64,000 nt of DNA, from positions 62,001 to 126,000 of the forward strand of contig NZ_CP014544.1 of assembly GCF_001586255.1 (NCBI RefSeq), written 5' to 3'. Shown here one piece after another: positions 1-64,000 of the stretch. Position numbers and translations under genes: made by a program. Origin of the DNA: Zhongshania aliphaticivorans. Its GTDB lineage: Bacteria; Pseudomonadota; Gammaproteobacteria; Pseudomonadales; Spongiibacteraceae. Below the pieces are notes generated by a model, which had not been told where the DNA came from, searched no databases, and was given only the letters and a program-made list of their open reading frames with translations. Position 1 is the first letter of the stretch. The number at the start of each line of letters is the position of its first letter.

Positions 1-1
1 C

Positions 2-151
2 GAGTATCAGTTCAATACCCAGCTTAGTTTTTATACGCGCATTTTTAATGTTACCGATCGCCGCTACGCGGAAACCACCAGCAAATATGGCCCGGCGTTT
101 ACCCCCGGCAGTCCACGCCTAGCGACCATTGGCATTAGAGTGGAGCTGTGA
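2..151 (+). CDS. TonB-dependent receptor, C-terminal fragment
   Basis: Only the last 49 codons are in the window; the 5' part lies upstream. The reading frame ends in a short stretch (FNVTDRRYAETTS, then IGIRVEL before the stop) that looks like the final beta strands and aromatic/hydrophobic C-terminus of an outer-membrane TonB-dependent receptor. Its TGA overlaps the ATG of the following PepSY gene (TGATG), so the two are probably translated together. That pairing is common in siderophore or ferric-ion uptake operons, so iron transport is the best guess. The ligand cannot be read from this fragment. Confidence 0.7.
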   Translation, partial: EYQFNTQLSFYTRIFNVTDRRYAETTSKYGPAFTPGSPRLATIGIRVEL

Positions 152-1560
152 TGAAAGCGCATCGCTCGCGGACGCCAAAACTCATCGCACTGCTTCTGCG
201 CTGGCATGCAAGAGTCGGCATGGTCGTTGGCTTGGCTATTATTGGTTGGGGTTTAAGTGGCTTATCCCACCCTATTATTTCGCGCATTCAACCCGTTGCC
301 GACGCCTTTGCTTATAAATTAGACGCCATGTCGACTGCGGACTTGCTTACGGTGGCTGCGGCTAGCGAGCGTGCGGGGATTACGGGCGATGCGAGTGCCG
401 CGCGCTTGCTGGCTTGGCGCGGCCAGCAGTATTACCGCTTAGTTGTCGCGGATGCAGTTATATGGCTAGATGCCCGCACCGGCGAGCTTATCCCCCGTGG
501 TGAACCGGATTATGCGGTGCATCTTGCTCGGCATTATTTAGGCGATCAGCAAAGTGCGATTCAGTCAGTTGAATTGCAGACGTCGTTTGACGATGACTAT
601 GTTTACGTCAACCGATTGCTGCCGGTGTGGCGGGTAAACTTTGCTCGGGACGACGGTATGCGAGTTTATGTGGATACCGCCAGTGACCGCCTCGGTACAG
701 TGGTAAATAACACCAAGGCCATGACCAGCACTTTTTTCCGCAATGTTCACTCGTGGGTATTTATTGAAAACACCGCGCTGCGACTGAGCTTAATGAGCCT
801 CTGCCTAATTGGCGGTGGGCTGATCTCCCTGGCAGGCCTACTGCAATATTACCTGCAGTGGCGAGCCGGTCGCAGCTGGCGACAAAACTCCCTTTTGCGC
901 CTGCATCGCGGCCTTGGTTTAGCTGTAGCGATAACGGCGGTCACTTTTACGGGCAGTGGCTTATACCATTTATGGCAAAAGCAATTTTTGCCCAGCATTG
1001 CCGAGGTGCCGCCGATGGCGGCAGCGCTTAATAAGTTGAGTTTAGATTGGTCCAGCTTAAGTCCCTATTTGGTTCAAGCCGACCTCGTTAATATTGACGA
1101 TGACTATTACTTTCGGGTCTGGGCAGGGGGTGAGCTGCAATACCGACGCGCAGCAAAAGGCGAGCTACTCGCGGATGGTGAAGCGGTTCACGCCCAAGCG
1201 CTTGCGCAGGCTTATATGCCAGTGGACTCCCCGTTAGTGGCAATGCGCACCGTGACCACTTTTGCCGGTGAATACGGCTTTGTGAATAAACGCTTGCCGG
1301 TGATCGCCCTAGATTACGACAATGCCGAGCACCTTAGTGTTTATGTGGAGCCCCGCAGCGGCGCGTTGGCGGCCGTGGTGCGGGACAGCGACCGGGTGGA
1401 AGGCCTAAGTTTTTCAGTGCTGCACAAATGGCATTTCATTGACGGTTTGGGGCGCACTGCCCGAGACAGTATTTCAGCATTTTTTGCTGCGGGCATCGCC
1501 TTGATGTTTATTTTGGGCATGGTTTTGTATATTCGCCGTTGGCGCCGACGTCTTGAGTAA
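151..1560 (+). CDS. PepSY-associated TM helix domain protein
   Basis: A 469-residue inner-membrane protein of the PepSY-TM family, often found beside siderophore receptors and sometimes acting as a ferric-siderophore reductase. Visible are an N-terminal membrane segment (about residues 25-46), a pair of helices around residues 210-270 with HRGLGLAVAI followed by a Gly/Ser-rich helix, two large extracytoplasmic PepSY-like regions, and a last helix ending in RRWRRR. Conserved histidines in or beside the helices (HARVGM, HSWVF, HRGLG, HKWHF) could carry heme or iron. The ATG at 151 overlaps the receptor stop; a GTG at 148 would add one codon. Role in reductive iron release is inferred from family and neighbour. 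Confidence 0.82.
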   Translation: MKAHRSRTPKLIALLLRWHARVGMVVGLAIIGWGLSGLSHPIISRIQPVADAFAYKLDAMSTADLLTVAAASERAGITGDASAARLLAWRGQQYYRLVVADAVIWLDARTGELIPRGEPDYAVHLARHYLGDQQSAIQSVELQTSFDDDYVYVNRLLPVWRVNFARDDGMRVYVDTASDRLGTVVNNTKAMTSTFFRNVHSWVFIENTALRLSLMSLCLIGGGLISLAGLLQYYLQWRAGRSWRQNSLLRLHRGLGLAVAITAVTFTGSGLYHLWQKQFLPSIAEVPPMAAALNKLSLDWSSLSPYLVQADLVNIDDDYYFRVWAGGELQYRRAAKGELLADGEAVHAQALAQAYMPVDSPLVAMRTVTTFAGEYGFVNKRLPVIALDYDNAEHLSVYVEPRSGALAAVVRDSDRVEGLSFSVLHKWHFIDGLGRTARDSISAFFAAGIALMFILGMVLYIRRWRRRLE

Positions 1561-1628
1561 AGCGCGTCATTTCGCTGCTTGGGCTTGAAAAAGCCCCTCG
1601 CAGCCGTCAGGCTGCACCGAGACATTTA

Positions 1629-2075
1629 ATGACGAGCAGCACCATGCCAAGAAAAATCATAGAACTTCCCGAGCGCTTTCTCTTCACCACCGACTACGTG
1701 GTCTTGTACTCAGACGTCAATGTGGCCAATCACCTCGCCGCAGATCGTATTCCTTCCATCGCTATCGAGGCCCAGTTGCGCTTTATCATTGCCCTGGGCT
1801 ATGAGCAGGCCACGGCATTTGAAGAGGCCGGTTTGATTATGGCCCACTCTGAAATCTCCTACCTCTCAGAGACCGATTACGGCGACCGTTTAGAAATAGA
1901 CGTGACGGCAGTAAATTTCACCGCCAAAAGTTTTGATTTACTGTTCAGACTGCGCAATTTAAGCAAGGGCTTAGAAACGGCACGCATTAGAAATACCATG
2001 CTATTTTTTGACTACAGCAGTAAATCGGTATGCGCAGTACCGGAGAGTTTTAAGGCCAACGTTGCGAAGCTGTGA
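1629..2075 (+). CDS. Acyl-CoA thioesterase-like hotdog protein
   Basis: 148 residues with the pattern of single hotdog-fold thioesterases of the 4HBT type: an N-terminal YVVLYSDVNVANHL stretch where the family usually has the catalytic Asp and Asn/His, a long central helix, then SEISYLSETDYGDRLEIDV and an alternating beta-sheet half. Such enzymes hydrolyse acyl-CoA thioesters in the cytoplasm. Substrate is unknown. It sits alone between the PepSY gene and an outer-membrane protein gene with only short gaps. A second in-frame ATG at 1644 could be the start. Confidence 0.7.
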   Translation: MTSSTMPRKIIELPERFLFTTDYVVLYSDVNVANHLAADRIPSIAIEAQLRFIIALGYEQATAFEEAGLIMAHSEISYLSETDYGDRLEIDVTAVNFTAKSFDLLFRLRNLSKGLETARIRNTMLFFDYSSKSVCAVPESFKANVAKL

Positions 2076-2102
2076 CATTTCCAAGTGAATGAGGTTGACG
2101 GC

Positions 2103-2945
2103 GTGCTTAAAAAAGCTGCGTTACTGACACTCGCGTTGAGCGTGTTCCCCCTTACTCAGGCGGAAGAGCTCAATACCGGCATGCTGCCAAAATGGGAGCT
2201 AGGCCTAGGTCTGGCTGCCTTGAGTCTGCCGGACTATCCCGGTGCCGATCAGGGGCGCAGTTATGTACTGCCCTTCCCGTATTTGATTTATCGCGGTGAG
2301 CGCTTGAAAGCCAATCGGGACGGTTTGCGTGGCCTATTATTTGAACATCCCCGATGGGATCTCGATATTTCCGCTGGTGGCAGTTTGCCCGTAAATAGCA
2401 AAGACAATCGCGCCCGCGAAGGCATGGATGACCTCGACTTTAGCTTTGAATTTGGGCCGTCTCTGCGCTTTAAACTACGTGATACCCCAATTGAAAGTTT
2501 ACAGCTGCGCTTTAATTTGCGCGCCCTGCTAGCGGTGGATGGTTTTCCGGGTATGTCTTATGAAGGCTGGGTATTAAATCCAGAATTGCGCTGGCAGCAA
2601 CAGCTAACAGAGGCGCTATCTTGGGGCGCAAGCCTGCAGACGCGCTATGGCAGTGATGACTACCACAATTATTTTTACGGCGTTGCACCGCGTTTTGCGA
2701 CGCTCAATCGGCCCGCCTATCAGGCCGATGCGGGTCATAATAGTAGCGGCGTGGCTTTGAATGTTCGCTGGCATGCTAACGCCGATTGGCGAATCAGTGC
2801 CGCGATGAGTTATATCGATTTACGCGATGCTAGTTTTAACGATAGCCCACTTTTTAAGAAAAACAGTGGCGCGTATTTTAGCCTATCGATGGCGCGCATT
2901 TTCTGGCGTGCAACTAAGCGAGTAGATTTTGGCCCAGCAGAGTGA
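2103..2945 (+). CDS. MipA/OmpV family outer-membrane protein
   Basis: An outer-membrane beta-barrel protein of the MipA/OmpV family, whose members scaffold murein enzymes or respond to osmotic conditions. After a signal peptide (LKKAALLTLALSVFPLTQAEE) comes the typical family opening WELGLGLAALSLPDYPGADQ and a barrel of amphipathic strands ending near FWRATKR. The frame is open from a GTG at 2085. I prefer the GTG at 2103, because TGAGG lies 8-9 bases upstream and the resulting product starts directly with a clean signal peptide (280 residues). The specific role here is unknown. Confidence 0.8.
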   Translation: MLKKAALLTLALSVFPLTQAEELNTGMLPKWELGLGLAALSLPDYPGADQGRSYVLPFPYLIYRGERLKANRDGLRGLLFEHPRWDLDISAGGSLPVNSKDNRAREGMDDLDFSFEFGPSLRFKLRDTPIESLQLRFNLRALLAVDGFPGMSYEGWVLNPELRWQQQLTEALSWGASLQTRYGSDDYHNYFYGVAPRFATLNRPAYQADAGHNSSGVALNVRWHANADWRISAAMSYIDLRDASFNDSPLFKKNSGAYFSLSMARIFWRATKRVDFGPAE

Positions 2946-3027
2946 GCTGAACTGCCGCTGTGATTGGGCTACAATAAGCCCATAATATTGACTTTCCCCC
3001 TGCCGTTTATCTTGGAAATATTGTTTT

Positions 3028-4266
3028 ATGCCCCACTCTGCACAGGCAAGCGCGGTCGTTATCGGCGGCGGCCCAGCGGGCTTAATGGCTGCCGAGCAGT
3101 TGAGCGCAGCGGGTTGTGCAGTGGCGGTTTACGACAGCATGCCTACCGTCGGTAGAAAATTTTTGCGCGCCGGAATCGGCGGTCTCAATCTGACTCACAA
3201 TGAAGAGTGGCCAAATTTTATTGCCCGCTTTGGCGACCGCGCACCCTTATTGCAGCCGTGTTTAGACGCCTTTAATGCCGAGTCTCTAAGGGCTTGGACG
3301 GCGGATTTAGGGGTAGAAACTTTTGTTGGTAGTTCGGGGCGCGTATTTCCCGTTGAAAAAAAAGCCGCCCCGCTTTTGCGCCGCTGGTTGCAGAGATTGC
3401 GGGCCAGCGGTGTGCGTATTCATCACCGTCACCACTGGCGGGGATGGGGTGCCGACGGTGAAATCCTAATTCAAGGGCCAGAGCAAAGCCTGAGTCTTAA
3501 ACCTGATGTTATGGTGTTCGCACTGGGTGGTGGCAGTTGGTCGGCACTGGGTTCTACCGGTAAGTGGCTCGAGCTATTTGCGCAGCGGGGTATTCAATGC
3601 GCTGGCTGGCGGCCAAGTAATTGCGGCTTTGAATACCCATGGCGGCCTGATTTTATCGCCGAGCACTCTGGCGCTCCGCTTAAAACCGTGGCGATTAGCG
3701 TCACCGATTGCCATGGCCAGCTTTGGCGACAGCAGGGCGATGCCGTTATCTCGGCCTACGGCATTGAGGGTGGTCCGGTATACGGTGTATCGGCGCCAAT
3801 TCGTGACGAAATTGCGGAGCGTGGCCAGTGCACGGTTTATTGGGATTTGGACCCCGACCGCAGTGTAGAGAAACTGCAACAGGCGATTGCTAAGCGTCGT
3901 CCCAAGGACTCCCTTGCCAATGTACTGCGTAAACAATGCGGGCTGTCTGGCAGTAAACTAGCCCTGTTCAAAACCCTGACCAGCAAGGCGCAGATGGCAA
4001 ATATAGATGCCATACCGGCGCTGATTAAAGCCTTGCCGCAAACCTTGTGCAGCACCCGCAGTTTAGATGAGGCTATTAGTACCGCCGGGGGGGTTTGTTT
4101 TAGCGAGTTAGATGAAAACTTTATGCTAAAAAAACTGCCGGGCACTTACTGCGTGGGTGAAATGTTGGACTGGGAGGCACCCACAGGTGGCTATTTATTA
4201 ACAGCGTGCTTTGCGAGTGGCCGCTGGGTGGGGCGTGCGGCGAGTAAACGACTTTCTGCGTACTAA
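3028..4266 (+). CDS. TIGR03862/HI0933-like FAD flavoprotein (YhiN/BaiN family)
   Basis: 412 residues with an N-terminal dinucleotide-binding motif VVIGGGPAGLMAAEQL, the family signature VGRKFLRAGIGGLNLTHNEE, and a C-terminal FAD-contact region STAGGVCFSELDENFM...GTYCVGEMLDWEAPTGGYLL. This is the NAD(P)/FAD-dependent oxidoreductase family related to HI0933/YhiN; the motif spacing fits the TIGR03862 subgroup. Its substrate is not established, although one gut member (BaiN) reduces bile-acid enones. It is a stand-alone gene followed by DUF2164. The family call is firm, the reaction is not. Confidence 0.85.
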   Translation: MPHSAQASAVVIGGGPAGLMAAEQLSAAGCAVAVYDSMPTVGRKFLRAGIGGLNLTHNEEWPNFIARFGDRAPLLQPCLDAFNAESLRAWTADLGVETFVGSSGRVFPVEKKAAPLLRRWLQRLRASGVRIHHRHHWRGWGADGEILIQGPEQSLSLKPDVMVFALGGGSWSALGSTGKWLELFAQRGIQCAGWRPSNCGFEYPWRPDFIAEHSGAPLKTVAISVTDCHGQLWRQQGDAVISAYGIEGGPVYGVSAPIRDEIAERGQCTVYWDLDPDRSVEKLQQAIAKRRPKDSLANVLRKQCGLSGSKLALFKTLTSKAQMANIDAIPALIKALPQTLCSTRSLDEAISTAGGVCFSELDENFMLKKLPGTYCVGEMLDWEAPTGGYLLTACFASGRWVGRAASKRLSAY

Positions 4267-4304
4267 ATTATTTATGTTTAAGCACTTCAAATGGAGATTT
4301 AAAA

Positions 4305-4559
4305 ATGGCGATGATAGAGTTTTCCGCCGACGAAAAAACGCTAATTATTGACAAGGTGCAGCGCTATTTTATCGCTGAATTAGACCACGATATTGGTAAG
4401 TTTGAAGCCGAATTTTTGATCGATTTTTTCTCGGAGGAAGTCGGCGCTTACTTTTACAACCGGGGCCTTAATGATGCCAAGGCCGTTTTGGAGGCAAAAT
4501 TAGCGTCTATTTCGGATGATTTATACGAAATAGAAAAGCCGACGAATTTTGTGCGTTAG
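4305..4559 (+). CDS. DUF2164 small protein
   Basis: 84-residue acidic protein matching the DUF2164 family: opens IEFSADEKTLIIDKVQRYF, with the conserved GKFEAEFLIDFFSEEVGAYFYNRG core. No membrane segment or signal peptide. The family occurs widely in proteobacteria without a known function. A GGAG lies about 10 bases before the ATG. It ends 40 bp before the convergent P450 gene. Confidence 0.8.
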   Translation: MAMIEFSADEKTLIIDKVQRYFIAELDHDIGKFEAEFLIDFFSEEVGAYFYNRGLNDAKAVLEAKLASISDDLYEIEKPTNFVR

Positions 4560-4599
4560 ACTCGATCTTTATGACTAGTCGTGCCCAACGCCGCGTTGC

Positions 4600-5946
4600 T
4601 CATGCCCGCCACTGCAAACGATAATCCTCAGGGAAGGGGCCGTCTTTAAAGTCCATGACCGAACTGGCGCGCAGGTCGGTGCGGCGTAAAACCTGACGCA
4701 CCATTTCTGGAATCATCGCCATGCCCAGGTATTTGCCCAAACATTCGTGGGAGGCAAAGCCAAAGTTGAAGTGGTGGTAATAATTTCGTTCGGGTTGGAA
4801 GTCGTCTGGCTGGTCATAGGCGTAGTCATCAAACATGGCCGACTGGGTGAGTAGCAGTACATTGCTATTGGCGGGGATGGTTGTTTGCCAGGCGCAGCCA
4901 TTCGCCAATGTGTAATCTTGGGCAGTGCGACGAAATACATAGGGCGCGATGGGCACAAAGCGCAGCGCTTCCCACACCATTTTGTCAAAGACCTCAACAT
5001 CCTCTAGCTGGGCTGCCCGCTGCGCCGAGGCAAGCAAACTCTCGTGGGCCAAAAAATACTGTATGGTTTGGGCCACCGCTTGCGAGGTGGTTTCTACTGC
5101 ACCAATTAATAATCCGCCTGCGTTGACACCCACCCGCAGTAGCGAAAAGTCGACTTCCTTAGCAAAGCTACTGCGCAGCATTCGACTAACAATATCGTCG
5201 CTCGCTGCTGGCGGTTGTTGGCCAGCGAGTTTGCGGAACAGGGCTTTTAATCCATACCAGCCAATGAGCAGAATGTTTTTAGCTTGCTCAGCCTTGACCA
5301 CGATAAGTTTGCGGGCCATTAGCTTTGTTATATAGCTCACTAGCTCACTGGATACTTTATTGTGCTCATCAATAATGTGTTGGTGTTTTTCGGGGCTATT
5401 TAAATCAAAGGGCTGATTGTGAAAGGCGTCATATTGATTCCAGAACGACCATTTAATCAGCTCCTTTTTATCAACGCCGTCTAAACCAAAATAATCTTGT
5501 ACGAGAATAGTTGGCACTGTGCGGCAATAGTCGTTAACAATTTCAATATTCCCTGCGGCGCCATCTAAAATGTCTTTGCTGGCCCTGGCAATAAGCTGCC
5601 GAACCCGGGGAATATCGTCGCGGTTGAGCATGCCCTGCATCAGGGATTTTTCGCGATAATGCAGGGCATCATCGTCGTGAGCCATTAAATAGCCGGGATC
5701 ATCGGCGGTCACACCCATCTTTGATTTATACAAATCTACAGTAAATATTTTTGGCATTTGCAGGGCGTCGCGCACGTCACAGAACTTGGCAACGAGTACG
5801 CACTCTGGGGTAATTAAAATTGGCCGCTCGGCGCGCAGTTGTTTAAAAAAGGGCAGCGGCTCGGATTTCATCCAAGCCTGCACCATGGGGTATTTCTCAG
5901 CTATTGGCGCAGCGTCATACTCCGGTAAATAATTGCGTGTATTCAT
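4600..5946 (-). CDS. Cytochrome P450
   Basis: 448-residue soluble bacterial P450. Visible are the I-helix ending GAVETTSQAV, the K-helix ExxR (EALR), a PERF-like region (PDDFQPERN) and the heme loop FGFASHECLG with ligand Cys402. The fourth position of the heme loop, normally Gly, is Ala. No ferredoxin or ferredoxin-reductase gene is nearby. It lies 19 bp downstream of the diheme cytochrome c gene on the same strand, so the two are almost certainly co-transcribed. Substrate is not readable; hydroxylation or hydroperoxide rearrangement of a lipid-like compound is possible (see findings). The P450 call is firm. Confidence 0.92.
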   Translation of the reverse strand: MNTRNYLPEYDAAPIAEKYPMVQAWMKSEPLPFFKQLRAERPILITPECVLVAKFCDVRDALQMPKIFTVDLYKSKMGVTADDPGYLMAHDDDALHYREKSLMQGMLNRDDIPRVRQLIARASKDILDGAAGNIEIVNDYCRTVPTILVQDYFGLDGVDKKELIKWSFWNQYDAFHNQPFDLNSPEKHQHIIDEHNKVSSELVSYITKLMARKLIVVKAEQAKNILLIGWYGLKALFRKLAGQQPPAASDDIVSRMLRSSFAKEVDFSLLRVGVNAGGLLIGAVETTSQAVAQTIQYFLAHESLLASAQRAAQLEDVEVFDKMVWEALRFVPIAPYVFRRTAQDYTLANGCAWQTTIPANSNVLLLTQSAMFDDYAYDQPDDFQPERNYYHHFNFGFASHECLGKYLGMAMIPEMVRQVLRRTDLRASSVMDFKDGPFPEDYRLQWRA

Positions 5947-5965
5947 GTTGGGTCCCCGTCATCCT

Positions 5966-8134
5966 TTACAAGGTTTTGATATATTCGATTAGATCCCAGC
6001 GCTGCTTGGGCGTTAAGGCTGGCAGTACGGTTTTACCGTCCAGTTGGGGTGTGCGCCCCGCGCCGTATTCGTGGCCTGCGTTTAAGTCCCCGACTCTGAA
6101 GGTCGTAAAGTTAGAACCGTCGTAGCCGCTGCTGCGCAAACCAACTTTAACAGGATCAAATTCTCGGCTGCCCACTTTAAATTCATCGGGTCGATACTCT
6201 CCTTCCTCTGGGTCGGCAATACAGCCCGCCACCACGGGTTCTGGGCACAGCCGTTTTTTCGGTAGCAGTAAATCGTATAAGCTGGGTACCGAGCCGTTGT
6301 GCAAGAATGGCGCCGTCGCCCAAATGCCATTAAGGGAGCGCGCCTTATAGGCTAGCAGTGAGTTATACGGTTGCGCTGTGGTGTCGGCTTGGTAATTACC
6401 ACTTTTGATGGTGGCTTTAATCTCGTTGTCGAAAAAAGACATCGCAATAGTGTAGAACCAATCTAAGACTCGACGAATTGAATTTTTATCTGGGTCAGGT
6501 GTGGCGACCACGCCTTTGGTGGCCGACGTGAGTATTTGTACCACTGGGGCATCGACGGCAATATAGAGTTTGCCGACATCCGTGGCCTGTACGGTCTGGT
6601 TAAAATTGCCCGATTTGCCCGAGCTGTTAACGCTATTCACCGCCATTGCCGGATCGGTGCCTACTAAATTTATGTCCATCATTTTGCCAATGACGACGCG
6701 ATCCCAGTTGTCGGGTTTAATGACTTCGTGGCAAGACTGGCAGTATTGAGCGTAGACAAAGCGGCCGCGCTCGGCTTTTTTAAGGTCGATTTTCCCCAGT
6801 ATTTGCTCTGGCCATTTTGGCGATTGCAAACCACGTAAATGCGACTCGAGGCGTTGCAGGTTTACTAAATCAATAGACGATTTAAAATCGATTTGCTCAC
6901 TCTTCCTGCTCTGCCCGGTTATCCATGCCGAGATAGACGAGAAATTGAAACCGGGTTTATGAGAAGACCAATCTAATTTGCCAAATACGCCAATGACTTC
7001 GCCAGCATTGCGGCCCAGTGGTCCCACGCCGGCATTATTCGCCAAGCCATTCCATTGCACATAGTCAGACTGCGCAATATCCCAAAGAAAGGGGTAGCTA
7101 ACCGGTGCATCGGGTTCATTAAAAATCATATTGCGAATGCGCAATAGTTCGCGCTGGCTTAGTCCGGGGTAGTCTCCGTCGCTAGAGGCTAAGCGTGTTA
7201 GCACTAGAGCGAATTGTGAGTCTATTAATATATTTTCGCCGACCCCTTCAAGTACGGCATTTATTTGGCTGGCGTTAAGCAGTGGTCGGCCAGTGACTGA
7301 GGTACTTAGTGCCAAGGCTTCGGCGAGTTGTTCGCGGTTAATAATATGCTGCAACACGCGGTTGTATATCCGGCCAAAAGCGTCGAGTCGGGCATAGCCA
7401 TATTTGATGTGACTGTGGTTTACGGTGTTATATAAAGCAATAATTTGCATCCACTCACGAAGATCGCTAATGACTTTATCGGCCTCGTGGTAATTATTGT
7501 TTAGGGCCAAGACCTTGTCGACAAAGCGGTTGAGCTTGGCATCGTCTTTGAGGGTGGCCGCCATGGATTTTTCCAGTGCGTGTAAAAAGCTGACAAGATC
7601 TGCCATGGCTGGGCCGCCGTCAATGCGAATCGCCTGGCCTTGATAATTGATTTGTCCAGTGTGGCAGGCAGCACAGGTAAAGCCCATGTAATCGTGGCCT
7701 TGATAACTGTCTTTTACAAAGCCAACGGGTAAGCCATCGGGATTGAAGAAAGTCGATTTTTGCGGCAGGTAGCGAAACTTGTCGATATTGAGATCGGCGC
7801 GAAACAATTTCTCGCTGGCTTCTTGCTCTAAGACTAAAAAGAAATCGTAGGGAATGAGGTCAGAGCCTTGAGTGGTATTGTAAAACCACAGGCTGTCGGC
7901 GGCATCCCAGCCTTGATCGCCAGTGTAAACTGGGGTGCTATAACTCTCGCCAAAAGCGCCGTTGGCGATTGCGATGGCGCCGCGATCCGGATCTTGATCC
8001 CAGTGTTGGTAGGTTTTGCCCGCAGCGAGCGCTAGGGCCATGATTAAACCGAGTATTAAGATGAAAATAAACAGCAACTTGCGGTAGCGATACGCTAAGA
8101 CGAGCGGGCTGGCGGCACGGGATAATATGGACAT
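5966..8134 (-). CDS. RoxA/MauG-like membrane-anchored diheme cytochrome c
   Basis: 722 residues. A membrane anchor (LLFIFILILGLIMALALA) near the N-terminus is followed by a large periplasmic domain with two c-heme motifs, CAACH (154-158) and CQSCH (465-469), and the family stretch LNGIWATAPFLHNGSVPSLY near the C-terminus. The pattern and size resemble the diheme peroxidase superfamily branch that holds rubber oxygenase RoxA and the Pseudomonas oleate dioxygenase/diol synthase (PA2077/PA2078). Either dioxygenase or peroxidase activity is possible. The frame opens at a TTG (8152), but AAGGAG placed 7 bases before the ATG at 8134 decides the start. First gene of a pair with the P450. Confidence 0.8.
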   Translation of the reverse strand: MSILSRAASPLVLAYRYRKLLFIFILILGLIMALALAAGKTYQHWDQDPDRGAIAIANGAFGESYSTPVYTGDQGWDAADSLWFYNTTQGSDLIPYDFFLVLEQEASEKLFRADLNIDKFRYLPQKSTFFNPDGLPVGFVKDSYQGHDYMGFTCAACHTGQINYQGQAIRIDGGPAMADLVSFLHALEKSMAATLKDDAKLNRFVDKVLALNNNYHEADKVISDLREWMQIIALYNTVNHSHIKYGYARLDAFGRIYNRVLQHIINREQLAEALALSTSVTGRPLLNASQINAVLEGVGENILIDSQFALVLTRLASSDGDYPGLSQRELLRIRNMIFNEPDAPVSYPFLWDIAQSDYVQWNGLANNAGVGPLGRNAGEVIGVFGKLDWSSHKPGFNFSSISAWITGQSRKSEQIDFKSSIDLVNLQRLESHLRGLQSPKWPEQILGKIDLKKAERGRFVYAQYCQSCHEVIKPDNWDRVVIGKMMDINLVGTDPAMAVNSVNSSGKSGNFNQTVQATDVGKLYIAVDAPVVQILTSATKGVVATPDPDKNSIRRVLDWFYTIAMSFFDNEIKATIKSGNYQADTTAQPYNSLLAYKARSLNGIWATAPFLHNGSVPSLYDLLLPKKRLCPEPVVAGCIADPEEGEYRPDEFKVGSREFDPVKVGLRSSGYDGSNFTTFRVGDLNAGHEYGAGRTPQLDGKTVLPALTPKQRWDLIEYIKTL

Positions 8135-8804
8135 TTGGGCGCTCCTTGCCAAATTAATACGATTTTATTATTGTGTGTGACATAGTGAAGTGCCGACAAA
8201 AGCACTGATAATACTGAGCTTAGTGAATATCGACGTGCTCAATAAATAGCAGTTAAAAATGAATTTAGCAAACAAAGGCTGCTATATAAGTAAAAAATTA
8301 TCACTATGTCATATCGCTAAATCTGCGCAACAACGCTGGGGGAAACGGCTGGCCATTTAATGGCGAAGGCCCTCAGTATCCGCTATGGCAGTAGCTCCTT
8401 GATTTTGATTACGCCATTTTTTGTGTCTCAGCAGATGCCGCTGGATGCGCGACGTTTCCATCTCACTTTTTATTGATCGCTAATTTAAAACACGAGTACC
8501 GCAGGCGTGAGCATGCCTGATGATGTGGGTCGCACGCTAGGTTTTCGATTCTCTGTTCAAACACCTTAGCTACCGCCGTGGGTGATTTAATGACTAAACC
8601 CCTAGATTAAGGTGGCGTGGATTTTGGCACAGTTGCCTCCTCGGCTGTATTGGCATTGCTTTTAGTGGCGACGGTCATTTGCGCAAGATGGCGACTTCCA
8701 GTCTCAGTTAGGGCATTGACTTAACGTTGCTCAGGTTTTCGAGAGGCGAGTGAGTTATCATTAGCGGCTAAGATTACTACACGCTAATAAGAAGGGACGC
8801 GCTT
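8135..8804. other. Long intergenic region without a recognisable gene
   Basis: About 670 bp between the divergent diheme cytochrome and AddB-like genes. The first 200 bases are AT-rich and probably hold the promoter of the P450/cytochrome pair. The longest ATG frame I find is 38 codons (from 8360) without similarity to anything known to me. From about 8590 a frame reading MTKPLD, a stop, then GGVDFGTVASSAVLALLLVA looks like hydrophobic protein sequence interrupted by a stop, possibly the relic of a membrane protein. No RNA gene or terminator was seen. Confidence 0.4.
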
Positions 8805-11483
8805 TTGGAACAGCTTAATTTAGCGGAATTACTGACGTTTAACGGCCGCAGTGTGGTGCTAATGCCCAGCGATGCCAGCGCTCGCCAATGCCGCGAGCGC
8901 ATTGCCCAGTTGCGCGGCAGTCACGATCAGGCATTTATCGAAACCATTACGGTGATGCCTTTGGATCAGTGGTTTGCCGAGTTATGGGATGCCAGTTTTC
9001 CGGCTAAGCAAGTGCTGCGCCCTATTCAATTACTGGCTTTGGCCAGAGACATTATTGAATCCAGCGATTACTTCCCTGACAACTGTCTAAATAGCATGGC
9101 GATTGCTCGCCAGTTTGTAGATGCTTTTCAGCTCCACGCCCAGTACCGTTTGAGCGGCGACCGCGAGTATTATTTATTTTCCCAAGAGTACCAAGCTTTT
9201 CATCACTGGCAGCAAGCGCTGCAGGCCATATTAGATGAGCAGCAGGCGCTGAGTGCCCAGCAATTACCAGGGGCTTTATTGCCTATGTTGGCCGAGGGCA
9301 GTTTAGATCTGCCCGATCAACTAATACTGAGCACGGAGTTAAGCCTTAGCCCAGCGCCACGGCATTTTATTGAGCAGTGCGCTGAAGTACTGTCGATTAA
9401 ACAACTGACAATCGACGGCTTTAGCGCTACCCCGCTTTTTCAATCTGCTGCGCAATTAGAGCAAGAGTGCGAAGCGCTCACCGCGTGGTTGGGAGATTAC
9501 CTGAGCGCCGAGGGCGAACACGCCAATAAATTGCTCGCCGTATTGGTGCCAGATATAAATCAATACCAGCCGGTATTGCAGGCGGTGTTGCAACGTCAGC
9601 TTTATCCCAGTGGCCTATTTCCGGCAGCAGATACTCAGACCCGTGAACCTTGGTTGTTTGATGGCAGCGAAACACTCTTGTCTTACCCGCTGGTTAAATC
9701 AGCGTGGGATCTGATCTCACTCGCGTCTAAGGCATTGCCACTAGAGCAATTTAGCCGCGTGCTGCGCTCGCGCTTTGTGCGCGGTTGGCCAGCGGCGCGC
9801 AGCGTGCGGGCGCGGCTGGATTTGCGCTGGCGAGATCGCCTCGGTCCGGAGACCACCCTCAAAAGCGCGCTGGCCTTGGCAAAGAAGATCGAACAAGACG
9901 AGCCGCAGGTCAGTGATTTTCTTCACGATTTAGCCGCAATGCTCAAGACCATGCCGAGCGCGCAATTGCCTTCGGAGTGGGTGCGATTTTTTGATCAGTT
10001 GCTGCTCAGCGCGGGCTGGCCCAATGCCGATGATGACGACCCCGTGGTGGAACAATGCCGCCGTGGTTTTAGTCAGGCCATGGATGTGTTTCGCGCCCTC
10101 GACCGGCAACTGGGGCCGGTGAGCCACGACAGCGCCCTGTCTTGGCTGCAACATATTCTCAGTACCAAACGCTTTTCAGTCAGTCGCGACTGGGCTTGCC
10201 CAGTGCGAATTATGCAATACGACGATGCCCTCGGCCTACGCTTTGACGCCGTGTGGGTTATGGGCCTTGATGACGGCGCTCTGCCGCGCCGCGTTGAACC
10301 CTCGCCATTTTTGCCACTGGAATTACAGCAGCGAGCGGGGCTAGAAGACAGCGATCCCAGCCTGTGTTTGCAGCGCGACCGCGCCTTGCTCAACAGCTTA
10401 TTAGCCTCGGCGCCGCTGGTAAAAATCAGCCACTGCCGCGAGAGCGAGGTTGGCAGTCCCCAAGGCCCCTGCTCACTGCTGCCTCAGTGGCAGGAGGATG
10501 AGCAGCGCGAGATTGGCAATCGCTACCAAGCCAGCGGCCAAGTGACGACACCTGCCAGTGATGATGTGCGGGCGATTGATCCCGCCCAGCGCGACAGTAT
10601 TCGCGGCGGCACCGGCTTGTTTAAGGAGTACGCCAGCAGCCCATTTTTCGCCTTTTTAAAATACCGCTTAAATCTGCGCGAGTTCCCCCAGCCCGCCGAA
10701 GGTTTAGACCATCGGGTGCAGGGCATTTTGGTTCACGACACTATGCAGCATGTTTGGGAGCGGTTAAAAAACAAGGCGGCTCTCGATGCTCTAAATAGCG
10801 TGCAGCTAGAGGCCGCCGTGCGCAGCTGCTGTGAGCAGGCATTAGCAGGCCCAGAGTTTAGCGTTGCCCGGTTTGGCGAATCCTTATTAAATATTGAAAA
10901 AGAGCGCGTGATTCGCTTGGTGTGCAGCTGGTTAGAAGAAAAAGAAAAACAGCGCCTGCAAGATTTTGAAGTGATCGCGGTTGAGCAATTAATTGAAACC
11001 AAATTAGCAGGTATTCCCCTGCGCTTGCGCATGGACCGCATTGATAATATTGGCGGCAAGCATCTGGTAATCGACTATAAAACCGGCAGCATTAATGGTC
11101 GCTCACTTAATGTCGATAGCCTGACCGAACCCCAGTTGCCGATCTATGCTTTGGTGCAGTCGGGAGATGAAGCTAAGGACTCACTGCATATCGACGGCGT
11201 CATGCTCGCCCAGCTTAAAAGCCCAGAGGACTTAGCCATTCATATGCGCAGCAATTGGGCCAATAGCGTGATTGCAAAACGCCCAGACAAAGACAATGAC
11301 GTCGACAGCCCCGATAAATGGCAGGCGGAACTCGATGCCTGGTCAACCGCACTGCAAGGCATGGCCGAAGGCATTTTGGCGGGCAATATTCAGCATGATT
11401 ACAGCCAGAATTACGGCCGCAGTTTTAGTCAGTTTTTACTGCCCCTGCTGCGCGATAGCCTTGAACAGGAGGATGCCGAATGA
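8805..11483 (+). CDS. AddB-like PD-(D/E)XK nuclease (TIGR03623-type DNA repair protein)
   Basis: 892-residue protein of the type annotated as probable DNA repair protein in gammaproteobacteria, partner of the next gene. The N-terminal two thirds resemble an inactivated helicase (no Walker A visible; blocks such as FDAVWVMGLDDGALPRR). The C-terminal nuclease domain carries LRLRMDRIDNIGGKHLVIDY followed by KTG, the acidic and lysine residues of a RecB/AddB-type nuclease (Asp near 755). It starts at TTG (8805) with GAAGGGA about 8 bases upstream. The stop overlaps the downstream helicase start (ATGA). Together they likely process double-strand ends for recombination in place of RecBCD. Confidence 0.82.
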   Translation: MEQLNLAELLTFNGRSVVLMPSDASARQCRERIAQLRGSHDQAFIETITVMPLDQWFAELWDASFPAKQVLRPIQLLALARDIIESSDYFPDNCLNSMAIARQFVDAFQLHAQYRLSGDREYYLFSQEYQAFHHWQQALQAILDEQQALSAQQLPGALLPMLAEGSLDLPDQLILSTELSLSPAPRHFIEQCAEVLSIKQLTIDGFSATPLFQSAAQLEQECEALTAWLGDYLSAEGEHANKLLAVLVPDINQYQPVLQAVLQRQLYPSGLFPAADTQTREPWLFDGSETLLSYPLVKSAWDLISLASKALPLEQFSRVLRSRFVRGWPAARSVRARLDLRWRDRLGPETTLKSALALAKKIEQDEPQVSDFLHDLAAMLKTMPSAQLPSEWVRFFDQLLLSAGWPNADDDDPVVEQCRRGFSQAMDVFRALDRQLGPVSHDSALSWLQHILSTKRFSVSRDWACPVRIMQYDDALGLRFDAVWVMGLDDGALPRRVEPSPFLPLELQQRAGLEDSDPSLCLQRDRALLNSLLASAPLVKISHCRESEVGSPQGPCSLLPQWQEDEQREIGNRYQASGQVTTPASDDVRAIDPAQRDSIRGGTGLFKEYASSPFFAFLKYRLNLREFPQPAEGLDHRVQGILVHDTMQHVWERLKNKAALDALNSVQLEAAVRSCCEQALAGPEFSVARFGESLLNIEKERVIRLVCSWLEEKEKQRLQDFEVIAVEQLIETKLAGIPLRLRMDRIDNIGGKHLVIDYKTGSINGRSLNVDSLTEPQLPIYALVQSGDEAKDSLHIDGVMLAQLKSPEDLAIHMRSNWANSVIAKRPDKDNDVDSPDKWQAELDAWSTALQGMAEGILAGNIQHDYSQNYGRSFSQFLLPLLRDSLEQEDAE

Positions 11484-14400
11484 GCAATTTTCCGCGTCCG
11501 CCAGACCAAGATCAGCGCGAGCTTGCCGTTGACCCCAGCCACTCAGTATTGGTACGCGCTCCTGCTGGCTCCGGTAAAACCGGCGTGTTGCTGCTGCGCT
11601 ATTTGCGCTGCCTGCTCACCGTTGACCAGCCAGAAAAAGTGGTCGCCATTACCTTTACGAATAAAGCGGCAGGCGAAATTAAAGAGCGGGTTATCCATGC
11701 CCTGCAAGCTGGCGCCAAGGCCCAGAGCGGTGATAATAGCGAGTCGCCTAGCTCAGGCTTTGAAGAAGATATTCGGGATGCCGTGAATCAGGTATTGGCC
11801 CACGACGCTGCCCAACATTGGTCCCTGCTAGAGAACAGCGCCCGCCTGCGCATAACCACCTTCGACAGTTTTTGCGGCAGCCTAGTCCGCCGCCTGCCCT
11901 TGCTGTCAGGTTTGGGCGCCGCCGCGCCGCTTAGTGATGCCGATGCTCTTTACCGCGAGACAATACTCAGCCTGTTTAGGCAAATGGACGCCGCCAATTG
12001 CCCGCCAGCCTTGGCCGAGGCCCTGCAGAGTCTATTGGCCTACGGCAGCAACCGTATAGAAACCCTGTTGCCCTTGCTTGCCGCGCTGCTGTCTAAGCGC
12101 GATCAGTGGTTAAAGGACGTGCTGAGTGGCGATATTGATGAAATGGAGCAGGCGCTTGCCGAGGAAGTCGCCAGTCAATTTGAGCCCGCCTGGGAGGCAT
12201 TGCAGGGCTTAAACATCGATCAATTAATTCGCGGTTTTATTGAATCTTCTGGCGGCAATGAAGCCCATGCCTGGGCGGGAGATCTGCGCTCAGCCGATGA
12301 TTTGGGGCTGGATGATTTTGAGTTAATTCAAACCTTGGCGAGCACCATGCTCAGCGGCAAGGGTGAGCTGTATAAACCCCGCTCTTTAAACTACGCCGGA
12401 CTCAAAGCCGGTCAGCCGGGCACCGCCGAGGCCAAGGCTTGGCTTAAAAACCTAGAAGACATTGATCAGTTTGCGCAGGTATCAGACCACCTCGCTTGTA
12501 TCGCCAATTTGCCGCCACCGTATTTCCCTGATAGCAGCCGGGAATTGGTTGGTCATTTCCGTCTTGCCCTTGCGTATTTACTGGCGCATTTGCGGCTTAG
12601 TTTTGAGCGCAAGGGCGGTGTCGATTTTGGCGAGATCGCCCAGCGCGCGATTATTGCGTTAAGCAGCGAAGGTGCTATTGAACACGGCGAAGCCATTGGC
12701 GATGCGCTATTAGTAGAAGATCGTGTTCGCCATATATTGGTGGACGAGATGCAAGACACCTCGGTGAGCCAAATCGAATTACTTGAGGCCCTATGTCAGG
12801 GCTGGGAAGAACGCGACGGCCGCAGTGTGTTTTTCTGTGGCGATTTACAGCAATCTATCTACGCATTTCGGGGCAGTTTGGTGAGTTTGTTTGACGAACT
12901 TATGCAGCGTGGTAGCTTTGCCGGAAAAACCCTTGTGCCTTTGCAGCTTAAGGCCAATTTCCGCTCCTCACCCGATTTGGTTAACTGGGTGAACGACGCC
13001 TTTAAAATTTTGTTTACCGACCGTGGCCGTCACTACGAAGCGGCCCTGCCCCAGCGTAGCAATACAGGCTTGGTGAAAATTCATCCCCAGGTGTTGGCCA
13101 AGGGCGTGGATGGGAAGGCAGGTGCAGCACTGGCAGAGGCGAAGCAGATCGCTGATTATCTTGTCGCTTTACAGGCTCGGGATGCCGAGGTCGGCAAGGT
13201 GTCGTCGGTGGCGATTCTGGTTCGCAGTCGCAGCCATTTAAAACAGATTATTCCGGCGCTCAAGGCGGCGGGTTTGGACTTTTCTGGTCAAGATATCGAC
13301 AGCCTTGGCACCACCCCAGCGGTGATGGATTTTATGGCTCTGCTGCGGGCGCTGTGGCACGAGGCCGACGACGTCGCTTGGGCCAGCGTGTTGCGCGCCC
13401 CTTTCGTTGGCCTGAGTTGGGATGATTTGTTGCAGTTGCGCGAAGGCGGCGCTCTACTTCGCGATGCGATTATGGATGAGGCGCACAGTGTTCATCTGAC
13501 TGACGATGGCAGGCTTGCGGTGGAGCGCTTGCGCAGCACCATGCAGTGGTTGGAGAGCTGCCCCGAAAGCCGTGACCTGCGCTGGGCGCTGCGCAGTGCG
13601 TGGCATTTACTGGGTGGCCCAGCCTGTATCGAAGCCCATCAGCAAAGTGATATTGATCGGGTGCTGCGGCTATTAGACGACTACGCCCCTGCGGGTTTGC
13701 TGGAAGATATTCAGGCGCTGGAACGTGCTTTAGAGCGTTTATACGCCGCCCCGCCCAGTAGTCATATTGAATTAATGACGGTACATAAATCTAAGGGTCT
13801 GGAGTTCGACGTTGTCATCTTGCCGGGGCTTGGCGCGGCGGGTCGCAATGCCGACCGTGAGCTGTTGGCGTGGCAGCGCCTGCGCGGCCATATGATTTTT
13901 GCCCCTAAACCCCAACGCAATAATAGTGAGAAAGCGGCAGACAAGCTCTATAACTATATGAGTGAGAGCCAGCGTCGGGCTCTTGATGAGGAAATGGACA
14001 GGCTAATCTATGTGGCCTTGACCCGTGCCAAGCGTGAGCTACATTTATTTGGGGTTTGCCAAATCAACAGCAAAGGCGATGTTGCGGCCAAATCCGGTAG
14101 CGTATTGGCAAGGTTGTGGGACAGCGTCGGTGAGGCTTTTGAACAGGCCGAGCTTATTGAGCAAGACGACGATGTTGCGCCAATGCGGGTTCCTTTGGCG
14201 CCGCGTTTGCGCAATTACGACATAAACCTTAGCCCCGCATGGCAGCCGCCGGAGCCGGTGGTGTCGCCTTTGCAGCGTGCTCAGCGGCAAACCGAAAATG
14301 CGGTGTTGGAAGATAATATTGAAGACCGCGCAGTCGGTATTGTGTTTCATGAACTGATGGAGCGGCTTGGCCGCGGTGGCGATAGCGCGAGCTGGACGGC

Positions 14401-14839
14401 AGATGAAAGTCGTTTACGGCAGGGGGTTATTCAGCGTCTGCGCCATCACTGCCATCCTGAACCAGCTCTGCAAGACAGTGTTGATCGGGTGCTGAGTTTA
14501 TTAAGCAATACCCTAAGTTGCGCCAAGGGCCAGTGGATACTCGCGAGCTATCAGTGGCAAGACAGCGAACAGACTATTCGCCGCATGCTCGCAGGGCAAT
14601 GGCAAACTCTGATTTTAGATCGTGTTTTCATCGACGATGGACGCTGCTGGATTGTGGATTATAAAACAGCCAGTAGCCGTGGCAGCGTCGACGCGTTTTT
14701 AGACGCACAAGCGGAAAGATATAGTGCAAAAATGCGAATTTATGCACAAGCTTTACGGGCAACTGGGGTAGAATGCGCGATCTCGACGGCGCTGTATTTC
14801 CCAGCGCATCAGCGTTTGCTGGTATTGGAAGAAATTTAA
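11480..14839 (+). CDS. AddA-like UvrD-family helicase/exonuclease
   Basis: 1119-residue superfamily 1A helicase with a C-terminal nuclease. Walker A is APAGSGKT (residues 27-34), followed by motif Ia AITFTNKAAGE, motif II VDEMQDTS (near 422), motif III CGDLQQSIYAFRG, and motifs V/VI MTVHKSKGLEFDVV and YVALTRAKREL. A RecB-type nuclease motif IVDYKTASS lies near residue 1058. It is coupled to the preceding nuclease gene by a 4 bp overlap, so the two are produced as a heterodimer that unwinds and trims broken DNA ends. No RecC-like gene is present in the window. Confidence 0.88.
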   Translation: MSNFPRPPDQDQRELAVDPSHSVLVRAPAGSGKTGVLLLRYLRCLLTVDQPEKVVAITFTNKAAGEIKERVIHALQAGAKAQSGDNSESPSSGFEEDIRDAVNQVLAHDAAQHWSLLENSARLRITTFDSFCGSLVRRLPLLSGLGAAAPLSDADALYRETILSLFRQMDAANCPPALAEALQSLLAYGSNRIETLLPLLAALLSKRDQWLKDVLSGDIDEMEQALAEEVASQFEPAWEALQGLNIDQLIRGFIESSGGNEAHAWAGDLRSADDLGLDDFELIQTLASTMLSGKGELYKPRSLNYAGLKAGQPGTAEAKAWLKNLEDIDQFAQVSDHLACIANLPPPYFPDSSRELVGHFRLALAYLLAHLRLSFERKGGVDFGEIAQRAIIALSSEGAIEHGEAIGDALLVEDRVRHILVDEMQDTSVSQIELLEALCQGWEERDGRSVFFCGDLQQSIYAFRGSLVSLFDELMQRGSFAGKTLVPLQLKANFRSSPDLVNWVNDAFKILFTDRGRHYEAALPQRSNTGLVKIHPQVLAKGVDGKAGAALAEAKQIADYLVALQARDAEVGKVSSVAILVRSRSHLKQIIPALKAAGLDFSGQDIDSLGTTPAVMDFMALLRALWHEADDVAWASVLRAPFVGLSWDDLLQLREGGALLRDAIMDEAHSVHLTDDGRLAVERLRSTMQWLESCPESRDLRWALRSAWHLLGGPACIEAHQQSDIDRVLRLLDDYAPAGLLEDIQALERALERLYAAPPSSHIELMTVHKSKGLEFDVVILPGLGAAGRNADRELLAWQRLRGHMIFAPKPQRNNSEKAADKLYNYMSESQRRALDEEMDRLIYVALTRAKRELHLFGVCQINSKGDVAAKSGSVLARLWDSVGEAFEQAELIEQDDDVAPMRVPLAPRLRNYDINLSPAWQPPEPVVSPLQRAQRQTENAVLEDNIEDRAVGIVFHELMERLGRGGDSASWTADESRLRQGVIQRLRHHCHPEPALQDSVDRVLSLLSNTLSCAKGQWILASYQWQDSEQTIRRMLAGQWQTLILDRVFIDDGRCWIVDYKTASSRGSVDAFLDAQAERYSAKMRIYAQALRATGVECAISTALYFPAHQRLLVLEEI

Positions 14840-14918
14840 GTGTTTGGCTAAGCCCATGGGGCCTAGTTTTGATTGGCTATTTAGCGGCTGTATTGCTCGT
14901 ATTTGGGAATGGTTTTAC

Positions 14919-15512
14919 ATGAAACAAGCGCTTTATTTCGGTGTGCTTTCGGTATTGCTGGCGGGTTGCAGTCAGTTTAAAACCAATAAACAAACGGCGC
15001 CGATCCCAATTAATTTAGAAAGCCATGTTCAGGCGCTCGATGAGAACGCGCAAGCGGAGGACGTGCCAACACCGACGCCGAAGATTATCACCAGTAATAG
15101 TCGTACTATGTTACTAGGCAAGTGGTATGGCATTCGTAAAACCAATAATGGCGGTCAAAAAGAGTGGCTAACCGAGCGTTCGGCAGACGGCACTTACCGG
15201 GTTGATTTTCGCTTCACCGCTAAAAATGGTGATGTTCGCACCCAGTCGGAAGTGGGATTTTGGGGCGTCTCTGGCGGCACCTATTTCCGTATTTTTAGGG
15301 GCTGGATCACCATAGAAGGGATGAAACCGGCCGACCCAACCAAGGCAGATCATTATGATGCCTATGCCATTCAATCACTCAATGACACCTACTTTAGCTA
15401 TAAGCATGTTAACCGTGAGCACGTCTATACGGTGAAAAAAATGCCAGCAGATTTTCGCCTTCCCCTCAATGTTAAAAGCGAAAGTGACGAGCCTTTAACG
15501 TTTAGTTTTTAA
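14919..15512 (+). CDS. Hypothetical lipoprotein
   Basis: 197-residue putative lipoprotein. The frame is open from a TTG at 14844, but the ATG at 14919 begins an ideal lipoprotein signal (MKQALYFGVLSVLLAGCSQF) with lipobox LAGC, so I start it there. The mature part has a short disordered Thr/Pro linker, then a compact domain starting TMLLGKWYGIRKTNNGGQKE and containing repeated beta-type pairs (FRIFRGWITIEG, YDAYAIQSLNDTYFSYKHV). This resembles a lipocalin/META-like small beta domain that senses or binds something in the envelope. I do not recognise a named family. It follows the helicase gene closely and may be co-transcribed. Confidence 0.7.
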   Translation: MKQALYFGVLSVLLAGCSQFKTNKQTAPIPINLESHVQALDENAQAEDVPTPTPKIITSNSRTMLLGKWYGIRKTNNGGQKEWLTERSADGTYRVDFRFTAKNGDVRTQSEVGFWGVSGGTYFRIFRGWITIEGMKPADPTKADHYDAYAIQSLNDTYFSYKHVNREHVYTVKKMPADFRLPLNVKSESDEPLTFSF

Positions 15513-15539
15513 CTGCTAATGACCGTTTTGTGGCGTTAA

Positions 15540-16235
15540 TTATAAAAACCAACGCGCCGCAAAGGGCACAAAGACGGCGGTAAATGCGCCGGTTAGGCAC
15601 AGCGCTAAGCTAGAAAAAGCGCCGGCCACGGGGCTGCGTTCAAATGCGCGGGAAGTGCCAATAGCGTGGGCGGCAAGGCCCAAACAAAAGCCCCAAAGTC
15701 GATCGTCCTGAATATCCAGCCTATTAAATAGCCACGTAATAGTGGTGATCCCCACTACGCCGGTCAAAATAACTGAGGCTACCGCGATGGTGGTAATGCC
15801 GCCAATGTCTTGGGTAACGGCTATCGCAATTGGGGTGGTAATGGATTTAGTCGTTAGAGACAACAAGGTGCTTTGATTAGCGCCAAACAGCCACGCGAGG
15901 ATTAAAGCTGATGCAGAGGCAAAAATAGCGCCAACGGTGACTGTGATCAGTAGCGGCCCAGCCATATTGCGAAGCAAATGCAATTGCCGATATAGGGGCA
16001 CCGCCAGCGCGACGGTGGCCGGCCCCAGTAAAAAAGTCAGCCAATCAATATTACGGTAATAGGCGTGGTAGTCCTGGCCAAGTACTATAAGAGCGAGGGC
16101 GATGAGGCTCGCGCCACTAATAGTGGGGTGCAAAATTGCGGCTCGACCACTGCCCAAATACATAAACATGGCGCCTTGGTAGGCGAGTAACGTCAGGGTA
16201 ATGGCAAACAGCGGGCCGTGGAATAAATCGCTCAT
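15540..16235 (-). CDS. lrgB: LrgB/CidB-family membrane protein
   Basis: 231 residues, almost entirely membrane helices, with the family stretches KSITTPIAIAVTQDIGG and FCLGLAAHAIGTSRAFE (the GTSRA motif typical of LrgB). LrgB works with LrgA in holin-like or small-metabolite (pyruvate/glycolate) transport across the inner membrane. It overlaps lrgA by 4 bp and is the last gene of dsbB-lrgA-lrgB. Which metabolite is carried is not visible. Confidence 0.88.
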   Translation of the reverse strand: MSDLFHGPLFAITLTLLAYQGAMFMYLGSGRAAILHPTISGASLIALALIVLGQDYHAYYRNIDWLTFLLGPATVALAVPLYRQLHLLRNMAGPLLITVTVGAIFASASALILAWLFGANQSTLLSLTTKSITTPIAIAVTQDIGGITTIAVASVILTGVVGITTITWLFNRLDIQDDRLWGFCLGLAAHAIGTSRAFERSPVAGAFSSLALCLTGAFTAVFVPFAARWFL

Positions 16236-16579
16236 AAATGGCTACTGCGTCGCTGTAAAAAGCGAATTAACAGACCGCAAAAGACCAAGGTGCAAACGGT
16301 GCCAAGACTGACTGCGGCAATAAAGGCCGGCCACTGATCGGCAAAGCCTGCGCCTAAAAAGAAGACACCTGCCGCCGGTGCCATTAATAATAAAGGCAGT
16401 AATTCAATTAGCTTTTGGCTACCGCTTTCTAAGTCCTTTGGCACGCTGCCGCGTATGCACAAACCACAAAACAGCAATAGCATGCCAATTACGGGGCCAG
16501 GCAGGGGTAGGTTTAGCGCGCGCTGCACAAACTCCCCGACCAGTTGGCAGCCGAGCAGCGTTAAAAAGCCTGCTAGCAT
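16232..16579 (-). CDS. lrgA: CidA/LrgA-family holin-like protein
   Basis: 115 residues with four predicted helices and the family signature LPLPGPVIGMLLLFCGL near the N-terminus. CidA/LrgA proteins are small holin-like membrane proteins paired with CidB/LrgB. Its ATG overlaps the dsbB stop codon (TGATG) and its end overlaps lrgB by 4 bp, so the three genes are translationally chained. Confidence 0.88.
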   Translation of the reverse strand: MLAGFLTLLGCQLVGEFVQRALNLPLPGPVIGMLLLFCGLCIRGSVPKDLESGSQKLIELLPLLLMAPAAGVFFLGAGFADQWPAFIAAVSLGTVCTLVFCGLLIRFLQRRSSHL

Positions 16580-17073
16580 CAGCGCTTAACCATGGGTAGC
16601 GCGCTCGCAATGGCGCAAAGGCCTAGGCCAATAAAAGCAAATAGCGACCAGTTCGGCATGCTTAAGCCAAACAGTGTCCACACGATTTCGGCGCAATTGC
16701 CGTCGCCAATCATGAGGGTGCTAAAGGCTTCGCCAAAAGGCAAATTGGCAAACATATATTCGAGGCTAGGGCCGCAGGCGGGAGCTTGATCAGCCGGAAG
16801 GCCTTGCAGCCAAACTTGCCGATACGCTACGGCGCCGCCAAGCGAGGTGAACAACACCATTAGACCAGCACTGAGGTAGCGGCCTTTTTGTTGGGGGTGG
16901 ATAAGCAGCGCGGCGAAGGCGACCAGTGCGGTAAGCACAAAAAATGCGCGTTGAGTTATACACAGTGGGCAGGGGTGCAGGCCATCAAAATACTGGGCAT
17001 ACAGTGCATAGCCCAGCAGAGCGCAGCAGCACGATACAATAAAAGCGTAAATCCAGCGGGATGTGAGCGGCAT
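16579..17073 (-). CDS. dsbB: Disulfide bond formation protein DsbB
   Basis: 164-residue inner-membrane quinone-linked oxidase that re-oxidises DsbA. Four membrane helices are visible. The first catalytic pair is in HPCPLCITQRAFF (CPLC, periplasmic loop 1) and the second pair lies in the second periplasmic loop (ACGPSLEYM ... GDGNCAEIVW). Length and layout are normal. It leads a three-gene chain with lrgA and lrgB, an unusual partnership that may only be transcriptional. Confidence 0.92.
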   Translation of the reverse strand: MPLTSRWIYAFIVSCCCALLGYALYAQYFDGLHPCPLCITQRAFFVLTALVAFAALLIHPQQKGRYLSAGLMVLFTSLGGAVAYRQVWLQGLPADQAPACGPSLEYMFANLPFGEAFSTLMIGDGNCAEIVWTLFGLSMPNWSLFAFIGLGLCAIASALPMVKR

Positions 17074-17146
17074 TTGAGTCTCTCCGTGAACGCCATACAG
17101 TAGGGGATTATCTAAAAACAGACAAGTCCGACCTTGGTCGTGTACT

Positions 17147-17773
17147 TTAGTGCGACCTTAGGTCGGGTTTAGGGCTAAATTCATTACATAATTGGGCGAT
17201 TAAATTTGGGTATAACATTGCGAATTGTTGGTTTATCAAGGGTAGTACCTTCGCTAGCTCCGGCCCGCAGTGAGCCAGTGGATTGTCGCGCTTTACCCGT
17301 TGGCCGATGCGCGCAAGCATAGTTTCAATCGTCTGCCAGTTGCCCAAATTACTCAGTACATCGTATTGGGCCAGCACTCGGATCTGGCGTTTAGCTGGGC
17401 TTGGGTAATTGTCGCAGCGTTCGAGCAGGCTGCGATAGCTCTGGGCGTTAAATTCTTTCAGGTCTTGGTGGTGAAAGCGCGGCCAGTTCACACTCAAACA
17501 GTGATCAAAACACACGTCTAACATAATGCCACCATAGCGGCGGTAACTTGGCGGCAGTGCCTCCAGACATTCGCCAACCAAGGGGTGGCTGTCGGTTAGC
17601 GCATCAATGCGTCGATGCAGACGAATGCCGACTTCCCAAGCACTGGGGTAGTCACCGCGCAGGGGGCCTTTAACAAAATCGCCTAATAACCCCCCTACTA
17701 ATAGACCTTTGGCCTCTAAGTTACAGCGTTGTGCAACTTGTTCGGCGAGCAGAAAATGGGCGAGGTAATTCAC
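17147..17773 (-). CDS. acpH: Acyl carrier protein phosphodiesterase
   Basis: 208 residues of the AcpH family (HD-superfamily-like), which removes the 4'-phosphopantetheine arm from acyl carrier protein. The start MNYLAHFLLAEQ and the GLLGDFVKG motif are characteristic, with further conserved His/Asp residues (LHRRIDALTDSHP, LDVCFDHCLSVNW). The ATG overlaps the stop of gshA by 4 bp on the minus strand, so it is co-translated with glutamate-cysteine ligase. Confidence 0.87.
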   Translation of the reverse strand: MNYLAHFLLAEQVAQRCNLEAKGLLVGGLLGDFVKGPLRGDYPSAWEVGIRLHRRIDALTDSHPLVGECLEALPPSYRRYGGIMLDVCFDHCLSVNWPRFHHQDLKEFNAQSYRSLLERCDNYPSPAKRQIRVLAQYDVLSNLGNWQTIETMLARIGQRVKRDNPLAHCGPELAKVLPLINQQFAMLYPNLIAQLCNEFSPKPDLRSH

Positions 17774-19338
17774 AGTCCTTGGTATTGCTCGTAAAAGCGG
17801 GCGAGGTATTCGTCAAAATCCTCACCGGCCTGCTCAGCCTCGATCTTGGCTTGGGCCGCAAAAGACGCTTCTTGTAGGCGTTTGAAACGGGCGACCTCCG
17901 CTGAGCGTAAACCGCGTTCGCGAAAATCCTTGGCATGGAGCTGAGACTGGGCCATGGCATAGTGATAATACGATTCTACGCCGCCTTCCAGCTCCGCTAC
18001 TATCTGGGCCGAGGGCGTCAGTGTCGCGTCGCGGACTTTCGCTAGTTGCTGAGCACAGCTGGCGCTGTAGTCTGAGCTGCGGTGGGCGGTGTCTAATTGC
18101 GCGGCAATTTTATTGATGCCGCCGATCAGCTCCTCGGCCCAATCTTTAAGGGCGCGGGGCTGGCCGTGTTGCTTCAATTGCAGGCCAGGTTCCCGGCCAC
18201 GGTTGACCACGTCTAATAGATTTGCGCTGATTTCGGCGTTGTTATCGTCGTCGCAGGGCGGGCTGTCTTGATATAAGCAGAACAACAAAAAGGCGTCGAT
18301 AAAGCGAATTTGCTCCGCGTTTATGCCCAGTGGCAGCATGGGGTTGACGTCTAAACAGCGCACTTCAATATATTCCACCCCAGCGCGGCGCAGCGCACCT
18401 ATTGGGATTTCGCCACTTTGGGTGACGCGTTTGGGGCGAATGGGGCTGTAAAACTCATTTTCTATTTGCAGCAAACCACTGGATAATTGCTCTTCCTTGG
18501 GGATTTTTTCGTAGTCAGGGTGAGATGTGGTAATGCCTTTGCGCAGCGTTTCCACGTAAAAGTCGAGGTGGTTGTAGCAAATGTTGAGGTTTTGCTGGGC
18601 ATCGCTTTGGTAGCCTAAATCGCCCATGCGCAGCGACGTGGCGTGAGGGCCATAAAGGGTGTACTCGCCACAGGCTTCGAGCTGGTGAGGACGACCGTTC
18701 AAAAAACAGCGAGAAACCGCTGGCGCGGCGCCAAACAAATACACCAGTAGCCAAGCGTAGCGGCGGAAATTGCGGATAATGCCGAAATAGCTATTGGTGA
18801 TATAGGTTTCCAGTAGCAATTCGCTGCCATCGGCGGCGTGCAGCTCAGCCCATAGTGATTTAGGTAGCGAGAAATTATAATGAATGCCCGCAATGGTCTG
18901 CATTTTACGACCGTAGCGGTGGCCTAAGCCCAAGCGATAGCGGGTTTTCATGGTAGCGGTATTGCTGCTGCCGTAGCGGGCCACGGGAATTGCTTCGTCG
19001 CCTTTGCCTAAACGACAGGGCATGCTGGCATTCCAGATGATTTCGTCCTTGAGTTCACTATTGGCAAAACGATGAATGGCGTCTAGCTCGGCAAGTGTTT
19101 CGTCAATGGAGGCGCTGACGGGCGTGATAAACTCGAGCAGGGCTTCAGAGAAGTCGGTGGTAATAGAGGGGTGACAAAGCGCGGAACCAAACGCGGCGGG
19201 GTGATCGGTTTGCGCCAGCATGCCCGCTGGGTCGGCGCGTAAGCTTTCCTTCTCGATGCCGCGCATGATTTGGCGCAGCAGATGCTGCCGTGGTTCTTCT
19301 GCAAAAAAAGCCAGTCTTTGTTCTATCGATGCGGCCAA
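17770..19338 (-). CDS. gshA: Glutamate-cysteine ligase
   Basis: 522 residues, the usual size for gammaproteobacterial GshA, which joins glutamate and cysteine in the first step of glutathione synthesis. Recognisable blocks are RGIEKESLRADPAGML near the N-terminus (substrate and metal binding), HPSITTDFSEALLEFITPV, IHYNFSLPKSLW, and YIEVRCLDVNPMLPLGI. It heads an operon with acpH. The glutathione-related peroxiredoxin at 34.8 kb and Dyp peroxidase next door are other oxidative-stress genes in the window. Confidence 0.95.
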   Translation of the reverse strand: MAASIEQRLAFFAEEPRQHLLRQIMRGIEKESLRADPAGMLAQTDHPAAFGSALCHPSITTDFSEALLEFITPVSASIDETLAELDAIHRFANSELKDEIIWNASMPCRLGKGDEAIPVARYGSSNTATMKTRYRLGLGHRYGRKMQTIAGIHYNFSLPKSLWAELHAADGSELLLETYITNSYFGIIRNFRRYAWLLVYLFGAAPAVSRCFLNGRPHQLEACGEYTLYGPHATSLRMGDLGYQSDAQQNLNICYNHLDFYVETLRKGITTSHPDYEKIPKEEQLSSGLLQIENEFYSPIRPKRVTQSGEIPIGALRRAGVEYIEVRCLDVNPMLPLGINAEQIRFIDAFLLFCLYQDSPPCDDDNNAEISANLLDVVNRGREPGLQLKQHGQPRALKDWAEELIGGINKIAAQLDTAHRSSDYSASCAQQLAKVRDATLTPSAQIVAELEGGVESYYHYAMAQSQLHAKDFRERGLRSAEVARFKRLQEASFAAQAKIEAEQAGEDFDEYLARFYEQYQGL

Positions 19339-19471
19339 AATGGCATCCTCTGCGGAGCATAAAAAGGCCGCTCAGTGTAAATCCGCGTTAAGCTACTAAC
19401 AAGCATTGTTGATGACGTGATTGTCATGTTCATAAATACAGATAAAACGATAAATGATAGGGGAGATAGGC

Positions 19472-20371
19472 ATGGCCGAAGCGCAGGCGGGAATTTTTGT
19501 TGAGGGCACGCTCTCGCATTTCTTCTTGGAGTACCAACTTATTGAGGGCGTCACCGAGGCGCAGCTGAGATCGACACTGGCTAGCGCCATTGCGTTGCCG
19601 GTGAGCGCCGAGCTTAATTGCGTGTGGGCGTTTGGCGCGGATTGCTGGCGGCGGCTTGCCCCTGCCGGGGTGCCGGAGGCCCTTAAGTCCTTTAGCCCTA
19701 TTGGCGAGGGTCGGCGAATTGCACCTGCTACCCAGCACAGTATTTTACTCTGGGTGCATGGCAATAATCACAGTGCAAATTTCGATGCGGCGATGGCAGC
19801 GACTGCGGCATTGGCGGCGGTGGCGACGTTAAGCCTTGAGAAAATTGGTTTTCTATACAAAGACTCCCGGGACTTATCGGGCTTTATTGATGGTACTGAA
19901 AACCCCAAGGGGCGGGGTCAACAACAGGTTGCGCTGATTCCTGATGGCGAGCTGGGCGCGGGCGGCAGCTTTGTAATGAGCCAGCAGTGGATACACAATT
20001 TGGCGGGATTCCACGCGCTTAGTCAGCACCAGCAAGAAGCGGTAATTGGCCGCACCAAACCAGACAGTATCGAGCTGGATGACGAGCGTATGCCAGAAAA
20101 TTCCCATGTTAGTCGCAGTGATGTAAAAATAAATGGCGAGGCACAAAAATTATATCGGCGCAGTGTGCCCTATGGTGGGGTGCAACAGCATGGCTTGTAT
20201 TTTCTGGCATTTAGCCGCGATATTCAGCGATTTGATCGTATATTAGCCAGTATGTTTGGCTGTAGCGGTGACGGAATACACGATCGCTTAACCGATTTCT
20301 CGACCCCAGTGAGCGGAAGTTATTGGTTTGCACCCTCTCGTGCTGAACTTTCTGCAATAGGCCCCCTCTAA
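19472..20371 (+). CDS. Dyp-type peroxidase (YfeX-like)
   Basis: 299-residue heme peroxidase of the class B DyP family. The signature GFIDGTENPKG (near residue 137, with the catalytic distal Asp) and the proximal-heme His region ENSHVSRSD are visible. DyPs oxidise phenolics, dyes or porphyrin compounds with hydrogen peroxide. No signal peptide or Tat motif, so it is cytoplasmic. An upstream ATG at 19454 is in frame, but AGGGGAGA immediately before the ATG at 19472 selects the shorter start. Followed by a strong terminator. Confidence 0.9.
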   Translation: MAEAQAGIFVEGTLSHFFLEYQLIEGVTEAQLRSTLASAIALPVSAELNCVWAFGADCWRRLAPAGVPEALKSFSPIGEGRRIAPATQHSILLWVHGNNHSANFDAAMAATAALAAVATLSLEKIGFLYKDSRDLSGFIDGTENPKGRGQQQVALIPDGELGAGGSFVMSQQWIHNLAGFHALSQHQQEAVIGRTKPDSIELDDERMPENSHVSRSDVKINGEAQKLYRRSVPYGGVQQHGLYFLAFSRDIQRFDRILASMFGCSGDGIHDRLTDFSTPVSGSYWFAPSRAELSAIGPL

Positions 20372-20402
20372 TCATTTGAAGTCTCCTACTCTAGGTATAT
20401 TT

Positions 20403-20430
20403 GAGCGCTCATATGAGCGCTCTTTTTTTT
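20403..20430 (+). terminator. Rho-independent terminator after Dyp peroxidase
   Basis: Perfect 8 bp inverted repeat GAGCGCTC (20403-20410) and GAGCGCTC (20415-20422) around ATAT, followed by eight T (20423-20430). It lies 31 bp after the peroxidase stop. Confidence 0.92.
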
Positions 20431-20448
20431 GCCTTAAGAAACGCGGGA

Positions 20449-20603
20449 CGGGAGATGGGAGACGCTTATATTCGCTGGCGCTCACTGCCGTAAGACGGAA
20501 GTCGGGGGCCGGATGACTGACGCTTAAGGACATTTCTTGTCGCTCTGAGGTCGTCGCTTCGGACACCCAACCCAGCTTTTGCGTCTTCGGTCTCCCGGCA
20601 AGC
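20449..20603. repeat. Dispersed GTCTCCC repeat element, copy 1
   Basis: Part of a roughly 310 bp spacer without a credible gene. It contains on the minus strand the 18-mer AGCGTCTCCCATCTCCCG (plus 20449-20466) and on the plus strand a second unit at 20579-20603 (TTGCGTCTTCGGTCTCCCG and onward). Both units recur at 41.2 kb, and the 18-mer also at 33.6 kb. The two units face each other, as in a small inverted-repeat element. Confidence 0.65.
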
Positions 20604-20681
20604 ATTCAGCGCTTTACACCTGTCCATTTGCTTGGCATTGTCAGGCTCATAAAAGTAATCATGTAAAACATGGAGACAATA

Positions 20682-22787
20682 ATGAGTAATGCCCCGGCTA
20701 TTCCCGCACTGAAATCAGTCGCTCTTTTGTGTTTCTCGTCACTATTCTTGGCGTGCGCTAAAGCCCCGCCACCGGAGGACGCGCCCGCTGAGGCAAGGGC
20801 GGTCGAGTGGACGAAACACGGCGGCGGTGATGCCGAGCAGCGATTTTCGCCCTTGGCGCAAATTAGCCCAGATAATATTTCACAACTGGGTTTAGCTTGG
20901 GCATTCGACTTGGGCGTGAGCCGCGGCATTGAGGCCACGCCGCTGGTGGTTGACGGTGTTATTTACGTCACCGCCACGTGGAATAAGGTATCAGCGCTCG
21001 ACGCCAAAACGGGCGCACTGCGCTGGCAATACGACCCCAAGGTTGATCGCAGCAAGGCCGCCGATTTGTGCTGTGACGCGGTAAATCGCGGGGTGGCCTA
21101 CGCCGATGGCAAAATTATTACCGGCACCATCGACGGCCGTTTGCTGGCCCTCGACGCTAAAACCGGCGTCAAACTCTGGGATACCATTACCGTTGATCAG
21201 AGCCAGCCTTACACCATTACTGGAGCGCCCCGCATTGTTAGGGACAAAGTCTTTATTGGTAATGGCGGCGCGGAGTACGGTGTTCGTGGTTATGTCTCGG
21301 CTTACGATATAAACACCGGCGCGCTGTTGTGGCGCTTCTACACCGTGCCGGGTAATCCCGCGGATGGTGCTGAAAGCCCGGCCATGGCCAAGGCCGCAGA
21401 AACCTGGAAAGGTGAATGGTGGAAATTTGGCGGTGGTGGCACGGTTTGGGATTCCATGGCCTACGACCCCGAGTTAGATCTGCTCTATATTGGCGTGGGC
21501 AATGGCTCGCCATGGAACCAGAGCATTCGCAGCCCGGGTGGTGGCGATAATCTCTACCTCTCCTCCATTGTGGCGCTGCGACCCGACACGGGCGAATATG
21601 TTTGGCACTACCAAACCACGCCGGGTGAGACTTGGGATTACACGGCCACCCAGCACATGATCCTGGCCGACGTAAATATTGACGGCAAAGCCCGCAAGGT
21701 CATTATGCAGGCGCCTAAAAATGGCTTTTTCTATGTGATTGATCGCGTCAGCGGCGAGCTGTTGTCAGCGAAAAACTATGTGCCGATCAACTGGGCAACA
21801 CACGTCGACCTCGAAACTGGGCGCCCTGTTGAGATTCCCGAGGCGCGCTGGGGTGGCAAAGCACCCTATATGCAATTACCTGGGCCGTTTGGCGGCCATA
21901 ACTGGCATCCCATGTCGTTTAGCCCCGATTCTGGCTTGGTCTATATTCCCGCCATGGAAACGCCCTATGTTTATGCCCAAGATGAAAACTTCAGCTTTAA
22001 CAGCAAGGGCTGGAATACTGGCGCAGACAGTGCCATGGGTTCACTGCCGACCGATATCGCCCAATTTAAGGCGGTTAAAGCAGCAGTAAAAGGCCGCTTG
22101 TTGGCGTGGGACCCGGTGAAACAGCAGCCCGCGTGGCAGGTGGAGCACAATAGTCCATGGAATGGTGGCGTATTGTCGACTGCGGGCGGCTTGGTGTTTC
22201 AAGGCAACGCCGACGCCAAGCTGGTGGCGTATCGGGCCGACAACGGGGAGCGACTATGGGATTTCTTTGCGCAAACCGGCATTGTTGCGCCACCCATCAG
22301 CTATGAATTGGATGGCGAGCAGTATATAGCGGTTGCCTCGGGCTGGGGTGGTACGTTTGCCTTGGTATACGGCGGCTTGTTTCCGGCTGAAAGCGACGCT
22401 GGCGTGGGGCGCTTAATGGTATTTAAGTTGGGCGGTAAAGCGAGCCTTCCCGCGATTTCGGATAAGGTGACTGCGCGACCAGCACCGCCAGAGTCAACGG
22501 CAGACGCGAAAACCATTGCCAGAGGAAAGGTACTCTACGACAGCAATTGCGTGGTGTGTCACGGTGATCATGTCATATCTAGCGGCCTAATCCCGGATTT
22601 GCGCTGGTCGCCGCTACTCGCGACTGATGCCGCCATTCAAGCCGTTGTTATCGATGGCTTATTAAGTTCGCGCGGTATGCCATCGTTTAACGGCGTGCTG
22701 ACGAAGTCAGATGCGCAGGCATTGCGCAGTTACATTATTCATGCCGCCCATGAAGGCTTAGAGGCAAAATTAGATATCGGTAAATAA
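20682..22787 (+). CDS. PQQ-dependent alcohol dehydrogenase with cytochrome c domain (quinohemoprotein)
   Basis: 701-residue periplasmic quinohemoprotein alcohol dehydrogenase. The eight-bladed propeller shows the vicinal disulfide pair LCCDAVNRG (Cys130-Cys131) that stacks on PQQ, repeated tryptophan-docking motifs, and a catalytic-Asp region TPGETWDYTATQ (near 318). A C-terminal cytochrome c domain carries CVVCH (623-627). The N-terminus is a signal peptide whose end FLACAK might be a lipobox. I choose the ATG at 20682 because GGAGAC lies just upstream; the frame is open from 20670. Electrons would pass from alcohol via PQQ and heme c to a quinone or azurin-type acceptor. No pqq synthesis genes are nearby. 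Confidence 0.92.
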   Translation: MSNAPAIPALKSVALLCFSSLFLACAKAPPPEDAPAEARAVEWTKHGGGDAEQRFSPLAQISPDNISQLGLAWAFDLGVSRGIEATPLVVDGVIYVTATWNKVSALDAKTGALRWQYDPKVDRSKAADLCCDAVNRGVAYADGKIITGTIDGRLLALDAKTGVKLWDTITVDQSQPYTITGAPRIVRDKVFIGNGGAEYGVRGYVSAYDINTGALLWRFYTVPGNPADGAESPAMAKAAETWKGEWWKFGGGGTVWDSMAYDPELDLLYIGVGNGSPWNQSIRSPGGGDNLYLSSIVALRPDTGEYVWHYQTTPGETWDYTATQHMILADVNIDGKARKVIMQAPKNGFFYVIDRVSGELLSAKNYVPINWATHVDLETGRPVEIPEARWGGKAPYMQLPGPFGGHNWHPMSFSPDSGLVYIPAMETPYVYAQDENFSFNSKGWNTGADSAMGSLPTDIAQFKAVKAAVKGRLLAWDPVKQQPAWQVEHNSPWNGGVLSTAGGLVFQGNADAKLVAYRADNGERLWDFFAQTGIVAPPISYELDGEQYIAVASGWGGTFALVYGGLFPAESDAGVGRLMVFKLGGKASLPAISDKVTARPAPPESTADAKTIARGKVLYDSNCVVCHGDHVISSGLIPDLRWSPLLATDAAIQAVVIDGLLSSRGMPSFNGVLTKSDAQALRSYIIHAAHEGLEAKLDIGK

Positions 22788-22804
22788 GACACACCCTCAT
22801 GCGT

Positions 22805-22844
22805 CTCGGGTAGCGAGCTTGAATTATTCAGTGAGCTGCCCGAG
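22805..22844. other. Hairpin downstream of the alcohol dehydrogenase gene
   Basis: CTCGGGTAGC (22805-22814) pairs with GCTGCCCGAG (22835-22844), with one G-T pair, around a 20-base loop. There is no T run after it, so it may be an RNA-stabilising or attenuator structure rather than a full terminator. Confidence 0.45.
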
Positions 22845-22943
22845 CGCGCATTGTCAGGCGCTGGCTATTTGCCAATACTGAACTAAGCTCATGGTGCACA
22901 GTCAAAGCCTGTGTTCGTTTCCTCAATAGACAATAGAGAAATT

Positions 22944-23165
22944 ATGAAACAGCTTCTGATAGGAACTACAATCGCAGCATTCGCCACTTTACTCATGGCT
23001 TGCTCCGACGACAAAGCCACTACCGCACCTGCTGCCGAGAAAGGCTCTACTGCGATAAGTATCGACACCGGCGAAGGCTCCTTTGGTTATAAAAGCGATA
23101 GCGACGGCGAAAATACCTCGCTGACCGTTGATGCAGACGGCGGCGACGGCAAAGGCAAAAAATAG
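22944..23165 (+). CDS. Small acidic lipoprotein
   Basis: 73 residues. The ATG at 22944 starts a lipoprotein signal MKQLLIGTTIAAFATLLMAC with lipobox LMAC; the longer frame from 22911 lacks a ribosome site and blurs the signal. The mature part of about 54 residues is Asp/Gly/Ser/Thr-rich (GEGSFGYKSDSDGENTS, then VDADGGDGKGKK) and so acidic and probably disordered, with a basic tail. I do not recognise a family. It follows the alcohol dehydrogenase and ends before a terminator. Confidence 0.65.
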   Translation: MKQLLIGTTIAAFATLLMACSDDKATTAPAAEKGSTAISIDTGEGSFGYKSDSDGENTSLTVDADGGDGKGKK

Positions 23166-23186
23166 CTTTTTTGCTAATTAGCCGAA

Positions 23187-23220
23187 AAAGGGCAGATCAT
23201 GTGAAGGTGATCTGCCCTTT
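23187..23220. terminator. Bidirectional intrinsic terminator
   Basis: Inverted repeat AAAGGGCAGATCA / TGATCTGCCCTTT (13 bp arms, 8-base loop) between the convergent lipoprotein gene and the LRR-kinase gene. The A and T ends allow termination in both directions. Confidence 0.88.
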
Positions 23221-23241
23221 ATTGTTTCCGATATTCAAGGT

Positions 23242-24450
23242 TTAGATCGCCGCCACACTTTTTACGGCGCAGAGGCTCTGGAGGTCATCAATAAAATGGC
23301 CGAGGGCGCGACGCTCTATGGCGCGTATTTTTTCTTGCTGCGCCTTACTTAGCATGTGATACATCGATGCGGCGCCGAAATCGCCAAACAGAATATTGGC
23401 GGCTTCGTCGAACAAGGTGTTGTGAGCGTATAGATCGCCATGACAAACTTGTTGGGCATGCAAATGCTCAAATACCGCGGTTATCTGCGCAGTTATTTTA
23501 CTGACTTGCGCTGTTGATAATGAAAAATTCGCAGGGAAGGTGTCGCGGGTGCAGCTGCTTAAGCTTGGCGGCAGACCCAGGTTTTTATAGTTAGGCGGTA
23601 TTAAGCTCATGATCAATGCGAGGCAGTCGGCTTCGTTCACCTGCGCTAGCGATTTCACTAAATTAGGGTGGTCGCCCACTTTTAAGCAGGCGCGCAACTC
23701 ATCGCGAGGGTAGCCATCACTGGTAACCTGGCCTTTAAATACTTTTACGGCGACCTCGTGAGGAAAATCTTGTTGCGGAGCATTCCACGTCGCCCTTGAG
23801 ATTACTCCTGATGCACCTTGTCCCAGCACGCGGTGTAGGGTGTAACTTGACGATGCAACGAATGGCACTGATGGGCCGTCACTGTCTGCCGTGCTAAAGG
23901 GATTGCCAGCAAAGGCCAGCCACGCGAGTTTTGGTAGGTCGAGTATGTGCTCGGGACATTGCTTGAGCTGATTTGCAGAAATACGCAGCAACTCAAGATG
24001 AGTGCAGTGGGCCAAACTCAGCGGTAGCTGTTGCAGACGATTACCCGCCACTAGCAGTTTTTGAAGTTGTGAGCGCTGGCCTATTGCATCGGGTAAAGCG
24101 TCTAGGCGATTGTCGGTAAGTGTTAACCAGCGTAATTTTGGTGGTAGTGCACTGCCGCAAATCTGCGTTATTTGATTGGATTTAAAGCCGATCATTTCTA
24201 AGTTCTCACACTGACCTAGCACCTCGGGCAGTGAGCGAAAACGATTGTTTGAAGCAAAAATAATTTTCAGTTTTTTAAGCTGACTGAGCTCGTCGGGTAA
24301 ACTGCATAATTGATTATTAGACACATCCAGTATTTCGAGACTGTCGGCGAGACTGAGTATTTCAGCGGGCAAGGATGTCAGATTTGCCGAGATCTGTAGG
24401 CGTTTTACGCCGACCAGTTCACCCGATTTAAGCTGCGCGAGGGTATGCAA
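23242..24450 (-). CDS. Leucine-rich repeat protein kinase
   Basis: 402 residues. Residues about 15-185 are seven or so LRR units of the ROCO/bacterial type (for example ILDVSNNQLCSLPDELSQL and WLTLTDNRLDALPDAIGQ). Residues 200-400 are a eukaryote-like kinase fold: glycine loop LGQGASGVI, catalytic lysine in VAVKVFKG, catalytic loop HGDLYAHNTLFD (HGD in place of HRD, with the metal-binding Asn retained) and FGDFGAAS for DFG. No signal peptide or membrane segment, so it is cytosolic. Known in Pseudomonas and relatives as an LRR-containing kinase family of unknown target. Transcribed alone, between a terminator and a divergent DUF202 gene. Confidence 0.85.
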   Translation of the reverse strand: MHTLAQLKSGELVGVKRLQISANLTSLPAEILSLADSLEILDVSNNQLCSLPDELSQLKKLKIIFASNNRFRSLPEVLGQCENLEMIGFKSNQITQICGSALPPKLRWLTLTDNRLDALPDAIGQRSQLQKLLVAGNRLQQLPLSLAHCTHLELLRISANQLKQCPEHILDLPKLAWLAFAGNPFSTADSDGPSVPFVASSSYTLHRVLGQGASGVISRATWNAPQQDFPHEVAVKVFKGQVTSDGYPRDELRACLKVGDHPNLVKSLAQVNEADCLALIMSLIPPNYKNLGLPPSLSSCTRDTFPANFSLSTAQVSKITAQITAVFEHLHAQQVCHGDLYAHNTLFDEAANILFGDFGAASMYHMLSKAQQEKIRAIERRALGHFIDDLQSLCAVKSVAAI

Positions 24451-24568
24451 AATATAATTCCATGGTGTGTGCTAAATTTAGCGTTTGAAGCCTACTGAAT
24501 ATAGCCGTAAAAGGAAAGAAAGCGGTGCGCCGCTGTCAAACATCGATACCACAATATAAGGGAATATT

Positions 24569-24856
24569 ATGACTGGGAATTCAGATACCCGAGATACACT
24601 GGCGCTTGAGCGGACGCGTATGGCTAATGAACGTACCTTTCTTGCCTATATTCGAACTGGCTTGTCACTTTTGGCTGCGGCGGCGGTTTTGTTTCAGTTC
24701 TTCTCAAAGATTAATTCTTATGTCGCCACGGTGTGGGTCTTGGTCGTTTTAGGTGTGCTGGTGTTGGTGATTGGCTTACTGCGTTTTTACACAGTAAAAG
24801 CAGAACTTAATCGCTATGCCGTGAGTCTGAAAGACTTACAGGCTAGCAATAAGTGA
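24569..24856 (+). CDS. DUF202 (YidH-like) small membrane protein
   Basis: 95 residues with the DUF202 signature LALERTRMANERTFLAYIRT followed by two membrane helices (SLLAAAAVLFQFF and VWVLVVLGVLVLVIGLL). Inner-membrane protein of unknown function. First of three small membrane-protein genes in a row with the Pmp3-like and DUF4112 genes. Confidence 0.86.
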   Translation: MTGNSDTRDTLALERTRMANERTFLAYIRTGLSLLAAAAVLFQFFSKINSYVATVWVLVVLGVLVLVIGLLRFYTVKAELNRYAVSLKDLQASNK

Positions 24857-24948
24857 TATTAGTATCGCCTTAGCAATTCATCGTTATTTATCTGTGCTAT
24901 CTTGAAAAGCACAGCGTCGCATTAGCAAAATAAAGAGGATATAGAATT

Positions 24949-25107
24949 ATGGATATTGTTCGTATTATTTTTGCAATTTTCTTACCGCCAGTTGGCGTAT
25001 TTTTACAAGTTGGTTTAGGTAAACATTTTTGGATCAATATTATTCTCACGCTATGCGGTTATCTGCCGGGAATTATTCATGCGGTTTATATTATCGCCAA
25101 AAAATAG
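24949..25107 (+). CDS. YqaE/Pmp3-family membrane peptide
   Basis: A 52-codon gene (MDIVRIIFAIFLPPVGVFLQ and onward, ending IIAKK). It matches the YqaE/Pmp3 family of two-helix membrane peptides: helix, the FLPPVGVFLQVGLGKHFWIN turn, then LTLCGYLPGIIHAVYII. These stress-linked proteolipids modulate membrane potential in yeast and plants. AGAGGA lies about 10 bases before the ATG. It sits 92 bp after DUF202 and 4 bp before DUF4112, so it is probably in an operon with the latter. Confidence 0.9.
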   Translation: MDIVRIIFAIFLPPVGVFLQVGLGKHFWINIILTLCGYLPGIIHAVYIIAKK

Positions 25108-25111
25108 ATAA

Positions 25112-25471
25112 ATGACCGACACTGAAACCGAACGGCGACTGCGACGCAGTCGTCAGCTCGCAATCTTGCTTGATGGCGCTTGGGGCATTCCCTATACCCC
25201 TTGGCGCTTTGGTTTAGATGCGTTGCTTGGGCTGTTGCCGGTGGCCGGGGATTTGTTTAGCGCCCTCCTCGGTCTGGGGATTATTGTGCAAGCCAGAAAG
25301 CTCAAGGCACCGCAGTCATTGCAGTTAAAAATGTTGGGCAATATTGCCTTGGATTTTTTATTGGGTAGCGTGCCGATCATCGGTGACATAGCCGATGTCG
25401 CGTTTCGTAAAAACATGCGTAATGTGGCTTTGCTTGAAACGTGGGTGGCAGCAGTTGATGCTGAAAAATAA
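25112..25471 (+). CDS. DUF4112 membrane protein
   Basis: 119 residues of the DUF4112 family: LDGAWGIPYTPWRFGLDALL, then GLLPVAGDLFSALLGLGII and a second hydrophobic hairpin LGSVPIIGDIADVAFRKN. The repeated P-x-x-GD motifs sit in two membrane hairpins. Function unknown. Follows the Pmp3-like gene by 4 bp and ends 10 bp from the convergent trkH. Confidence 0.85.
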   Translation: MTDTETERRLRRSRQLAILLDGAWGIPYTPWRFGLDALLGLLPVAGDLFSALLGLGIIVQARKLKAPQSLQLKMLGNIALDFLLGSVPIIGDIADVAFRKNMRNVALLETWVAAVDAEK

Positions 25472-25481
25472 TACTGATTTT

Positions 25482-26942
25482 TTAACTCTTCCAATACGTC
25501 GGTGTTAGCACCAGTATTACGGTCATAAACTCCAGTCGTCCAAGTAACATTCCCACACTCAAAATCCATTTACTGCTATCTGGCAGGCTAGAAAAATTTC
25601 CTGCGGGGCCAATGATATCGCCTAATCCGGGGCCAACATTCATGAGCGCGGTAGCGGCGCCGGTGAGGCTGGTAGTAAGGTCTAGGCCGCTGAGCGCAAG
25701 TAGCAGAGTAATCGCAACCAGCGAGATCAGCATAATAAAAACAAAGGTCACTGCCGAGAGCACAATACTGTCGTCGACGGGGCGTTTATTGTAGTGACGG
25801 TGGATCATGGCGCGGGGGTGCACCGCGCGAACAATGCTTTCTTGCATCATCATAAATAGCAATTGAAAGCGGAATATTTTAATGCCACCGCTAGTGGAAC
25901 CCGAGCAACCGCCAATGAACATGGCAAAGAAAAATGCCGCTACGGCTAACTCACCCCACTGCGAATAGTCACCGCTGGCAAAGCCGGTGGTGGTAATGAC
26001 TGACACTAAATTAAAGGTGGCATAGGTGAGGGCGTGGGCTAGATCGATGTCGGTTTCGGAGAGTAGATGCAGAGTAATAATGACACTGAGAACCAGCAGA
26101 GTGAGTAAAAAGCCACGAATCTGTTGGTCGTTAAATACTTGCCAGTGGCGCTTAATAATGAAGTGCACGTAAATCGTAAAAGGCATGGCGCCAAGTATCA
26201 TAAAGAAGATTGCTATCCAGTGACTGGGCAGGTCGGCGAACTGCGCAAAGGAGCTGTCTGAGGTCGAATAGCCGCCAGTGGATATGGTGGTCATGGCGTG
26301 GTTGACGGCGTGAAAACTGTCCATGCCGTCGAGCATATAGGCGCCGGCGCACAGCAAGGTAAGGACGATATAAACGTAGATGATCATAGTGACCATGGTG
26401 CCGGAGCGTGTGGTTTTGTCTGACCAGTCAGAGGACTCAGTTTGAAATAAGCGCATACCGCCGACTTTTAAAAAAGGCAAAATCGCGACGGCCATGCCGA
26501 TGACGCCGAGCCCGCCTACCCACTGTAGCATAGAGCGCCACACTAGAATGTCGTGGGCCATGCCGTCTAGGCCAACCAAGACCGTCGAGCCGGTGGTTGT
26601 CAAACCAGAAACCGATTCAAACACCGCGTCGGTAAAGCCGCAAAAGCCGGGTATTAATAGAAAAGGTAATGCCCCAGTCAGGGAAATTAGCAGCCACGAG
26701 CTGGTGGTAATTAAGAACATTTGTCGTGGTGTTAGCATGTTCATGCGGTAGGAGCGCGAGAGTAACCAACCACAGGCCGCGAGCGTCACGGTTAAACCAA
26801 GCGCACCGGCAAAGGCGCGGCTATTGCCGGTGTTGTAAATGATGGCCATTAGCAGCGGTACAGCCATTAGCAGGCCAAATACCAGTAAGATTAAGCTGCA
26901 AACCTTGAGTACGGGTTTAATCAGTGAGGTTTGGCTCATCAT
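25482..26942 (-). CDS. trkH: TrkH-family potassium uptake protein
   Basis: 486-residue inner-membrane K+ channel subunit, the usual length. Four pore loops with the selectivity glycines are visible: SVSGLTTTGSTVL, TTISTGGYST, SVITTTGFASGD and LMNVGPGLGD. Works with the cytoplasmic TrkA NAD-binding subunit, which is not in this window. It is followed on the same strand side by DUF502 upstream, 36 bp away, suggesting joint transcription. Confidence 0.93.
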   Translation of the reverse strand: MMSQTSLIKPVLKVCSLILLVFGLLMAVPLLMAIIYNTGNSRAFAGALGLTVTLAACGWLLSRSYRMNMLTPRQMFLITTSSWLLISLTGALPFLLIPGFCGFTDAVFESVSGLTTTGSTVLVGLDGMAHDILVWRSMLQWVGGLGVIGMAVAILPFLKVGGMRLFQTESSDWSDKTTRSGTMVTMIIYVYIVLTLLCAGAYMLDGMDSFHAVNHAMTTISTGGYSTSDSSFAQFADLPSHWIAIFFMILGAMPFTIYVHFIIKRHWQVFNDQQIRGFLLTLLVLSVIITLHLLSETDIDLAHALTYATFNLVSVITTTGFASGDYSQWGELAVAAFFFAMFIGGCSGSTSGGIKIFRFQLLFMMMQESIVRAVHPRAMIHRHYNKRPVDDSIVLSAVTFVFIMLISLVAITLLLALSGLDLTTSLTGAATALMNVGPGLGDIIGPAGNFSSLPDSSKWILSVGMLLGRLEFMTVILVLTPTYWKS

Positions 26943-26978
26943 CGTCCTACCGTCACTTGCCGGTCAGTGGGTGCTTGG

Positions 26979-27614
26979 TCATTGCGATGTTATCGGCTGG
27001 TTAACGTTGATGATACCGAGCTCTGCGGAACCGGCGCCACAGGAGATAATCGATTTAAAGGCGGCATCTAACTTAATGTCGGGGCGTGGTTCTACACAAT
27101 CTGCTGGCAGGTGGTAGACAAAACCCGATGTGGGGTTGGGGCCAGTGGGAACGAAGACGGTAAACCAGCCGTTGCTGTGACGACTGGTGATAATAGCGGT
27201 TGCTCTTGACGGGATGTGGCTGCCATAGAGCTGCACCACCGCCACTTCACCACGGGTAAACGGTGAGTTGCTATTGGTGCCAAACATTTGCTGAATAATG
27301 TCGCGAATCAGTTTGTAGCCTGGAGCAAAGCGCGCTAAATGGGCGTCGACAAAATTTTGTATCCAGAGCCCAGCGCGGGTGGCGACGAGGGTGCCAACCA
27401 TAAAACAGGCGATGAGAATGAGCGCAATAACGGCGACGTCGATGACTAAGCTTGGCGCACCGGTAATGCGCTCTAGTGGGTCAGTCAGTGGTGCAATCAG
27501 CGCTTGGACACTGTGCATTGCCCAGCGCAGCGCCAGTAGTAGGATGACAATGGGCGCAATAACCAATACGCCACCGATAAATGATTGGCTAATAAAATGT
27601 TTGAGCTTATCCAT
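26979..27614 (-). CDS. DUF502 membrane protein
   Basis: 211 residues with two membrane segments near the N-terminus (GGVLVIAPIVILLLALRW and LVIDVAVIALILIACFMVG) and a C-terminal soluble domain containing VPTGPNPTSGFVYHLP, the hallmark of DUF502. Family function is unknown; plant relatives (COV) act in membrane trafficking. Probably co-transcribed with trkH, which begins 36 bp downstream. Confidence 0.87.
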   Translation of the reverse strand: MDKLKHFISQSFIGGVLVIAPIVILLLALRWAMHSVQALIAPLTDPLERITGAPSLVIDVAVIALILIACFMVGTLVATRAGLWIQNFVDAHLARFAPGYKLIRDIIQQMFGTNSNSPFTRGEVAVVQLYGSHIPSRATAIITSRHSNGWFTVFVPTGPNPTSGFVYHLPADCVEPRPDIKLDAAFKSIISCGAGSAELGIINVNQPITSQ

Positions 27615-27716
27615 AGCGATCCAAGTTGGTCTCGGTCAGTGTTTATAGTAGCGAGTTTAGCGACGGACTACATCGCCAATATGGGTGTATTTGTGCCAGA
27701 GCATTTTCACGGAACC

Positions 27717-29111
27717 TTAACGTAATAGACTTAATAGACCGTCTAGCAAGCGTTCTAATTTACGCAGTGAGCCGCATTCCGCCACATAGTGCGCGGCACT
27801 TTGGTAGCGACGGATCTCTGAGTCGCCGGTATTCCAACTAAATTGGGATTCGGGGTTAAACCACAGCACCAAGCGAGCGCGGTGGTAAATATCGCGCAGC
27901 GCGGCAATGCCGGTATCGCCGCCATTACCTCGGCCGTCGCCTAAGATAATGACGCAGCTGCGGCGGTTGAGTTTGTCGGCAATTTGATCGCGAAAGGTAT
28001 TGAGGGCCAAACCGTAGTCGCTGCTACCGAGGCCGTGACGCTGCTGCACAATGGCGAGAGCCTCGTCGGCGGGGTATTGGCGAAATAAATCAGTGACTTC
28101 AATACTGCGCCCGCAAAACACAAAGCAGCGGGTGCTGGGCAATACGTCGCTGAGGGCCTGCATAAAGAGCAGTAGCACACGTGACCACGCGCTAACCGAG
28201 CCACTGATGTCGCAGAGTACAAAAATCTCACTTTTATCTTTGCGCGTGGTCTTCCAAAAACGGTGGAAGGGAATGCCGCCGTAGGCGATATTGCGGCGCA
28301 GGGTTTTGCCCAAATCGAGCTTGCCCTTGCGGGCGTGACGGTGGCGTTGGCGGTGCCGTGAGGCGAGCTTTTTAGCGAGCTTGCGAATTAGCGGTGGCAG
28401 GCGCTCGCGATGGTAAGACTCCATGGCCGACAGTGAACTGTTCTGGAGTATATCGTCGCGAATGGCGCGGCTTGAGGCGTCGTTATTGAGTAGCAGTTGT
28501 CGGTTAATAACATCGATTACCGCCGCGATTTGCGCGTCGCGTATTTGTTCGAGCCAGTTGGCGCGCTCGTCGTTGCCCGCTTCGCGCAACGCTTGTATTT
28601 CGATCTGGCGCTGGTTGTCGCCGAGGACATCGAGAATACGGCGCCGAAATACGCCGCGCTGGGTGCGAAACTGAATATTTTCGATACCTGCTTCAGCGGC
28701 GGCGCGCATTACGTCGGCGCGGGTTTGACTACCTTGCCCGCCCCCGCCGCCACCTTTGCCGGGCATTGCTGAATCGCCCTGGCCTTCGCCGCTGGCTTGG
28801 CCGTCACCGACTTCGCCTTCATTAGCTTGCTCGCTGCTCGGCAGGTTTTGCTCGGTATTTGCTGCTTGGCTGTCGCTGCTGTTTGCGTCTTGGCTATGGT
28901 CGAGGTGAAAGAATTGATCAAAACACAGGGCAAACGTATCGTTGTCGTCGACGGTTTTGGCGAGGCAGCTCGCCAGGCCATCGCGCAATAGTATCGGGTC
29001 GCTATAGCCTAGTGCCGCTGTAACTTGCATGGCATCTAAGGTTTCAGCGGTCGACACCGGCAGGCCGTGGTGGCGCAGATGACGAATGAATTGGAGCAGC
29101 GTGTTATCCAT
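27717..29111 (-). CDS. VWA-domain protein, CoxE-like
   Basis: 464 residues. The N-terminal helical part is followed by a Gly/Gln-rich low-complexity linker (about residues 100-132). A basic stretch (LASRHRQRHRHARKGK) precedes a von Willebrand A domain with MIDAS motif DISGS and a following T/D set. Partner of the MoxR ATPase gene just upstream, 12 bp away. MoxR-VWA pairs act as metal-insertion or protein-maturation chaperones (CoxD/CoxE in CO dehydrogenase). The client here is not evident, though the nearby moaA shows molybdenum cofactor synthesis. Confidence 0.87.
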   Translation of the reverse strand: MDNTLLQFIRHLRHHGLPVSTAETLDAMQVTAALGYSDPILLRDGLASCLAKTVDDNDTFALCFDQFFHLDHSQDANSSDSQAANTEQNLPSSEQANEGEVGDGQASGEGQGDSAMPGKGGGGGGQGSQTRADVMRAAAEAGIENIQFRTQRGVFRRRILDVLGDNQRQIEIQALREAGNDERANWLEQIRDAQIAAVIDVINRQLLLNNDASSRAIRDDILQNSSLSAMESYHRERLPPLIRKLAKKLASRHRQRHRHARKGKLDLGKTLRRNIAYGGIPFHRFWKTTRKDKSEIFVLCDISGSVSAWSRVLLLFMQALSDVLPSTRCFVFCGRSIEVTDLFRQYPADEALAIVQQRHGLGSSDYGLALNTFRDQIADKLNRRSCVIILGDGRGNGGDTGIAALRDIYHRARLVLWFNPESQFSWNTGDSEIRRYQSAAHYVAECGSLRKLERLLDGLLSLLR

Positions 29112-29123
29112 AGTGGCTTAGGT

Positions 29124-30059
29124 TTACAGCAAGCCGCTTTCGGATTTTTTAATCAAGCTGTGTAACTCCGGGGTGACCATGGCGATGTCTTCCTCGTATT
29201 TGAGTAGTACGTTGAGGGTGTCTTCTACCAGTTGTTTAGACAGACTATCGCTGTGCAGCAGCAGGAGGCTGCGGGCCCAGTCGATGGTTTCGCTAATAGC
29301 GGGTTGCTTCTTTAAATCGAAGCTGCGCACGCTGTGAACAAAGTCGACCAGTTGGCGGCGTAGGGCCTCAGGAACCTCGGGCACCCTACTCTGCACAATT
29401 TGGTTTTCTAATTTGGCCTCAGGAAAGGGAATATAGAGGTGCAGGCAGCGACGCTTTAAGGCGTCACTGAGGTCGCGGGTGTTGTTGCTAGTAAGAATGA
29501 CTAGGGGTTTGTGCACTGCGCTCAAGGTGCCGATTTCCGGCAGGGTGACTTTGAAGTCGGCGAGAATTTCTAGCAGCAGGGATTCAAACTCATAGTCGGC
29601 TTTGTCGATTTCGTCTATTAATAGCACCGCGCCGCTGTCGCTTTGCAAGGCTTTGAGCAGTGGCCGGGGTTCGAGAAAGCGCTCGGAATAGAAAATATCG
29701 TCAAAATTATGCAGGCGCTCAACCGCCGAGCTTAGGCCTTCAGCGCCGTCGAGTATTTCTTGCAACTGTTCCTTTAAAACCTGCACATACAATAGTTGCT
29801 TGCTGTATTTCCAGTCGTAAAGCGCCTTGCTTTCGTCGAGGCCCTCATAACATTGTAGACGGAACATGGGCTTGTTGAGCATGGCGGCGGTGGCATTGGC
29901 CAGCTCGGTTTTACCTACGCCCGGTGGGCCTTCAATAAGAATGGGGCGTTCTAATTGCTGGGCAATATACAGGGTGGTGGCAATTGCGGAGCTAGCGATA
30001 TAGCCCTGTTCCGCCAGTTGGGCGATGAGGGTGTCGATATTGTTGCGGGCGTCACTCAT
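29124..30059 (-). CDS. MoxR-type AAA ATPase
   Basis: 311-residue AAA+ ATPase: Walker A EGPPGVGKTELA, Walker B VLLIDEIDKAD, sensor 1 ILTSNNTRDLSD, and arginine finger region ALKRRCLHLYI. Length and motifs fit the MoxR/CoxD branch. Forms a unit with the VWA gene downstream. Likely an ATP-driven chaperone that remodels a metalloenzyme or envelope complex; the specific client is unknown. Confidence 0.9.
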   Translation of the reverse strand: MSDARNNIDTLIAQLAEQGYIASSAIATTLYIAQQLERPILIEGPPGVGKTELANATAAMLNKPMFRLQCYEGLDESKALYDWKYSKQLLYVQVLKEQLQEILDGAEGLSSAVERLHNFDDIFYSERFLEPRPLLKALQSDSGAVLLIDEIDKADYEFESLLLEILADFKVTLPEIGTLSAVHKPLVILTSNNTRDLSDALKRRCLHLYIPFPEAKLENQIVQSRVPEVPEALRRQLVDFVHSVRSFDLKKQPAISETIDWARSLLLLHSDSLSKQLVEDTLNVLLKYEEDIAMVTPELHSLIKKSESGLL

Positions 30060-30076
30060 AGCAAATATTCCAATAT

Positions 30077-30604
30077 TTAGCTGTTATTGTTGCGCGAGGG
30101 TGAAATAAGGCGCGCCAAGCGCTGACAGTGCTGGGGGTAGTCGTGTTGAATTTGCGCGGCGCTGGCCAATTGGTGGTCGGCAAAGTCGAAGCCGGGGCAC
30201 ACTGCCTCGGAAATTAGGCCATAGTCGCCAGCGCACAATTCCGAGGCTTTCCAGTAACCGCCGGGTACCAATATTTGCAGTTGTTCGCCAGCACCAATAT
30301 TTGGCCCCATTACTTTTTGCTTCAACTCGCCGTTGGGTGAGATTAGCGTGTAACGCAGCGAACTGCCGCCCTGCCAAAAATGCAAAATATCAGAGCGATT
30401 GCGGTGTAGGTGACCAATAGGACTGTCGGCGGTGAGTAAATAATAGATCGACGACAGGGCGGGGCGGCCATTAATGCTGTGTGGCGCGGTATAACTACGG
30501 CGAAAATAGCCGCCTTCAAGATGGGGCTCTAGGCCGAGTTGGGCGATAATTGTTGCGCTGTTCATTGCAGCATTAGCTACAGGGGGCGCTGCCGGTGTTT
30601 GCAT
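30077..30604 (-). CDS. DUF985 cupin protein
   Basis: 175 residues of the DUF985 cupin family: AQLGLEPHLEGGYFRRSY, IYYLLTADSPIGHLHRNRSD, then QILVPGGYWKASEL and SEAVCPGFDFADHQLA. A single beta-barrel cupin, possibly sugar- or metal-binding. The start overlaps the moaA stop (TGATG), so it is translated with moaA. An internal ATG 13 codons in could also be used. Function is not established. Confidence 0.86.
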   Translation of the reverse strand: MQTPAAPPVANAAMNSATIIAQLGLEPHLEGGYFRRSYTAPHSINGRPALSSIYYLLTADSPIGHLHRNRSDILHFWQGGSSLRYTLISPNGELKQKVMGPNIGAGEQLQILVPGGYWKASELCAGDYGLISEAVCPGFDFADHQLASAAQIQHDYPQHCQRLARLISPSRNNNS

Positions 30605-31605
30605 CAGCCACCAGTGGTATTCATAAACCGCACGATTTGCGGTTCGCCGTCGAGATCAAAGTGATGGCGTTCCGGCTTTAAGTCCATGGCCTTGATAATG
30701 GCAGTCTGTAATACCTGATCGTCGCCGGGGTGGGCCTCAATGATCTCTTTTAAGTTTAGCGAATGCTCGTTGCCGAGACAGAGCAGTAGCCGCCCCTCTA
30801 CGGTTAGTCTCACCCGATTACACAGATGGCAAAAATTGTGGCTATGGGGGGAGATAAAACCTATGCGACTCAGGCTGTCGGCCATGCGGTAGTAGCGCGA
30901 AGGGCCGCCAGTGGTTTCCGTGCTGGTGGTTAAAGGATAGCGGGCGTGGATGGTGTCGCGAATTTGCTCGCTGCTAATAAAGCTCTGTGCGCGGTCGTGT
31001 TCGCTAATCTGACCAAGGGGCATTTCTTCTATAAAGCTGATATCAACATTTTTGTGGCGGGCGTAGTCGACTAAGTCGATTATTTCGTCGTCGTTTCTGC
31101 CCTTGAGAATCACCGCATTGAGTTTGATGCGCTGGAAACCAGCGGCGACGGCGGCATCGATACCGGCCAGTACCTTACTGAGCTCGCCAAAGCGGGTTAA
31201 TGCTTTAAAGCGCTCGGGCTGAAGGCTGTCGATGCTAATATTCATGCCAGTCAGGCCGGCTGCTTTGAGCGGACCTGCGTATTTGTCGAGCTGGGCGCCA
31301 TTGGTGGTCAGGTGCAGCTGCTCAAGTTTGTCGAGTTTGCCGAGGCGTTCAACCAAGGCCATGACATTGTTGCGGACGAGCGGCTCCCCGCCAGTGAGAC
31401 GAATTTTCTTAACGCCCAGCTCAACAAAATTGCTGGCAATATCGTACAACTGCTCAAGACTGAGAATTTGCTTGCGCGGCAAAAAGGTCATATCTTCCGC
31501 CATGCAGTATACGCAGCGGAAATCGCAGCGGTCGGTGACCGAGAGTCGCAGGTAATCGACGCTGCGACCAAAGCGGTCTTGAAGTGGGGCGCTTGTGCTA
31601 GTCAT
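30604..31605 (-). CDS. moaA: GTP 3',8-cyclase MoaA
   Basis: 333-residue radical-SAM enzyme for the first step of molybdenum cofactor synthesis. The N-terminal 4Fe-4S triad is CDFRCVYC (Cys27, 31, 34), the GTP-binding C-terminal cluster is in [20 protein letters not shown], and the chain ends in the conserved Gly-Gly. The TGEPLV-like motif is present (TGGEPLV). It is the first gene of a minus-strand run with the cupin, MoxR and VWA genes. Other moa genes are not in the window. Confidence 0.95.
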
Positions 31606-31704
31606 GCTAGCGATGTTAACACAGGCTGGGCCAACTGGCTTTGTGTGTAGTGGGCTGTAAATGGATTTTAAAATAGTGAAATTTGGTCAATATAGGGGTT
31701 AAAA

Positions 31705-32322
31705 ATGAAGATTTTCAATATCTTGGCGGGAATTGCGCTCTGTGTGGCACTGCCTCTGCAGGCAGCTGAATCAACAGCGAAAACTCAGGAATCTAGCGCT
31801 ACTGACGCGTCGGCCAGTGCCCAGGCCAGTCAAACAGCGGTGATTTATGATCGCCACGGCCAGCCCATTACCGCGATGCAAGCAGGAAAAGCCCGCGCAG
31901 CGGAAGAGGCGGTTCGTAAAGCAGGTGTGCCGCCTGACTCTACCGAGGCGGCAATGATCCGCATCAGTATGGGGCAATCACCAGAAACCGCCTATGAACC
32001 TAATGATGGTATTTATGACGCCGAGGGCAAGCCCATTAATAGTCGCCAAGCGGCCGAAGATTTAGCCGTGGTAGAGGTGATGCGCCGGGGTGGTGTTGAG
32101 CCTGGGTCGGAGCGCGATGCTCAGATTCGCGCGGCGGCTAAAGGCGAGGCGACAACCCCAGAGGGCGAGCCAGTTGACGAGCAAACCATGGAAGACGTGG
32201 CCAAGGAAATCGCTGTACAGCAGACTATTTTAGCGACCGGTGTGCAGCCGGGCTCGCCTAATGAGTCGCTGATTCGTATGGGCGCGGATGTGATGATGGA
32301 AAAATTTAAGAGCTGGCGTTAA
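31705..32322 (+). CDS. Secreted protein of three tandem 45-residue repeats
   Basis: 205 residues. A signal peptide (MKIFNILAGIALCVALPLQA) and a Ser/Thr/Ala linker lead to three copies of one module at residues about 46-90, 103-147 and 150-193. Each opens with a YDxxGxPI-type turn (YDRHGQPIT, YDAEGKPIN, TPEGEPVD), then a helix, then a GVxPxS turn (GVPPDST, GVEPGSE, GVQPGSP) and a second helix containing IR. I do not recognise the family. Likely a soluble periplasmic helical-repeat protein. AGGGG sits 8 bases before the ATG. Confidence 0.75.
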   Translation: MKIFNILAGIALCVALPLQAAESTAKTQESSATDASASAQASQTAVIYDRHGQPITAMQAGKARAAEEAVRKAGVPPDSTEAAMIRISMGQSPETAYEPNDGIYDAEGKPINSRQAAEDLAVVEVMRRGGVEPGSERDAQIRAAAKGEATTPEGEPVDEQTMEDVAKEIAVQQTILATGVQPGSPNESLIRMGADVMMEKFKSWR

Positions 32323-32518
32323 GCCGCAATTGGCTTAAGCACGTTTGGCGGCCGCTGGGGTCGCCAAAGCCACTGTAGCGGTCTACGCGTGGCGTTTTTT
32401 GCCAGTGTCCTGTCTCCATTTGTCATTGTCTGTAGCGATGTGGAGAGTAAAGTGTGGGCAAAATACGCCAATCTCACCGAATTTTGCGTTTGCCGCTAAA
32501 CGCCCTGAGGACAGAACA

Positions 32519-33526
32519 ATGACCAGTCAAACGATTAAACGCTACCCGATGCCCATGCCCTTTGGCTGGTTTGCGGTGTCTTATTCCGATGAACTGGCGC
32601 CCAGCGAATCTCGCGCGGTGCATTACTTTGACCAGGAATTGGTGCTATTTCGCACCGAAGCGGGTAAAGCGGTGTTAATGGAAGCCTATTGTCCGCATTT
32701 GGGTGCGCACCTCGGTCACGGTATTCACGAGCGCTCGGGTACGGGCGGCGGCCGGATTGAGGGTAATAATATTGTCTGCCCTTTTCACTCGTGGAAATTT
32801 AGTCCCGAGGGCGAGTGCGTAGAAGTGCCTTATGCCAAGAATATGCCGCCAAAAGTGGCGGGCAAAAAGTGCCTCAAAACCTTCCCTATTACGGAAACCA
32901 ATAAGGTCATTTGGGCGTGGTATCACCCTGATGGCGCCGCACCACTGTGGGACGTGATAAGTCACGACGAAGCGAATAGCGATGACTGGTCTCCCCAAGA
33001 CCGCTATGAGTGGATCATTCATACTCATCCCCAAGAGATGGCCGAAAATGCCGCCGACCCCGCACATTTTAAGTACGTGCATGGCACTGCTTCTTTCCCT
33101 GAGTGGGAAACCACTTACGACGGTCCAATTGTGCGAGGCTTGCAGGTGGCTAATATGCCGACGCCCAGAGGCGAGGTGAAAGGCTCAATTCGCACCGGAA
33201 GTGCTGGTCCCGGTCAGGGTTTTACCAAGTTTGAAGGGATTGCCGATACCTTTTTATTGGGTATGACCACGCCAATTGACGAGCACAAGGTGCAGGTACG
33301 CTTTGCGTTTATTCAGCCTAAAGTGAATGGCGAAGTGAAGAAAGGCGGTGTGAATGCGGCAATCATTGCCAATATTGTTGGCCAGCTAGAAGAAGACAAG
33401 CCAATTTGGGAACACAAAATCTATCGTCCTCTCCCAATTTTGTGCGATGGCGATGGCCCTATCGCTAAATTCCGCAAATGGTATAGCCAGTTTTACGCTG
33501 GGGGTTTTGACCCCCGCGCCCTATAA
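32519..33526 (+). CDS. KshA-like Rieske non-heme iron oxygenase
   Basis: 335 residues. Rieske [2Fe-2S] ligands are Cys58-x-His60 and Cys87-x2-His90 (AYCPHLGAHLGHG and IVCPFHSWKF). The mononuclear iron site shows AENAADPAHFKYVHG (His183, His188). The pattern matches steroid-ring oxygenases such as 3-ketosteroid 9-alpha-hydroxylase KshA and the DAF-36/Neverland sterol desaturases. An oxygenase needs a reductase (KshB type); none is visible nearby. I take the ATG at 32519 as start; the frame is open to 32345 but has no ribosome site. Sterol or similar hydrophobic substrate is a family-based inference. Confidence 0.88.
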   Translation: MTSQTIKRYPMPMPFGWFAVSYSDELAPSESRAVHYFDQELVLFRTEAGKAVLMEAYCPHLGAHLGHGIHERSGTGGGRIEGNNIVCPFHSWKFSPEGECVEVPYAKNMPPKVAGKKCLKTFPITETNKVIWAWYHPDGAAPLWDVISHDEANSDDWSPQDRYEWIIHTHPQEMAENAADPAHFKYVHGTASFPEWETTYDGPIVRGLQVANMPTPRGEVKGSIRTGSAGPGQGFTKFEGIADTFLLGMTTPIDEHKVQVRFAFIQPKVNGEVKKGGVNAAIIANIVGQLEEDKPIWEHKIYRPLPILCDGDGPIAKFRKWYSQFYAGGFDPRAL

Positions 33527-33572
33527 GGGAAATTCTACCATTTTGGGAGGTGAGCGAGACCGCGTTTTTACC

Positions 33573-33590
33573 AGCGTCTCTCGTCTCCCG
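33573..33590 (+). repeat. Dispersed GTCTCCC repeat, copy 2
   Basis: AGCGTCTCTCGTCTCCCG matches the copy at 41261-41278 in 16 of 18 bases and the reverse of the copy at 20449-20466 in 16 of 18. It lies just upstream of a small secreted-protein gene. Confidence 0.6.
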
Positions 33591-33642
33591 TTGCCCGTTC
33601 TGCGGTATACTCTGCCAACGAGTTTATCGCCGGATTGAGCAA

Positions 33643-33981
33643 ATGCGTTTTTTAATAACTGTTTTTTTTATTCTAGTTAGCTGGGTTCCCCTCGCTCAGG
33701 CGGCGTGTATTTTGCCGTTGATGCCGCAAAATTTAGCAGATGGTGCGGTTGCTGATGTTGACGAGATGAATGTAAGTAAACGCCGAGTAGAACGCTATTT
33801 GGATGACAGCCAACGCTATTTGAAATGCCTAGATACCATGGATAAAACGGCGGTAGGTACTGGTCGGGATAATGATGAGCGGCGACGTAAACGAATAGCA
33901 AATTATAACGTCGCTATGAAAAACATGAACGAGATATTACGTATTTACGATATCAGCGTAACTGAATTTAATCAGCGCTAA
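33643..33981 (+). CDS. Small secreted hypothetical protein
   Basis: 112 residues. The ATG at 33643 starts a signal peptide (MRFLITVFFILVSWVPLAQA). The mature 93 residues contain two cysteines (ACILP and YLKCLD) that could form a disulfide, and two charged helices. I do not recognise the family with certainty. The 3' end overlaps the convergent murI end by 14 bp. The repeat unit 33573-33590 lies about 50 bp upstream and may be part of its leader. Confidence 0.65.
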   Translation: MRFLITVFFILVSWVPLAQAACILPLMPQNLADGAVADVDEMNVSKRRVERYLDDSQRYLKCLDTMDKTAVGTGRDNDERRRKRIANYNVAMKNMNEILRIYDISVTEFNQR

Positions 33982-34777
33982 TTTTTATATTTCTGGCCTG
34001 TAAATACTGCGCCAAATTTGCACTTGCAGGTTCTTCGCCCAGAATAATCGCCGACTGCCTTGCCGGTTTACCCGGTGTTTCTGCTAAACCCAACTCTCCC
34101 ATAAGGAAGGCAACGCGCCGCGCGATGGCCTGACCCGAGTCCACCCAGTTTATATTGGGTAACAAGACTGATAATTGTGGCTGCACCAGAGGGAAATGGG
34201 TGCAGGCGAGAATAATCGTATCCATTGCTGAAAAATCAGTGTGTTGGCTAAAGGCCGTTTTTACCCTGCTTAAAACCGCATCCAAGGCATGCTCATGCCA
34301 AATAAAATTTTCAACCGCTGGCGCGAGCTCGGGGCTGCCAACGGCAATGATGTGGCAGTGGGCGGCAAAGTCTTGAATAAGCTGTGCGGTATAGGGCCTG
34401 CTAACGGTACCGGGGGTGGCCAGTAGGCCAATAACGCCGCTCTGGCTAAGGGCTGCGGCGGGCTTAATTGCCGGGACCACGCCCACCACGGGAATCGTAA
34501 TTTGACTGCGCAGCGCAGGCAGTACGGCGGTGCTCGCTGAATTGCAGGCCATCACGAGTAAGTCGACTTTGTGGGTCGCTAATACTCTGCATACAGTTGC
34601 GCAAATGTGCTCGGTGAGTAGCGCTTCTGGCCATTCGCCATAGGGGAAGCCACCATGATCCATTACGTAGAGCAGATCAATTTCCGGGAGCAGATCGTGT
34701 ATTGCGGCGCCAATGCTCAATGAGCCGACGCCGGAATCGAAGATCAGCACACGGGGAGTGTGCTGGTTGGCACTCAC
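33968..34777 (-). CDS. murI: Glutamate racemase
   Basis: 269 residues converting L- to D-glutamate for peptidoglycan. The two catalytic cysteines are in ACNSAS and ACTHFPLV, and the opening FDSGVGSLSIGAAI is the family signature. Its start overlaps the end of the upstream peroxiredoxin gene by 4 bp, so the two are translated together. Confidence 0.95.
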   Translation of the reverse strand: MSANQHTPRVLIFDSGVGSLSIGAAIHDLLPEIDLLYVMDHGGFPYGEWPEALLTEHICATVCRVLATHKVDLLVMACNSASTAVLPALRSQITIPVVGVVPAIKPAAALSQSGVIGLLATPGTVSRPYTAQLIQDFAAHCHIIAVGSPELAPAVENFIWHEHALDAVLSRVKTAFSQHTDFSAMDTIILACTHFPLVQPQLSVLLPNINWVDSGQAIARRVAFLMGELGLAETPGKPARQSAIILGEEPASANLAQYLQARNIKISAD

Positions 34778-35253
34778 AGCAGGGCGAGAATTTTTTCGGC
34801 AGCGCTAACGTCAACACCACCAGCAGGTTCAACGGCGAGGTGGCTCACGGTGCCATTGTCGACAATCATGGCAAAACGCTTGGAGCGGCTACCCATACCA
34901 AAGCCGGTGGCGTCCATCTCTAGACCCAGAGCCTTGGTTAAGTCGCCATTGCCATCGGCAAGCATCAGCAGCTCTTCGGCATTTTGGGATTTACCCCAAG
35001 CATCCATAACAAAGGCGTCATTCACTGCCATGCAGACAATGGTGTCGACTCCGGCGGCTTTAATTTTGTCGGCATTAACAACATAGCCGGGTAGGTGTGT
35101 AAGTGAGCAGCCGGGGGTGAATGCGCCGGGCACGGCAAATAAAACGACTTTTTTACCGTTAAAGAGCTCCTCGGTGGTGATGTCTTGAGGGCCTTTTTCG
35201 CCCATCACTTTCAGTTTTGCTGCGGGAATTTTGTCGCCAGTCTGAATGCTCAT
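34774..35253 (-). CDS. Peroxiredoxin (Prx5-type)
   Basis: 159-residue thiol peroxidase. Peroxidatic Cys49 is in VPGAFTPGCSLTHLPGYV, the signature of the Prx5/atypical-2-Cys group that uses glutathione or glutaredoxin. It removes hydrogen peroxide and organic peroxides in the cytoplasm. It begins a short operon with murI. Confidence 0.93.
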   Translation of the reverse strand: MSIQTGDKIPAAKLKVMGEKGPQDITTEELFNGKKVVLFAVPGAFTPGCSLTHLPGYVVNADKIKAAGVDTIVCMAVNDAFVMDAWGKSQNAEELLMLADGNGDLTKALGLEMDATGFGMGSRSKRFAMIVDNGTVSHLAVEPAGGVDVSAAEKILALL

Positions 35254-35412
35254 AGTAGGACCTTAATATTATCAAACGAGTGTGATCAAGCAGTTTAGCA
35301 GAGCAATGGCCTGGGCGTAATCCACTTGAAAATCTAAAGTCAGCCACCATATTCTGGATAACAGCCGACGCGCTGTTCATGGTTTAGATTGAAGGTATTG
35401 GAGGTTTTTATC

Positions 35413-35823
35413 ATGAATAGTTATTTGCCGTTTACCTTGTTCAATGAATTGCGTGATATAAATCGCGGATTTGATCGCCAAGCAAGTGATGGCGAGCGCG
35501 CCGCCCAGTGGCAGCCCGCGGTGGATATTTGCGAAAATGAGGGTGGCTTCTTATTGGTGATGGACGTACCGGGCATCGCGCCTGATGCAGTTGATATTAC
35601 CGTGCACAACGGCGTGCTAACCGTGCAGGGCGAGCGCAAAACCGATGCGCAAGCGACCAAAAGCAGTATCAAAGAGCGCTGGCAGGGTCAGTTTATACGG
35701 CGCTTCAGCTTGCCTGAAGGCGTTGAAGCTGACGAAATTGCCGCCAAAATTGAACACGGCGTGCTGGCCCTGAATATCCCCAAGTCGACGGTAGATGAGC
35801 CGCGTAAGATTACGGTGCAATAA
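35413..35823 (+). CDS. Hsp20/alpha-crystallin small heat-shock protein
   Basis: 136 residues with an alpha-crystallin domain: PAVDICENEGGFLLVMDVPG, VHNGVLTVQGERK, and a C-terminal ALNIPKS-type anchor. An ATP-independent holdase forming oligomers. GGAGG 8 bases before the ATG at 35413 fixes the start; the frame is open from 35389. Followed by a terminator. Confidence 0.93.
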   Translation: MNSYLPFTLFNELRDINRGFDRQASDGERAAQWQPAVDICENEGGFLLVMDVPGIAPDAVDITVHNGVLTVQGERKTDAQATKSSIKERWQGQFIRRFSLPEGVEADEIAAKIEHGVLALNIPKSTVDEPRKITVQ

Positions 35824-35869
35824 GCGCACATCAACACTGGCGAGCTTGCTACACTGGCTACCTTAATCC

Positions 35870-35903
35870 GCTGTCAGGCCCTTGTCTGGCAGCGTTGTTT
35901 TTT
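35870..35903 (+). terminator. Intrinsic terminator after hsp20
   Basis: GCTGTCAG (35870-35877) pairs with CTGGCAGC (35886-35893), with one G-T pair, followed by GTTGTTTTTT. Confidence 0.78.
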
Positions 35904-35926
35904 GCTCGTTGATGTGGAGTCCGGTT

Positions 35927-36691
35927 TTGATTACTCGCCAGCAATGTCGTTATGAATGGCAGGTTTTGCTTTTGGCCGTGGGGTTTCTAACGCGGTTACC
36001 GGTGCCCGCCGATCCAGATTTTAGTGAGGCTAAGCTTAATGGCGCCTCGCGTTATTTTCCCTCAGTCGGTCTTCTGGTTGGCGCGTTAGCGGCCATGATT
36101 TATGTTGCGGCTTTGGCGCTGTTTGGCAATAGCCTGATGGCAGTGCTGCTGTCGATGCTCGCCTCTATTCTGATTACCGGCTCCTTCCATGAAGACGGTT
36201 TTGCCGACAGCTGTGATGGCTTTGGCGGCGGTTGGCGCAGCGAAGACGTCTTGCGCATAATGAAAGACTCTCGCATTGGCACCTACGGCACGGTGGGTCT
36301 GATTTCTGTGCTGGCTTTAAAAGCCACCAGTTTGCACGCCTTGCCGTCAGTTGGTGTTGTGGTTGTCGCTCTGCTCTGGGCGCATGTGTTTAGTCGCTGG
36401 GTGTCGACCTCGTATTTGGTGGACCTTCATTATGTGCGCGGCGAAGGCAAGTCCAAACCCTTGGCGACCACAATGCCTCTTAGGTACTGGTTGTACTCCG
36501 GTGCGCCGCTGTTGCCACTGCTGTTCTTTATCGATGTTTATTCTTTTATAAGTTTGCTGATCATGGCCCTGCTGTTTCGCTGGGCATTTGCCGTCTATTT
36601 ACGTCGTCGGATTGGTGGTTATACCGGCGACGCCCTTGGCGCTGCCCAGCAAGTGGTTGAAATTTTGGTGTATTTTGCTTTTTTGTTATAA
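35927..36691 (+). CDS. cobS: Adenosylcobinamide-GDP ribazoletransferase
   Basis: 254-residue membrane enzyme that joins alpha-ribazole to adenosylcobinamide-GDP, the last step of cobalamin assembly. The signature VGFLTRLPVP near the N-terminus and FHEDGFADSCDGFGGG are clear, with several helices after. I choose the TTG at 35927 because GGAG is correctly spaced upstream and the N-terminus then has the usual length; ATG at 35912 is the alternative. No cobalamin riboswitch or other cob genes are visible, so it may be a salvage gene standing alone. Confidence 0.9.
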   Translation: MITRQQCRYEWQVLLLAVGFLTRLPVPADPDFSEAKLNGASRYFPSVGLLVGALAAMIYVAALALFGNSLMAVLLSMLASILITGSFHEDGFADSCDGFGGGWRSEDVLRIMKDSRIGTYGTVGLISVLALKATSLHALPSVGVVVVALLWAHVFSRWVSTSYLVDLHYVRGEGKSKPLATTMPLRYWLYSGAPLLPLLFFIDVYSFISLLIMALLFRWAFAVYLRRRIGGYTGDALGAAQQVVEILVYFAFLL

Positions 36692-36828
36692 GTAAAGGCG
36701 AAATTAGGGCGCTTGGCGCAAATTCACAAAGTGTGAATACTGCACAGTCTTAAACCATGATTTGGCGGCACTCATTGCGTCAACTACAGTCATAGCATTA
36801 CAAGCAATTTATGGCTGAGGATACAGGC

Positions 36829-37398
36829 ATGAACACAAATTTATTGGTAGGCGGCATATTTGGCGCAGTGGCAGTAACGGCAGCGGGCAGTTATGCGGGC
36901 TATAACACGATTGTAGAAAGTAAAAAGCCCCAGTTTGCCGAGGTTGTCGACAGCAAGGCCATTACCGAAACCTATTACACCGACCGTCAAGAGTGCTATG
37001 ACGAAGTGGTTCAGCACCAAGCTGAAGTGAAAGATGGCAACCAAGTGACGGGCACAGTGATTGGCGCCGTATTGGGCGCGGTTATTGGCAAGCAGGTTGG
37101 CGGCGGTAACGGCAAGAAGCTTGCGACGGTTGCCGGCGCGGCAGCGGGTGGTTACGCGGGTAATAAAGTGCAGAAAAATATGCAGCAAAAAGATGTGTAC
37201 ACCACAACTGAGCAGCGTTGTAATACGGTGCAAGACCCCCATCAGAAAATTACCGGCTATAGTGTGACTTACCAGTTAGAGGGTAAAACCGATACGGTAA
37301 TTATGGATCACAAACCGGGAGCGACAATTCCCGTTGAGAATGGTCAGCTGGTGCTGAGTCAATCGGATACCAGTAAACCAGAAACAACAAAATTTTAG
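36829..37398 (+). CDS. Glycine-zipper 2TM domain protein
   Basis: 189 residues of the Rickettsia-17-kDa-like family: an N-terminal membrane segment, a domain with a cysteine (DRQECYDEVV), a glycine zipper (GTVIGAVLGAVIGKQVGGG ... ATVAGAAAGGYAGNKV) and a C-terminal beta domain (YSVTYQLEGKTDTVIMD). Probably an envelope-inserted protein. TGAGGA 7 bases before the ATG at 36829 sets the start. Function unknown, with no obvious partner beside it. Confidence 0.85.
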   Translation: MNTNLLVGGIFGAVAVTAAGSYAGYNTIVESKKPQFAEVVDSKAITETYYTDRQECYDEVVQHQAEVKDGNQVTGTVIGAVLGAVIGKQVGGGNGKKLATVAGAAAGGYAGNKVQKNMQQKDVYTTTEQRCNTVQDPHQKITGYSVTYQLEGKTDTVIMDHKPGATIPVENGQLVLSQSDTSKPETTKF

Positions 37399-37467
37399 AT
37401 TAAGTATTACCCCTAGTCGTATCTGTGTATGAGGTGCGGCCAGAATTTGCCAAATGGAGTGAGCTGT

Positions 37468-37866
37468 ATGACAACGAAATTAGCGAAGCGAAGCACGGCC
37501 GTGGTAATGAGCGGTTTTATGATTTGGACTGGTTTACTCGCCAGTACCGCATCGGCCTCAGTGATCAGTACCGATAAAATGGTGGCGGAGTACTCAGTAA
37601 AGTCTGAACGCGCTGAGATGAAGGCTGCGCTGGCCAGCGAAGATGTGCGGTCGCGCTTAGTGGAATTAGGTGTGTCACCGGCCGATGTTGAGGCCCGTAT
37701 CGATTCATTAAGCCCCACCGAACTAGCCATGTTGCACGAACGTATGGATGAACTGCCAGCGGGCTCGGGTGCGGTTGGCCTGTTAGCGCTTTTGGTGCTC
37801 ATATTCTTCATCACCGATATCTTGGGCATTACCGACATCTTCCCGTTTGTTAATGCGGCGAAGTAA
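37468..37866 (+). CDS. PA2779-family protein
   Basis: 132 residues. Signal peptide or anchor (SGFMIWTGLLASTASA), a helical region with VRSRLVELGVSPADVEARID, then a second membrane helix (GLLALLVLIFFITDILGI). Matches the PA2779 family of Pseudomonas, always next to a PA2778-type peptidase as here. Its last 14 bp overlap that gene. GGAG precedes the ATG at 37468. Function unknown; likely membrane partner of the peptidase. Confidence 0.87.
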   Translation: MTTKLAKRSTAVVMSGFMIWTGLLASTASASVISTDKMVAEYSVKSERAEMKAALASEDVRSRLVELGVSPADVEARIDSLSPTELAMLHERMDELPAGSGAVGLLALLVLIFFITDILGITDIFPFVNAAK

Positions 37867-38806
37867 AGCCCTCCTCCTCTTGTGCCTGCTTTTGCAGGCC
37901 TGTTCCGGTTTACCGTTAAAAGAATACGCCGAGACCCTCGGGCCTCGGCGCCAGTTAGACGTCCCGTTTATTGCCCAGCAGCAATATTATTGTGGTCCTG
38001 CAGCCTTGGCTGAAGTCGCTCAATACCGTGGTATTGACGCTGATCAAAACGACTTGGCCAAGCAACTGTTTATTCCTGGTAAAAAGGGTTCGCTGGCGGT
38101 TGAAATGCAAGCGGCCAGCCGTAGACTGGGTTTACTGCCCTACCCCTTAGCCAAAAATTTTCATGCGTTATTGCAAGAACTCGATGCGGGTAATCCGGTT
38201 TTGGTGTTCCAGAACTTGACCTTCTCATGGTGGCCGCAATGGCACTATGCCCTTGCCGTTGGTTACGATTTAGCCCGCGATGAACTTATTCTGCACTCAG
38301 GGGATCGCCCCTATTATCGCCTGCCCTTTTCAACGTTTATGGCGACCTGGTCGCGAACCAACAACTGGGCACGGGTTATGGTAGACAGCAGCCATTTGCC
38401 GGTCACGGCGGAGCCCTTAGTCACCATTCGCAGCGCCTACGCCTTTGAGCAAACTGGCCACCCTGAATTGGCGGCGGGCTTTTATGCTTTGGCCGCCGAG
38501 CGCTGGCCAGATTCCCTGCCGGTATTAACGGCGCAGGCGAATTTAGCCTTGGCACAGGGTGAAAGTCAGCGGGCGATTCAGGTGTTTGAGCGCTTATTGG
38601 CTCTCGCAAAGGATGATCCGGCGCTGTGGAATAATTACGCCTACGCGCTCTTAGCGGGTGGCTGTAAAGCCCAAGCGTTGACCGCCATTAGCCGCGCTGA
38701 AGCCTTGGCGCCGGAGGATGACGCGTATCGCGAAAGCGCCAGTGAAATCCGCGCCGCCGAGGCGGCAGCGGAGCACTGTTCTTCGGAGGGCGGCGAACCG
38801 CCTTAG
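37853..38806 (+). CDS. PA2778-family cysteine peptidase lipoprotein with TPR
   Basis: 317 residues. A lipoprotein signal [18 protein letters not shown] (lipobox LQAC), a C39-like papain-fold domain with catalytic Cys in [12 protein letters not shown] and His in [13 protein letters not shown], and a C-terminal TPR-like region (about residues 185-300). PA2778-family peptidases anchor to the envelope; target unknown. Start is ATG 37853 inside the preceding gene; TTG 37847 is possible. Its stop codon shares two bases with the tex stop on the other strand. Confidence 0.87.
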
Positions 38807-41109
38807 CGTTTCTTTTGCTTAGCTTGGGCAAACAGTGCAGCCATCGTGGTATTTTCGGGCTTTGGTGCTTGCTTAGGCATGGCTGCTGGCTTGTTGCGCC
38901 CACCGCGTCGCTCACCACTGCTATTGGCGGCTTGCACGTCACTGGCTTTGTCGTCTAAGCGCATAGACAGTGCGATCCGCTTGCGCTGGGCATCGACTTC
39001 CATGACCTTAACCTTAACAATGTCGCCCGCTTTCACCACGCTGTGGGGATCTTTGACAAACTGATTGGCCAAGGCCGAGATGTGTACCAAGCCGTCTTGA
39101 TGAACGCCAATGTCGACGAAGGCACCAAAATTAGTGACGTTGGTAACGACCCCTTCCAAGATCATGTCTGGCTCAAGATCAGAAATTTTTTCTATGCCGT
39201 CCTTAAAGGTCGCGGTTTTAAAATCTGGGCGGGGGTCGCGGCCGGGTTTATCTAATTCGGCAAAAATATCGGTAACCGTGGGTATACCAAAGCGTTCGTC
39301 GGCGTAGTCGGCTGGTTTCAGCGTTTTTAAGAAGCTGCTGTCGCCCAGGACGTTTTTCACTTCGCGACCGCAGCGGTTGACGATTTTCTCGACCACGCTG
39401 TAGGACTCGGGGTGCACTGCCGAGGCATCGAGTGGATTGTCGCCGCCAACAACACGTAAAAAGCCTGCCGCCTGCTCAAAGGTCTTGGCGCCAAAGCGAT
39501 TAACTTCTTTTAATTGCTCGCGGTTTTTAAAGGCGCCGTTACGGTCGCGGTATTCAACAATATTGGCCGAGATACTTAGATTCAGGCCAGATACCCTTGC
39601 TAACAGCGCTGGTGAGGCGGTGTTTACATCTACACCGACTGCGTTTACACAGTCTTCTACCACGGTTTCCAAGGTGCGCGACAAGGCAGTTTGGGATACA
39701 TCGTGCTGGTACTGACCTACCCCGATGGATTTAGGGTCAATCTTAACCAGTTCGGCCAGCGGGTCTTGCAGGCGGCGGGCGATAGAGATCGCGCCGCGAA
39801 TGGTCACGTCGAGATCGGGGAATTCTTTGGCCGCGTATTCCGATGCCGAATAAATAGATGCGCCAGACTCGTTAACCATGACACTGGTGCAGCCCAGCTC
39901 GGGGCGAGCAGAGAGTACGTCTTTTACAAAGCGTTCAGTTTCGCGGCTGGCGGTCCCATTGCCTATAGCGATGAGCTGTACGCCGTGCTTTTTGATCAGC
40001 GCCAAGAGTACAGCGGCGGATTCGGCAATTTTGTTCTGAGGCGGGGTTGGGAAAATAGCGCAATGGTCGACGACTTTACCGGTAGCGTCGATAACGGCCA
40101 CTTTTACGCCGGTGCGCATGCCGGGGTCGAGGCCGATGGTGGCGCGCTGCCCGGCGGGTGCGGCCAAGAGTAAGTCTTTGAGGTTATGGGCAAACACGTC
40201 AATGGCTGCGGTGTCGGCGAGTTCCCGCAATTGACCCAGCAAATCGGTTTCTAAATGGGTGTAGAGTTTTATACGCCAGGTCCAGCGAATCACTTCTTTT
40301 AGCCAGGTATCGGCGGGGCGCCCCTCGTCTTTCACTTTCCAGAACTCGGCGACCATGCCCTCGCAGGGATGAGTTGCGCCCTCTTCTTCACTGAACTTTA
40401 TCGCCAAACTCAGAATGCTTTCGTTGCGGCCGCGAAACATGGCCAAGGCGCGGTGCGAGGGTGTGGTTTTCAGTGGCTCGCTATGGGCGAAGTAATCCCT
40501 GAACTTCTCCCCTTCCTGCTCTTTGCCGGTCATAACGGTGCTGCACAAAAGGCACTCATTCCACAAGAAGTTACGGAGCTTGGCGAGCAAGTTGGCGTCT
40601 TCGCTAAGGCGTTCCATGAGAATGTACTTGGCGCCGTCGAGTGCGCCTTTCACGTCGTTAATGCCCTGTTCTGCATTTAAATAATTGAGGGCGAGGCTGG
40701 CGGGATCTTGGCTGGGGTCGTCAAATAAGGTGTTGGCGAGGGGTTCTAAACCGGCTTCAATGGCGATCTGGCCCTTGGTGCGGCGCTTGGGCTTATAGGG
40801 CAGGTATAAGTCTTCTAGGCGGTTCTTGGTGTCGGCGCCGCGAATATCCCGTTCTAGCTCGGGGCTGAGTTTGTCCTGCTCGCGAATACTGTTGAGAATG
40901 GTTTCGCGCCGGTCTTCTAATTCCCGCAAATAGCCCAGCCTAGACTCCAAATCGCGCATTTGGGTGTCGTCGAGTCCGCCAGTGACTTCTTTACGGTAGC
41001 GGGAAATAAACGGCACGGTTGCGCCTTCATCTAACAGGGCAACGGCAGCGCTAACCTGCGCTTCTTTAACACCAAGTTCTTGAGCAATGCGGCTGGGGAT
41101 GGAATTCAT
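38803..41109 (-). CDS. tex: Tex family RNA-binding protein
   Basis: 768 residues, normal for Tex (YhgF), a transcription accessory protein resembling Spt6. Visible are the N-terminal helical domain (ARIAQELGV-like region), the YqgF/RNase-H-like domain ([19 protein letters not shown]), helix-hairpin-helix repeats ([18 protein letters not shown]) and a C-terminal S1 domain ([20 protein letters not shown]). The C-terminus is rich in basic and Pro residues. Transcribed alone. Confidence 0.96.
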
Positions 41110-41196
41110 ATGATCGGCTTATTAGATACGTGAAGCCGGACATTATGCAAAAACTAAGGCCGTGGTGCGAGGCTTGACAATAAGTTTTTTGGACTG

Positions 41197-41286
41197 CGGG
41201 AGACGCTTGATGGGAGACGAAAGACGCAAAGCGTGGATTCATGCGCTGCTTTCAATTTTTAGCGTCTCCCTTCTCCCGTCAAGCGT
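41197..41286. repeat. Inverted-repeat element with GTCTCCC units, copy 3
   Basis: A 90 bp element between tex and the phaD-like gene. Near-identical 14-base arms lie at 41204-41217 (CGCTTGATGGGAGA) and 41272-41285 (inverted, 13 of 14 matching). Between them are GACGAAAGACGC and the 18-mer AGCGTCTCCCTTCTCCCG (41261-41278) shared with the copies at 20.4 and 33.6 kb. No ORF. Looks like a small non-coding palindromic element (REP or MITE type). Confidence 0.7.
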
Positions 41287-41290
41287 GTGG

Positions 41291-41932
41291 CTACGTTTCG
41301 CTCTGCGCTAAAGCTTCAAACAAGGCACAGCACTCATCATAAAAATAACGGTATTCCGGGCGGAGGTGCTCGGTAACCAGCGACATAATTTGAAATACGC
41401 CTTGATGAATCATCATTTCATTGCTGATATTGCGACCACGGAGGTGGGTGTAATTTAACCAAAAGGTCAGTGACATGGCGATATTGTCGCAAAGGCGTTC
41501 AAGTTGTAGGTCGTCGAGGTCGAGAAAGTTCTGGCCCCGCAATTCTAAGGTCACTGCTCGAGCGGCTTGTACTTTTAGCTCGAGTAATTTAGAAAATTTC
41601 TTGGCGATTTGTGGGTAGCGCTGAAGAATATCGTTGAGATTGCGATACAGGTAGCGGTGATTAAAAATGTGTTCAAAAACGATGTACAAATAAAACCAGG
41701 TGTCTTGGGCGCCAAGGTTTTTTTGCAGTGGTGCACTGAGGATATCAATCAGTTCAAGTTCGAAGGCGGCGTAGAGTTCGGGAATGATTTCGTCTTTGCC
41801 GTGGAAATGGTAATAAAGATTTCCGGGACTAATATCGAGTTCATTGGCGATATCAACGGCGGTGACATTGGGTTCGCCGTCAGTATTAAATAGGGCGAGA
41901 CTGCTTAATAATATTTTGTCGCGGGTTTTCAT
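41291..41932 (-). CDS. phaD: PhaD-like TetR-family regulator
   Basis: 213 residues. The helix-turn-helix region, with the start KTRDKILLSSLALFNTDGEP and ISPGNLYYHFHGKDEII, is very close to PhaD of Pseudomonas, the TetR-family activator of PHA genes. I take the ATG at 41932; the frame is open to 41974. The two phasin genes directly upstream (same strand) fit a PHA role. No phaC or phaZ is in the window. Likely ligand is an acyl-CoA, by analogy with PhaD. Confidence 0.8.
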   Translation of the reverse strand: MKTRDKILLSSLALFNTDGEPNVTAVDIANELDISPGNLYYHFHGKDEIIPELYAAFELELIDILSAPLQKNLGAQDTWFYLYIVFEHIFNHRYLYRNLNDILQRYPQIAKKFSKLLELKVQAARAVTLELRGQNFLDLDDLQLERLCDNIAMSLTFWLNYTHLRGRNISNEMMIHQGVFQIMSLVTEHLRPEYRYFYDECCALFEALAQSET

Positions 41933-42033
41933 CCGAGATAACAGACTCCTGTGAGCGAAGCGACAAGGTGCCATGAACCCAGCGTCTGTGTCCAGCGATG
42001 TCGATTAGATCAGCGGAAGTTTGGGTGTTACTA

Positions 42034-42064
42034 AAAGGGAAGATGAAAGCTTCATCTTCCCTTT
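42034..42064 (-). terminator. Strong intrinsic terminator after phasin gene
   Basis: Perfect 14 bp inverted repeat AAAGGGAAGATGAA / TTCATCTTCCCTTT with an AGC loop. On the minus strand it is followed by TTTT, so it ends the phasin transcript and separates it from phaD. Confidence 0.9.
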
Positions 42065-42079
42065 AGAGATGAGCTCCGC

Positions 42080-42568
42080 TTACTTAGCGACAGCTTTCTT
42101 TGCGGGTGCTTTACGCGGTGCTTTCGCTTTAGGTGCTGCTTTTGCGGCAGTCTTGGGCTCAGCTGCTTCGGCGGCCGGTTTAGCTGCTTTGCTTAGCGCG
42201 TCTACTTTTTTGCTAAGGGCATCGAGCTTCTTCTCTAAACGGCTTAGATCGTCAGCACTGGCAGTGTGACCAAAACCAAGGCTGGCACGCATTTTACTAA
42301 TGCGCTCTTCAATGGAAATAGTCTTACCAATATTGGTAGCTTCACCAAGTTTGGCGCGGGCCTGGGTTTCTAAACGATTGCCCTTGTCCACGAGTTCAGT
42401 GAACAGTTTAGGGGTTTCTTTACTGGCTTTCTCTAAGGCCTCGTGGGCTTCATCGTAAGCGCGGCCGTAGGCGCCAAGGCCGGCAAGCCAAATACTTTTA
42501 GCAACTTCGCCAGCGTGGTTGGTGGCGTCTTTAAGATCCTGCAGGCTTTTTTTGCTGTCTTTGCTCAT
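42080..42568 (-). CDS. Phasin, PhaF/PhaI-like (long form with Ala/Lys tail)
   Basis: 162 residues. An amphipathic granule-binding part (SIWLAGLGAYGRAYDEAHEA) leads through a coiled coil with heptads (LSRLEKKLDALSKKVDALSK) to a basic, Ala/Lys/Pro-rich tail (KAPRKAPAKKAVAK) that resembles the DNA-binding tail of PhaF. The start is the ATG at 42568, with GGAGAAC just before it; the longer frame to 42610 has no support. Coats PHA granules and may tether them to the nucleoid. The tail is short compared with PhaF of Pseudomonas. Confidence 0.85.
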   Translation of the reverse strand: MSKDSKKSLQDLKDATNHAGEVAKSIWLAGLGAYGRAYDEAHEALEKASKETPKLFTELVDKGNRLETQARAKLGEATNIGKTISIEERISKMRASLGFGHTASADDLSRLEKKLDALSKKVDALSKAAKPAAEAAEPKTAAKAAPKAKAPRKAPAKKAVAK

Positions 42569-42661
42569 GGCGTTCTCCATTGCAAAATAAAATAACTGAA
42601 TCTGGTACACCAGTAAGAATACCTTGCCGGTGCGGAAACTGTGAGTCTGAACTTAGCTATG

Positions 42662-42694
42662 AAAAAAGCACGATGGCCATACGGCGCATCGTGC
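42662..42694 (-). terminator. Intrinsic terminator after second phasin gene
   Basis: GCACGATG (42668-42675) and CATCGTGC (42687-42694) around an 11-base loop, followed on the minus strand by six T (plus 42662-42667). Confidence 0.88.
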
Positions 42695-42750
42695 AAAAGC
42701 ATAGGTGAGATAAAGACCTAGGATTTGGCACCCTAACGGGCACCGAATGC

Positions 42751-43227
42751 TTACGACGCGGTGGCTTCAGCTACAACGTCAGTTGCTTCAGCAGCGCTGC
42801 GCGAAACTTTAGACTTCACTTTTTCAAAGCCGTCACGCAGGGTTTTCAGCTGAGCTTCTACTGCTGTGTTGCTTTCGCTTTTCAGTTCTTCGAACTTGGC
42901 GATAGCTTGCGCTTTGGTGTCATTGAACTTAGCGATAGCTTGTGACTTGCTAGATTCAATTTTGCTCGTTACTTGGGTTTTGCTAGATTCAAATTTAGAA
43001 ACTGCGTCGTTTTGCACTTTTTCGCCACGGGCAACCAAGCTGTCAAAGAATTCATTGCGCTTGCTGTAAGCGTCTTTAGCTTTGGTTTCAGTTTCTTTGA
43101 TTTTAGCTTCAGTCTGCTTAAATACTTCTTGGCTTTGTTCAAAGACTATGCCAGCCAGACCTAGGTTTGCCAAAAACACTTCTTTTGCCAGTGCGTTAGC
43201 TTTTTCGATTTTACTTGCTTCGGTCAT
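42751..43227 (-). CDS. Phasin family protein
   Basis: 158 residues. The N-terminal FLANLGLAGIVFEQSQEVF is the granule-binding signature. A long alpha-helical middle has imperfect repeats, notably VTSKIESSKSQAIAKFNDTK followed by a similar AQAIAKFEELK unit, the short-repeat pattern of PHA granule proteins. Ends in a variable Ala/Val tail. Forms a pair with the longer phasin 180 bp downstream, each with its own terminator, so they are separate transcripts. Confidence 0.82.
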   Translation of the reverse strand: MTEASKIEKANALAKEVFLANLGLAGIVFEQSQEVFKQTEAKIKETETKAKDAYSKRNEFFDSLVARGEKVQNDAVSKFESSKTQVTSKIESSKSQAIAKFNDTKAQAIAKFEELKSESNTAVEAQLKTLRDGFEKVKSKVSRSAAEATDVVAEATAS

Positions 43228-43488
43228 GATGACGTCCTCATTGAGAATGAAATAGTAGGCTATTTAGAGCCAGATTTCGGCGAGAACTGCTATTGCTCGC
43301 TGACTTGGGTGCAAGAGTACGGAGATTAATTAGAAAGCACATACTAATCCTGCGGTAAGTCCCTATTTCGCGCTTATTATATTCCCCGCATCGTTATACA
43401 GCATTAACGCGGTATTGCGCTTAGCGGGAAACTTAGGTTATATAGTTGTTACCTTCTAGGCCGCTTGTCGGAATATAACGAGGTATTC

Positions 43489-44277
43489 ATGGCTCAAAAC
43501 AAGAATAAAGCGGGGCAGCCCACGCCGTTGCGAACAGCAAGGGAGTTGCGGGTTATTTTTGAAATGCTGGCAATGGTCAGTTTTCGATCAACGCTGGACA
43601 AAATAAAGTGCGGCGACGGTCACCCGGTGGTAGTAGCGCCGTCTTTTATGACCGGCGATGGCGGCACCGCTGCACTGCGGGGCTTTTTGCGCCGTCGCGG
43701 CTTTGCGGCCTATGGTTGGGAGCAGGGCTTGAACAGCGGTATGTCTGAGCAAAAATACTTGGCTTACGAGCGCCACGTAAAAGAGCTTGCCGCGCGCCAC
43801 TGCCGTAAAGTCAGTGTGATTGGCTGGAGCTTGGGGGGAATCTATGCCCGAACCTTGGCCTACAAAAATCCAGATATTGTTCGCCAAGTCATTACCCTGG
43901 GCTCGCCAATTCATATTCCCGGTATGGATGGGGTCACTGGGCCGGTTTTAAAGCTCTACGAAATGATGAATCCCGGTGCCCTAACTGATCCAATGTTAGA
44001 GTGGCAAAATTGCTGGCAGGCGACGCCGACTGTGCCGTCCACGGCTATGTACAGTGAGGGTGACGGTATTGTCGATTGGCAGTTCTGTATCGATAAGGAA
44101 TTAAATAGCAATACTGAAAATTTGCGGGTGCCGGGCAGTCACGTCGGTTTAACCCATAATGTTGCGGTAATGTACGCCGTGGCGGAGCGTTTGGCGCAGC
44201 GCGAAGATCGCTGGCAGCCCTTCGATGTGAGTGGCTTGCGAAGCAGGGTTTACGCCCACTCGGCAGTGCCAGCCTAG
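43489..44277 (+). CDS. Alpha/beta hydrolase
   Basis: 262 residues of an esterase/lipase-type alpha/beta hydrolase. Nucleophile elbow GWSLGGI (Ser), acid in EGDGIVDW (Asp) and His in PGSHVGLTHN form a triad. The oxyanion region APSFMTGDGGTAALR is like that of lipid esterases. No signal peptide, so cytoplasmic. Start at 43489 is set by CGAGG upstream; the frame is open from 43465. It faces the phasins; a PHA or acyl-ester substrate is possible but the protein does not look like PhaZ. Confidence 0.8.
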   Translation: MAQNKNKAGQPTPLRTARELRVIFEMLAMVSFRSTLDKIKCGDGHPVVVAPSFMTGDGGTAALRGFLRRRGFAAYGWEQGLNSGMSEQKYLAYERHVKELAARHCRKVSVIGWSLGGIYARTLAYKNPDIVRQVITLGSPIHIPGMDGVTGPVLKLYEMMNPGALTDPMLEWQNCWQATPTVPSTAMYSEGDGIVDWQFCIDKELNSNTENLRVPGSHVGLTHNVAVMYAVAERLAQREDRWQPFDVSGLRSRVYAHSAVPA

Positions 44278-44294
44278 GCTGTCTGGCATTGCGG

Positions 44295-45494
44295 CTAGGC
44301 GTCGGCGTTAAGCAGGCGCTCTAGGCAGTGCTCCTGAATACCATAAAAAGTTTTAATATCGGAAATCTGCTGCAGCACTTCGCTGTTGTCGCGGTGTTGC
44401 CGCCGCTTTTGTGCCAGTATCATTTTATTTTTACTGGTGTGCTCCAAAGAAATAAATTCAAAGACCTTGGTGTCGTAGCCATGCGCCTCCAGTAATAGCG
44501 CGCGTAGACCGTCGGTTAGCATTTCGGCCTCTTGGCCAAGGTGAATGCCGTGTTGGAGCAGTGGCGCGAGCGGTGCTGGGCTTTTCAGTTGGGGACGAAG
44601 TTGTTTGTGGCAGCAGGGCGAGCACATAATAATGTCGGCGTTGCTGCGAATCCCCATGTGAATTGCGTAATCGGTGGCAGTGTCGCAGGCGTGTAGGGCG
44701 ATCATGACGTTAATGTGCTGGGCCGCGAAGTGTTGAACATCGCCCTGTTCAAATTTGATGCCCTGCAAGTTTAGCTTTGCGGCGGTGTTATTGCAGAGGT
44801 CGACCAGCTCTTGGCGCAACTCTACGCCGGTGACTTGGGTGCTCATGCCCAGTTTGTCGTGGAGGTAGTCGTGGAGGGCAAAGGTTAAATAGGCTTTGCC
44901 CGAGCCAAAGTCGGCAATGTGAATGGTCTCGCGTTCAGTTAGAGTCGTATTGCTGATGGCGGTGGCGAGTACTTCAATGAAGCGGTTGATCTGCTTCCAT
45001 TTGCGGGACATGGCGGGAATAATTTGGCCCTGGGAGTCGGTTATGCCAAGCGCCTGTAAATAGGGTCGGCATTGCTCCACAAAGCGGTGCTTTTCGCGGT
45101 TGTGCTGCAGGGCTTCGGCGGGCGCAGTAGCGCTGTCTTTGTTGCGGTGTTTATTGAGTAGCGGCTTACCCTTCTTGCTAAAACGCAGTTGAATTTCCCA
45201 GTCGGTACTGACCATGTGGGCATTATTAAAGTCGTTGCCTAACCAGCGCTGCAGCAGGCTTACGGCGTCGTCTAAGCTGACATTTTTGGTGACGTGACGG
45301 CTGCGGTATTCATAGAGAAAGGACAGCAGTAGCGTGTTTTTTAGATTAATTGGGCGGATGCTGATGCGATTGAGTTCGGGTTCGTCACCCTGGTATTTAG
45401 ATAGCACCAAGCGCTGTAGTTGGCCCTTATTAAACGCGTGCTCGCAGTCGCTAATAAAGCGGGTGGTGTGCTCTGCCGAAGGGTTTGCAGTCAT
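44295..45494 (-). CDS. SAM-dependent methyltransferase (Methyltransf_32 type)
   Basis: 399 residues. The SAM-binding region is IADFGSGKAYLTFALHDYL; the later motifs HACDTATDYAIHMGI and CSPCCHKQLRPQL (a Cys-rich patch) are typical of the PF13679 methyltransferases. The N-terminal part (residues 1-170) lacks a clear family. The start is uncertain: the frame opens at 45545, and I favour the ATG at 45494. Lies downstream of pckA but behind a terminator. Substrate unknown; an RNA or small molecule is likely. Confidence 0.75.
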   Translation of the reverse strand: MTANPSAEHTTRFISDCEHAFNKGQLQRLVLSKYQGDEPELNRISIRPINLKNTLLLSFLYEYRSRHVTKNVSLDDAVSLLQRWLGNDFNNAHMVSTDWEIQLRFSKKGKPLLNKHRNKDSATAPAEALQHNREKHRFVEQCRPYLQALGITDSQGQIIPAMSRKWKQINRFIEVLATAISNTTLTERETIHIADFGSGKAYLTFALHDYLHDKLGMSTQVTGVELRQELVDLCNNTAAKLNLQGIKFEQGDVQHFAAQHINVMIALHACDTATDYAIHMGIRSNADIIMCSPCCHKQLRPQLKSPAPLAPLLQHGIHLGQEAEMLTDGLRALLLEAHGYDTKVFEFISLEHTSKNKMILAQKRRQHRDNSEVLQQISDIKTFYGIQEHCLERLLNADA

Positions 45495-45598
45495 AGGTTT
45501 GCCCAATAAGCAATCGAGGTAATACGCAGGGCGAGGCCTTCGCACTAGGGAGTGATAAGTGTGGGCCGGATAGGGAGATCCGGCAAGTTTACAGGCAT

Positions 45599-45628
45599 AA
45601 AAAAGGGCAGCTAAGCTGCCCCTTTTTT
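45599..45628. terminator. Terminator of pckA
   Basis: AAAAAAGGGCAGC pairs with GCTGCCCCTTTTTT around TAA. A/T runs on both sides allow action in either direction; on the minus strand it ends the pckA transcript. Confidence 0.92.
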
Positions 45629-45640
45629 ATGGCGTATTGC

Positions 45641-47191
45641 TTAGGCTTGGGGGCCTGCGGCAATAATGGCCTCGGAAACGTCAAACTTCTTGATGTTTTC
45701 TTGGAAGAGGCGAGCCAGTTTAGAAGCTTCAGCATCATAAGCAGCTGCGTCGCCCCAGGCTTTGCGCGGGTTGATGTATTTGTCATCTACACCGGGAATC
45801 GCCTTGGGGATAGTCAGGTTTAGTGCTTCTAAGCGCTCAGTTTCGGCGCCAATTAGTGTACCGTTTTGAGCAGCGGCAACCACGGCGCGGGTTACGGGGA
45901 TCGGGAAACGTGAGCCAGTACCGCCTGCTGCGCCTGAACCGCCAGTCCAACCAGTGTTGATTAAATAAACCTGAGAGTCGAAATCTTCGATGCGCTTCAT
46001 CAGCAGCTCGGCGTAATCGCCAGCTGGACGAGGCATAAAGGGTGCGCCAAAACAGGTGGAGAACGTAGGGTGAATGCCCGCTTCTGCGCCCAGCTCGGTG
46101 GAGCCAACCCGTGCGGTGTAGCCACTCAAAAAGTGGAATGCAGCCGCTTCTTTAGACAGAATTGAAATTGGCGGAATGACGCCAGAGACGTCGCAAGTCA
46201 GGAAAATAACGGTCTTGGGCTCGCCTGCGGCGTTCTCAATAACACGCTTTTCGACGTTTTCTAGTGGGTAGCAGCAGCGACCATTTTCAGTCAGGCTGGT
46301 GTCGTCGTAGTCGGCATGGCGAGTGTGGTCGTCAATAACAACGTTTTCAACAATCGCGCCAAAGCGAATCGCGTCCCAAATAATGGGTTCGTTTTTCTGG
46401 CTCAGGTTGATTGTCTTGGCGTAGCAGCCGCCTTCAATATTGAATACCGAGCCTTTTGCCCAGCCGTGTTCGTCGTCACCGATCAAGTAGCAGCTTGGGT
46501 CGGCAGACAAGGTAGTCTTGCCCGTGCCAGACAGGCCGAAGAACAAGGTAGTTTGGCCAGACTCATCGACGTTAGCCGAGCAGTGCATGGGCATCACGTC
46601 TTTTTCAGGAAGCAGGAAGTTCTGTACGGAGAACATTGCTTTTTTCATCTCGCCGGCATAACGCATGCCAGCCAGCAGGACTTTGCGCTGCGCGAAATTG
46701 ATAATAACGCAGCCGTCAGAGTTGGTGCCGTCACGCTCAGGCTCGCAAACAAAACCCGCGCAGTTGAGGATAGTCCACTCTTCTTTGCCTTTGGGATTGT
46801 ATTTGGCGGGGCGCACAAACATATTGCGGCCAAACAAACCCTGCCATGCCGTTTGGGTGTTCACAACCACGGGAATGTAATGGTCTTCGTGGGCGCCAAC
46901 GTGGAGTGAAGATACAAAGCTGTCATGATCGGCTAAGTAGTCTTCAACGCGATCCCAGAGGGCGTCGAATTTAGTGGCATCGAAGGGACGGTTAACGCTG
47001 GTCCAGTCGATCGCATCGGAGGTCGATGGCTCTTGTACAATGTAGCGATCGCCAGGTGAGCGGCCGGTGCGCTTGCCGGTAGTAACGACGAGTGCGCCGC
47101 TGTCGGCGAGACGGCCTTCGCCGCGACTCAGGGCTTGCTCAATTAGTTGAGCGGGGCTTAAATCGGTGTAAATCGTCGTTTCAGCACTCAT
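45641..47191 (-). CDS. pckA: Phosphoenolpyruvate carboxykinase (ATP)
   Basis: 516 residues, ATP-dependent PEPCK: converts oxaloacetate to PEP in gluconeogenesis. Substrate-binding motif [15 protein letters not shown] near the N-terminus, P-loop [16 protein letters not shown], and metal-binding HxDDxxHGW-type region (IGDDEHGW) are clear. The frame continues to 47293 but the ATG at 47191, with CAGGA upstream, gives the usual N-terminus. Same position next to hslO/hslR/yrfG as in E. coli. Essential for growth on fatty acids and other non-sugar carbon. Confidence 0.96.
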
Positions 47192-47375
47192 TCTCTGTTT
47201 TCCTGTCGCGTAATCCTGAGAGCAGCCTTGGGTGTTGCGGTGGGGTTGGCACGAAAGAGAACCCCCAAAGTGGCTGGTAATTTGGGGCGCCATTATTACA
47301 AAAAACCTATGTCAGCGCTAATCTTTGGGAAGAGAAAACGCTGTTTGGGGAAAATGCCCAAAATTAGTGCTTTTT

Positions 47376-48227
47376 TCAGTGACGGGTGAGGTCGCTGCCC
47401 TGCTCAAATAAACCGGCAATATCGCCGGCATTAAACTGATAGAGACGGTTGCAAAATTCGCAATTGGTTTCGATTTGACCCTGCTCTGCAAGGATATCGT
47501 CGAGTTCTTCACGACCGAGGGAAATTAGTGCTTGAACGACTCGCTCGCGGCTGCAGCGGCAGCGAGCAAGCAATGGCTTGTGATCGAAGAGGCGAACGGC
47601 GTCTTGGTGGTAGAGCCGATAGAGCAGTGTTTCGACGTCCAAACTCAGCAACTCTTCGTTTTTGATGGTATGGGCGATGGTGCTTAAATGTTCCCAGCGT
47701 TCCAGATCGGGTTTGGCGCTCGGCAATTGTTGTAGCAGCATGCCGCTGGCGTGCTCGCCGTCAGCACATAGCCAAACACGTGTGGCCAACTGTTCGCTGC
47801 GTTGGAAATACGCTTCAAGGCAGCGGGCGAGGCTGTCGCCATCGAGACTTACAATACCTTGGTAGGGCTTGCCGTTTTCTGGGGCAATCGTCATGGCCAG
47901 TTGGCCATTGCCAATAAGGGCCTTGAAGTCGTGGCTAATGGCTTCATTGGCGTCGCGTGCAATGGCGCGTAGCTCTTGTTTGGAATTGGCCTCGGCCATA
48001 ATTAAGGGTACTTGGCCGTCACCGCGCACCTGTAGTATGAGCGCGCCTTCAAATTTAATGGTGGCGCTGAGCAGACTGGCGGCAGCGAGGAATTCACCGA
48101 GTAAATTGGCAACGCCGGGCGGGTAGTGGTGAATACTGAGTATGTCCTGGTAGCTTTTTTCTAAGCGAACATGCTCGCCACGAACGTCGCTATTATCAAA
48201 AATGAAGCGGCTAATGGTATCGCTCAT
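47376..48227 (-). CDS. hslO: Hsp33 redox-regulated chaperone
   Basis: 283 residues. Four zinc-binding cysteines in the C-terminal redox switch are present as CRCS and CEFC. The N-terminal domain contains RGDGQVPLIMAEA and GEFLAAASLL, as in Hsp33. Activated by oxidation and heat as a holdase. I choose the ATG at 48227. The order yrfG-hslR-hslO-pckA is conserved from E. coli. Confidence 0.94.
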   Translation of the reverse strand: MSDTISRFIFDNSDVRGEHVRLEKSYQDILSIHHYPPGVANLLGEFLAAASLLSATIKFEGALILQVRGDGQVPLIMAEANSKQELRAIARDANEAISHDFKALIGNGQLAMTIAPENGKPYQGIVSLDGDSLARCLEAYFQRSEQLATRVWLCADGEHASGMLLQQLPSAKPDLERWEHLSTIAHTIKNEELLSLDVETLLYRLYHQDAVRLFDHKPLLARCRCSRERVVQALISLGREELDDILAEQGQIETNCEFCNRLYQFNAGDIAGLFEQGSDLTRH

Positions 48228-48313
48228 GGCAAATCGGGTGTCCGTAGTAAAAGAAGCTGACAATTATAGCGCTTACCGGGGGAGAGGTCTTGGCTGATCG
48301 TGGCGTTAGCCTC

Positions 48314-48715
48314 TTACTCGTCGTTTAGATTCTTAAAACGATGAATTTGGCGGCGCTGCTTTTTGTTGGGGCGCTCGGGGTGCAGGGCGCCCGCCGCGGC
48401 GCCAAGTATTTTACGGTCGGCGGCGAGTTGCTCGCGAGTGCGAATGCTGTCTGCGGTTTCACAGTACAGCAGTGCGGCCTCCGGCGCGCCTCGGCGCTGG
48501 TCAGAAAGCGCAATAACATCCACAATTTTGTTGTCCCAGCCGGTGCGAATGGTGAGTGTTGCGCCAATGTGCACTTCTTTACTTACTTTACAGCGTTCGC
48601 CGTTGTAGTGAACCTTGCCGCTTTCGACGGCTTGCTTGGCGAGACTGCGGGTTTTATAAAATCGCGCGGCCCACAGCCATTTGTCTAGGCGAATGCCGCT
48701 GGGCGCTTCAGCCAC
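48314..48715 (-). CDS. hslR: Hsp15 ribosome-associated heat-shock protein
   Basis: 133-residue RNA-binding protein with the S4 domain opening GIRLDKWLWAARFYKTRSLA, VESGKVHYNGERCK. It binds stalled 50S subunits carrying nascent chains. The start is the GTG at 48715, with GGGAG 8 bases before it; this overlaps the end of the upstream yrfG gene by 8 bp. The C-terminal basic tail (PNKKQRRQIHRF) is typical. Confidence 0.93.
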   Translation of the reverse strand: MAEAPSGIRLDKWLWAARFYKTRSLAKQAVESGKVHYNGERCKVSKEVHIGATLTIRTGWDNKIVDVIALSDQRRGAPEAALLYCETADSIRTREQLAADRKILGAAAGALHPERPNKKQRRQIHRFKNLNDE

Positions 48716-49385
48716 GATACGTCTCCCGTTTGGGAATGGGTAGAACTTCACTAAAGTGCTGAATAGCTGGATAGGTCAATTGCTCGCGAATCGCCTGTTT
48801 GCTGTCGGGTTGGCGCAGCGTGAGTAGGTGGCGGATGCCGAATTTGGCTGCGGCATCGAGCACACTGGCGGTGTCATCTACGAGTAAGGTGCGGGCCGGA
48901 TCAAAATCCCAGTGTTGGCGCAGGCGGTGCCAGAACTCTGGATCCTCCTTGGGCTTGGCCAGCTCGTGGGAGGTAATCATCTTGTGCATCCAGCGCGCGA
49001 GGTCGGTGTGTTCAAGCTTTAAATTTAAACTGTCGCGATGGGCATTAGTGACCAGCCAGGTTTCGCAGTGGCTATTGTCTAAGGCCGTCAAAAAGTCAGC
49101 GGTACTGGGGTGGGGGGCAATCAAATGAGCAATTTCGCGCTTTAGGGCGACAATGTCGACATTGAGCTGGTTAGACCAATAATCTAGGCAATACCAATTT
49201 AGCGAGCCGCGCTCAGCCATGATGCGCTTTATTAAATCGTGTGCAACTTGCTCTGGTTCTCCGCCGTGTATTTCAGCGTAGCGCTTGGGGAGGTGTTGCG
49301 ACCAGAAAAAGTTGTCGTAGTGCAGGTCTAATAAGGTGCCGTCCATGTCGAGGAGGACGGTGTCAATTTCTTGCCAATTTATCAT
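48708..49385 (-). CDS. yrfG: GMP/IMP nucleotidase (HAD family)
   Basis: 225 residues, close to E. coli YrfG. HAD motifs: DMDGTLLDLHYDNFFW (motif I), TNAH (motif II), KPKED-type region AKPKEDPEFWH (motif III), and LLVDDTASVLDAA (motif IV). Dephosphorylates purine nucleotides. Alternative start 49406. First gene of the conserved yrfG-hslR-hslO run. Confidence 0.92.
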   Translation of the reverse strand: MINWQEIDTVLLDMDGTLLDLHYDNFFWSQHLPKRYAEIHGGEPEQVAHDLIKRIMAERGSLNWYCLDYWSNQLNVDIVALKREIAHLIAPHPSTADFLTALDNSHCETWLVTNAHRDSLNLKLEHTDLARWMHKMITSHELAKPKEDPEFWHRLRQHWDFDPARTLLVDDTASVLDAAAKFGIRHLLTLRQPDSKQAIREQLTYPAIQHFSEVLPIPKRETYRG

Positions 49386-49411
49386 AGTTTGCCGGGTCTG
49401 AAGCACCGGCC

Positions 49412-49588
49412 TTAATTTACCGCCCGGGCTTTATTGAGTTTACTACTGACTGCATCACGCATTTCGATGACTTCGGCGTAATTTACGTTTAGCCACCATT
49501 CAGCGCGACTGTTGCCGTAGGCACTGATGGTGTTAGCACCGCGGCGCGATTCTGGGTAAAACGTGTTGTCAGATTTGGTCTGGGCCAT
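49412..49588 (-). CDS. Tiny WWLxVxYAE protein, paralogue A
   Basis: 58 residues (MAQTKSDNTFYPESRRGANT and onward). Its middle, AEWWLNVNYAEVIEM, is shared with three neighbouring small genes. The N-terminal part is polar and has no signal peptide; the short C-terminus is basic (SSKLNKARAVN). AGGA lies 6-9 bases before the ATG. It lies 26 bp from the yrfG start. I do not recognise this family. The conserved core reads as an amphipathic segment with two tryptophans, which may bind a partner. Part of a row of four paralogues; see B, C and D. Confidence 0.72.
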   Translation of the reverse strand: MAQTKSDNTFYPESRRGANTISAYGNSRAEWWLNVNYAEVIEMRDAVSSKLNKARAVN

Positions 49589-49655
49589 GGTCGTTCCTCG
49601 TTACTTGCTCGTTGATGTGTTCATTGAGCAAACAAGGTACTGCGAGGCCTAACTT

Positions 49656-49680
49656 GGGAGTATAGGGAAAAGTCCGTAGC
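49656..49680. promoter_or_regulatory. Shared upstream element, copy A
   Basis: GGGAGTATAGGGAAAAGTCC lies about 68 bases upstream of paralogue A. It aligns with the elements at 50006 and 50652; the common form is GGG-GTATA-(C)GGAAxAG(C/T)CC and then TAC or TAG. Probably promoter or operator DNA. Inference from three aligned copies. Confidence 0.4.
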
Positions 49681-49782
49681 GAGTGAACCTGTGTATTGAA
49701 ACTGTGAACTGGTTACGGTTTTGAACGGGGTAGGGGGAATGTGACGGCGTATTGCCAAACGTTGAGGCGACGTTTGGCTCTG

Positions 49783-49950
49783 TTAACGACTAACTTGATT
49801 CAAAGCAACAGCTGCATGATGTACTTCAAGTACTTCGGCGTAATTGATATTTAACCACCACTCACTCTGCTTAATACCATTGTTATTAAGCGACTGTTGG
49901 GCGTGCGAATTAGCACCAAAAATAGTTTTGTCTGCTTGCTGTGTGCTCAT
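49783..49950 (-). CDS. Tiny WWLxVxYAE protein, paralogue B
   Basis: 55 residues (MSTQQADKTIFGANSHAQQS and onward) with the core SEWWLNINYAEVLEV. GGAG sits 6 bases before the ATG. Closest to paralogue D; both have an IFGxN motif near residue 10-16, a KxSEWWLN core and an xxHAxxAL tail. Family unknown. Upstream, 50006-50030, is an element shared with A and D. Confidence 0.74.
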   Translation of the reverse strand: MSTQQADKTIFGANSHAQQSLNNNGIKQSEWWLNINYAEVLEVHHAAVALNQVSR

Positions 49951-50005
49951 TGTCTGCTCCGTAGTCAGTGTCGTGATGGTGTTACTTTACCGTTGGCAGC
50001 TTGTG

Positions 50006-50030
50006 CGGGGTATACGGAATAGCCGCTACA
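50006..50030. promoter_or_regulatory. Shared upstream element, copy B
   Basis: GGGGTATACGGAATAGCCGC lies about 57 bases upstream of paralogue B. Contains the palindrome GTATAC. Best-conserved copy together with the one upstream of paralogue D. Confidence 0.45.
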
Positions 50031-50070
50031 CAAAATAGTAGATATGCGTTATTGAGTGATTGGGTGGTGC

Positions 50071-50262
50071 TTATTTTTGCGGCTTTAGGCGTTGACGTAC
50101 GGCTTTGGTGTCGATGGCGGTAGCCATATCGATGTCTTCAGCGTAGCCAACTTCTAGCCACCAGTCATCGCGATGACTGCCAAACCGGCGTTTTGCTGTT
50201 GGCTGTTCGTCGATTTGCTGAAATGGCGTGTTGTTTTGTGGTTTATCGTCAGGGGTCGTCAT
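50071..50262 (-). CDS. Tiny WWLxVxYAE protein, paralogue C
   Basis: 63 residues. It is the most divergent member: a longer polar N-terminus (TTPDDKPQNNTPFQQIDEQP), core DDWWLEVGYAEDIDMATAID, and a basic tail (VRQRLKPQK). No clear ribosome site upstream and no copy of the shared upstream element was seen, so it may be translated differently. Its membership in the family is based on the core alone, which is conserved at WWL, V, YAE and the acidic residue. Confidence 0.68.
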   Translation of the reverse strand: MTTPDDKPQNNTPFQQIDEQPTAKRRFGSHRDDWWLEVGYAEDIDMATAIDTKAVRQRLKPQK

Positions 50263-50417
50263 AGCAGTTGCGCGTGAAGTGGATGAACACCAAACTTGTT
50301 TAGTTATTCAAGTATAGAATCTTTTACGCAGTGCGCCACTTAATAGATGAGTTAGGTGGCGTTTGAAATAATAAAAATACAGATCTTTTATGTTTGGCCA
50401 GCGCTGGTGCTAAGTAT

Positions 50418-50591
50418 TTAGTTGCCGCGACGCTGTAATGCCGAAACTGCATGATTAATCTCAATGGTTTCTGCGTAGTTAACATTCAACCACCACTCAC
50501 TACGCTTGGCACCATTTTGGGTAAGTGATGCTTGGCGCATCAAGTTATCGCCAAAGATAGAGTTGTCGATTGTGCGAGTAGATGTAGTCAT
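50418..50591 (-). CDS. Tiny WWLxVxYAE protein, paralogue D
   Basis: 57 residues (MTTSTRTIDNSIFGDNLMRQ and onward), core RSEWWLNVNYAETIEI, ending ALQRRGN. It aligns with B along its whole length. Between it and the TetR gene lies a hairpin. Family not recognised. The four genes face the same way, with gaps of about 190, 120 and 155 bp, so they have or could have separate promoters. Confidence 0.74.
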   Translation of the reverse strand: MTTSTRTIDNSIFGDNLMRQASLTQNGAKRSEWWLNVNYAETIEINHAVSALQRRGN

Positions 50592-50651
50592 GTTCTTGCC
50601 CCGAAATATGTTGTTTTCGTGTATGGAGCTACTTTATCTATATCCGGCTTT

Positions 50652-50676
50652 AGGGTGTATGCGGAATAGCCCTTAC
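50652..50676. promoter_or_regulatory. Shared upstream element, copy D
   Basis: AGGGTGTATGCGGAATAGCC lies about 62 bases upstream of paralogue D. The GCGGAATAGCCC part matches copy B at 9 of 10 positions before diverging. Confidence 0.45.
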
Positions 50677-50742
50677 AAGGGTCAGGGTTTCTGGGCACTA
50701 AGAGGGAGTTGTGGCAAGGGTTTTAAGTTAAAGCGAGGCGTG

Positions 50743-50761
50743 GCGGGCCTATTAGGCCCGC
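50743..50761. other. GC-rich hairpin after tetR
   Basis: GCGGGCCT (50743-50750) and AGGCCCGC (50754-50761) form a perfect 8 bp stem with a 3-base loop immediately after the TetR stop. No T run on the minus strand, so its role as a terminator is doubtful. Confidence 0.5.
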
Positions 50762-50767
50762 ATGGTA

Positions 50768-51346
50768 TTACAACATCAGGGCGAGCATGCTGGCTTTAAA
50801 TTGCTCTTTGGTGCTGGGAGATTGGCGGTAGGAAATAACTAGACGCCCGACTATTTTGATTAGGTCGTCGAGTTTAATACTGCGTTTATTGCGCGCATTA
50901 TAGGCATCTAAGGGGGCTTGTAATAGCTCGCGCCAATGCTCGTCAGACTCTTCGGTGTCAATGTGTGGCGAGGCCTCTGCCGCGTTCATGCCCGACACTA
51001 AATCTATTTTTCCAGCCTCAGGTGGCCGATAGGTGGCGGCAAACCAAATGCACTCTTCGAGCATAAGCGGAAAATTATTGTCATGCAGCGTAGCGATATC
51101 TTTTATCTTGTAAAACATCCGCTGCCGCTCAATTTCGATCAGCGCGGTAATAATATCGGACTTACCGTTAAAGTAGCGATATACCGTTCGGCGGGTGACA
51201 TTCGCCACTTTGGCAATATCTTCAATGGTGGTGGACTTAATGCCCTTCGTCATAAAACAGTCAACGGCGGACTTCAGTAGGATTTTTTTACCGGTATCGA
51301 GGTCGTCGACCCGTGCCCCATTGCCCCAACGTTTGTTTGTTTTCAT
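50768..51346 (-). CDS. TetR-family transcriptional regulator
   Basis: 192 residues. N-terminal helix-turn-helix: DCFMTKGIKSTTIEDIAKVA, NVTRRTVYRYFNGKSDII. The C-terminal ligand domain is unlike named families I can recall. Divergently arranged 280 bp from the KAS III gene, so it probably controls that gene and itself. A possible link to the adjacent tiny genes is unproven. Confidence 0.87.
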   Translation of the reverse strand: MKTNKRWGNGARVDDLDTGKKILLKSAVDCFMTKGIKSTTIEDIAKVANVTRRTVYRYFNGKSDIITALIEIERQRMFYKIKDIATLHDNNFPLMLEECIWFAATYRPPEAGKIDLVSGMNAAEASPHIDTEESDEHWRELLQAPLDAYNARNKRSIKLDDLIKIVGRLVISYRQSPSTKEQFKASMLALML

Positions 51347-51629
51347 AGCAAGTCTGCTCTTCAGCGCCTTTTAAAGTGTCACTATCGTATCATGTTGTAA
51401 TCTTGCGAACGTCGTTAAAGCCTGAGAAACAGGTAGTGGATTGTACGTATTTCCTGCCTAAATTTTGTGATTCAGTAGGCTTTATTTACAATTCTTAGTC
51501 GGTATTCGCCCTCAGAAGTTCATACGCCACATAAACTAGGTACTCGCCGTGTGCCGAGGTTCTCGTCGGGTGACACTGCTCGCATGGCTGGGCATAATGC
51601 GGATCTCGCAACTTCACATTGAGGTTTTG

Positions 51630-52718
51630 ATGCCATACGCAAATATCACCGGCTGGGGTAAATGTCTGCCACCGGCTATTCTCAGTAACCAAGATCTGAT
51701 GACGTTTCTTGATACCTCTGATGAGTGGATTCAAAGTCGTACGGGAATTAAAGAAAGACGGATTTCCCATGTGTCTACGGCAACGCTAGCCAGTCTTGCC
51801 GCTAAGCGGGCCTTGGCCGCGGCGGGCTTAGAGGCTGCTGAGCTGGATATGATTATTCTCGGTACGGCCTGTGCGGACACCTTAATTCCCAATGCGGCTT
51901 CGGCAGTACAACAGAGTATTGGTGCCGTAAACGCAGCGGTATTCGACCTCAATGCCGCTTGTACCGGCTTTGTTTACGGCCTGAGTATGGCCACCGGCAT
52001 GATCCGAAGTGGCGCAATGAAAAAGGTGCTGGTAATTGGTGCCGATCGAATCCCCTATTTCCTGGATTACACCCTGCGTGATGTTTGTGTGTTGTTCGGT
52101 GATGGTGCTGGCGCGGTAGTGCTGGAAGCTAGCGATGCGGAATGCGGTTTGTTGGCTGAAAAACTGGGCTGCGACAGTGAAGACCGCGATATTTTAATGG
52201 CGAGAGACGCTGGCACAATCAGAGAGCGGTTTACTGAGGTAGATGGCTTTTTTGACGTAAACTTTGAAGGCCCGGAGATCTTTAAGCGCGCGGTGCGGGG
52301 CATGGGTGGCGCAATAACGAATGTGCTGGCGAAATTGTCGCTGGAAGCCGAGCAAATCGACTTGCTCGTTCCCCATCAGGCAAATATTCGTATTATTGAA
52401 ACCTTGACCAAGCGTCTTAAGGCACCGCCAGAAAAAGTGGTAGTCAATATTGAAAAATACGGCAACACTTCTGCGGCCACGGTGCCGATTGCGTTGTGTG
52501 AAGCCTTGGAAGCGGGGCGGGTTAAGCCCGGTGACCGCATTTTAACGGCGGCTTTCGGCGCTGGCCTAACCTGGGGCGCGGCAGTGATTAAATGGGGCGA
52601 GCGCGTTACTCCCGTTGGCGTGTGCGATGAAGAGTTACCCCCAAGCGATAAAACGGCCTTGGATCTCCTTATGCCCTGGGTGGAGGGCTGTCGAGCTGCA
52701 GTGGCGGCAAAGAGCTAA
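51630..52718 (+). CDS. Beta-ketoacyl synthase III (FabH-like)
   Basis: 362 residues. The KAS III triad is visible: Cys111 (LNAACTGFVYG), His249 (PHQANIRI) and Asn279 (KYGNTSAA). The FabH-like GDGAGAVVL and the C-terminal FGAGLTWGAAVIKW are present. The chain runs on for about 40 residues beyond the normal end (ERVTPVGVCDEELPP ...), so it is longer than E. coli FabH. A GAGG at 51621 sets the start at 51630; the frame opens at 51549. Could start fatty-acid synthesis with a non-acetyl primer, or make a specialised lipid. Stands alone, divergent from tetR. Confidence 0.88.
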   Translation: MPYANITGWGKCLPPAILSNQDLMTFLDTSDEWIQSRTGIKERRISHVSTATLASLAAKRALAAAGLEAAELDMIILGTACADTLIPNAASAVQQSIGAVNAAVFDLNAACTGFVYGLSMATGMIRSGAMKKVLVIGADRIPYFLDYTLRDVCVLFGDGAGAVVLEASDAECGLLAEKLGCDSEDRDILMARDAGTIRERFTEVDGFFDVNFEGPEIFKRAVRGMGGAITNVLAKLSLEAEQIDLLVPHQANIRIIETLTKRLKAPPEKVVVNIEKYGNTSAATVPIALCEALEAGRVKPGDRILTAAFGAGLTWGAAVIKWGERVTPVGVCDEELPPSDKTALDLLMPWVEGCRAAVAAKS

Positions 52719-52745
52719 TCCTCTGAACAACGCTATGTTCGGTAG

Positions 52746-52769
52746 AAAGGGTCGCTAAGCGACCCTTTT
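52746..52769. terminator. Bidirectional terminator between KAS III and CFA-like genes
   Basis: AAAGGGTCG (52746-52754) pairs with CGACCCTTT (52760-52768) around CTAAG, with flanking A/T tracts. Confidence 0.85.
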
Positions 52770-52774
52770 CGCTT

Positions 52775-54016
52775 TTAGCACTGGGGCTTTTCAAGCACAA
52801 ACTGATAGACATCAATCGACTTGCCCCGAAAGCCACCCTCGCAGTAGCCGAGGTAGTAATTCCACATCCGCTTAAAGCGCTGATCAAAGCCCAGCGGGGC
52901 GATCTCGGGCCAGTGTTGATTAAAATTCTTTGCCCACTCGTGGAGGGTGCGGGCGTAGCCCAAGCCAAAGGCTTCTTCATCTTTTATTGTTAGCCCAGCG
53001 GTCTGGGCTTCAGCGCGGAAGCGCTCGGGGCTTGGCAGCATACCGCCGGGGAAGATATAGGTCTGAATAAAATCGGGATTGGCGCTGTAATCGGCAAAGC
53101 GCGCTTCGTCAATGGTGATGATTTGAATCGCCGCGCGGCCACCGGGCTTGAGTCGTTGATTTATGGTTTCGAAATACCTTGGCCAATACTTCTCGCCTAC
53201 AGCTTCAAGCATTTCAATCGACACGATATGGTCGTACTGACCTTCGGTGTCACGGTAGTCGGTTAAGCTGAATTCAGCACTACCGCGTAGTTTAATATTG
53301 CTCAAGCGCTGCTCAGCGTATTCCAGCTGGCGTTCAGACAGGGTGATGCCGTGAAGCGTTGCGGCCTTTTGCTGGCATAGCTGCTCAGCAAAGCCCCCCC
53401 AACCACAGCCAATTTCTAAAACATGGTCGCCGTTTTTTATGTCGAGTAAATCGATTAGGCGTTGGTATTTGGCGTGTTGGGCCGCGTTTAGGCTTTGCTG
53501 CTCGTCGCGATAATACGCGGCGGAATAAGTCATACTGGGGTCTAACCAGCGCTGATAAAAATCATTGCCAAGATCGTAGTGATAGCTAATATTGCGGCGA
53601 CTGCCGCGCTTGCTATTGGCATTGCGGCGGTGTCGCCACTTTTGGATGGCGCCTTCCACCTTGCCGCTGTCGAGCATGCCGTCAAAGAAAGCTTCGTTAA
53701 CGGCAATCCACTCAACCAAAACAGCCAGGTCGGGACTGTCCCAGTCGCCGTCCATATAGGCTTCGCTCCACCCTACTGAGCCGCCGGTAAAGGCTTTGCG
53801 CACCGCCTTCCAGTTGTGCAGAGTCACTACAGGATTTAGGCGTTCGCAGGGATGTTCGCCAAACTCAACACAGCTGCCATTGGGCAGGTTTAGACTCAGT
53901 ACGCCTCTGGCCGCCTTTGATAATGGCGCCAACACTTTGGCGAGCATTTGTTGCTGGCGTTTTGCCCACCAGGCGGAACCGAGATTGCTTTCTAATGCAG
54001 CGGCAGCTGATTTCAT
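52775..54016 (-). CDS. Cyclopropane-fatty-acid-synthase-like methyltransferase
   Basis: 413 residues of the CFA synthase family. SAM-binding motif VLEIGCGWGGFAEQL, then MLEAVGEKYWPRYF and the aromatic-rich QTYIFPGGMLPS. N-terminal domain (WSEAYMDGDWDSPDLAVL) matches CFA enzymes. It methylates the double bond of membrane phospholipid acyl chains, giving cyclopropane, branched or furan-type fatty acids. Last gene of an operon with DUF1365 and an FAD enzyme, an arrangement linked to ChrR/sigma-E singlet-oxygen regulons. Confidence 0.92.
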   Translation of the reverse strand: MKSAAAALESNLGSAWWAKRQQQMLAKVLAPLSKAARGVLSLNLPNGSCVEFGEHPCERLNPVVTLHNWKAVRKAFTGGSVGWSEAYMDGDWDSPDLAVLVEWIAVNEAFFDGMLDSGKVEGAIQKWRHRRNANSKRGSRRNISYHYDLGNDFYQRWLDPSMTYSAAYYRDEQQSLNAAQHAKYQRLIDLLDIKNGDHVLEIGCGWGGFAEQLCQQKAATLHGITLSERQLEYAEQRLSNIKLRGSAEFSLTDYRDTEGQYDHIVSIEMLEAVGEKYWPRYFETINQRLKPGGRAAIQIITIDEARFADYSANPDFIQTYIFPGGMLPSPERFRAEAQTAGLTIKDEEAFGLGYARTLHEWAKNFNQHWPEIAPLGFDQRFKRMWNYYLGYCEGGFRGKSIDVYQFVLEKPQC

Positions 54017-54043
54017 AGTAGACCCTTTGCGTATTCGGCAGAT

Positions 54044-54829
54044 TTATTTATCAATACGTGAGATTGATGAATCTGGTTCAGCTGGCCGAGGGACTATTTT
54101 CAAACCTTGGCAAAATAACTTTAGTGCCTCCCAGTGAATACCGCCAAGAACTTTTAGGGTCATAAAGGGCAGAGTGCAGAAATTATGCAGTAATTCGCGA
54201 TCGTTAAATGCCCGGCGTCGGCCTTGGAAGGCCGCGTGGAGCAGGTCTTTGCCGCCGTCTTGGACACGGATGCTAATGCCCAATTTATTGTTTGGCTGGT
54301 GGAGTCGAAATTTATAGCGCATCGCCATATTGTTAAATGGGGATACGTAAAAGTTTTTGTCGCACTGTTGCTCGATAGTGGGATTGTCGCGGTCGGCTTC
54401 GGGCACGGGAAATAAATAACTGTGCCGCTGCTTAAAGGTATTGCTCACTTCATAGAGCACCGCAAATAACTGTTGCCGCTGGTTATAGCAGTAGTAAACG
54501 CTCAGTGGATTAAAGGTGTAGCCCAAAATACGGGGGTAACAGAGAAGGCTGACCCTAGCGAGGGTGTCCGTAACCCCTTGCTCTGCAAGGCAGCGCTCAA
54601 TGTAGCGGCGGGGTGACTCGCCGCTGCCATTGCCGATATCCTTAAAATGAAAGCTGAATAAATTAAAGCGATTTAGCGAAAATAGGCGACAGCGCTCTGC
54701 TGCTGTATCGAGTTCGTCCAGATCAAATAAAAAGCTGCTAATTCGGTAGACAAAGCGATGCCGTAACGGTGTTAGACGTTGATGCCTCACTTCCCCGCGA
54801 TAAATAGCGGTGCGTAAATTAGCGCTCAT
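54044..54829 (-). CDS. DUF1365 protein
   Basis: 261 residues with the family marks YRGEVRHQRLTPLRHRFVYR at the start, then ISSFLFDLDELD, and RILGYTFNPLSVYYCYN in the middle. No membrane segment. Always next to an FAD amine-oxidase-like gene and a CFA-synthase-like gene, as here. Role unknown; probably part of lipid modification. The start overlaps the FAD gene by 4 bp. Confidence 0.9.
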   Translation of the reverse strand: MSANLRTAIYRGEVRHQRLTPLRHRFVYRISSFLFDLDELDTAAERCRLFSLNRFNLFSFHFKDIGNGSGESPRRYIERCLAEQGVTDTLARVSLLCYPRILGYTFNPLSVYYCYNQRQQLFAVLYEVSNTFKQRHSYLFPVPEADRDNPTIEQQCDKNFYVSPFNNMAMRYKFRLHQPNNKLGISIRVQDGGKDLLHAAFQGRRRAFNDRELLHNFCTLPFMTLKVLGGIHWEALKLFCQGLKIVPRPAEPDSSISRIDK

Positions 54830-56175
54830 GCGGCATTATCGATCACCGGCTTACTGCTTAGGTGAATGCGACCGCTGGCATTGGGCACAATCCACGGCCT
54901 GATGGTATTCCCCAATTGCTCGGCCACCGCCAAGCCAGATTGGATGCCGTCTTCGTGAAAGCCGTAGCCAAAATAACTGCCGCAATACCAGGTTCGCTGC
55001 TGCCCTTGTAAACTCCATAATTTGTGCTGAGCTTGGAGTGCGGCCTCGTTAAATACCGGATGCTGGTAGCTGAATCGCCGGTAAACCCGATCGCGACGCG
55101 GCTCTGTCAGCGGGTTTAAGGTGAGCAGAACCGATTCTTGGCAGGGCAGATGCTGCAGTAAATTCATCCAATAACTCACCGATACCTTGTTGGTGCTTTG
55201 ACTGGTGTCAGCAAGGTAGTTCCAGCTTGACCAAATCTGGTGGCGCTTGGGCATCAAATTTTCGTCACGGTGTAATACCGCTTCGTTTTCTTCATAGCTA
55301 AAGGCGCCGAGCAGGCTCTGTTCTGCGCTGCTGGGCTCATCAAGCATGGCTAGTGATTGGTCGGCGTGTCCGGCCATAACCACATGATCGAAGTGATGGC
55401 TTTCGCCATTCTGGTCGACAAGAATTACATGGTCGTTGAAGCGATGTACCTTCTTAATAGCGCAGTTTAATCGAATGCCCTCGGCGAAGTCGGCGCTCAG
55501 CCGTTTTACGTACTCGCGGGAACCGCCGGTGACTGTCTGCCATTGGGGACGTTCATTGACTTGCAGCAAGCCGTGATTGTCGCAAAAGCGTAAAAAGGCT
55601 TTGGCGGGGTAGGCGAGCATTTTTTCGGTTGGTGTTGACCAAATGGCGGCGCTCATCGGCAGCAAGTGATCTTCGCAAAAGCCAGGGCCAAATTTTTCTT
55701 GGCGCAGCAGCTCGCCGAGCGACAAATCGTCAGGCAGGGTTTGCAGCCAGCCAGCGCTTTGCTTATAAAAGCGCAGTAAATCTTGGATCATGCCCCAGAA
55801 GCGCGGACGAAAAACATTACGCTTTTGGGCGAACATAGTGGCGATGGAGTTTGAGCCACTGTATTCAAGGCGGCCTTGGTCTAAGGACACCCCAAAGGAC
55901 ATGTCGGTGCCTTGATACGGAATGTTTAAGTACTTAAACAGCGCCACTAAATTGGGATAGCAGTGTTCGTTAAAAACAATAAAGCCAGTATCAACGGCAA
56001 TGGTGCCGGCACTGGTTTGGATATCGACGGTGTTGGTATGGCCACCGAGTCGGGAATCTTGTTCAAACAGCGTTACCTGATGATGTTTGCTCAACAGCCA
56101 GGCGCTGCTCAAGCCCGAAATGCCGGAGCCAATAACGGCAATTTTTAGGGGTACTGACTTTAATGGTGTTTGCAT
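54826..56175 (-). CDS. FAD-dependent amine-oxidase-like enzyme
   Basis: 449 residues. Dinucleotide fold: KIAVIGSGISGLSSAWLLSK at residues 10-30, then RLGGHTNTVDI. Conserved C-terminal FAD region YCGSYFGYGFHEDGIQSGL. Family resembles amine oxidases and desaturases, and these proteins occur in the CFA-DUF1365 operons. It may desaturate or oxidise acyl chains before methylation. First gene of the minus operon. Confidence 0.88.
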   Translation of the reverse strand: MQTPLKSVPLKIAVIGSGISGLSSAWLLSKHHQVTLFEQDSRLGGHTNTVDIQTSAGTIAVDTGFIVFNEHCYPNLVALFKYLNIPYQGTDMSFGVSLDQGRLEYSGSNSIATMFAQKRNVFRPRFWGMIQDLLRFYKQSAGWLQTLPDDLSLGELLRQEKFGPGFCEDHLLPMSAAIWSTPTEKMLAYPAKAFLRFCDNHGLLQVNERPQWQTVTGGSREYVKRLSADFAEGIRLNCAIKKVHRFNDHVILVDQNGESHHFDHVVMAGHADQSLAMLDEPSSAEQSLLGAFSYEENEAVLHRDENLMPKRHQIWSSWNYLADTSQSTNKVSVSYWMNLLQHLPCQESVLLTLNPLTEPRRDRVYRRFSYQHPVFNEAALQAQHKLWSLQGQQRTWYCGSYFGYGFHEDGIQSGLAVAEQLGNTIRPWIVPNASGRIHLSSKPVIDNAA

Positions 56176-56186
56176 AAATATATCGC

Positions 56187-56214
56187 TGATCCCGCTTTGT
56201 CTTATTTACGTATA
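56187..56214 (+). promoter_or_regulatory. ECF sigma-E-like promoter
   Basis: TGATCC (56187-56192), 16 bases, then CGTATA (56209-56214), upstream of the MFS gene. The TGATCC -35 and CGTA-type -10 are what I recall for RpoE/ChrR (ECF11) promoters, used in singlet-oxygen stress. It lies 75-100 bases before the MFS start. Confidence 0.45.
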
Positions 56215-56288
56215 TTCAGCCTAAACAGATTTGCCACAGCCAATGCTAGCGACGCGACCAAGGTCGTCGTCTCTGTTAGGAGAATAAA

Positions 56289-57518
56289 ATGCGGAATCCG
56301 TCCCGAAGCTGGCAATTTATTCGTTATGCTTTGCCAGGCTTACCACTTGCGGCCTTAGGCCTGCCTTTTTATCTTTATGCACCGCTCTGGCTGGCTGAAC
56401 AAGGCGGCTATGGATACAGCATAGTCGGTTTAGTGTTCTTTGCAGCGAGAATGACTGACGTACTGAGCGACTTGCCCGCAGGGGCGTGGATCGATCGGTA
56501 TGGCAGTCATCGCGCCTTATGGATTGGCGCTTGGCTGCTCATCGCCAGCAGTGCATCGGCATTGGTTTATCTGCCCCACCCTTGGCCCCTGCCATTACTG
56601 GCGAGTGGGCTGATACTACTCATGCTGGGTTGGACGGGTATTACTGTACCTTGGTTGGCGCTGCCTGTGAATATCTCATTTTCCGCGCTAGATCGGCTGC
56701 GTTATAACAGCAGCCGCGAAGCCATGCTATTGCTCGGAACCCTATTGGCAATGGTATTACCTGCCATATTGGCCCCCGCGATACTCCCCTCATTTCTTGT
56801 GTTGTTGCTTGCAGTCTTGCTGCTGACGGTTTGTCTACAGGGGAGTCAGGCGGCACCGGCCAGCACCCGCGTTCTTAGTTTTCGGGTGCTGCTAACAGAT
56901 CAGCGCACACGCAGTTTAGCCTTGCCGTGGTTTACCAATATGCTAGCCAATGCGATCCCCGGAACGGTGCTTATATTGTTTATGCGCGAAGTGCTGCACG
57001 CCGAGAGCGAGCTCGGCATTGTATTGATTAGCTATTTTCTCGCGGGCTTGCTTGGTGTGCCATTTTGGTATTTTCTCGCGCGCCGGGTTGGCAATCTATT
57101 GTCCTGGCGAATTGGCTTGTGTAGTTCTGCACTGCTGTTTAGCTTTGCTGCGCTGCTGGGCGAGGGGGATGTTGGCTGGTTTATTGCCATTAGCATTGGC
57201 ACCGGCCTGGCGCTGGGGGCCGACCAGGCCTTGCCTTCAGCCATGCAAACCGCTTTGGCGCAGACTTTGTCCAAAGAGCAGGGCGGTGCGGTAATAGGGG
57301 CGCGGATGTTTGCGCTATGGAGTATGTTAAGCAAAGCGGCACTGGGACTGGCGGTCGGCGTGTCGTATTTGTGGTTGGGCAGCCAGACGGATGGGGCGGT
57401 TCCGCCAGCGTGGGCGATCAGCGCCGTGTATGTGGTGGCGCCAGTGGCGCTAAAACTACTGGTTTTTTTGATGTTGGGTCGCAGATCAATAGTGACACTT
57501 GAGGGTGGTGGACAATGA
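56289..57518 (+). CDS. MFS transporter (GPH-type)
   Basis: 409 residues with twelve hydrophobic segments. The motif AARMTDVLSDLPAGAWIDRYGSH is the GPH/MFS loop 2-3 signature with Asp and Arg. The AGGAG 5 bases upstream fixes the start at 56289. It overlaps the next gene by 4 bp. In related clusters an MFS protein of this type accompanies the CFA-like and DUF1365 genes; it may move a lipid precursor or flippase substrate. Substrate is unknown. Confidence 0.88.
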   Translation: MRNPSRSWQFIRYALPGLPLAALGLPFYLYAPLWLAEQGGYGYSIVGLVFFAARMTDVLSDLPAGAWIDRYGSHRALWIGAWLLIASSASALVYLPHPWPLPLLASGLILLMLGWTGITVPWLALPVNISFSALDRLRYNSSREAMLLLGTLLAMVLPAILAPAILPSFLVLLLAVLLLTVCLQGSQAAPASTRVLSFRVLLTDQRTRSLALPWFTNMLANAIPGTVLILFMREVLHAESELGIVLISYFLAGLLGVPFWYFLARRVGNLLSWRIGLCSSALLFSFAALLGEGDVGWFIAISIGTGLALGADQALPSAMQTALAQTLSKEQGGAVIGARMFALWSMLSKAALGLAVGVSYLWLGSQTDGAVPPAWAISAVYVVAPVALKLLVFLMLGRRSIVTLEGGGQ

Positions 57519-58078
57519 ATAAAAATCGCAATGCGTATCTACTCAGTATTCCATTACTGATGTTTGCAGGCTTGATATCGGCACCCGTAATGGCGACTGA
57601 AAATTGGCGCACTGTGAGCGCGGAAACCTTCAGCTTGCTCTGGAAGGATTTGACCTACACCCGTCTGCAAGTTGACCCCCAGCAAGCTCTGCCCGCGTCC
57701 GGTGATATTCTGGCGCCAGATTACGCCAAGCAAATCATTATTGAATATAAAGTTGGGGTGTCGGCGGAGCGTTTTCGCAGCATGACCGACAAGGCGCTGA
57801 CGGGTGCCTATTCACCTGCGGAATTGGCGCCAGCTAAAGCGGACATCGCCTTGTTTAGCAGCTGGTATAAAAGTGTTGAAAAGGGTCAGCAATACCGTCT
57901 TGCTTGGCTGCCAGAGCGGGGGTTGCAGCTGTATTTGAATGAGGAGCATTTGGGTGCAATTCAGGACCCTAATGCCGCGGCGCTAATCTTGAGTGTGTGG
58001 CTGGGAAAGGCTGCGGTAAGCGAATCGCAGCGCGATACTATGCTCGCTGCGTGGCGGAGGGCTGCTGCGGATCAGTAG
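57515..58078 (+). CDS. Chalcone-isomerase-like secreted protein
   Basis: 187 residues. A signal peptide (LLSIPLLMFAGLISAPVMAT), then a domain with the features of chalcone isomerase-like (PF16036) proteins: KQIIIEYKVGVSAERFRSMT, DIALFSSWYKSVEKGQQY, and ILSVWLGKAAVS. Such proteins bind fatty acids rather than flavonoids. It partners the MFS gene and completes the bidirectional lipid cluster. Likely periplasmic. Confidence 0.84.
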   Translation: MNKNRNAYLLSIPLLMFAGLISAPVMATENWRTVSAETFSLLWKDLTYTRLQVDPQQALPASGDILAPDYAKQIIIEYKVGVSAERFRSMTDKALTGAYSPAELAPAKADIALFSSWYKSVEKGQQYRLAWLPERGLQLYLNEEHLGAIQDPNAAALILSVWLGKAAVSESQRDTMLAAWRRAAADQ

Positions 58079-58129
58079 GCCACGACGTTATTGTTTAAGG
58101 CGTTGAATTTATTGGTAATAATTAAATGA

Positions 58130-58141
58130 TCTAAGCTTAGA
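58130..58141. promoter_or_regulatory. Palindrome TCTAAGCTTAGA upstream of receptor gene
   Basis: A perfect 12-base palindrome about 90 bases before the receptor start. Could be an operator; no regulator is known to me for it. Not a Fur box. Confidence 0.3.
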
Positions 58142-58231
58142 ATATTTAGCCCAAAACCCGCCCTTCGCTTGAAAAGCCTAGGCTGAGCCCCTAGCATGCG
58201 CTGCTGATAGCCTGCCGAGAGTGAGACCTAG

Positions 58232-60709
58232 GTGAACACGTCTACAAAATTGACTTTAATATTATTGGGTTTGTCCCAAGCCGCGGCCCTTAACGCCCAA
58301 GAAAATCCCCAGAGTCGGCGGGGCTTAAGCATAGAAGAAGTTCTGGTTACGGCGCAAAAGCGTGAGGAGGGTGCCAATGACATCCCCTTGGCCATTGCCA
58401 CCTATACCGGCGAAGACCTCGTTGCACTCGGGGTCAGCGATACCACGGATCTTGGTAAATTACTGCCGGGCTTCTCATACGCCGATGGCGGTTTTAACAC
58501 CCCAATTTATACCCTGCGGGGGGTCGGCTTTAATGAAAATAGCCAAACCGCCAGCGCGACGGTGGGGGTTTATATTGATGAATTTAATTTGCCCTTCCCG
58601 ATTATGACTAAGGGCAGTAATTTGGACCTTGCGCGGGTAGAGGTGCTAAAAGGCCCTCAAGGCACGCTTTACGGCCGCAATACCACCGGTGGCGCGATAA
58701 ATTATATTGCCAATAAGCCCAGTGATAGTTTGATTTATGGCGGCAGTGTGGGCTACAGCAGCTATGAAACCAGTGAAGCCAATGGCTTTATTAGTGGGCC
58801 GCTGTCTGAGAGCGTTAGTGCACGTCTGGCGCTGCGCGCCATTAATAGCAGTGAAGGTTGGCAGCGCAGCCGTACCCGCCACCCTAGCAGTGAAGCCTAC
58901 AACGGCAAAACTGGGCGGAATTTAGGCGGTGAGTATCAGCAGTTTGGCTACGATACCTTGGGTAAAGTCGACAAGCAGAGCGGGCGTTTTTCGCTGAGCT
59001 GGTTAGCCGCCGACAATATTGATATTAGCTATCACCTCGACGGTTGGCGCGATCGCTCCGAGCCTCAGGCCTTGCAAGTGATTGCCATTGAATCTCAGAA
59101 CGCGACCTTGGGCGCGGCTGGCCTGCACCCAGAGGTGGCAGATTATCCCGTTAATGATAAAGACACCCAAGACAATCGCGCCGCTGATTGGCCAAATGCC
59201 GGTATGGAATTTCGCTTAAACGACAGCTTTTACTCCACCGGTGTGCGCGTGGCCTGGACTTTGTCAGCGGACCTCGAAGCGGTGTTTTTGGGCTCACTCG
59301 GCCGTTTTGAATCTGATGGCAGCTTTATTCCCCAGTCTGGTGTCGACACGGTGAATACCGAGCGCAATGTGTTTGCGACCACTGATTATTACAATTTGGA
59401 GTGGCGCTTGGCGGGCAACGCGCACCCCGACGTATTCTGGCAGCTCGGTGTTAATTACAGCGAAGATGATGTCGCTGAATTTCAGCGCCTGCATCACGAG
59501 ACGGTGAGTATTATTTTCCCCGTTGACGCGCCGAACGGCGACGGTGTGGCGGGGCTGGATAATCGATCGGGCTTTGGCGGCAATCAGCTTGCCGAAGTGG
59601 CGGCGGTGTTTTTTCACACCGAGTGGGCCCTGGCCGATGATTGGACCTTAAGCGGTGGCGCGCGTTACACCGACGAGTCCCGTAAGTTTAATGGCTGCGG
59701 TCAGGACGTTAACGTTGGCGATGAGCCCGGCGCTGACCAAGATTCACCCGGCGCGCAAGACGAAGGTGTCGGCTTGGCCGGGGCCTTTAGCGGGATTAGT
59801 TTACTGCAATCGCCGCTGGCCGGTTATCTGCCCGGCACGGCGGAACAAGGTGGCTGCTTTACCTTGGACAATGAAACTCGCCAGCCTGGTCGTTACTTTG
59901 GAGAGTTGAGTGAAGACAATGTGTCTGGGCGCCTTGCGCTCGATTGGCGCTTTGCCGAAGACATGTTGGCTTTTGTCGCGCTGAGTCGCGGCTTTAAATC
60001 GGGTAGCTTTCCGGTGATTAATATCTCGGATTCGGTGCAGTTTGAACCCGTTACCCAAGAGCAGCTCGACGCCTTGGAGATCGGCGGTAAATTGACCTTG
60101 CTCGACAAAACCATGCAGCTCAATGCCTCGGTATTTGATTACCGCTATAAAGATAAGCAGTTGGTGACCAACTTCCGCGACCCAGTCTTTGGCGCGCTGC
60201 CGATTTTGCGCAATGCCCCCAAGTCTGCCGTGCGCGGCGCTGAGTTGGACGTGAAATACACGCCGATCGAAGGCTTGTATTTGTCCCTCGCGGCGGCGTA
60301 TTTAGACACTGAAGTTGAAGAGTTTGTCAGCGGCGACAGCAATGGCGATGAGTTCGACTTTGCTGGCAAGCCCTTTAATTACAGTCCGCGCTGGGAATAC
60401 ACTCTGCTATTAGATTATGTGCTGCCCGTCTTTGAGCGCTATGAGCTGTCGCTGGGTATTGATTACAGCTATAGCGGTGAAACCAATGCTTCGCTGGAAC
60501 AGGACGAACGCTTTTTCATTGATGATTACGGCCTGATTAATGCGCGGCTTGGCTTTGGGCCAGCGGCGGGCCCTTGGCAGCTCATGCTGTGGGGTCGCAA
60601 CCTCGGCGACGAGTACTATTATAATAATGTCACCAATCAGCTCGATACCATCGGTCGCTACACCGGTATGCCGGTGACCTACGGTATTACACTGTCTTGG
60701 CAGCCTTAA
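58232..60709 (+). CDS. TonB-dependent receptor
   Basis: 825 residues. Signal peptide, TonB box near EEVLVTAQKR, plug with the motif LDLARVEVLKGPQGTLYGRN typical for large ligands, and a 22-strand barrel with a terminal aromatic (TYGITLSWQP). Starts with GTG (58232). The VLVTAQKREE and GAINYIANKP motifs are shared by many receptors of the Sphingomonas/Spongiibacter type that import sterols, aromatics or sugars. The ligand is unknown; it is not obviously a siderophore receptor, as no Fur site is seen. Confidence 0.93.
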   Translation: MNTSTKLTLILLGLSQAAALNAQENPQSRRGLSIEEVLVTAQKREEGANDIPLAIATYTGEDLVALGVSDTTDLGKLLPGFSYADGGFNTPIYTLRGVGFNENSQTASATVGVYIDEFNLPFPIMTKGSNLDLARVEVLKGPQGTLYGRNTTGGAINYIANKPSDSLIYGGSVGYSSYETSEANGFISGPLSESVSARLALRAINSSEGWQRSRTRHPSSEAYNGKTGRNLGGEYQQFGYDTLGKVDKQSGRFSLSWLAADNIDISYHLDGWRDRSEPQALQVIAIESQNATLGAAGLHPEVADYPVNDKDTQDNRAADWPNAGMEFRLNDSFYSTGVRVAWTLSADLEAVFLGSLGRFESDGSFIPQSGVDTVNTERNVFATTDYYNLEWRLAGNAHPDVFWQLGVNYSEDDVAEFQRLHHETVSIIFPVDAPNGDGVAGLDNRSGFGGNQLAEVAAVFFHTEWALADDWTLSGGARYTDESRKFNGCGQDVNVGDEPGADQDSPGAQDEGVGLAGAFSGISLLQSPLAGYLPGTAEQGGCFTLDNETRQPGRYFGELSEDNVSGRLALDWRFAEDMLAFVALSRGFKSGSFPVINISDSVQFEPVTQEQLDALEIGGKLTLLDKTMQLNASVFDYRYKDKQLVTNFRDPVFGALPILRNAPKSAVRGAELDVKYTPIEGLYLSLAAAYLDTEVEEFVSGDSNGDEFDFAGKPFNYSPRWEYTLLLDYVLPVFERYELSLGIDYSYSGETNASLEQDERFFIDDYGLINARLGFGPAAGPWQLMLWGRNLGDEYYYNNVTNQLDTIGRYTGMPVTYGITLSWQP

Positions 60710-60732
60710 AAGTTCGCTGTTTTACACGTAAA

Positions 60733-60760
60733 GGCCTATATTAAAAAGATAATATAGGCC
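60733..60760. other. 11-bp perfect inverted repeat
   Basis: GGCCTATATTA (60733-60743) and TAATATAGGCC (60750-60760) around AAAAAG, followed by the palindrome GCCGCGCGGC. It lies 24 bp after the receptor stop and probably acts as a transcript-stabilising or termination hairpin, although no T run follows. Confidence 0.55.
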
Positions 60761-60791
60761 GCCGCGCGGCCGTTCACTGAGGACCGCTATC

Positions 60792-61721
60792 ATTACCGTT
60801 GAAAGTTTTTTCATTTCTCTAAGCAGTTATCTGTCCTACCCTTTGGTCAGCCTTGGTAAAACCCCGGTGACGCTGGGGACCTTGCTCGCGGGTTGTGTGG
60901 TGGTCGGTATTGCATGGGCGGCTTCGCGAGTGTTGCGGGGTAGTTTGCGCTCAGTTGCCCAACGCCGCGCGGCGTTTTCCAGCAGCACCCTCTATACCAT
61001 TGAACGTCTAATCCATTACGTGGTCTTGATCGTAGGGGTGTTTGTTGCCCTGTCGGTAATCGGTATTGATTTGAGCAAGCTAGCGCTCGTGGCCTCGGCG
61101 CTGTCGGTGGGTATCGGCTTCGGTCTGCAAGCCATATTCAGTAATTTTGTATCGGGGCTGATTATTTTGGTTGAACGTTCACTGAAGGTGGGTGATTACG
61201 TGCAATTGGAAAGTGGTGTGGTTGGCGTGGTGGCGGAAATCACGGTTAGGGCAACGATTATTACTACCTTGGAAAATGCCGAGGTTATTGTCCCTAATTC
61301 CGAATTTGTAAACGGCAAGGTCACCAATTGGACGCACACCAATAATTACTGTCGCATGCGAATTCCATTTGGTGTGGCATACGGTACGAATAAAGAGCGC
61401 ATGCGAGAGGTAGTGCTAGACGCGATAAAGGAATTACCGCAAACCTTGTTGGATTTTCCAGGACGCGCGCCCACGGTAATTATGAAGGCGTTTGGCGATT
61501 CCAGTTTAGATTTTGAATTACTGGTTTGGGTTAAACCAGAATACGCTGCTCAGCAGAGTGGCACGCGTTCCGCATTTTTGTGGGCAATAGACAGCGCGCT
61601 GGTCGCGGCGGGCATTGTGGTGCCGTTTCCCCAGCGGGATTTGCATATTGTGTCGGGCTTGCATCATGGCTCAGGGCCTACATCAGGCGCCGATCCAAGT
61701 TTTAGTGCAACACCAGATTAG
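60792..61721 (+). CDS. Small mechanosensitive channel (MscS family)
   Basis: About 309 residues from a proposed ATT start (292 from TTG 60843). MscS pattern: membrane helix TLGTLLAGCVVVGIAWAAS, pore helix LVASALSVGIGFGLQAIFSN, beta domain SLKVGDYVQLESGVVG, VPNSEFVNGKVTNW, and C-terminal region VWVKPEYAA. A pressure valve against osmotic downshock. The residues before TTG 60843 (SYLSYPLVSLGKTPVTL) fit homologues, and TGAGGACC lies just before ATC/ATT at 60789/60792, so translation probably begins at a rare start codon. Confidence 0.88.
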   Translation: MTVESFFISLSSYLSYPLVSLGKTPVTLGTLLAGCVVVGIAWAASRVLRGSLRSVAQRRAAFSSSTLYTIERLIHYVVLIVGVFVALSVIGIDLSKLALVASALSVGIGFGLQAIFSNFVSGLIILVERSLKVGDYVQLESGVVGVVAEITVRATIITTLENAEVIVPNSEFVNGKVTNWTHTNNYCRMRIPFGVAYGTNKERMREVVLDAIKELPQTLLDFPGRAPTVIMKAFGDSSLDFELLVWVKPEYAAQQSGTRSAFLWAIDSALVAAGIVVPFPQRDLHIVSGLHHGSGPTSGADPSFSATPD

Positions 61722-61791
61722 AACATTAAGGCTTATGGAATACAGAGCTTGGCAGGCTAAGAACATCACCACTTAATTTGGAGATTGTAAT

Positions 61792-64000
61792 ATGGCCAGT
61801 GTACTCAGCGTTTTCGCATTTATTTTATTAGTGTTAGTTGTCTTTTATCGGCGTGTGTCAGCACACAGTGGTGCAGTAGTCATAGCCTTGGGGTGGCTAC
61901 TGTTAGGCTTGAGTAGCCCGATATTTCTGCACCCCCTGAGTCTTTTAATACTCTTTGCTGTCTTAGCCGTGCTGTTGTTTAAGCCACTGCGGGTACGAGT
62001 TTTATCTGCCCCAGCGATGGCCGCACTCAAAAAAATGATGCCTCCCATGAGCGACACCGAGCGTGAAGCGCTGGATGCCGGCACCACGTGGTGGGAGAAA
62101 GAGCTCTTTTCTGGCCGACCTGATTGGGCTGTGTTTGAAGACATTGAACTGTCTGAACTCAGCGCTGAAGAGCAGGCTTTTATCGACGGCGAAACTGAGG
62201 CCCTGTGCGCCATGCTGTCGGACTGGAAAATTCATCACGAGACCAAAGATTTGCCCCCAGAGGTTTGGCAATTCATTAAAGACAAAGGCTTTTTGGGGCT
62301 GATTATTCCCCCTGCTTACGGTGGCTTAGGCTTTAGTCCTTATGCCCAAAGCCGGGTGGTAAGTAAAATTGCGAGTCGCTCAACCGTGGCGGCGGTGACT
62401 GTAATGGTGCCCAATTCGTTGGGGCCGGGTGAATTACTGCTGAAATACGGCAGTGAGGAACAAAAAGATTTTTGGTTGCCGCGCTTAGCCAAGGGTGAAG
62501 AATTACCTTGTTTTGGCCTTACCAGCCCTGAAGCCGGTTCGGACGCCGGTGCTATTCCCGATACCGGCGTAGTCTGCGAACAAGATTACGAAGGCAAGCG
62601 GGTGCTCGGCGTTAAATTAAACTTCTCTAAACGCTGGATTACCCTCGCGCCGGTTGCCACGGTGGTGGGGCTGGCCTTTAGGCTTAGCGACCCCGACGGA
62701 CTGATCGGCGATGAGGTCGAGCGCGGTATTAGCTGTGCCTTGGTGCCCGCGACCTTGCCGGGGGTGGAAATTGGTCGGCGTCATAATCCTGGCTCAGCCT
62801 TTATGAATGGCCCAATTACCGGTGTCGATGTGTTTATTCCCATGGACATGCTGATTGGTGGCCAAGAATACATTGGTCAAGGCTGGCGGATGTTGGTGGA
62901 ATGTTTGGGCGCTGGCCGTGGGGTGTCGCTGCCAGCGCTGTCGACGGCAGGCGGTGAAATGGGCTATCTGCTGGTGGGCGCCTTTGCCCGTATCCGTCGC
63001 CAGTTTGGAATTTCTGTTGGTAAGTTTGAAGGGGTGCAAGAGGCCAGCGCCGAGATTGCGGCGTCGGCGTATATGCTTGAGGCCTATCGCGCCCTCGTTA
63101 CCCGCGCGCTAGACGATGGCGCCCCGTCGGTGTTGACCGCCATGGCAAAATACCACGCCACTGAAAAGCTGCGGGGCGTCGTTAATCACAGCATGGATAT
63201 TCTTGGTGGTCGCGGTATTCAAATGGGGCCGCGCAATTTTATGGCCTTGGTCTACCAAACTGTGCCAATTGCCATCACGGTTGAAGGCGCGAATATTCTG
63301 ACGCGGTCCATGATTATCTTTGGTCAGGGCGCAATGCGCTGTCACCCCTATTTAGCCGATGAATTAGCGGCGCTCAGTGATGAGTCTGCAGACGCCTTGC
63401 CGCGTTTTGATGCTTTGTTAATGGGCCATCTTGGCCACACTGCCGAGGTGTTTAGTCGCGGGATTTTACAGGGTCTTAGCGGTGGCTTTTTGGGCAAACC
63501 CAAATGCGGTAATAGCGAATTGTCGGCACGCTGGTATCGTCATATCAATCGCTACAGCGCCGTATTTGCGGCGAGCGCGGATATTGCGCTACTGACCTTG
63601 GGTGGCGATTTGAAACGCCGCGAATTATTGTCGGCGCGTTTGGGTGATGTGCACAGCCAGTTGGTGATTGCCTGTGCGTTGCTTAAGTTTCACGACGCCC
63701 AAACTCCAGATGAAGCTAATGAGCTACACGCAGAATATGCCTTAAAGCAGTGCTTTATTGCAATGAACACGGCCTTGGCGGCGTTTTATCGCAATCTGCC
63801 TATTAGAGGCTTGGGTGCAATATTAAAGGCGGTGTTTTTCCCTTGGGGGCTGCCGCAGTGGACGCCGTCAGACGACGAGATTCGTGCGCTGGGTGAGTTA
63901 ATTATGCAGCCGAGTTCGGTGCGCAATTTATTGGCGGACAAGGTTTATATCAGTGCTGATCCGCACGATGCCCAGGGCCGAATTCATTACACTTACCAGC
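61792..64000 (+). CDS. fadE: FadE-type acyl-CoA dehydrogenase, 3' truncated by window
   Basis: 736 residues are visible, and the frame runs past the window end. Two N-terminal membrane segments (SVLSVFAFILLVLVVFYRR and LLILFAVLAVLLF), a linker, then an acyl-CoA dehydrogenase core: KFEGVQEASAEIAAS, LDNxx-type region, CFGLTSPEAGSDAGAIP (FAD binding) and MDILGGRGIQMGP. E. coli FadE is about 814 residues, so little is missing. It carries out the first step of fatty-acid beta-oxidation. GGAG lies 9 bases before the ATG. Confidence 0.92.
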   Translation, partial: MASVLSVFAFILLVLVVFYRRVSAHSGAVVIALGWLLLGLSSPIFLHPLSLLILFAVLAVLLFKPLRVRVLSAPAMAALKKMMPPMSDTEREALDAGTTWWEKELFSGRPDWAVFEDIELSELSAEEQAFIDGETEALCAMLSDWKIHHETKDLPPEVWQFIKDKGFLGLIIPPAYGGLGFSPYAQSRVVSKIASRSTVAAVTVMVPNSLGPGELLLKYGSEEQKDFWLPRLAKGEELPCFGLTSPEAGSDAGAIPDTGVVCEQDYEGKRVLGVKLNFSKRWITLAPVATVVGLAFRLSDPDGLIGDEVERGISCALVPATLPGVEIGRRHNPGSAFMNGPITGVDVFIPMDMLIGGQEYIGQGWRMLVECLGAGRGVSLPALSTAGGEMGYLLVGAFARIRRQFGISVGKFEGVQEASAEIAASAYMLEAYRALVTRALDDGAPSVLTAMAKYHATEKLRGVVNHSMDILGGRGIQMGPRNFMALVYQTVPIAITVEGANILTRSMIIFGQGAMRCHPYLADELAALSDESADALPRFDALLMGHLGHTAEVFSRGILQGLSGGFLGKPKCGNSELSARWYRHINRYSAVFAASADIALLTLGGDLKRRELLSARLGDVHSQLVIACALLKFHDAQTPDEANELHAEYALKQCFIAMNTALAAFYRNLPIRGLGAILKAVFFPWGLPQWTPSDDEIRALGELIMQPSSVRNLLADKVYISADPHDAQGRIHYTYQ

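Follow-up and report, generated by a model that had tools for sequence, protein, structure and literature searches.

A conserved family of small WWLxxxY proteins encoded upstream of yrfG in Spongiibacteraceae

The stretch of DNA analysed here (the window) covered 64,000 nucleotides of the Zhongshania aliphaticivorans genome and carried a row of four small genes on its minus strand, which we designated A, B, C, and D. An earlier note had described four same-strand ORFs at this locus, and all four were confirmed. Specifically, A (49412 to 49588), B (49783 to 49950), C (50071 to 50262), and D (50418 to 50591) started with ATG and contained 58, 55, 63, and 57 codons, respectively, for proteins with the same numbers of amino acids. 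The core peptides quoted in that note were correct as well. These were EWWLNVNYAEVIE in A (49463 to 49501), EWWLNINYAEVLE in B (49825 to 49863), DWWLEVGYAEDID in C (50128 to 50166), and EWWLNVNYAETIE in D (50460 to 50498), all on the minus strand, and the pattern WWLxVxYAE was common to the four. C was the most divergent copy. When we searched the organism's own genome with a four-row profile, these four copies were the only significant matches.

The reported flanking genes, yrfG and a TetR gene, also held up. The yrfG gene (48708 to 49385, minus strand), which codes for a GMP/IMP nucleotidase of the HAD family, matched its NCBIfam model above the cut-off and was the constant downstream neighbor, and a TetR-family regulator gene (50768 to 51346, minus strand; Pfam TetR_N) was located on the upstream side. 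Only 26 nt separated the stop codon of A, the yrfG-proximal copy, from the ATG of yrfG, and these two genes were probably co-transcribed. The genes downstream of the small genes were yrfG, hslR (Hsp15), hslO (Hsp33), and pckA, with hslR scoring 147.8 bits, just under the cut-off of 148.

No match above a curated cut-off was found in Pfam or NCBIfam, no convincing match was found in PHROGs or PADLOC, and two profiles yielded no match among PDB chains at E values of up to 10. The only Pfam models touched were DUF5495 (PF17599) and GA-like (PF17573), with E values of 0.01 to 0.1 over about 20 to 30 residues. We rejected both identities as chance-level matches because the scores fell well short of the cut-offs (16 versus 27 bits and 14 versus 25 bits), and the model that was touched varied from copy to copy. 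The papers that we searched contained nothing on the family. Thus, the family was undescribed in the databases searched, as the earlier note had supposed, and it belonged to a kind that is already known, namely, conserved small proteins. We also considered a mobile (phage- or plasmid-borne) element, and this idea was not supported because tblastn searches produced no plasmid match for copy A and no phage match for copy D. An AlphaFold2 model of A, made with 22 aligned relatives, showed no confident fold (pLDDT 58, pTM 0.24) and a single C-terminal helix at residues 37 to 56; a low-confidence model that rests on such a shallow alignment cannot demonstrate disorder.

The earlier note proposed counting the copies in related genomes. 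With the four-row profile, the family was detected in 20 of 21 Spongiibacteraceae genomes and in all 18 of those that were of good quality, with one to four copies per genome; in other species, the per-genome E value was as low as about 1e-29. The carriers included Zhongshania antarctica, Z. marina, Z. aliphaticivorans, Z. aquimaris, Spongiibacter pelagi, S. thalassae, S. marinus, and Neomelitea salexigens, as well as a further genus of the family Spongiibacteraceae. In all of the Spongiibacteraceae loci whose gene layout we examined, the copies were located directly upstream of yrfG-hslR-hslO-pckA and on the same strand as yrfG, and the gap to yrfG was 26 to 41 nt for most of the yrfG-proximal copies. 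The other flank was usually a TetR gene, which was the commonest upstream neighbor across the family's genomes, or, alternatively, a pair of acyl-CoA dehydrogenase-like genes and then a TetR gene. This pair (cluster c12) separated the small gene from the TetR gene at six loci (L144, L143, L145, L146, L114, and L115) and was missing at other Spongiibacteraceae loci, including the window.

Most Zhongshania genomes had a single copy of the A type, and A was the copy with orthologues throughout the Spongiibacteraceae. All four copies were present in the window genome and in Z. antarctica, one metagenome-assembled genome had A, C, and D, and several Spongiibacter-type genomes had two copies. In the tree, B and D were sisters (support 95/87), which bore out their reported closeness; the sequences were short, and many forks were without resolution.

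Selection on the proteins, as the earlier note had suggested, was apparent from the orthologue comparisons. The dN/dS values were 0.05, 0.12, 0.11, 0.14, and 0.11 for pairs of A orthologues, 0.07 and 0.09 for D, 0.17 for B, and 0.07 for C, yielding a range of 0.05 to 0.17. With the exception of copy C, the 12-codon core contained zero or one amino acid change in orthologue pairs, even though synonymous sites were near saturation in many of the same pairs. Purifying selection was strongest on the WWL motif. Because 20 of 21 genomes were matched, dN/dS was low, and the core was nearly unchanged where synonymous sites were saturated, chance was excluded as an explanation; A, B, C, and D are real protein genes under purifying selection. 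Constraint was not uniform across all copies. The divergent distal copies of S. marinus and Neomelitea gave values of 0.42 to 0.53, as did the paralogue pair A/C and a further pair in which there were only three differences. In addition, the Z. antarctica copy of C (L041:4319-4505) had a 4-base deletion before the WWL core, which resulted in a frameshift; C was intact in the window. Frameshifts in relatives, which had been named as evidence against the proposal, were therefore a feature of copy C only, and the Z. antarctica frameshift means that the extra copies are partly dispensable.

An order-wide search with a profile built solely from Spongiibacteraceae sequences revealed further short open frames, the best of them at an E value of 1e-6 per genome. 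With such distant relatives included, the family extended to seven or more other families of the order and reached at least f1, f4, f9, f13, f29, f30, f32, and f46; f22 had a WY variant. The fuller pattern of these relatives was [IVM]F-x-D[RP]R...DRR...(C)RR...[DE]RR...WWLxxxY[AVC][ED]. The two W residues and the Y were invariant in 27 sequences, and a profile-profile comparison between the Spongiibacteraceae and the distant group gave a probability of 96.8% over the WWL region. All four window copies had WWL, a Tyr four residues past the L, A, V, or C after it, and usually an acidic residue. They had none of the DRR arms, and they kept the I/V-F motif or a remnant of it (TFY in A and TPF in C). 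We assigned the window copies to the wider family because of the profile match and the synteny. The earlier description of a conserved WWL core and a variable N-terminal half was correct about the core; the conservation was not confined to it, since the I/V-F motif upstream is also part of the family, together with the DRR repeats in the distant relatives. If the DRR form is ancestral, the window copies would be a derived branch that kept I/V-F and WWLxxxY and lost the DRR arms.

Synteny with yrfG was kept in f30, in which the gene was near yrfG and, in L124, directly upstream of it. In f30, the space separating yrfG from the WWL gene also held the gene for a second, unrelated small conserved protein of about 80 amino acids (...KLLEELVELEKQMEVLSSQ...); this protein formed cluster c14 (L117, L118, L119, L121, and L122) and its gene often adjoined cysQ. 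The relatives in f9, f13, f29, f32, f46, and f4 were not beside yrfG. Going by names read off the sequences, their neighbors included an FKBP-like gene in f29, cysS in f13, and lpxH-like and miaE-like genes in f32. Because the neighborhoods of the distant relatives differed from family to family, the gene context named no pathway. A phosphatase-neighbor theme (yrfG, and a HAD-type hydrolase gene in f13) was dropped because the neighbors of the other relatives were unrelated. Beyond the order, searches at the class and phylum levels yielded no convincing family member, and the weak matches found there (E values of 3e-4 to 1e-2) were judged to be chance; G556, for example, has an internal stop.

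In one genus of f4 (g5), two genomes encoded the DRR-WW module at the C-terminal end of a Cro/C1-type helix-turn-helix (HTH) protein. The E values for HTH_26 (PF13443) in these two fusions (L136:6302-6949 and L186:5783-6403) were 3.4e-6 and 1.9e-6, and the module at their C-terminal end was VFADRRKTVDRRRR...RRQVLDRR...EWWLKVDYLDG. The fusion was seen in this genus only. In contrast to Cro/C1-type regulators, the window proteins had no HTH, and the C-terminal module was the only part in common.

Nearly every Spongiibacteraceae copy had its own promoter region containing TAnGGGnTTTTCCCTATAC. Among 26 non-redundant regions taken from upstream of Spongiibacteraceae copies, a 17-bp motif, TAnGGGcTtTTCCCTAT, was found with a score of 361 versus about 177 in shuffles, and it was mostly located 70 to 100 nt ahead of the ATG. 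The 17-mer was followed by AC, and in 22 of the 26 regions TAnnnT came after it at one set distance, an offset of 22 nt from the 17-mer; at other offsets, the mean for TAnnnT was 0.14. In the window, the elements were on the minus strand. The element of A was TACGGACTTTTCCCTATAC followed by TACCTT at the fixed spacing (49634 to 49678), which was an exact match to the pattern. The elements of B (TAGCGGCTATTCCGTATAC, 49984 to 50028) and D (TAAGGGCTATTCCGCATAC, 50631 to 50675) were both followed by TAAAGT at that spacing, and a weak element, TGCGTAAAAGATTCTAT (50314 to 50330), was located upstream of C. When 18 genomes of the genus were searched with the bipartite pattern, allowing at most one mismatch, all of the matches but one were at family genes. 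The exception, upstream of a FIST-domain gene, was kept in two genomes. In the window genome, this site (L242:1501-1545; G000:C1:292328-292372) had one mismatch and was just upstream of the FIST-domain (NosP-like) gene, and the other genome with such a site was that of Z. antarctica (L245). A single-block motif with up to three mismatches showed no genome-wide enrichment; the specificity was in the bipartite element only. The element was not found upstream of the distant relatives.

The element may be read in two ways. In the case of A, the sequence TTCACT-17-TATACT (49687 to 49659) overlapped the element, and this may be a σ70 promoter whose spacer and −10 region are overlain by the dyad of a regulator. 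Alternatively, the dyad may be that of an activator and be centered near −42, with the downstream TAnnnT as the −10 region. Under either reading, the copies appear to be under common control, and the adjoining TetR gene is a natural candidate for the regulator that acts on the element. In the segment from 49680 to 49725 of the window, a second TTCAC repeat (GTTCACAGTTT) was located about 22 bp upstream of the −35-like TTCACT of A and was common to most Zhongshania yrfG-proximal copies.

The location of the genes raised the idea that the small proteins are dedicated partners (inhibitors, activators, or scaffolds) of the YrfG nucleotidase or of the Hsp15 and Hsp33 chaperones encoded alongside. 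The position directly upstream of yrfG in all of the examined Spongiibacteraceae loci, mostly with the short gap described above, and the nearby gene in f30 were in line with such a role, but the six other families listed above had their relatives away from yrfG and the extra copies had promoter elements of their own; we consider this role unlikely. A similarly low probability was given to small nucleic-acid-binding proteins whose DRR arms would bind RNA or DNA and whose WWLxxxY would stack on bases or stabilize a dimer, with the Spongiibacteraceae proteins having lost the arms and kept the second half of the job. The Arg-rich repeats seen in distant relatives fit this proposal, as does the HTH fusion. 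However, the strongest conservation was in WWLxxxY and its acidic residues rather than in the arms, and the window copies A, B, C, and D were near neutral in charge (8, 3, 10, and 6 K plus R residues versus 6, 4, 11, and 5 D plus E residues).

Leader peptides of the trp type are short ORFs with tandem Trp codons upstream of an operon, and the window genes resembled them in being short ORFs with an invariant tandem Trp and an operon downstream. If they acted in this way, ribosome stalling or attenuation would control the downstream operon and the Trp codons would sense Trp. Several differences, however, made this explanation highly improbable: amino-acid-level conservation extended well past WW, the genes were paralogous and had their own promoter elements, three of the four copies did not adjoin a larger gene, the downstream genes were unrelated to Trp, and one relative had the module joined to an HTH. 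Moreover, positions 48600 to 51500 contained no terminator-like (attenuator) hairpin, and there was no Rfam match. The earlier note had also suggested substrates of a modifying enzyme, and a row of tiny paralogues that share a conserved core would indeed suit secreted signals or the precursors of modified peptides (RiPPs). This part of the proposal was not supported, and we see very little chance that it is correct. Among the genes linked to the 36 loci whose layout was examined, there was no modifying (maturation-type) enzyme, protease, or exporter; conservation was in the motif itself, in the middle of the protein, and the ends varied, rather than a conserved leader preceding a variable core; the housekeeping location was fixed; and one relative was an HTH fusion.

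The best explanation, which we put forward tentatively and at slightly less than an even chance, is that the proteins are small, largely disordered, partner-binding regulators whose WWLxxxY docks on a common conserved target. Small regulatory or partner-binding peptides were also suggested in the earlier note and are still the best guess, which the HTH fusion and the common promoter element support indirectly; the earlier interpretation was thus upheld in part, namely, for protein selection and an undescribed family but not for modifying-enzyme substrates. We observed selection on a short motif, a promoter element common to the copies, and a single domain fusion; we infer the docking and the modulator role. 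Specifically, WWLxxxY(A/V)E would be a short docking motif with alternating large hydrophobic residues (W-L-V-Y), followed by acidic residues and a probable helix, and it would fold when bound to a conserved partner in the cell. With its lone helix and no confident fold, the AlphaFold2 model of A was weakly consistent with a peptide that folds on binding. The free small proteins would be trans-acting modulators or adaptors, the HTH fusion would bring the same docking motif to DNA, and the extra copies would be differently tuned versions under common control. As a first guess, the partner may be a component of gene expression. A bolder and rather improbable extension is that WWLxxxY(A/V)E could be a hitherto undescribed module that docks onto a core component of bacterial gene expression (RNA polymerase, the ribosome, or a global regulator). 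One marine gammaproteobacterial group would use it free, as tiny proteins, and another would use it as part of a fusion with a DNA-binding domain, with dedicated promoter control.

The distant relatives with the DRR pattern and the HTH fusion, along with the bipartite promoter element, are new here. The results add a clearly delimited, conserved family of small proteins, one that gene finders using a 60-codon cut-off would largely miss. The WWL motif is short and invariant enough for mutation. Because the locus is fixed, species naturally carry one to four copies, and the promoter element is distinctive, the partner and the regulator should be directly testable in cultured species such as Z. 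antarctica and S. marinus.
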